A DNA stretch of 22,942 nucleotides from a virus: IMG/VR virus record IMGVR_UViG_3300030430_000775, positions 1 through 22,942 of that record; one strand, written 5' to 3'. Shown here piece after piece: positions 1 to 22,942 of this stretch. Each line of letters opens with the position of its first letter. Position 1 is the stretch's first letter. The notes under the pieces were generated by a model. The model did no database searches and had not been told where the DNA came from. It worked only from the letters and a program-made list of their open reading frames with translations. The translations under genes were made by a program, and so were the position numbers.

Positions 1-802
1 CGCTAACGCCGTTGCCATGCGCTTGGTAATACCTCTGACATCTGAATAACTCATCGCCAAACGACCGATGCTCAAACGGCGTGGCCTGTTCGCCTACCTC
101 AAGCTGGACTCCGGTTATAAGCCATTCATTTGCTGTATTGTCAGCAATATTTACTGTCTGACTTGGGGCTTCATTTGCAATGGCATATGCTTGCCAGTCT
201 GTAGGTGTTGTTCCAGATTGCCTTTGAGAACCTACCCCTAAATAAAACAGAGAACGTAAACCTTCTCCATTGTCATTATTCATAGTGCCACCCGTATCTC
301 CCGGTATCGACACGCTTTTGAACTCCCAAGTATTTGCTGAATTAATTGTGTATGTAGAATTTACTGCTCTTGCTCCATCAGAAGCAAAGTGCATAATTTC
401 ATAAGTTCCAGTTTTGTTTGACTTGACGTAAAAAGATAGCGTCATAGCCTTTGCACCACTGGCTCCATAACCAAGTTGACGCAGTGTTTGTGCCTCTATT
501 TTTTGTTGCACTACCATGTAATCACTAGCGGCAGGAGAAGCATCAGCGGTAGTGCAATCTACTTTAAAAGAGTTACTAAACCCGGTTGGTGCATCTGTGG
601 ATTGCGAAATGGTAAATGTACCTAAACCTGACAACTCCAAATGCCATCTATCACAAGCATGATATCCGTTTCCTGTAACACTAGCTGTACTCGTACCCCG
701 CTGCGCCACCTGCATCGCACCGTTGATGACAAGGTTCCTGCCTGTCAGGCCACCGGCATCTGCCGAGCCGGCCAAGTCTGCGAATTCTCTAGCTCTGCTC
801 AT
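1..802 (-). CDS. Phage tail fibre / receptor-binding protein, 3' end beyond window
   Basis: Translation from the ATG at 800-802 stays open for 267 codons to the left edge, so the C-terminus is missing. The start overlaps the stop of the preceding fibre gene in an ATGA junction, with GGAG/AGGA just upstream. The N-terminus reads MSRAREFADLAGSADAGG and then NLVINGAMQVAQRGTS, a phrase recurrent in phage fibre-tip proteins. Near the window edge it has ITGVQLEVGEQATPFEHRSF followed by a CQRYY motif; this combination is typical of beta-rich, carbohydrate-binding-like tips of many phage fibres. It probably contributes to host recognition at the end of the tail apparatus. The stretch from about 130 to 640 looks clearly more AT-rich than the rest of the window, which suggests that the distal module came by recombination. 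The exact ligand cannot be predicted. Confidence 0.85.
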   Translation of the reverse strand, partial: MSRAREFADLAGSADAGGLTGRNLVINGAMQVAQRGTSTASVTGNGYHACDRWHLELSGLGTFTISQSTDAPTGFSNSFKVDCTTADASPAASDYMVVQQKIEAQTLRQLGYGASGAKAMTLSFYVKSNKTGTYEIMHFASDGARAVNSTYTINSANTWEFKSVSIPGDTGGTMNNDNGEGLRSLFYLGVGSQRQSGTTPTDWQAYAIANEAPSQTVNIADNTANEWLITGVQLEVGEQATPFEHRSFGDELFRCQRYYQAHGNGVS

Positions 803-2175
803 GATCCTGACTCCAATGCTGCGACCTTGGTTTCGAGGGTTTCGATCTTGGCAATCGCCTCTTTCAGTGCGCCGGTCAGAAGCGGCACCAGCTTGCTCTG
901 GTCGATGCCCTGATAAACAGGGTTGTCTTCGGCATCTACCTCATTATGTGTGCCGGTGATTGCTTCGGGGACAACGGTCTGCGCTTCGTGTGCAAGAAAG
1001 CCGTCAACCGTATTGTCTGCATCTTCAAGGAAGTTGAAACGCTTTGGCGCAAGTTGCTTCACACGGTCAATAGCGCCAGTCATGTCAGCTACGTTTTCTT
1101 TGAGGCGGTGGTCGGAGGATGTATTGAATGAAGTGTTAGTAGTAGTAACGCTGATGCCACCAACGTTAGTGCCATTCCGACCAAAACCGATAACCTGACC
1201 GTTGTCGTTGTTTCTGTTGAAAAATGACCACGCGCCATTCACAGAGGAAAAAATGCGGCCAGTGGGATTCATACCAAGTCCCGCTGTGGTGTTGCCATTA
1301 CCGGGTTGTGTCGTTGCGGTTTGTCCTAACAGCAAAGTTCCGGCGCTGTTGATACGCATACGTTCGTTCGTGCCAGTTTCAAAACGCATGTTAGTATCGC
1401 CGCTGAGAATCAAGTCAGCATCGCTAGTGCCACCACCAGTGATCTTGGTTTGAGCGTCAGTACCGAACTGAATTGGTTCTGTAACAGTTACTCTGCCGTC
1501 ATCGTTGATAGTGAAGACTTCTACATCAGACCCACTAGAGGCTGACACTGCTTGAAAGATAGGAAAGTCTCCAGAGTCGTTTGCTTTAATCCTTACCTTC
1601 AGACCCTTTGCTGAACCGTTGTCATTATCAAGGATTGCTTGAAAACCTGCGTTCTCCTTCTTTACCTCAAAGGGTACTGAAGGAGTGGCCCCAATGCCGA
1701 CTCCGGTGCTGTCTATAGTCACTTGGTCACTGCCGCCGACCTTGAAATCAATCTGGTCGTCAGTGTCAGCCGTAATGCTAGTGTCAGCGTCAGCGTCCAG
1801 CACAAGCTCTGTGCCGTTGAGGTCAAGGCCGGTAGTCGTGCCACTAAAGACTACATCGCCAGAGAACGTGCCGCCATTGAGCGACGACACAGTATCAGCC
1901 ACCGTGAAGATGTCATAGACCACGACCTCGACCACATCCCCGTTAGCCAGGGCTGCAAGGCCAGCAATGGTGTTGGCTGTGCTAGTGTTGTAGTCAGTGC
2001 CAGCGACTAGCAGGACGCCGTTGAGGAATACATCGACATATGCACCATCGCTGAACGCTAGTGTCGTGCCGTCGTCGCTGGAGCCACTGACGCTAGTGCC
2101 ACCACCACTGGTCTGCGTGTAGTAGAAGCGTGAGCGGACGCCAGTGCCGTCAGGTGATTTGCCGATGTATGCCAT
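799..2175 (-). CDS. Tail fibre with C-terminal peptidase S74 (intramolecular chaperone)
   Basis: A 458-aa fibre. The N-terminus (MAYIGKSPDGTGVRSRFYYT) is followed by a module with DVFLNGVLLVAGTDY, then by low-complexity, beta-rich fibre sequence (GDVVFSGTTTGLDLNGTEL and similar repeats). The last 105 residues are a peptidase S74 / intramolecular chaperone domain: SSDHRLKENVADM, then GFLAHEAQTVVPEAI, then KLVPLLTGALKEAI and a short coiled coil. In this family the chaperone trimerises the fibre and then cuts itself off between Ser and Asp, here Ser354-Asp355, leaving a mature fibre of about 354 aa. AGGAG overlaps the stop of the preceding gene 7 nt before the ATG. The next fibre gene begins inside its stop codon. 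Assignment as a side fibre or tip protein is from family knowledge; the host receptor is unknown. Confidence 0.9.
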   Translation of the reverse strand: MAYIGKSPDGTGVRSRFYYTQTSGGGTSVSGSSDDGTTLAFSDGAYVDVFLNGVLLVAGTDYNTSTANTIAGLAALANGDVVEVVVYDIFTVADTVSSLNGGTFSGDVVFSGTTTGLDLNGTELVLDADADTSITADTDDQIDFKVGGSDQVTIDSTGVGIGATPSVPFEVKKENAGFQAILDNDNGSAKGLKVRIKANDSGDFPIFQAVSASSGSDVEVFTINDDGRVTVTEPIQFGTDAQTKITGGGTSDADLILSGDTNMRFETGTNERMRINSAGTLLLGQTATTQPGNGNTTAGLGMNPTGRIFSSVNGAWSFFNRNNDNGQVIGFGRNGTNVGGISVTTTNTSFNTSSDHRLKENVADMTGAIDRVKQLAPKRFNFLEDADNTVDGFLAHEAQTVVPEAITGTHNEVDAEDNPVYQGIDQSKLVPLLTGALKEAIAKIETLETKVAALESGS

Positions 2176-2185
2176 CTATTGGCTC

Positions 2186-2464
2186 CTATGGTGTCTCTTG
2201 ACTGTCTGCAAAAGTCTCGTAGGCAGATTTGATGTCTGATGTCCACACGGCGTTGCACACTGCCTGTACAGATGCGTCTTCACCGCTGATGTCGGTATCG
2301 CCCCAAGTGTCGCCAGACTTAGTGCGGCATTGCAGAACGTGCCGGTGATAGTTACGGCTGATCTCCACGCCATCATCCTTGATGACGGTTGCTTGGCGAA
2401 CCTGCACAGCTTTGTATGGGCCGCGAATTTCACAGTCGTATTCATATTCTTTTGTCAGTGCCAT
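2186..2464 (-). CDS. Small hypothetical protein in fibre cassette (92 aa)
   Basis: A 92-aa protein beginning MALTKEYEYDCEIRGPYKAV. GAGGAG lies 7 nt before the ATG at 2464, which favours this frame over a competing one on the same strand (2176-2445) that has no such site. The sequence is rich in charged and beta-forming residues (VRQATVIKDDGVEIS, HRHVLQCRTKSG) with two cysteines, no signal peptide and no membrane segment. Its stop lies 10 bases before the ATG of the S74 fibre gene. Small proteins of this kind, with an N-terminal phrase like KEYEYDCEVRG, occur beside fibre genes in other phages. The likely role is as a tail-tip accessory or structural protein, but I do not recognise a named family. 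Confidence 0.75.
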   Translation of the reverse strand: MALTKEYEYDCEIRGPYKAVQVRQATVIKDDGVEISRNYHRHVLQCRTKSGDTWGDTDISGEDASVQAVCNAVWTSDIKSAYETFADSQETP

Positions 2465-2526
2465 TGTTTACTCCTCTATTTACCGTCGCTGGCTACGACC
2501 TGTCCGACCCGCACCGGCTGGTGGGG

Positions 2527-3300
2527 TTATGCTGAAGCACGATAACATCCGCTCATAATTATAAACTCCCCACCAAGATTGCCATTAGTGAGAAATCCAG
2601 TGCTTGAGGTATTGGAGCAAAACAATATTTCATCCGTGCCATTTGTTACTTGCCCTATAAACCCATTTGACGCGCTGCCTTCTTTTCTTCCTATGATATA
2701 AGAATGGCCGTCCGACGTTGATACGCCGCTTGCAAACGGTAGGCTGAGCTTTGCGGTGTTGCTGTCTGATGTGGCCGGGTATGTGGCATAAAAGTTAAAG
2801 AACACCAAGCGTCCAATTTTCACATAGTATGCTTGTTGCGTGTTAGTGATTGACAACGACGCAACGCTTTTATTGGTAACTGTCCAAGTACCCTCCTCAT
2901 AGTCATCCAGCGCGTTTGCCGCTGCCGTGTCGCCGTTGAAGGTGATGCCGTTATCTGTAACTCTTGCCCTCTCTGAGCCGTTTGTTTCAAATGTGATTTC
3001 ACCGTTGTTGTCAGAGGTTTCTGCTACCAGCTTCAAAGTACGGTTTACCGTCGCAAACTTCATCCCAAGGCGGAAAGCAGAGCCGTCTTGAAACTGCGTC
3101 CCAATAAAGTTATCAGCCCAACCAACAGTAATGTCCCCATTCTGCACTTGAAGCGCGGCGTCCATCGACGTTGTGTTGATGCCCACCCGATTGTTGGTCG
3201 CATCGACCTTTAGGGTGTTGGTGTCAACGGTCAGATCGCCAGCAATCTCTGCTTCTGTGGCGCTGGTGATGTCGGCTGGTCTCACTCCGAGGTATGGCAT
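2527..3300 (-). CDS. Tail fibre-like protein (257 aa)
   Basis: The 257-aa protein starts MPYLGVRPADITSATEAEIA, followed by repeated short beta segments of the fibre-shaft type (GDLTVDTNTLKVDATNNRVGI, then AALQVQNGDITVG, then TFETNGSERARVTDNG). Mid-protein it has GDTAAANALDDYEEGTWTV, a phrase seen in many phage tail fibres before a C-terminal beta-rich tip. It lacks an S74 chaperone, so it probably trimerises without cleavage. Its ATG overlaps the preceding stop by one base (TGATG), so translation is likely coupled; GGAG lies 8 nt upstream. It is probably a second fibre or tip protein of the receptor-binding assembly. The region encoding the C-terminal third (about 2530-2870) looks more AT-rich than its neighbours, as in the other fibre ends. 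Confidence 0.8.
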   Translation of the reverse strand: MPYLGVRPADITSATEAEIAGDLTVDTNTLKVDATNNRVGINTTSMDAALQVQNGDITVGWADNFIGTQFQDGSAFRLGMKFATVNRTLKLVAETSDNNGEITFETNGSERARVTDNGITFNGDTAAANALDDYEEGTWTVTNKSVASLSITNTQQAYYVKIGRLVFFNFYATYPATSDSNTAKLSLPFASGVSTSDGHSYIIGRKEGSASNGFIGQVTNGTDEILFCSNTSSTGFLTNGNLGGEFIIMSGCYRASA

Positions 3301-3647
3301 CAGGTGATCTCCATAACAGATAGCGCAACATCTACTGCGCCCGTGGCTGAAACCTTGATTTCGTCTGTCGTCTCCAGAACCACTTTGTTGCCCGATAACA
3401 GCTCTAATGATGACCCGGCTGGAATGGGTGCGTTGGTCACTAGCTCGACCGCTTGGTTGGCCTCGTCATTTGCGCCAGCTCTGGCAGCGGTGTCGCTGTT
3501 CAGCGTGACCGTCGATGTCACCTGGCTTCCTGTTGTATTGCCCAGCACTAGGCCCAGGACCACTGTCGTGGTAGAGCTGGCCGCTGTATAAATGACATCC
3601 AGAGATGTGACCCCGGCTTTCGTTATGACTTTGAAGGTGTTGGCCAT
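3300..3647 (-). CDS. Small virion structural protein (115 aa), tail/fibre-associated
   Basis: A 115-aa beta-rich protein: MANTFKVITKAGVTSLDVIY, then TTTVVLGLVLGNTTG, then APIPAGSSLELLSGNKVVLE and KVSATGAVDVALSVMEIT. This arrangement (a short beta sandwich with an APIPAGSSLEVLxGNKIVLE-type motif) recurs beside fibre genes in marine podo- and myophages, where it is annotated only as a structural or tail protein. GAGGAG lies 6 nt before the ATG. The gene starts 12 bases after the tail fibre stop and overlaps the next fibre gene by one base. It is likely a small connector or tip protein between fibre components. I know of no experimentally defined function for the family, so the role is inferred from context. 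Confidence 0.75.
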   Translation of the reverse strand: MANTFKVITKAGVTSLDVIYTAASSTTTVVLGLVLGNTTGSQVTSTVTLNSDTAARAGANDEANQAVELVTNAPIPAGSSLELLSGNKVVLETTDEIKVSATGAVDVALSVMEIT

Positions 3648-3659
3648 TTGTTTCTCCTC

Positions 3660-5036
3660 TTAGCCAAGTGCGATGGCCAAGGCTGTGGCCTCGTTGGCCA
3701 CTGCGGCTGTGGCGAAAGCCGTGGTTGCGATTTTGGTGCTATTGTCTCCCGCGCTCTGTGTAGTGGCCGTGGTGGTGCTGGATATGCTGCCGCCGCTGAT
3801 TGTCTTGTTTGTCAGCGTCTGTGTCGCTGACGTGCCAACAATCTCCTGGTCTGACCCAGCGGGAAGGGTCAGGGTATTGGTGACTGACGCAGAATGTGGT
3901 TGCGCCTTCACTGTCTGGCCGTGACTATTAGATTCACAATTCAGGACTATAGAGCCGGGATTGCTGTTGCCCTTGACCACGACCTTGCCGTTGCCGTTGG
4001 GCGCTAAATCAAGATCGCGGTTTGACACAGTCACGATGTCGAAGTTGTTGGTGTCCAGGTCGGCCCCGAGCTGCGGTGAGGTATCGCTGACGACATCGGC
4101 CAAGCCACTGCCGGCCGGTCCTTGCGGCCCTTGCGGCCCGGTGGCTCCCTGTGCGCCTGTTGCCCCCTGTGAGCCTGTAGCTCCTTGTGGCCCCTGCGCT
4201 CCAGTCGCCCCTGTAGCGCCAGCCGGTATGCCAAATGCAAAAGCGAATGTGGCTGCTGTAGACGACCCGGTATTGGTGACGGTCACGGTCGGCGTTGCGC
4301 CAGCACTAAGGCCACTGGCAGAAATGGTGCCGACCGACATTGTTCCCGCTGGCCCCTGCGCTCCAGTGGCTCCGGTTGAGCCTGTTGCGCCAGTTGAGCC
4401 TTGGGGGCCAGTAGCCCCAGCCGGAATGCCTAGAGCAAACGCCGCCACGCCATTTGACACACTCACTGATGCGGTGGGTGATGCGCCGGCTGACAAGCCG
4501 CTGACACTGACCGATGCGTCGGTCACTTGCTGGATTGCTTCCGGGTTGCCGGTCGAGCTGTTGAAGGCTAGAGCTTTGCCGGCCCTGGTTGCCTTGGCTG
4601 GCAGTGTCATATCGATGTTAGTGGGGTCATTGACCGGGGCAAGTAGGGCGCGGCTGTCGCGCTCTTCCCGATCGCCGATAAGCATGGTCTGGGTATCGAA
4701 GTCTGATTCCAGCGAGGCTGCGGTGATTGTACCACCGGCGGTGTAGACAGATGTCCTGGCTGCTGGCACGTCCGAAAGTATCGTCACTATAGCCGCGTTG
4801 GCCGGGATGTTGCCGCCAGTAAACTTGATGCGGCCCGTACCGTCGGTGTTCAGGCCGGCAGCATTGGAGCTGTTCACGACGTTGTAATGGCTGCTTGCAG
4901 TCTTGAGCGCGCCATCAACATAGACCTTCACGTCCGTCGTGGCATTGACCTGGAAGCTGAAGTCGAAGGCATCATTGCTGCCGTCGCCGGTTGCAACGAC
5001 GCGCCTAACCTGATCGTTCACACTAAAGGTAGCCAT
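3660..5036 (-). CDS. Tail fibre with T7 gp17-like N-terminus and collagen-like repeats
   Basis: The 458-aa main tail fibre. Residues 1 to about 135 (FSVNDQVRRVVATGDGS, YNVVNSSNAAGLNTDGTGRI, then ESDFDTQTMLIGDREERD) match the pattern of the T7 tail fibre N-terminal domain, which attaches the fibre to the short tail. The shaft then carries two copies of a module (SGLSAGA-PT...FGIPAGATG), each leading into Gly-X-Y collagen-like triplets, about 8 at residues 207-231 and about 12 at 273-309. The C-terminal third has the fibre phrases SDTSPQLGADLDTN and QTLTNKTIS and no chaperone domain. The protein is far shorter than T7 gp17 plus a tip, so distal binding is probably delegated to the downstream fibres. 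AGGGG precedes the ATG by 7 nt, and a promoter-like motif lies immediately upstream. Confidence 0.92.
   Translation of the reverse strand: MATFSVNDQVRRVVATGDGSNDAFDFSFQVNATTDVKVYVDGALKTASSHYNVVNSSNAAGLNTDGTGRIKFTGGNIPANAAIVTILSDVPAARTSVYTAGGTITAASLESDFDTQTMLIGDREERDSRALLAPVNDPTNIDMTLPAKATRAGKALAFNSSTGNPEAIQQVTDASVSVSGLSAGASPTASVSVSNGVAAFALGIPAGATGPQGSTGATGSTGATGAQGPAGTMSVGTISASGLSAGATPTVTVTNTGSSTAATFAFAFGIPAGATGATGAQGPQGATGSQGATGAQGATGPQGPQGPAGSGLADVVSDTSPQLGADLDTNNFDIVTVSNRDLDLAPNGNGKVVVKGNSNPGSIVLNCESNSHGQTVKAQPHSASVTNTLTLPAGSDQEIVGTSATQTLTNKTISGGSISSTTTATTQSAGDNSTKIATTAFATAAVANEATALAIALG
4110..4232 (-). repeat. Collagen-like Gly-X-Y tract 2 in tail fibre
   Basis: This stretch encodes a second GIPAG followed by about twelve Gly-X-Y triplets (GAT, GAQ, GPQ, GSQ). 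It is preceded by a second, diverged copy of the SGLSAGA module, so module and tract together appear to be an internal tandem duplication. Confidence 0.85.
4344..4430 (-). repeat. Collagen-like Gly-X-Y tract 1 in tail fibre
   Basis: This stretch encodes GIPAG followed by about eight Gly-X-Y triplets rich in GAT, GST, GAQ and GPQ. Such tracts form triple helices that stiffen trimeric phage fibres. It is preceded by one copy of the SGLSAGA module. Confidence 0.85.
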
Positions 5037-5048
5037 GCTTCATCCCCT

Positions 5049-5065
5049 ACATCTGGTCTTTGTAC
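5049..5065 (-). promoter_or_regulatory. Putative phage promoter A, upstream of tail fibre
   Basis: The minus strand reads GTACAAAGACCAGATGT and is followed by A then GGGG. It matches two other intergenic sites (16691-16707 and 22896-22912) under the shared pattern GTACARRSACCAGAYGT. It lies in the only gap between the 981-aa gene and the tail fibre, like T7 phi17. If transcription starts at the G run, the leader is only about 11 nt and contains just the AGGGG ribosome site. Function is inferred from recurrence and placement. Confidence 0.6.
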
Positions 5066-5072
5066 ACTAAAA

Positions 5073-8018
5073 TTATTCAAAAGTCATGGTCCTGAACTCT
5101 AGGTCCGGGAACTCCTTCTTGAGTCGGATACGGGCATTCTTACGGCGCGTGGCCGTGATGTTAGACATCTCTTGAAATTTATCGTCATCCGACATGGTGC
5201 TGTAAACGGCACCGGCCTCACTTGTTGGATCGACCAAGCCATTCAATGCACCGAGCAAAGTGTCGCCGGCGTCATAGCCAAAGTCACCAGGAAGCCGGCC
5301 ACCATTGCGCGATCCGTCCACCTCGTTGACGAGCTGAACAAAACGGTCATATTGATCGGCGTTGAGACGGACGCCATCCACCCGGTCGCTGTGTCGTGTG
5401 GTAACTACACCAATCCCAGTCTCCGACAGCCGGATGATCTCTAGGTCCAGCGGCGTATATTGGCCAGACTGTACCCGCACCGGGTTGAATGTTTCGTCTA
5501 GCCGGCCTTCGCCCTGGGTGAGGGGTCTGCCCCACCAATCACGATTAGGTTTTAGGTCTGCACTGAAATATGGGTTCCGGGCCTTGGCTTTCTGCAATGC
5601 GCTATAGAAGCCCTGCAAGATCATCGGTGATTCAGTGATGTAGTCGCCGCCCAGAATGTCAGGCGTATACCCAGCCGGCAGCTTGCTACTACTGGCCATC
5701 GGATCGTTCAGGCGCTCCAGTGTGGCCCCAAAGCTGGTCTGCCCGACCAGCGGGTACTTGCCATCGGTCAATGTATTAGCCGCATAGCTGGCCATGCCAA
5801 AGGTAGCGCGGTCCACGTTGCCGATGACATTGGTGCCGACATTCCCAGCTTGCTCACCGGCGAACTTGCTCATCCTCGCGAACAGCTCTTCGGTCGTACC
5901 ACGCCCTTGCACCGCCGATGTCAGCTCACTAAAGCCCTGGAGGAATGGCATGTTGGTCGCGTACTCTGCCGCTGACAGCGTGTAAGCCTTGGCCATTAGC
6001 GATAGCATCTCTGGGTCATCTTCATATCTGGCGTATTCAGCCATGTCGGCCCCCATCGCCAGCATTGCTGACAACGGATCGAATCTGCTGAAGCTCAAGA
6101 AACGATAGCTGCCGTCCTCTTGTTTGAAGCCAATAGAATAGGGTGGAACATTGGCAGACCGGCTGACGCCTTGTCGGGTGGCAAACTCCTTGCCGAGCCG
6201 GCCAGTCACGATGATGTCATCGCCATAGTAGCCGGATGCCAAACCGTACATCGTCATTGCTACAGTATTTCCGACCGCCAGCTTGGCCAGTGCATCATCG
6301 AACTCGACGCCGCTGATAGGTTTGTTGCCGCCCGGCAGTAGCTTACCACCAGGCGCGTTCTGTTTGATGTACCGATAGATCGGCGAGAAGTTGAGCGTTC
6401 GATCAAAGGTCTGCTGCACGATATTGGTCGGTGTGTTTACGAACGGCACAATAAACCGAGCGCCGGGTATCGATGAAATGGTTCTGGCAGTGTCGCCAAA
6501 GAAACCTTCCGGCGCGTTTTGGAACGTCATCTGCCGCGCTTCGTCTTTCATCATCTTCTTGATGGTTTCATCAGGTTCACTGAACATCCGCACATAGGCT
6601 TGCTCTGCTATGGCCTTGGCATCTTCGCGAGATGCACCGGCGCGTCGGGCATTCTGGTAGGCCATCTGGCTGGCACGGTAGCTTTCACGGTACAGCACCC
6701 GTCGCTGGGTGATCACCTTGAAATATTCATCCTCCGACGCCAGGAACCGGCCGGGTAGCCTGGTCGCCACGCCCAGCGTATCAATCGCTGATTTAGAGAA
6801 GTCGCCTTGAGCAAAGCCAGCAGCTATTTCAGCCAGGTTGTCTGTGCTGCCAAATGACCGACGTGACCGCAGATCGATCTTTGACACAAGGTCGGAGCTT
6901 TCGCCGGTGATCATGGTCTTGCTCATCAGAAGGAATGCGTCCTTCTGGGCCATCATCAGGCCATGCGCCTCGGCCAACGCCTCGCCCATATATCGCTGAT
7001 CACCGGCCTCACCGACCCTACCGCCCAGGGTCCGCACGTTGCCAATCATGCCGGCCACACCGCGCTCTAAGCCTGTCTGTATTTGAAACACAGCATTGCC
7101 GGCTATATTGACGACGTGGGTGGTCGGGCTGGATAGCAGCGCGTTTACATATTGCTCCATAGCAAAGTCGTAGGTCTTTGCTGCGAAACCTTTCTCGATA
7201 TACTTGGCTTTCGCGGCTGGGGAGCGCAGTGTGAGTATATTGTGGAAATGATAGTCAGCGACGCCTTTTTCCATTTCGTTGACAAATTTATCTAACTGAG
7301 CGGTATAGTCAGCCACGTCATAATCTAGCTTTGATATGTTCCTGACGACTGCCAGACCACGGCCATACTCTGAAATGTTGCCGGATACTTGAGCGCCTAA
7401 ATTCACTTGAATTGTGCCTAGAAGGCGCATCCGTTTTAAAATGTCTTGTTTCAGCTCTTCTGTTTCAGCCTTCTTTCCTTTGACGGCCAACGCTTCTATT
7501 TCTTGGCCAAACTTAATCATAGCAACGATGCCGCCCAAGACATGCTCTGGCGGGGCAACGTCAATCTGTCCGGTTGTTTTGTTTACCTTCCTATTTAACA
7601 AACGATAAATGATTGGCTCATAACCGGTGGCTTTGGCCATCAGCATCAGCTCTTCCATAGACTTGGAGTCACGACGGAAGTAGGCAAACAGCTCTTTGTT
7701 GTTCTCTTTAATGTTTGTCAGGACGCGCTCAAGATTGAAGGCTTCATCGCCTGTCTTGAACATGATTTCATTGAAGCTGTCTTCGCCGAATATTTCACCG
7801 ATGCGGCCCAGGTCCAGCCCCTTGCTGATGCCGGTCTTTTCTTTCAGCGTTTTGTTTAGCAGCTCCAGCTCTTCGTTGGGCATGGCCTTGATGACAAGGT
7901 CACCAGTCTCCATGCGCGTCACTGCCTCGTCAGGTATCTCCTGACCATAGGTCCGGGCTTCAGCTTTGCGGGTAGCTTCGGAAAGAGCATCGACAGCTTT
8001 TTGTACGATCTTAACCAT
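5073..8018 (-). CDS. Large internal virion protein / polyvalent-type ejected protein (981 aa)
   Basis: The longest gene, and the last of four overlapping internal virion genes. The position is that of T7 gene 16, whose product is ejected and forms the DNA conduit. The 981-aa protein is mainly helical. It carries motifs that recur in giant phage ejected (polyvalent-type) proteins: NISEYGRGLAVV at about residues 214-225, VNALLSSPTTHVVN at 291-304, and ARFIVPFVNTPTNIVQQ further on. A Gly/Ala-rich stretch after VNIAGNA could be amphipathic. I see no lytic transglycosylase motif, unlike T7 gp16. AGGAGG lies 7 nt before the ATG, which overlaps the preceding gene by 8 nt. The gene ends next to promoter A. 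Identification as internal virion protein is solid from context; the enzymatic role, if any, is unknown. Confidence 0.8.
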   Translation of the reverse strand: MVKIVQKAVDALSEATRKAEARTYGQEIPDEAVTRMETGDLVIKAMPNEELELLNKTLKEKTGISKGLDLGRIGEIFGEDSFNEIMFKTGDEAFNLERVLTNIKENNKELFAYFRRDSKSMEELMLMAKATGYEPIIYRLLNRKVNKTTGQIDVAPPEHVLGGIVAMIKFGQEIEALAVKGKKAETEELKQDILKRMRLLGTIQVNLGAQVSGNISEYGRGLAVVRNISKLDYDVADYTAQLDKFVNEMEKGVADYHFHNILTLRSPAAKAKYIEKGFAAKTYDFAMEQYVNALLSSPTTHVVNIAGNAVFQIQTGLERGVAGMIGNVRTLGGRVGEAGDQRYMGEALAEAHGLMMAQKDAFLLMSKTMITGESSDLVSKIDLRSRRSFGSTDNLAEIAAGFAQGDFSKSAIDTLGVATRLPGRFLASEDEYFKVITQRRVLYRESYRASQMAYQNARRAGASREDAKAIAEQAYVRMFSEPDETIKKMMKDEARQMTFQNAPEGFFGDTARTISSIPGARFIVPFVNTPTNIVQQTFDRTLNFSPIYRYIKQNAPGGKLLPGGNKPISGVEFDDALAKLAVGNTVAMTMYGLASGYYGDDIIVTGRLGKEFATRQGVSRSANVPPYSIGFKQEDGSYRFLSFSRFDPLSAMLAMGADMAEYARYEDDPEMLSLMAKAYTLSAAEYATNMPFLQGFSELTSAVQGRGTTEELFARMSKFAGEQAGNVGTNVIGNVDRATFGMASYAANTLTDGKYPLVGQTSFGATLERLNDPMASSSKLPAGYTPDILGGDYITESPMILQGFYSALQKAKARNPYFSADLKPNRDWWGRPLTQGEGRLDETFNPVRVQSGQYTPLDLEIIRLSETGIGVVTTRHSDRVDGVRLNADQYDRFVQLVNEVDGSRNGGRLPGDFGYDAGDTLLGALNGLVDPTSEAGAVYSTMSDDDKFQEMSNITATRRKNARIRLKKEFPDLEFRTMTFE

Positions 8019-10275
8019 CGGGAGCCTCCTGCGGAGGCCCGTCCGCTACTGGTCCTTGACCTCGGTATTCTTGGTTGATGTCGGCGTTTCGCGTGAATCC
8101 GTATCGCTCGGAGAAGTCTCTGTCGACTTCATCGATCCGCGCGGTGAGCTTTGAGATGAGACTGCGAACTTTCCGTTGAAGATCGGGTGATCCTGCGGAA
8201 GATGCTGCTCTGATATAATCTTCGCCATTTTTGTTAACGCTCCAATCGTTACCGACGTAGCCCTCTTGGGCATTGAACGTACCCAGTTTTACTCCAGCAT
8301 CGTCATCTAAGTCCAGTCTTTCGACAGCTTGTTTTACCAGTGCGTGGAACTCGGCATTTGTCCGAAGCATATCGTCGGAGAACCATGTGTCCTCCATTGC
8401 TTTGCTGCCGTCTTTGTTCTTTCGTGCAAATGCAAAGTTGATTAGGCGCACACCACCAGGCGCTGCGATCGGGTTATAATCTGTGTGGCCACTCAATTCA
8501 GCCATGATTTCACCGAGCTGCTTTGTTTCGCGCTCTGAGAACTGTCTTCCAATCTCAATCAAGACGCCCTGGGAATCTGTCTTAGTCGCGTTGTAGAACG
8601 GTCGATGGAAACCAACGCCGTCCTGTTTCATAACCACGCCCCGAACTGCGGCATAGGCATGCATTAAATCCAGAGCGCCTGGCTCGACCTCTCCATACTT
8701 TGTGCCGCCAGCTTTCGGTATCGCCAGCTCGGTCTGTGTGCCAGGGCTAACCTTGCCCTCAAAGTATCCCGGTGCTTCAAAGTCACCTGGCGTTGGGATG
8801 CCCAGCTCTTTGGCTACAAGGTCATTACCGTCTTCATCAAGGAACACCTTTGAAACAGCGACGTGATATTCCTGCTGTACTTCGTAGGGGGCATCGAACA
8901 TTTCTGGCAAATGGTTGCCGGTGCGCCCTGGTATGCTCTCCCAGCTTATCTGCGCCTTGTTGTTAAGCAGCGCATCAGAGTAATCAAAGGCAGCGTCTGC
9001 AACGCTAGTGCCTTCATCTTTGGCTTTGTTAGCCACCCAGATCGCCGCCTGAACTTGCTGTGGCTCCCAACCCAAACGATCTGCAATGCGCTTTGTTTCC
9101 TCTTCTACAAAGGTATATTGGGCATCGGTTGGTGAGCCACTATAAGGACTTCCATCCGGGTTTTTAAATCCAAACGCCCTCATCATCCAGATGTCTGCGG
9201 TAACGCCCTGTACCTTTGTCGGGTCAATTTCTCTCATAAGATTGATGTAAAAGTTATTTGTTTTGCGGCCTTCCCAATCAGTGCCTTCAAAAACAGCTTG
9301 GACCCTTTTGCTCATCGCAGCCGGGAAGCGGCCAGTCTTTATTGGCCTGCCGGCTTTGAATTGGGCGTATGCCCGTAGCGCATGATCAAAGTTAGGTTTC
9401 ACGCCCGTGGTAGCCGACGTGATTGCAATCGCTTGCACTAATTTTTCTGCTTCTTCCTTGTCGCCGCCGAGCGCATCCAGAATAGCTTTGCCGCTACGCT
9501 CATACCAGAAACGACCTGGCTCACCTTCCTTTGCTGCGGCTTCTAGATTCACACGCAGCGTGTCTAAGGTTTTTTGTGAATTGATGCCTGGAGGAGCGCC
9601 CACCACCTGACCAGATTTGCGAACCTTGCGGCCGGCATAGGACAGTGCCTTGTCAATGGCCGTCTCCATGTCGCCACCAGCGGCGAGGGTGGTGGAGCCG
9701 GCAGCGTCATCCAGCCGTGCCTGGGCAGCTTCACCCGCTCTGACCACCCCCGACCTGATCGTATCAACGCCGCCTTTAGCAACAGCGGCTGCACCCGGTA
9801 TACTGAAAAACGATGAGCCTTCAGCGACATCCAGCATCATCTTTTTGTCCTCTTCGCTAAAGCCAGCGTTGTTGACGATGTCTGTGTAGAGGCCCAGGAA
9901 CCGCTCGGAGCCGATTGCTTCGGAGATGTCGGTCATGGTGGTGGTGAAGGCTTCCAGCCGGCCCTGATCGCCGGGAAACAGTGCGCTGCCCAGACCGCCG
10001 ATCAAAGACACTAGATCACCGGGCAGACCGGCCGCACCAGCCACTAGGCCGGCCCCGGCACTGCCGACAGCCTTGGGCAGATCAGCCAGACCCTCTTTGA
10101 TGTTCTCCATCGGTGTGCCGTCACGGGTCATCCGGGGTGCATCGCCACTGGGATAGAATGCTTGGCCCTCAACCCGTGGCACCTCCAGCGATACGCCGCC
10201 TTCCTGAATCTTGAACTCATGGCCCAGCTCTCTGGCTTCATGGCTCTCGCGTCTGGCTTGGAAAAGGTCAATCAT
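8011..10275 (-). CDS. Internal virion protein with possible HhH-GPD-like domain (754 aa)
   Basis: A 754-aa protein. Residues about 60-100 are Gly/Ala-rich and hydrophobic (AGAGLVAGAAGLPGD, then LVSLIGGLGSALF), a possible membrane-interacting segment. Residues about 250-420 form a distinct conserved-looking block: YERSGKAILDALGGD, AITSATTGVKPNFDHALRAY, GRPIKTGRFPAA, EGRKTNNFYINL, GVTADIWMMRAFGF, then GWEPQQVQAAIWVA. A second block (residues about 540-600) has AYAAVRGVVMKQDGVGFHRP. Similar blocks occur in uncharacterised proteins of marine phages. The GRKTxN...D-x4-R spacing recalls HhH-GPD DNA glycosylases, but this is a hypothesis. ATGA overlap with the gene before, 8-nt overlap with the gene after, and GGAGG 7 nt before the ATG. 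As a member of the internal-protein cluster it is probably packaged and ejected with the DNA. Confidence 0.75.
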   Translation of the reverse strand: MIDLFQARRESHEARELGHEFKIQEGGVSLEVPRVEGQAFYPSGDAPRMTRDGTPMENIKEGLADLPKAVGSAGAGLVAGAAGLPGDLVSLIGGLGSALFPGDQGRLEAFTTTMTDISEAIGSERFLGLYTDIVNNAGFSEEDKKMMLDVAEGSSFFSIPGAAAVAKGGVDTIRSGVVRAGEAAQARLDDAAGSTTLAAGGDMETAIDKALSYAGRKVRKSGQVVGAPPGINSQKTLDTLRVNLEAAAKEGEPGRFWYERSGKAILDALGGDKEEAEKLVQAIAITSATTGVKPNFDHALRAYAQFKAGRPIKTGRFPAAMSKRVQAVFEGTDWEGRKTNNFYINLMREIDPTKVQGVTADIWMMRAFGFKNPDGSPYSGSPTDAQYTFVEEETKRIADRLGWEPQQVQAAIWVANKAKDEGTSVADAAFDYSDALLNNKAQISWESIPGRTGNHLPEMFDAPYEVQQEYHVAVSKVFLDEDGNDLVAKELGIPTPGDFEAPGYFEGKVSPGTQTELAIPKAGGTKYGEVEPGALDLMHAYAAVRGVVMKQDGVGFHRPFYNATKTDSQGVLIEIGRQFSERETKQLGEIMAELSGHTDYNPIAAPGGVRLINFAFARKNKDGSKAMEDTWFSDDMLRTNAEFHALVKQAVERLDLDDDAGVKLGTFNAQEGYVGNDWSVNKNGEDYIRAASSAGSPDLQRKVRSLISKLTARIDEVDRDFSERYGFTRNADINQEYRGQGPVADGPPQEAPDG

Positions 10276-12110
10276 TGCTCGACCTCCGAGGCTTCCTTGA
10301 GATTTTTGATGAACCCGGCAATAGAAGCATCACTGATATTTCTTAAAGCTGGAATGCGCTCTCGTACCTCAAGTCTCTTCTGTGCTTGGAGAAAATCAAT
10401 CACAGACACAAAGTCTCCATCTTCAAACTTGTCCTGCCCTATGGCTTGAAGCTCTTTCTCAAATCCGTTCACCAAGTCAATGATTCTATTGCCTGAAGTG
10501 ATTTTTATTTTGTTTTCAACTTCGATAATCGCGTCACCCTCATCGGTGATTAGCTCATTGGCGATTGCGAAGGCATCGTAGTTCTGACCAAGTTGGCGTG
10601 CTTCAGTTAGGCGTCTTTCTAGCTTGCCTCGCAGTCGCGCAAAAATCTGAGCTTTCTGGAAGTTGGGGTCAGTGTCTTTGATGGCAGTATAGTTTGTCGG
10701 CAGCTCAAACAATCCGCGCATGAACGCGGCCGTTTCAGAGAACTCCTCGTTTTCAATTTTGTTTGCCTCGCCTTGGAAATATTCAATGTCCTTGTTGCTC
10801 AAGGTGCCGTTGGCAACAGCCGCCGCCACATTATCAAATGACAGCTCGGCACTTGATATTAGATTGACCAAGGCGTTGCGAACGTCTGGATCAGACACTG
10901 TTCGACGACGGCCGGCTTCGATGAACTTCTCTTCAAGGTTCGCTGCTTCTAGTGGATCATTTCGGCGAAGGGCGTCGATTGCGGTTTTGAAAGCCTCGGT
11001 GTCACCTTTACCCATTGCGGTGATCACGGCAGCTTTAAGTTGGGGCAGCGCAGCTTCAGACTTTGCATTGACGTTTGCCTGTTCGTTCTCCTCAAAATTG
11101 ATCTGTTCGCTGCGTAGCGTCCGTAGCTCTTTCGCTATCTCGCTGTTTGACATGCCCATGCTTTTCAGGAGCTGGACAGAGTTTCTGACGCCGATGGGTG
11201 TTTTGCCACCAAGTCTATTTGCCTGCACGTCCGAGATAATTGCGACCGGGTCTGGCTGGGCAAAGGTGGCGTCGGTCAGGACTTGCATGGCGGCAGTCTT
11301 TTGCGTGGCATCCATGTTGTCCTGGAAGGTTCTGATTTCTGAACCAGACAGGAAGCTGACTGATTTTGTCGTTTGCTCTTGGCGCTTTTTCTCAATGGCG
11401 TCCACGCCACCTTGGCCGGTCAGGAGATCGCCGATTGCTTCGACACTGAATATTGTTTCGTGCGCCTGTAGGAAGCCGGCTTCCAGTCGCTCGTTGTTTT
11501 TTTTCACATAGGCTTCTAGGTATTTGTTGAATTTGCTGTTGGCAGTGATGGCCGCTTGGGCGCGGAACTTACGCGCCACGCCGGGTGCATTCTCATCTAG
11601 GACCGCCGCATAACCGGCGTTGATTGTATCTAACGCATCAGCGAAGGACTGCGGACTGAAGTCTGTGACGTCGTTATCAGCAGCCAGCTTGGCGCGGCGC
11701 TCATCTGTCATGGTTTGGTCGTTGAGGGCCACGTCAAATACTTGGGCTAGATTCGACATCCGGTTTGTGGCTAGGGCGGTGATTTCGTCATCGGCGATTG
11801 CCAGAGCTGCCTTGCGGACTGACCGGCCATAGACCGTGGTGTCATCACCGGGCAGCTCCAGCTCTTCGCCCGACGCATAGGCTTCGTTGATTTGCTGCGG
11901 GGTAGGCGCGTTTTCTGCCCCGTATTCAGCGCCTTCAATCCTAGCTTTGTCGGCGGCTTGGTTCAGGAAGAAGGACGATAGCCGGTCCAGTGAGCTGGCA
12001 AGCTGCGACAGCCCCTGGGCCTGAACGCGCTGATTGGTAAAGTCTACACGTTGAACCCGTGTGACCCGGTTGGTTTCTCTGAGCCGTATGGATGTCGGTT
12101 GTCTCGCCAT
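10272..12110 (-). CDS. Helical internal virion protein, T7 gp15-like position (612 aa)
   Basis: A 612-aa, almost wholly alpha-helical protein with alternating charged segments (for example NQAADKARIEGAEYGAEN near the start, LRTLRSEQINFEENEQANVN in the middle, and an Arg/Glu-rich end). It has no cysteine-rich, membrane or signal segments. Position and composition match the second of the three T7 ejected core proteins (gp14, gp15, gp16), and it is somewhat shorter than T7 gp15 (747 aa). In T7 these proteins stack as the internal core on the portal and extend the tail across the periplasm. It begins one base inside the stop of the 165-aa gene and ends in an ATGA overlap, so translation is probably coupled. 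There is no direct sequence motif; the assignment rests on synteny and helical character. Confidence 0.75.
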   Translation of the reverse strand: MARQPTSIRLRETNRVTRVQRVDFTNQRVQAQGLSQLASSLDRLSSFFLNQAADKARIEGAEYGAENAPTPQQINEAYASGEELELPGDDTTVYGRSVRKAALAIADDEITALATNRMSNLAQVFDVALNDQTMTDERRAKLAADNDVTDFSPQSFADALDTINAGYAAVLDENAPGVARKFRAQAAITANSKFNKYLEAYVKKNNERLEAGFLQAHETIFSVEAIGDLLTGQGGVDAIEKKRQEQTTKSVSFLSGSEIRTFQDNMDATQKTAAMQVLTDATFAQPDPVAIISDVQANRLGGKTPIGVRNSVQLLKSMGMSNSEIAKELRTLRSEQINFEENEQANVNAKSEAALPQLKAAVITAMGKGDTEAFKTAIDALRRNDPLEAANLEEKFIEAGRRRTVSDPDVRNALVNLISSAELSFDNVAAAVANGTLSNKDIEYFQGEANKIENEEFSETAAFMRGLFELPTNYTAIKDTDPNFQKAQIFARLRGKLERRLTEARQLGQNYDAFAIANELITDEGDAIIEVENKIKITSGNRIIDLVNGFEKELQAIGQDKFEDGDFVSVIDFLQAQKRLEVRERIPALRNISDASIAGFIKNLKEASEVEQ

Positions 12111-12607
12111 CAGGTCACCGTTGTGCCGCTACCGGTAAACCCAGCCGTCGGGTAGACTTGCCCCGCCGCAAAAATGCTCTGGCCTACAGTGATGAACGCT
12201 TGGGTCTTCGCCATCCTCATTGCGTTGTCGGCAGCGGTGCGCTGCATGCCAGCCTGATATTTAGACATGGCTATAGCAAAGTCAGCATTGCTCTTGGCCC
12301 CTTTGAGCTGGGTCACGCCTTCACGCATGTTGAGGTTTGCTATCAGGTCTGGCGTGGTGCCGGACATAAACGGGTCCATGTTGCTGGCCGCTTGCCGTGC
12401 GGTGTTTGCCGCCAGAACCCTTTCCAGATTCTTCAGCGCCTGAACACCTTCACGCCTAGCGTTCACAGCGGTGACCCGTCCTTGCAATTCAGATTGCCTA
12501 GATTCAGCGTTGAGCTGATCGCGTTTTGCTTTGCCAGCATCAAGTTGAGCCTTGGCGCTCAATACCCCGGTGACGACTGCGACGGCTGCTAATACTGGAC
12601 CTGACAT
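12110..12607 (-). CDS. Internal virion protein B-like (T7 gp14-type, 165 aa)
   Basis: A 165-aa protein. A short hydrophobic N-terminus (GPVLAAVAVVTGVLSA, residues 3-18) is followed by a long helical, Ala/Arg/Gln-rich stretch (KAKRDQLNAESRQSELQGR, then NLERVLAANTARQAASN) and a hydrophobic C-terminal helix (AFITVGQSIFAAGQVY). Size and build resemble T7 gp14 (196 aa), the first ejected protein, which sits in the outer membrane after infection. The start directly abuts the tail tubular B stop (TAG then ATG) with AGGG upstream. The neighbouring 612-aa internal protein follows with a one-base overlap. It probably forms the portal-proximal part of the ejected core. Confidence comes from context plus the characteristic N-terminus and composition. 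Confidence 0.78.
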   Translation of the reverse strand: MSGPVLAAVAVVTGVLSAKAQLDAGKAKRDQLNAESRQSELQGRVTAVNARREGVQALKNLERVLAANTARQAASNMDPFMSGTTPDLIANLNMREGVTQLKGAKSNADFAIAMSKYQAGMQRTAADNAMRMAKTQAFITVGQSIFAAGQVYPTAGFTGSGTTVT

Positions 12608-14692
12608 CTACTGCCCTATCGATACTTTGTAGTCGAGGGCCAACAAGGTGAAGAACACCGGCTGGCTTTGACTGATGGTGATTTGTGCGTCCCGGTCATA
12701 GCCGAGGAACCCTTGCGTCTTTTTCAAGCCCGTGAAGGTCGGCACCGCTCCTGCGCCAGACAAGGGCAGGGACTGCAACGAAACTTCACGTCCGTTCACG
12801 GTAAGGTTCTGCGATTTGTATAGAACCGGGTTGATCTCCAGGATGCGCCGGCGTTGGCTTTGAATGGTGCCGGATGGCAGACGTGGCTCAAAGGGCTGCG
12901 TCCTGACCGTGACGGTGTAGGGAAGCCCCACCTCGGCATAGCTGCTGGGTGTGCCACCCAGCGTCACCTGGCCGCTGCTGACGGTCTGATCGCTGTCTAC
13001 GATGTCATCGCGCACAATGTTGACGGTCTTGCCCTCCAGGTGGCTGAGAGAGCCGGCAGTGGCACTTCCCGGCAAGCCCTGGTCGGGTGAGGTGGCCCCG
13101 CTGAAATACTGGATGGCTGCATCAGTGGTGCGGTCATCATCGAAGGTTTCGATATAGTATTTTGTGGCGCTGTTGATCGTGCGCTTCACGATGACATAGA
13201 TGGTGTCTAGATCGACGCCGACATCGGTAAACTGACCGTCAGTGGTCAAGCTGGACGGGGCGACGATGGACTGACCGCGATTGATCATAAAAGCCGAGAT
13301 GCTGCCGGCCAGGTCGGTACTGGCGGGACGATAGCCGGCAGTGTCAGTGCCGTTGACGATCAGCAACAGATCACCTTCGGTGGTGTCGGTGGCAGGGCGT
13401 AGAGCCATCCGCTTAGGGTCCATAAGCAAATGTGAACTCAACAGGGAGATATTGTTGGCCACATAAGACAGCTCCACGTCTGAAAACAGCAGCTCACGCA
13501 ATGCTTTGCCTTGACGCTGTATGAACAGGGTGCCACCCTCGGCAGCTTGCGGCCGGATGCCGACCTTGGAGCCGCGCCGCGTGGCTGACTTGATTGTGAC
13601 GTTCGACGGCGTGATCGGGTCTAGATCAGCCTGGGGCAGGAAGAACTCGGCCCCCGTGGTGAATATCTGTAGGTCACGGCCAGAGCGGATGCCGGTGATA
13701 GCATTGACCGCATCGGTTGTGAGGGTGATCAGAAACGCATCGTCATCTAGTGATTGACTGGGTTTGAAGTTGTTGTGGTCCCCAACCACTGATGCGAACA
13801 AGGTGGCGGGTAGCGAGGCGCTGCCACCAAAATACAATCGTCCCTCATGGAAGGAACAGGTGCGTGGCCAGCCGCGGGTATTGGACCAGGCATCTTCATA
13901 ACCTGTTTCAATCTCAAGGTCGTCAAACTGTATTCCATCGGTGTTGATGAACGGAATTTCAACGATACAGTCGATATCACGAACACTGATGAATCTGACA
14001 ATTCTAGCTCGGCCAAATCCTCTAGGCTCTTGGACCTGTATGAACTGGTCCACCATTCCTGAATTGAAAACGTCGGTGTTTGCAGTGATCGTTATGTTGC
14101 CATCGGTGGCGCTCGGCGTTGCTGCCCCTGGGTTGGACAAATTTGTAACGCTAGTTCCAAACCGCACTTTTGGTATTGATAGTGACAAGGCCGTCGCTGA
14201 CCAGGTGGTATTGTTGGCCCCGCGCTGTATCTGGAACGGCGCAAAATTCTCATGGACGATGATCAGCGTGTCCTGGCTCTGAGTGAAATAGAGCTTGTCC
14301 ATGTCGAAGTTGCTGACCTCATAGAGAGTGCCAACGGAATAATCTAGGTAGCTGTTGCCCGAACCGTTGATGTTGGTAAGCAGTGTCTGGTTGGCGAAGA
14401 ACCTGAACCGGATGGTCGAGGTCGTGTTCAGAGCCGAGGCCACGATCATAAAGTTTTGCGTCGTGGAGAACTCGAACGGAATCAGGACCGAGCCATTGCT
14501 GGGATTGTCACCAGTGATATCGGTTATGAAGCGAAGACCAGGCCGGCGGGTGAAGCCACCCTGCGGCTCAAAGATGACATTGTCGGCAGTCTCGACCGAC
14601 GAATAGTATTGCTGCAAATCGATCCGGCCCCGCAGGAGCGGGTCCAGCTCACCATTCGTAAAGCTAGACTGATATTGCTGTAGCCGTGTCAT
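12608..14692 (-). CDS. Tail tubular protein B (nozzle, T7 gp12-like)
   Basis: A 694-aa beta-rich protein (T7 gp12 is 794 aa). The N-terminus reads LQQYQSSFTNGELDPLLRGR, then DLQQYYSSVETADNVIFEP and QGGFTRRPGLRFI. This is the hallmark opening of phage tail tubular protein B / stabilisation proteins. Further on are RTCSFHEGRLYFGGSASLPA and LFASVVGDHNNF, also typical of the family. It forms the nozzle of the short tail through which DNA leaves. The gene starts in an ATGA overlap with tail tubular A, with little Shine-Dalgarno of its own, so coupled translation is likely. It is immediately followed by the gp14-like gene, the same order as in T7 apart from gp13. Confidence 0.93.
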   Translation of the reverse strand: MTRLQQYQSSFTNGELDPLLRGRIDLQQYYSSVETADNVIFEPQGGFTRRPGLRFITDITGDNPSNGSVLIPFEFSTTQNFMIVASALNTTSTIRFRFFANQTLLTNINGSGNSYLDYSVGTLYEVSNFDMDKLYFTQSQDTLIIVHENFAPFQIQRGANNTTWSATALSLSIPKVRFGTSVTNLSNPGAATPSATDGNITITANTDVFNSGMVDQFIQVQEPRGFGRARIVRFISVRDIDCIVEIPFINTDGIQFDDLEIETGYEDAWSNTRGWPRTCSFHEGRLYFGGSASLPATLFASVVGDHNNFKPSQSLDDDAFLITLTTDAVNAITGIRSGRDLQIFTTGAEFFLPQADLDPITPSNVTIKSATRRGSKVGIRPQAAEGGTLFIQRQGKALRELLFSDVELSYVANNISLLSSHLLMDPKRMALRPATDTTEGDLLLIVNGTDTAGYRPASTDLAGSISAFMINRGQSIVAPSSLTTDGQFTDVGVDLDTIYVIVKRTINSATKYYIETFDDDRTTDAAIQYFSGATSPDQGLPGSATAGSLSHLEGKTVNIVRDDIVDSDQTVSSGQVTLGGTPSSYAEVGLPYTVTVRTQPFEPRLPSGTIQSQRRRILEINPVLYKSQNLTVNGREVSLQSLPLSGAGAVPTFTGLKKTQGFLGYDRDAQITISQSQPVFFTLLALDYKVSIGQ

Positions 14693-15318
14693 CGCACATC
14701 CGTCAGCAGATAATCACCTACAACCGAGGGCGTCTGGCCGCCGGCATCAATGTTCGCCGCCTGACGGAAGTAGCCACCTCGGAAACCATCGGCGGCGGTG
14801 CCAAGAGCTACCGAGCGCCAATATTCTGATTTTGTCGTTTGATCTGTGATGACCTCGGCCAAGTGCCAGGCCATCTGATAGGCCAAGAGCTGCACGAAGT
14901 AGGTCGGCATCAGCCCTTCGGATACCGCCTTCTGATAGTCAATATGGATTTCGGTAGCGTCAGTAATCAGCACCGCGCCGCCGGTTGGCGACTGGGCGAT
15001 CTCCCAGACTTTGAAGATTGCTGCCCCGGCTAGAGAGCTGGTGCGAACGGCCCGTGGCACGCCAGTGACCATGTCGTTGGGCAGCAGAAACTGATTGTCG
15101 TATTCGTTGTTGGGGCTGACCGTATCTTTGGTGAGCTGCTGCTTGGCAATGGTGAAGCTCCAGGGATACATCCCGAACGTCTGGAACTTTACCTCTTTGT
15201 AGATTGTGGTAGCGGCTGTTGCTGCCGGCGTTCCATCTGCAAACGATGTAATTGCTTCGGCCCCCAACAACAGGAGTGCCTTGTTACAGATGCTAACATC
15301 GGTATCGCCAACGGCCAT
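14689..15318 (-). CDS. Tail tubular protein A (adaptor/gatekeeper, T7 gp11-like)
   Basis: A 209-aa protein (T7 gp11 is 196 aa). The opening DVSICNKALLLLGAEAITSF is the family signature (ICNxAL..LGA..I.SF), followed by AATTIYKEVKFQTFGMYPWS, where a helix leads into the conserved PW motif; EIHIDYQKAV comes later. The protein forms the adaptor ring between portal and nozzle. GGAGG lies 5 nt before the ATG. The gene sits between the small head protein and tail tubular B, with which it overlaps by 4 nt. A perfect 8-bp hairpin just upstream of the ribosome site may adjust expression relative to the capsid genes. Confidence 0.93.
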   Translation of the reverse strand: MAVGDTDVSICNKALLLLGAEAITSFADGTPAATAATTIYKEVKFQTFGMYPWSFTIAKQQLTKDTVSPNNEYDNQFLLPNDMVTGVPRAVRTSSLAGAAIFKVWEIAQSPTGGAVLITDATEIHIDYQKAVSEGLMPTYFVQLLAYQMAWHLAEVITDQTTKSEYWRSVALGTAADGFRGGYFRQAANIDAGGQTPSVVGDYLLTDVR

Positions 15319-15337
15319 CTAAACCTCCACGGGGAAG

Positions 15338-15357
15338 GGGGCCGGCGAACCGGCCCC
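15338..15357 (-). other. Perfect 8-bp hairpin between small head gene and tail tubular A
   Basis: GGGGCCGG (15338-15345) and CCGGCCCC (15350-15357) are perfectly complementary around a 4-nt loop, which reads TTCG on the minus strand. It follows the preceding stop by 6 nt and precedes the GGAGG ribosome site of tail tubular A. No T tract follows in the sense direction (CTTCCCC), so it is not a classical terminator. A processing site, mRNA 3' stabiliser or partial attenuator that lowers tail protein relative to capsid is more likely. Confidence 0.6.
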
Positions 15358-15363
15358 GTTCGT

Positions 15364-15645
15364 TTAGTCACTATCGGTTTGGGCGATAGTTGTGCCATTG
15401 GTTACATCAACGACACTGCCAGTATTGCTGGCCACAGTGTGGATCGAAGACGCCAGAGTGCCGCCGGTGGAGGTTACCGAAATGATAACGTCACCAACTG
15501 CCACGTCTTTTGCCACGTCGTTGAAGTAACCTTCGCCGTCCACCACTGTGACAGCATCGGCTGTCGTGTAGGTGAACAACTGGGGTGCGGTGCCTTTTTT
15601 AGACTGACCGCCGATTGGGTTCCAACCCGCTCTTGCAAATGCCAT
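15364..15645 (-). CDS. Small protein after capsid, possible head decoration/structural protein (93 aa)
   Basis: A 93-aa, beta-rich protein with the pattern AFARAGWNPIGGQSKKGTAP, then LFTYTTADAVTVVDGEGYF, then VGDVIISV and VVDVTNGTTIAQTDSD. Genes with this TYTTADAVATV...GYF...VGDVI layout commonly sit straight after the capsid gene in many phages and are called hypothetical or structural. It has a textbook TAGGAGG site 7 nt before the ATG, which predicts high expression, as expected for a capsid-associated product. It lies 11 bases after the capsid stop and is followed by a strong hairpin. A decoration or cementing role is inference from position and predicted abundance only. Confidence 0.75.
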   Translation of the reverse strand: MAFARAGWNPIGGQSKKGTAPQLFTYTTADAVTVVDGEGYFNDVAKDVAVGDVIISVTSTGGTLASSIHTVASNTGSVVDVTNGTTIAQTDSD

Positions 15646-15656
15646 GATCAGTCCTC

Positions 15657-16508
15657 CTAGCTTTCGTCCATGACGACATCGACGATGCCATCAGTGTCAA
15701 TCGCTACAGCGCCCATCGAAAGCATCGCGGTCACAAGGAACGACGTTTTCTGAGGGATGTAGTTGATTTCCGTTTTCGGTGCGATACCGACAGCCACACC
15801 TATGGCGCTGCGGTGGAACGCAAAGCCGGTGCGGTCGTTGGTTGCCAGCGGCAAACCGCCTTCATCACGATCGCCCACAATGTGGAACTGGAAGCCCATC
15901 ATCGTGTTTATGCTGCCCTGAACCAGAGCTTGCAGTGTCTGGAAATCGCTCGAAATCGCACGCTCATCACCCAGCAACCCAGCCAGGTTGTTGGCGTGAA
16001 TCACAAAGTGACGATCGGTGGGCGGCACGTTCTTCGCATCCAGTGCCTTCTTGGCAGCAATGATCTTGCCGACATTGAGGTTTGATGCGGAGGCCGAGCC
16101 ACTGGTGACCACGGTCTTGGCGACAGTAGAGCCAGCCGAGGCGGTATTCAGAGCATCGATGATGATCTGGTCCTCACGCCGGCCGATGGCGTTACCCACC
16201 ACCTGTGCCAGCTCCTGGCGCTCGTCAAAGTTGACTTTGGCCTGGTTGAACACATCCGAGTATTCAGCAGCCACAAAGTCAGAAAGCGTACAGCTCACCT
16301 GACTGAAGGCAGCGTTGATCGGCACGACATCGGTTTGGGGCGTGCGCGGAGACGCCTGACCCTTACCAACCTTCGGGAACTTGACGGTATCACCGACAAC
16401 CCCGGTGCGCGTCCGCGCAGCCCCGCGAAGCACGGCAGCAGACTGGTACGCCTGATGCACTTCAGCTTCAAAGAGCTGGACAAACGCTGGAGAGAGATTC
16501 GTGGACAT
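15657..16508 (-). CDS. Major capsid protein
   Basis: A 283-aa protein starting MSTNLSPAFVQLFEAEVHQA, a common opening of podovirus major capsid proteins (a helical N-arm with xFVxxFxxEVxQAYQ). Then come GDTVKFPKVGKGQA, ERQELAQVVGNAIGRREDQI (spine-helix-like) and FHRSAIGVAVGIAPKTEINY towards the end; HK97 fold is expected. I chose the ATG at 16508 over an upstream in-frame one (16598) because GAGGAG sits 9 nt before it; the upstream 30 residues (rich in Arg, Ser and Gly) are translated leader. No procapsid protease site is evident. It is preceded by a long structured leader and its own promoter-like motif, consistent with very high expression. Confidence 0.93.
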   Translation of the reverse strand: MSTNLSPAFVQLFEAEVHQAYQSAAVLRGAARTRTGVVGDTVKFPKVGKGQASPRTPQTDVVPINAAFSQVSCTLSDFVAAEYSDVFNQAKVNFDERQELAQVVGNAIGRREDQIIIDALNTASAGSTVAKTVVTSGSASASNLNVGKIIAAKKALDAKNVPPTDRHFVIHANNLAGLLGDERAISSDFQTLQALVQGSINTMMGFQFHIVGDRDEGGLPLATNDRTGFAFHRSAIGVAVGIAPKTEINYIPQKTSFLVTAMLSMGAVAIDTDGIVDVVMDES

Positions 16509-16570
16509 GATTGTCACTCCTCGTTTGAACACACAAGATTTTCGCCTTGCGGGTTGTCGGGAGTGATCCC

Positions 16571-16625
16571 GGCCCTGGCTACGCGATCCGTCGCGCACGG
16601 TCTATTTCTAGACGCCAGACCGGCC
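16571..16625 (-). ncRNA. Candidate structured RNA: three-way junction in capsid mRNA leader
   Basis: In the minus-strand RNA, P1 pairs 16614-16618 with 16575-16579 (CUGGC with GCCAG) and, after a 3-nt bulge (16619-16621), GGCC at 16622-16625 with GGCC at 16571-16574. P1 encloses P2, 16609-16613 with 16600-16604 (GUCUA/UAGAC, GAAA tetraloop), and P3, 16591-16597 with 16580-16586 (7 bp including one G-U, CGGA loop). Junction linkers are 0, 2 and 0 nt. A CCC-GAAA-GGG hairpin lies just before it and competes with outer P1, and a GGGA-UCAC-UCCC hairpin lies just after. I could not assign a known Rfam class. Leader stabiliser, regulator or processing element are the options. Confidence 0.5.
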
Positions 16626-16690
16626 CTTTCGGGTTATCAGTCGATCAAGATATGACACACAACCTGGGTGTTGTAAATACTGCACCCCAT

Positions 16691-16707
16691 ACATCTGGTG
16701 CCTGTAC
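16691..16707 (-). promoter_or_regulatory. Putative phage promoter B, upstream of major capsid gene
   Basis: The minus strand reads GTACAGGCACCAGATGT and is followed by AT then GGGG. It differs from site C at two positions and from site A at three. It lies just downstream of a terminator-like hairpin and about 180 nt before the capsid ATG, matching the logic of T7 phi10. A phage single-subunit RNA polymerase is the natural reader, but none is encoded in this window. Confidence 0.65.
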
Positions 16708-16712
16708 GTTTG

Positions 16713-16752
16713 AAAAAGGTGGAGGGAGGAAACTGACAGGGAACCCCCCTCC
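16713..16752 (-). terminator. Probable intrinsic terminator after scaffold gene
   Basis: On the minus strand GGAGGGGGG (16744-16752) pairs with CCTCCCTCC (16721-16729) through 9 bp with one G-U, loop of 14 nt. ACC and then TTTTT (16713-16717) follow. It lies about 25 nt after the scaffold stop and ends directly before promoter B, so it probably ends the packaging/portal/scaffold transcript at least in part. Confidence 0.6.
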
Positions 16753-16758
16753 ATAGTT

Positions 16759-16791
16759 GCCAACGGATAGGAGGAACTAGCGTCCGTTGGC
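16759..16791 (-). other. Hairpin overlapping the scaffold stop codon
   Basis: GCCAACGGA (16759-16767) is perfectly complementary to TCCGTTGGC (16783-16791) with a 15-nt loop, and the scaffold stop codon lies in that loop. No T tract follows directly. It is in tandem with the terminator-like hairpin downstream. It may stabilise the mRNA end or help termination once ribosomes have left. Confidence 0.5.
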
Positions 16792-17604
16792 GTACCTTCT
16801 CTCAAAGAGTGTTTCGACATTGGCGCGATACCAGGTCGGATCACTGGCGCGTGGGTCTTTCATCAGCTCCTGTACCTTGGCATCAAAGTCTTCCTTGCTC
16901 TCACCGGCCTCGGCCACATCATTGACTGGCATCCGAGCCAGGTCACCTGTCATAGCGCGGACCTTTTGCATCAGCACCTGGCCCACAGCCGTGCCGCCCC
17001 AGACGTTTAGTTCTTCGCGCATCTCTTCAGATATGATGCCTTTTAGCAGCAAGCCATTCGCCCATTCCTTATTCGACTTGATGATCGCCGCGGCTTGCGG
17101 CCCTAGAGCTTCCATTTCGTTCTGGAGATTGAGTTGCATTTCGACGCCGGCCTCACCAGCAATGCCAGAGATTGTTTCTGCCAGCTCTGAGAACGCCGCC
17201 TGGTTGATGCCGTATTTCTGCGCCCATTCAAGATAGCCGCTCACCACCGGGTCATCAGCTTCATAGCCGGCTTCGGTCAGAGCGGTCATATCATACTCGC
17301 CATTTTCAGGCGGCTTGTGTTCGCCGTGATGAAACTTTTTTTCTAGTTCGTACTGGCTCTTGGCCATGCCCTCTAGATCGGGGCCGTCCTTCTCATCCCA
17401 GTGTTTGCTGGGGAACCATTCGGGCCGCTCATAGATGATCTCCTCATCATCTTCGGCTGCTTCTTGCTCCGCGCCTTCAAGGTGCGGCATGGCTTCGGGT
17501 TCTTTGTTGGCCTCTTCGTCGAGCGTCACGCTGGCCATCAGGCCGTCAGGAGCCGGTGCTTCTTCCGGTTGTTCCTGGGGCTGGTGGTTGTCATCTTGGC
17601 TCAT
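16777..17604 (-). CDS. Capsid assembly (scaffolding) protein, T7 gp9-like
   Basis: A 275-aa, strongly acidic protein with an N-terminal half rich in Gln, Pro, Glu and Asp (QPQEQPEEAPAPDG, then EQEAAEDDEEIIYERPEWFP). The RPEWFPSKHWDEKDGPD phrase, leading into AKSQYELEKKF, is typical of podovirus scaffolding proteins. The middle is helical and the C-terminus turns basic (ERRYANGR), as expected for a capsid-binding tail. The gene lies directly between portal-side genes and the major capsid gene, its usual place. AGGA lies about 14 nt before the ATG; the gene overlaps the Bbp19-like one by 14 nt. The transcript probably terminates just after it. Confidence 0.9.
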   Translation of the reverse strand: MSQDDNHQPQEQPEEAPAPDGLMASVTLDEEANKEPEAMPHLEGAEQEAAEDDEEIIYERPEWFPSKHWDEKDGPDLEGMAKSQYELEKKFHHGEHKPPENGEYDMTALTEAGYEADDPVVSGYLEWAQKYGINQAAFSELAETISGIAGEAGVEMQLNLQNEMEALGPQAAAIIKSNKEWANGLLLKGIISEEMREELNVWGGTAVGQVLMQKVRAMTGDLARMPVNDVAEAGESKEDFDAKVQELMKDPRASDPTWYRANVETLFERRYANGR

Positions 17605-17890
17605 TGGCTCTTTTCATCCTCTGTTCGATTTCGCGATAGATGCTGTTCTGGCCTTCACGCGCATAGCCAAATGATGGCTCGGCCCCCGGCACCCAGGCCG
17701 GTTGGTCCACGGTGATGGCTTTGAGGTGGGCCAGCACTTTCTTGCCGGCCTCGGTATCAAAGGTGCGTTTGAACACGATGTCGAGATCGCGCTGGAGATT
17801 TACATCATGGATGACGATCGGCGCATCGTCGGTCTCTAGGCCGTCCCATCCGGGCGCATTGATCGACCTGATTTTGTCGGCTTGGTTCAT
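17591..17890 (-). CDS. Bbp19-like small phage protein (99 aa)
   Basis: A 99-aa protein with FKRTFDTEAGKKVLAHLKAI near the middle and GYAREGQNSIYREIEQRMKR at the C-terminus. This is the pattern of the Bbp19-type phage family (F..F.T..G..VL..L......(R/H)EG.R....I...), named after a protein of Bordetella phage BPP-1. Members sit next to portal genes in podoviruses; function is unknown, possibly in head or portal assembly. The ATG overlaps the portal stop (ATGA), with AGGAAG upstream. The 3' end overlaps the scaffold gene by 14 nt. The family call is from memory of the pattern and is moderately sure. Confidence 0.75.
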   Translation of the reverse strand: MNQADKIRSINAPGWDGLETDDAPIVIHDVNLQRDLDIVFKRTFDTEAGKKVLAHLKAITVDQPAWVPGAEPSFGYAREGQNSIYREIEQRMKRANEPR

Positions 17891-19431
17891 TCAGCTACTT
17901 CCTGCATAGGCAGCTCGACGCCTTGCGCCTGGGCTGCGGCCTGGGCGGCTTGAATCATCTGCTGCTGTATCTGTTGACGTTCCTGCGGCGTGGTTCGCAG
18001 TGAGGCCGGGATGCCGAGCTGGTCGGCGACATAATCACCGATTGCGTCCATTTTGATCAGCGTCTGGCCCATAGGTCCGAGCTGCTGGGCGATCTGCATG
18101 AACTGCAAAACCTCGTTCAGCTTCTCGGCATTGTTCGCCATAGCTAACGGACTAATCGGCACCACGGTGACCTCTAGCCCGTTCACCTTCAGCGGCAGAT
18201 CGATCATGCCCATTTCATCCATCAGCTCTAGGGTACGGCGCACGATCGGAAACATGGTTTCAGATATCAGCCGGCCAAAGGCACTGCCCAGATTCTGGGA
18301 CAGCTCTGATAGCTTGGCATTGATCTCGGTAGCCGACCGGGCGCTCATGTTCTCCGGTGCCAGGCTTTCATCCAGCAGCGTCTTCTTGATGTTGGTGCGA
18401 AGATCATTGCTGACGATCTGCGAGAGGTTGGCATCGCCCGAACGGGGCAGGGGTGCCAGTGACGGGCCACGCGGCCCACCATTGGAGCTGACGCCGATGA
18501 CCGCGCCCGGAATGATGCTGATTGTCTGCGGGTTCAGGACGCCGTCATCGACTGCCGTGAACACACCGCCGATAGATATGCTGGCATTCTTCAGTGTCAG
18601 CTCGACCACCTTGTTCAGCGTTTTGATATCCGGCAGCGCATAGAGGACCGGCCCTCGGCCATACCGTTCGTTGCTGGCTTTCATGTAGCGGCTGATCACC
18701 CAGGGGAAGCTCTTGAGCTGCCGGTGTAGAATTCGATCATCGCCCTCATAGGTCATGACACAGTAATGGATGACGCCATCGATCGTGTAGGTGGCTTCCA
18801 GCAGCTCGACGTTTTCGGTCGGGTCATCCTGGTATTTCTGGACCATGCTGTCCGGGATTTCGGCATCCGGGAACTCTAGCTGTAGAAGACGATAGGGGCG
18901 CTTGAACCGGCGATAGACGGTATCGACCGAGCCGTTTGGACCTTCCTCAAAGGTGATATGGTAGGACGGGATCGCGGTGTAGCGGATCGGGGTGACATCA
19001 TCGCCAGGCTGTATCAGCATTACGGCCGTGCCGACTGCTAGGTCCAGCAGGAACTCACCCATCGCCAGGTCAAAGCCTGACTGGTTCATGATGGCGAACA
19101 TCCGCTCCGAATAGAAATCTAGCGCCTGTTGCGCTTCGACCTTGCGGTCGGCCGGGATTTCGTTGCCCGGTTCCAGCCGGCACCAGGACCGCTGCGGAGG
19201 GAACAGACTGGACTGGATGCGGTTTGCGAACCGGGCTGTGCTATGGATGGCGGTGCTGTCGAAGACCCGCTTCATCTTGTTCTGGCCGGGAACATCGCCC
19301 TCATAGTAGCCGTCATAAAGATTCCGCATGGGGAGCGCGTATTCGTAGGCTTCCTCATAGATGCTGCGCCATTGCTCTTTGTGAGCCTGGGCTTTCTTGT
19401 AGCGGCGCTTGATCTCTCTGACTTCTAGCAT
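17887..19431 (-). CDS. Portal (head-to-tail connector) protein, T7 gp8-like
   Basis: A 514-aa protein (T7 gp8 is 536 aa). N-terminus: EIKRRYKKAQAHKEQWRSIY, then YEYALPMRNLYDG and KRVFDSTAIHSTARFANRIQ followed by SSLFPPQRSWCRLEPG. These are hallmarks of the phage head-to-tail connecting family (YALPxR...R..D.T......A..L.S.LtPP...W). Centre: YGRGPVLYALPDIKTLNKVV, the conserved portal wing/stem region. C-terminus: Gln/Ala-rich helices (IQQQMIQAAQAAAQAQG) consistent with the crown/barrel. It forms the 12-subunit ring at the capsid vertex through which TerL packages DNA and where the internal core stacks. AAGG lies about 8 nt before the ATG, one base after the 90-aa gene stop. Confidence 0.95.
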   Translation of the reverse strand: MLEVREIKRRYKKAQAHKEQWRSIYEEAYEYALPMRNLYDGYYEGDVPGQNKMKRVFDSTAIHSTARFANRIQSSLFPPQRSWCRLEPGNEIPADRKVEAQQALDFYSERMFAIMNQSGFDLAMGEFLLDLAVGTAVMLIQPGDDVTPIRYTAIPSYHITFEEGPNGSVDTVYRRFKRPYRLLQLEFPDAEIPDSMVQKYQDDPTENVELLEATYTIDGVIHYCVMTYEGDDRILHRQLKSFPWVISRYMKASNERYGRGPVLYALPDIKTLNKVVELTLKNASISIGGVFTAVDDGVLNPQTISIIPGAVIGVSSNGGPRGPSLAPLPRSGDANLSQIVSNDLRTNIKKTLLDESLAPENMSARSATEINAKLSELSQNLGSAFGRLISETMFPIVRRTLELMDEMGMIDLPLKVNGLEVTVVPISPLAMANNAEKLNEVLQFMQIAQQLGPMGQTLIKMDAIGDYVADQLGIPASLRTTPQERQQIQQQMIQAAQAAAQAQGVELPMQEVAE

Positions 19432-19432
19432 G

Positions 19433-19705
19433 TCACGCCTTCTTGTGTCGGTTGGCGAAGTTTCGGGCGGCTTCTACGCTGCCAAATCCCCAGGCTTTGA
19501 GCGCGAGAGCCTTGCGGGTGGGCCGGCCCTGGTCGTCTTTCATCGGACCCTTCATCCCGGCGAATCTGGCGGCAAACGAAACTCTTCGTGGCGAAGTTCC
19601 CGATGATAACGGGCGACGGAGGTTAGAGCCTTCAGTCTTCTTGAAGTGCTTGCGCCCGGCTTCATTCAGACCACCGCTGGGGTTTTGAAAGCGTTTAGCT
19701 ACCAT
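19433..19705 (-). CDS. Small basic phage protein, DUF6321-like (90 aa)
   Basis: A 90-aa basic protein: NPSGGLNEAGRKHFKKTEGS, then VSFAARFAGMKGPM and GRPTRKALALKAWGF. The GGLN..GR..(F/Y)K...G..L..P......R..F..R..GMKGPM....G.PTRKALAL..W order is a small family that I recall as DUF6321, found in many phages next to portal or terminase genes. No function is known to me; the charge suggests nucleic-acid or head association. It starts 11 nt inside the 42-aa gene, without a strong ribosome site of its own, so coupled translation is likely. It is one base from the portal start. Confidence 0.75.
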   Translation of the reverse strand: MVAKRFQNPSGGLNEAGRKHFKKTEGSNLRRPLSSGTSPRRVSFAARFAGMKGPMKDDQGRPTRKALALKAWGFGSVEAARNFANRHKKA

Positions 19706-19823
19706 ACGACTTAGGTGCCGCCTTCTTCTTGCCCACCTTCTTCATCGCTGCTTTCCGCAGCTTCATCGTCTTGTCGTTCATCTTGCTGGCCATTGGCCGC
19801 TTCGTCCCGTAGTGGCTCGGCAT
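19695..19823 (-). CDS. Lysine-rich 42-aa microprotein
   Basis: An open reading frame from the ATG at 19823 to the TAA at 19695. It starts MPSHYGTKRPMASKMNDK and ends KKVGKKKAAPKSYGS; 11 of 42 residues are Lys and 5 are Met. AGGGAG lies 7 nt before the ATG. It fills the gap between two other genes and overlaps the next start by 11 nt, an arrangement like the rest of the operon, which supports it as real. Short Lys/Met-rich proteins of the MPSHYG...KKK type are frequent at this place in marine podoviruses. Function unknown; the charge suggests nucleic-acid binding or an acidic partner such as the scaffold. Confidence 0.7.
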   Translation of the reverse strand: MPSHYGTKRPMASKMNDKTMKLRKAAMKKVGKKKAAPKSYGS

Positions 19824-19865
19824 TGTCAGGCTCCCTAAAACGTGGGTTGCGGATATATCGGCGCA

Positions 19866-20135
19866 TCAGCGGCCTCTTGGATTGCGACCGGCACCTAGAT
19901 TGGTTTGCAGGACATCACGGCCAGTGTCGCCGGCGACTACGCCGGGGGCCATCAGGTTGGGCCGACGGCCACCACGCGATCTTGACCGTTGCCTGGAGCG
20001 AACCCGTCGGGCCACCTCTTGCTCTTCCTCCGCGACAGCCACTTCTTGCTGTTCAATCTCCTCCTCGACTTCAGGAGGGGGCGGGGGCGGGGCTTTAGGT
20101 CTTTGCGGAACGATGCGCCTGACTACATTGCTCAT
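19866..20135 (-). CDS. Charge-segregated small phage protein (89 aa)
   Basis: An 89-aa protein of low complexity in three segments: a Pro run (residues 16-21), a Glu-rich acidic stretch (22-40), and an Arg/Ser-rich stretch (43-58), then a Gly-rich tail with NLMAPGVVAGDTGRDVLQTN. It is presumably disordered. A C-terminus of this style occurs in small proteins beside the terminase/portal genes of other phages, but I do not recognise a named family. GAGGT lies 8 nt before the ATG, which directly follows the gp13-like gene's stop. A capsid-interior or DNA-binding structural role would fit the charge pattern, but there is no direct evidence. Confidence 0.7.
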   Translation of the reverse strand: MSNVVRRIVPQRPKAPPPPPPEVEEEIEQQEVAVAEEEQEVARRVRSRQRSRSRGGRRPNLMAPGVVAGDTGRDVLQTNLGAGRNPRGR

Positions 20136-20627
20136 CTAGAAATACCTCGCGTACATCCAGTAATCTGAACCGTCGGGGCCGTAGTGCTTCAACAAGCCCT
20201 CTCTCTGAAAATAACAGCGTTGCGCCCAGCGATCTGCCCGAACATTCGCCGAATGAACCGTGAACTGTAGCCGTTTCGTTCCCATCTTGCCGGCGGCATG
20301 CTCAAAGAAAGCCAGAGAACCACGATGCAGGGCCACGGTCTTTTTGCTGATCTCCGGTGATGGCATCAGCCACATCTCACAGGTGCCGGGCCAAAGCTCA
20401 AAAATGCCGAACTGGGCGGTGATGACGCCATCACAGACAACGGTGTAGGCATGGCCGGCCTCGGCGTAGGCTTTGAGGTAATCCTTGTAGCCGTCCATCA
20501 TATCGATGTTCGCAGCATCGAACTCATTCAGCTCGGCATGGTAGAGATGATAGACCGACCACGGGATCACCCGGTTCCGGGGCAAGTCCATCCGCATCAC
20601 CGCGTTCAGCTCATCAAGAGAAAACAT
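20136..20627 (-). CDS. T7 gp13-like internal virion protein A, GNAT fold
   Basis: A 163-aa protein (T7 gp13 is 138 aa) with the build of a GNAT fold: AYTVVCDGVITAQFGIFELW (beta strands), EMWLMPSPEISKKTVALHRG, and TKRLQFTVHSANVRADRWAQ followed by FQREGLLKHYG at the C-terminus. This matches the T7 gp13-type virion proteins. The usual acetyl-CoA loop (R/Q-x-x-G-x-G/A) is not seen, so catalysis is doubtful and a structural or morphogenesis role more likely. Unlike in T7, it lies between TerL and the portal. The start at 20627 overlaps TerL by 14 nt without a clear Shine-Dalgarno; an in-frame Met ten codons later is an alternative. Confidence 0.75.
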   Translation of the reverse strand: MFSLDELNAVMRMDLPRNRVIPWSVYHLYHAELNEFDAANIDMMDGYKDYLKAYAEAGHAYTVVCDGVITAQFGIFELWPGTCEMWLMPSPEISKKTVALHRGSLAFFEHAAGKMGTKRLQFTVHSANVRADRWAQRCYFQREGLLKHYGPDGSDYWMYARYF

Positions 20628-22137
20628 CGAAGTCTAAGACCTTGGCCTGTACCGGCTTGCCGCCCATAGGCTGCACCCGCTTGGTCATAATTTTATGCTC
20701 GGACCCCAAGAGGCAGTAGCCGGCGGCATCCCCGACGTGGGAATGCTCGTTCTTGTTGGGGCTGTCCTTGAACCGCTCCTGGCCGGCACCGATAGCCACC
20801 CGCTTGAAATGATAGCCACCGCCCAGGCTCTTACGCAGACGCATGCATTTACGATCAATCATAAAGCCCGGCTTGCCCTCAATCAGCCGGCCCATCGGTA
20901 TCGCCAAGGCTTCACGCCGGGTCCGAAACTCGTTGGTCGCCGTCGGCCGGGCCAGCATGCCGTGCGTCTTCAGGTGATCAAAGGCCGTCGTCTCAAATAT
21001 CTGGTCCCGCTGTTGACCGGCTGGGTCACCCCAGATCAGCGTCTGATAGCGCGGGAAGTATGTCTCCAGCTCCGACTTCAGCATCGTACAGAACCGCTCC
21101 AGGCCCATATCAAAGCTCACCAGCTCATGCAGGACATTCCAGCGGCCATTCGGTAATCGCTGGGCAAAGACCGCTGCCGGCGTCAAACCAAAGTCGAGGC
21201 CCACATGGACCGGCAGATTCTCAATCGGCTCCAGGTCATCAGCCATCATGGCATCATTGTATTCCGGCCAGACCGGCCGGCCCTCCTGGACAAAGGTATA
21301 TTCGCCCTTTGCATAGCACCGAATCCAGTCGAGGTTCTTGCCGCCCAGAAGCTGATCATAGTAGCCCGTCGGTAGGTTTTTCAGGTTCTCGGCATGCGGG
21401 TTGGTCCGCCACCATTTGCCGGCCTGGTGCGTGTAGCCCTGGGCTTCGGGCATATCTTCAGGCAGCTCCTCCAGCGGCACCTCCAAGACCCCGCCCGGCT
21501 GACGAAAGAATTCCCACTTGAACCGACCCGCCGGCGTCTCCTTTTCAGCCAACCGAAAATACCAGTGATCGTCATCACAGGGGTTGGTATCCATGATCAC
21601 GCCGCGCCAGGACGGCCCACCATCTGCCTTGGAGGGGTAACGACCCACGCGGTGCGTCAGACCATCGATAATGGCTTTCGGCAGCTCCCGGCACTCATTG
21701 ACCCACGCCCCGGTCAGCTCTAACGACAAGACCTTCCGCACGTCCTTCGGATCATCCAATGCCAGGAAGATCACCTCCATATCAATCCCAGCAGCGCCAT
21801 CACGGGGCGGCAGCTTGATATGGTGCGTAATCGGCGGCGCATACTTCACCGGCCCCCACATGGCTTCTGGCAGCAGCTCCAGCCACGTCTTCAACGTCGT
21901 CGTCCGCAGCATCGGGTGCGTGTTACGGACAATCGCAAACCTTGAATACTTGATGCCGTCACGCGGCGAGGGACGCTGTTGTACCGCCCTCCTGAATATC
22001 TCCGCACAACAGGCATAGCTCTTGCCGCTGCCCACTGGCCCCATCAAGCCCCGGACAAAGGCATCGCTGTTGAAGAACCCAGCCACCGTCGGGGCCGAGC
22101 TGAAGTCCAGTTTAAGACCCTTTGTTTCCTGATCCAT
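20614..22137 (-). CDS. Terminase large subunit (ATPase-nuclease)
   Basis: A 507-aa DNA-packaging motor. Walker A GPVGSGKS is at residues 33-40, Walker B is AWVNECRE around 144-151 with Glu148 as the likely catalytic base, and the coupling motif IMDTNP is at 181-186. The nuclease (RuvC/RNase H-like) domain shows acidic residues in VGLDFGLTP (Asp315), WGDPAGQQR (Asp371) and HSHVGDAAGY (Asp470). It thus appears intact. It docks on the portal, pumps DNA into the head and cuts concatemers. AGGAGAGAAGG before the ATG gives a strong site. It overlaps the small-terminase-like gene by 26 nt and the gp13-like gene by 14 nt. In T7 the terminase genes are at the end of the late block; here they head it. 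Confidence 0.96.
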   Translation of the reverse strand: MDQETKGLKLDFSSAPTVAGFFNSDAFVRGLMGPVGSGKSYACCAEIFRRAVQQRPSPRDGIKYSRFAIVRNTHPMLRTTTLKTWLELLPEAMWGPVKYAPPITHHIKLPPRDGAAGIDMEVIFLALDDPKDVRKVLSLELTGAWVNECRELPKAIIDGLTHRVGRYPSKADGGPSWRGVIMDTNPCDDDHWYFRLAEKETPAGRFKWEFFRQPGGVLEVPLEELPEDMPEAQGYTHQAGKWWRTNPHAENLKNLPTGYYDQLLGGKNLDWIRCYAKGEYTFVQEGRPVWPEYNDAMMADDLEPIENLPVHVGLDFGLTPAAVFAQRLPNGRWNVLHELVSFDMGLERFCTMLKSELETYFPRYQTLIWGDPAGQQRDQIFETTAFDHLKTHGMLARPTATNEFRTRREALAIPMGRLIEGKPGFMIDRKCMRLRKSLGGGYHFKRVAIGAGQERFKDSPNKNEHSHVGDAAGYCLLGSEHKIMTKRVQPMGGKPVQAKVLDFDVFS

Positions 22138-22525
22138 CCTTCTCTCCTGGCATCACCATTTCAATCGCCACGACACTCGGCTTGTCGACTTCCTTCTCCT
22201 GGTCCAACAAGCCGGCACTCTTCGCCAGCATCTGTAAGACCCGGACCTTGTCGATCAGCTCGACCTCTACCTGATCACCGTTCCGCGTCGGCGTGATCTT
22301 GATCTTCTTGATCGCCGATAGCGCATGCTCCGGGATGTCATCAATGTCCTTCAGACGGACCGTACCGCCCTCAATGTCCACCACGTCAGTGATCTTAGAG
22401 CCGGCCAGACGCAGCATCTCTTCAGCCAGCGCATCCCGGTTGTCATAGATGATCGATGACCCACGAAGCCGCTTCCTAATCTCACCCATCACCGGCGGGG
22501 GATGCGGAACCTTGCGCCTACTCAT
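22112..22525 (-). CDS. Terminase small subunit-like protein, lacking obvious HTH
   Basis: A 137-aa protein just before TerL. Residues about 40-115 (GSKITDVVDIEGGTVRLKDI, DIPEHALSAIKKIKI, then VELIDKVRVLQMLAKSAGLL) match the C-terminal half of Terminase_2-type small subunits (VD..GG.V.(L/V).......A...I........G..V...DK..AL..L....GL). The N-terminal helix-turn-helix usual for the family (..ATQAAI.AGYS) is absent; instead there is a Pro-rich basic start (MSRRKVPHPPPVMGEIRKRL). It probably recognises or presents phage DNA to TerL. The gene overlaps the preceding one by ATGA and TerL by 26 nt. The role call is good from position; truncation relative to the family is notable. Confidence 0.8.
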   Translation of the reverse strand: MSRRKVPHPPPVMGEIRKRLRGSSIIYDNRDALAEEMLRLAGSKITDVVDIEGGTVRLKDIDDIPEHALSAIKKIKITPTRNGDQVEVELIDKVRVLQMLAKSAGLLDQEKEVDKPSVVAIEMVMPGEKDGSGNKGS

Positions 22526-22755
22526 TGCCAGGGATCACCCTGCGGTGCCGCCTGCGGAGCCGGCTGCTGACCACCACCATCATCTTCAAAGGCCCGGAGC
22601 CAGACCTCACCCTTCGCATCCGGTAACGGCAACGCATCCATCTTGATGCCCTTGATCTTGTCACCGTCCATGAACACTGAACCTAGCCTGATCCAGATCG
22701 GCTTCTCACGGCCCTCAATCTCCTTGGCCTGGACCAAATTCATTCTCTTCGTCAT
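22522..22755 (-). CDS. Small hypothetical protein, first gene of late block (77 aa)
   Basis: A 77-aa protein starting MTKRMNLVQAKEIEGREKPI, with WIRLGSVFMDGDKIKGIKMD and ALPLPDAKGEVWLRAFED. The pattern W..iG..f.d.dki..i.mdalPl.gei.lr is a small beta-rich fold seen in many phage and bacterial proteins of unknown function. The C-terminus is Gln/Pro/Ala-rich and disordered. AAGGA precedes the ATG by about 9 nt. It is the first gene after promoter C, with ATGA overlap into the small-terminase-like gene. It may act in packaging or gene regulation by position, but nothing proves this. Confidence 0.7.
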   Translation of the reverse strand: MTKRMNLVQAKEIEGREKPIWIRLGSVFMDGDKIKGIKMDALPLPDAKGEVWLRAFEDDGGGQQPAPQAAPQGDPWQ

Positions 22756-22895
22756 CGCTGCTTCCTTTCACGAAAAAGCTGGAAATATTTTTGTGTGACC
22801 CCCATGTATACGCGGCGACCGGGGGAGGGGCATGGGTGCCATTTTGCGACCTGCCCGGTCGTGCCTGCCTGACAGCGTGACCAATGACCAGCCGA
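22756..22895 (-). other. Untranslated leader of the packaging transcript
   Basis: Between promoter C and the 77-aa gene lie about 140 nt. They include a 5-bp hairpin (22847-22851 with 22857-22861), a distant 6-bp pairing (22801-22806 with 22831-22836), and an AT-rich stretch (ACACAAAAATATTT on the minus strand) shortly before the ribosome site. A 49-codon frame (22768-22917) runs through it but overlaps the promoter motif. I see no other feature. Confidence 0.4.
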
Positions 22896-22912
22896 ACGTC
22901 TGGTGCTTGTAC
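22896..22912 (-). promoter_or_regulatory. Putative phage promoter C, upstream of packaging genes
   Basis: The minus strand reads GTACAAGCACCAGACGT and is followed by TC then GG. It shares 13 invariant positions of 17 with sites A and B. It lies in the long gap before the first gene of this block, 140 nt upstream of its ATG, and would drive terminase, portal and scaffold genes. Confidence 0.6.
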
Positions 22913-22942
22913 ATCATGCTGTCTCCCGGCTCTGCTTCCTAG

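Follow-up and report, generated by a model that had tools for sequence, protein, structure and literature searches.

In the podovirus T7, the leader of gene 10, which encodes the major capsid protein, combines a 5'-terminal stem-loop at the transcript start with a translation enhancer; structurally it is one small hairpin behind a promoter of the phage polymerase. The leader RNA analysed here likewise places a structured 5' end at the probable transcript start of a major capsid gene, and the two likely do the same job, but ours covaries, measures about 100 nt and follows a sigma70-like promoter, and the comparison is one of analogy, with no claim of homology. The stabilising 5' stem-loops of ompA and papA offer a second parallel, in that 5'-terminal pairing hinders RppH and RNase E (PMC3997798); those are simple hairpins, whereas invariant internal-loop bases are found here. 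The put RNAs of phage HK022 act in cis just after the promoter and consist, within about 70 nt, of two stem-loops with internal loops, the first pair of putL lying at A3 (PMC9378689); put occurs in two copies (putL and putR) in the early operons, whereas our RNA occurs once, at the capsid gene. Finally, RNA motifs from comparative genomics (Rfam; Weinberg et al. 2010, PMC2864571) include covarying cis-acting RNAs in 5' UTRs. Structured leader RNAs are familiar elements, yet the present RNA stands outside every Rfam 15 family: the window and 16 relatives gave no match at the gathering threshold, and permissive searches with four leaders returned only chance-level matches. Nor did a brief search of the literature turn up any account of it.

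The DNA analysed is the 22,942-base virus record IMGVR_UViG_3300030430_000775 from IMG/VR, taken whole and referred to as the window. Its minus strand encodes terminase, portal, a gene in the scaffold position, the major capsid protein, a 93-aa gene and tail genes, and downstream of the leader RNA lies a late operon of at least about 15 kb. A sequence-only reading had drawn a compact three-way junction at 16571-16625, in the gap that separates the scaffold-position gene from the capsid gene. The features of the locus are as follows.

17604-16777, minus strand: scaffold-position gene, named by position
16647..16677, minus strand: predicted promoter, -35 TTTACA (16677-16672), 19-nt spacer, -10 TATCTT (16652-16647)
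16543..16643, minus strand: whole conserved leader RNA, 102 positions of model R1 (cmsearch and covariation)
16514..16520, minus strand: Shine-Dalgarno (SD) GGAG (16520-16517) with flank, read from the sequence
15657..16508, minus strand: major capsid gene (phrog_3437 major head protein, E 1.8e-50)
15338..15357, minus strand: GC-rich hairpin GGGGCCGGUUCGCCGGCCCC without a U-tract, closing the capsid and small-gene unit

Capsid searches of viral contigs yielded three sets of 80 loci, some contigs occurring in more than one set, and their leaders were read directly. Unconstrained folding of a plain MAFFT alignment (38 leaders) returned P1 (GACUG/CGGUC), a capped CCC/GGG helix, a UGGC/GCCA stem, P2, P3 and P4. 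We then used a covariance model, R1, built only from A-type leaders, to align 60 leaders including AT-rich ones (38-47% G+C). On the window leader it scores 96.9 bits in cmsearch (E about 2e-17), the window belonging to the R1 seed and our covariance models being calibrated briefly. Both-sided changes occur in 28 of 30 pairs (58 distinct A-type leaders); the alignment holds 314 cells with both-sided changes vs 65 in shuffles, and its pairing score is 0.519 vs at most 0.094 for slid pairings. Since the R1 alignment is fitted to the structure, events were also counted by parsimony on the capsid-protein tree. This gave 125 inferred compensatory double changes, against at most 8 in slid controls and at most 25 for randomly re-paired columns, a count that corrects only in part for the inflation of covariation by relatedness. 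The existence of a conserved structured leader RNA is near certain: it covaries, is specific to the capsid leader, measures about 100 nt and in this analysis occurred in phages only.

The 55-nt fold as first drawn is reproduced by energy minimisation (-26.1 kcal/mol), with P1 of 9 bp and a 3-nt bulge, P2 of 5 bp closed by GAAA and P3 of 7 bp closed by CGGA. Compared with dinucleotide shuffles, the element reaches z = -2.5, two of 200 shuffles folding equally well, while the 140-nt leader reaches z = -4.0 and none of 200 is as stable. Relatives keep the inner UGGC/GCCA stem, P2 and P3 of the proposed junction, but not its outer four GGCC/GGCC pairs. These show no both-sided pair change, a score at or below the shuffled mean and no compensatory event on the capsid tree, and were dropped; two flanking hairpins take their place in the comparative structure. 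The original boundaries were therefore too narrow, the conserved element extending over about 100 nt (16543-16643). The hairpins noted directly before and directly after the junction do exist, but the former is module 1 of the conserved RNA (16618-16642) and the latter a portion of module 2 (16551-16575). Covariance among homologous capsid leaders, set beforehand as the test of the proposal, is strong, and the suggestion that the capsid leader holds a new class of phage RNA is borne out by covariation, the lack of any matching Rfam family and the tie to this leader. The parts of the conserved structure are listed below.

16618..16642, minus strand: module 1, with P1 (GACUG, 16642-16638, pairing CGGUC, 16622-16618), an internal loop in which AUAA (16637-16634) faces a single C (16623), and a capped helix CCC/GGG (16633-16631 with 16626-16624; loop GAAA)
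16576..16617, minus strand: three-way junction, its stem UGGC (16617-16614)/GCCA (16579-16576) enclosing P2 and P3
16600..16613, minus strand: P2, GUCUA-GAAA-UAGAC
16582..16595, minus strand: P3, CGCGA-CGGA-UCGCG
16551..16575, minus strand: module 2, with P5 (GGG, 16575-16573, with CCC, 16553-16551), an internal loop in which a single C (16572) faces ACAA (16557-16554), and P4 (CGGGA, 16571-16567, with UCCCG, 16562-16558)
16543..16550, minus strand: 3' tail ending in GGCG, conserved in the leader alignment and unpaired

All five pairs covary in each of P1, P2 and P3, with 20, 31 and 41 compensatory events, respectively; P1 was recovered by unconstrained RNAalifold as well, and the P3 loop of relatives carries a conserved GACG/CGUA-type sequence. 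Three of four pairs covary in the junction stem (5 events), and the capped CCC/GGG helix shows 4 events. P4 and P5 pairs covary too (21 and 3 events); P5 (AGG/CCU) was added by inspection, as RNAalifold did not predict it.

The two modules contain the same asymmetric 4x1 loop, AYAA against a single C, in opposite orientation and with basal and capped helices exchanged. Module 1 is ordered [helix]-AYAA-[capped helix]-C-[helix], module 2 [helix]-C-[capped helix]-AYAA-[helix]. Among 56 distinct A-type leaders, the A, the AA and the C of the module 1 loop are invariant; in module 2 the AA likewise never varies, and conservation is 86% at the first A and at the C. Such invariant internal-loop bases imply that the loops adopt a specific tertiary structure or bind a partner. 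In most A-type phages the middle, with its two hairpins, forms a closed three-way junction. Members of one clade (L128) lack the junction and yet retain both modules, which suggests that the modules matter most.

A second group consists of MEP301-like phages, whose capsid protein is about 60% identical to that of the window and whose leader looks different. Folded without constraint, MEP301-type leaders reveal the same module 1 at their 5' end (AAGG-CAUA-[..]-C-CCUU) together with two hairpins; with module 2 added, 16 of 24 pairs covary in the seed and 22 of 24 in a larger set. Model R2, built from this group alone, matches the L136/L149/L155/L159 clade with 42.7-44.2 bits (E about 4e-9 to 1e-8, in a small search), and R1 matches L136, L149 and L155 at the same place. 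As both models meet on these leaders, we see evidence for a single superfamily comprising A-type and MEP301-type leaders.

The leader RNA is widespread in mostly marine podoviruses, the isolate MEP301 included, and its position is strict. A degenerate pattern scan of viral contigs found 74 stretches, 71 of which lie 125-131 nt upstream of a capsid ATG, the other three being cut by the contig end. Whole records hold a single copy each; one contig (G009) shows a second match at its opposite end and another (G036) two weak extra matches at noise level. Two of eight capsid relatives from bacterial genome assemblies carry the RNA, both on MAG contigs, which are taken to be phage contigs binned with their hosts. 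A search of 289 genomes from the class of one MAG (G042, record titled Alphaproteobacteria), run without a positive control, returned no copy. No convincing copy was found in the leaders of HTVC010P, Vibrio phage 1.257.O, Pelagibacter phage Hodr and Dunaliella virus SI2, and a nucleotide search of phage records with the leader gave no match. The leader of a further MAG contig (L249, 50% capsid identity) is compatible by eye, and neither R1 nor R2 scores it credibly.

Upstream of the RNA, sigma70-like promoters were scored with a weight matrix over the 60 nt before P1. Of 56 A-type leaders, 82% have a -10 element that ends 5-9 nt before P1, as do 84% of 31 MEP301-type leaders, compared with 15% of shuffles. 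The distance to the first helix is mostly 6-7 nt in both groups, and exactly 6 or 7 nt in 24 of the 31 MEP301-type leaders. Because this spacing is similar in two groups whose promoters are unrelated in sequence, an RNA start at P1 is likely; transcription probably begins at or within a few nt of the first paired base, i.e., near +1. The window itself fits more poorly than its relatives, with a 19-nt spacer and a -10 element 4 nt before P1, and a stricter consensus promoter scan of the window did not list the promoter predicted at 16647..16677.

Three further observations concern this region. At the capsid promoters of many A-type loci a dyad overlaps the -35 element and spacer (ACAAC-N6-GTTGT at 16659-16674 of the window; relatives have TACAAGCT-ac-AGCTTGTA). 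Its two arms show matched variants, among them ACAACCT/AGGTTGT and ACAAGA/TCTTGT, and a late regulator may use it as an operator. In some MEP301-type promoters, those of L173 and L182 for instance, an inverted repeat spans the -10 element; the 5' AAGGC of the RNA itself forms the right arm of this repeat, so that a read-through transcript could adopt another fold in its 5' part. In the window, the gap that separates the scaffold-position gene from the capsid promoter contains GGAGGGGGG..CCUCCCUCC followed by a U-run (16712-16752, minus strand), which resembles an intrinsic terminator.

On the 3' side, most relatives examined in both groups show a GC-rich hairpin after the capsid and small gene, differing in sequence and mostly without a U-tract. 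In the complete MEP301 genome, the late intergenic gaps that were inspected contain nothing resembling a hairpin-plus-U-run terminator, and those that stand out as structured are the capsid leader and the gap with this hairpin. The capsid message thus looks as if it were bracketed by structure at both ends.

Computed energies complicate this picture. By nearest-neighbour energies the conserved fold lies on average 8.1 kcal/mol higher than the minimum, and P1 and P5 make only a minor contribution to the free ensemble. Either tertiary contacts, co-transcriptional folding or a partner would hold the fold, or else the RNA would have two states. On average, SD accessibility rises from 0.15 in the free ensemble to 0.45 with the core imposed. 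In the window, duplex and ensemble calculations show GGAGUGA at the SD to be complementary to the P4 segment UCACUCC (16566-16560): the SD is paired with P4 and 0.00 free in the free ensemble, and 0.63 free once the core is imposed.

From these data we infer, as a tentative reading that we place ahead of the others, that the RNA acts in cis from the 5' end of the capsid message, shielding this message and helping its ribosome site to stay open. With transcription starting at or near the first paired base, the 5' end would be tucked into a helix and would hinder 5'-end-dependent decay, RppH, RNase E or RNase J preferring single-stranded ends. RppH and RNase E require single-stranded 5' ends, and 5' structure stabilises mRNA (PMC3997798). 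The folded core would help hold the downstream ribosome-binding site open and the hairpin would close the 3' side of the capsid and small-gene unit, so that a long-lived, well-translated capsid message could arise from an internal promoter. Covariation, the exclusive position in capsid leaders, the -10 spacing, the 3' hairpin without a U-tract and the rise in SD accessibility all support this reading. Against it, a simple stabiliser would not require invariant internal-loop bases, the computed energies favour other folds, P1 and P5 being minor in the free ensemble, and the predicted promoter of the window has a long spacer. Stabiliser and translational regulator, both offered by the sequence-only reading, remain candidates, while the RNase processing site that it also proposed is unlikely as an RNase III site: every helix is shorter than 10 bp, the longest conserved one being 5 bp, and RNase III needs a stem of about 20 bp.

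It is possible, though we rather doubt it, that the two opposed loop modules, presented from the first transcribed base, bind a broadly conserved host machine and set capsid output without a phage protein, which would make the RNA a new class of phage device; RNA polymerase, the ribosome or a ribonuclease would be candidates.

Somewhat less probable still is a translational switch in which the conserved fold is ON, the P4 strand paired with the SD is OFF, and a ligand or a protein, for instance capsid or scaffold, on the twin modules would set the balance. This explanation stays alive because the SD is mostly paired in the free ensemble, with P4 as its competing partner in the window and several clades, and because P4-SD complementarity, with some matched variants, exceeds that of permuted pairs at p about 0.005, in a permutation that ignores relatedness. 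The invariant loop bases would be compatible with a binding site. However, CUCC-rich P4 strands match GGAG by default, and in several clades P4-SD pairing is absent, the SD pairing with the linker or other segments instead; as a universal switch this pairing was rejected.

We consider it unlikely that the nascent leader binds host RNA polymerase as an RNA-only antiterminator of the put type, aiding the reading of the long late operon. An RNA of this type would by itself carry polymerase past terminators, in dependence on the beta' zinc-binding domain. The position just after the promoter, the size and the two-hairpin design resemble HK022 putL (PMC9378689), some 15 kb or more of late operon lies downstream, and MEP301, having no RNA polymerase of its own, relies on that of the host (PMC8024684). 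Yet no put-like sequence was identified, the late MEP301 gaps inspected are free of hairpin-plus-U-run terminators that would have to be read through, and the sense-strand terminator candidates of the window fall in coding sequence. Instead of the copies in both early operons that characterise put, each genome has one, at the capsid gene.

That the capsid leader carries a ribozyme that cleaves itself, or a small RNA that is processed and works in trans, is improbable: the compact fold and invariant unpaired bases would suit either, but there are no matches to Rfam ribozyme families and the strict pre-capsid position points to a role in cis. Functionless chance folding of GC-rich DNA, which the only modestly unusual stability of the 55-nt element (z = -2.5) might have suggested, is hardly credible, being contradicted by covariation: compensatory changes are seen on the capsid tree and in each of the two models built separately, AT-rich relatives (38-47% G+C) included.

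The RNA is tied to the gene that a phage presumably needs most and offers a direct route to studying high capsid expression in phages that lack an RNA polymerase of their own. For work on RNA structure, its twin internal-loop modules that face opposite ways are an uncommon architecture, and R1 and R2 could serve to find the RNA elsewhere.

Two clades show additional complementarities. In the L049, L088 and L089 clade the junction stem is degraded and segments near the first capped helix are complementary to a stretch before module 2 (in L089, CUCUUUG to CAAAGAG), a possible pseudoknot. In the L136 and L149 leaders, CUGUAACC of module 1 is fully complementary to GGUUACAG just upstream of module 2, and both modules contain identical helix sequences (AACUGU, ACAGCC), so that strands could exchange between them.
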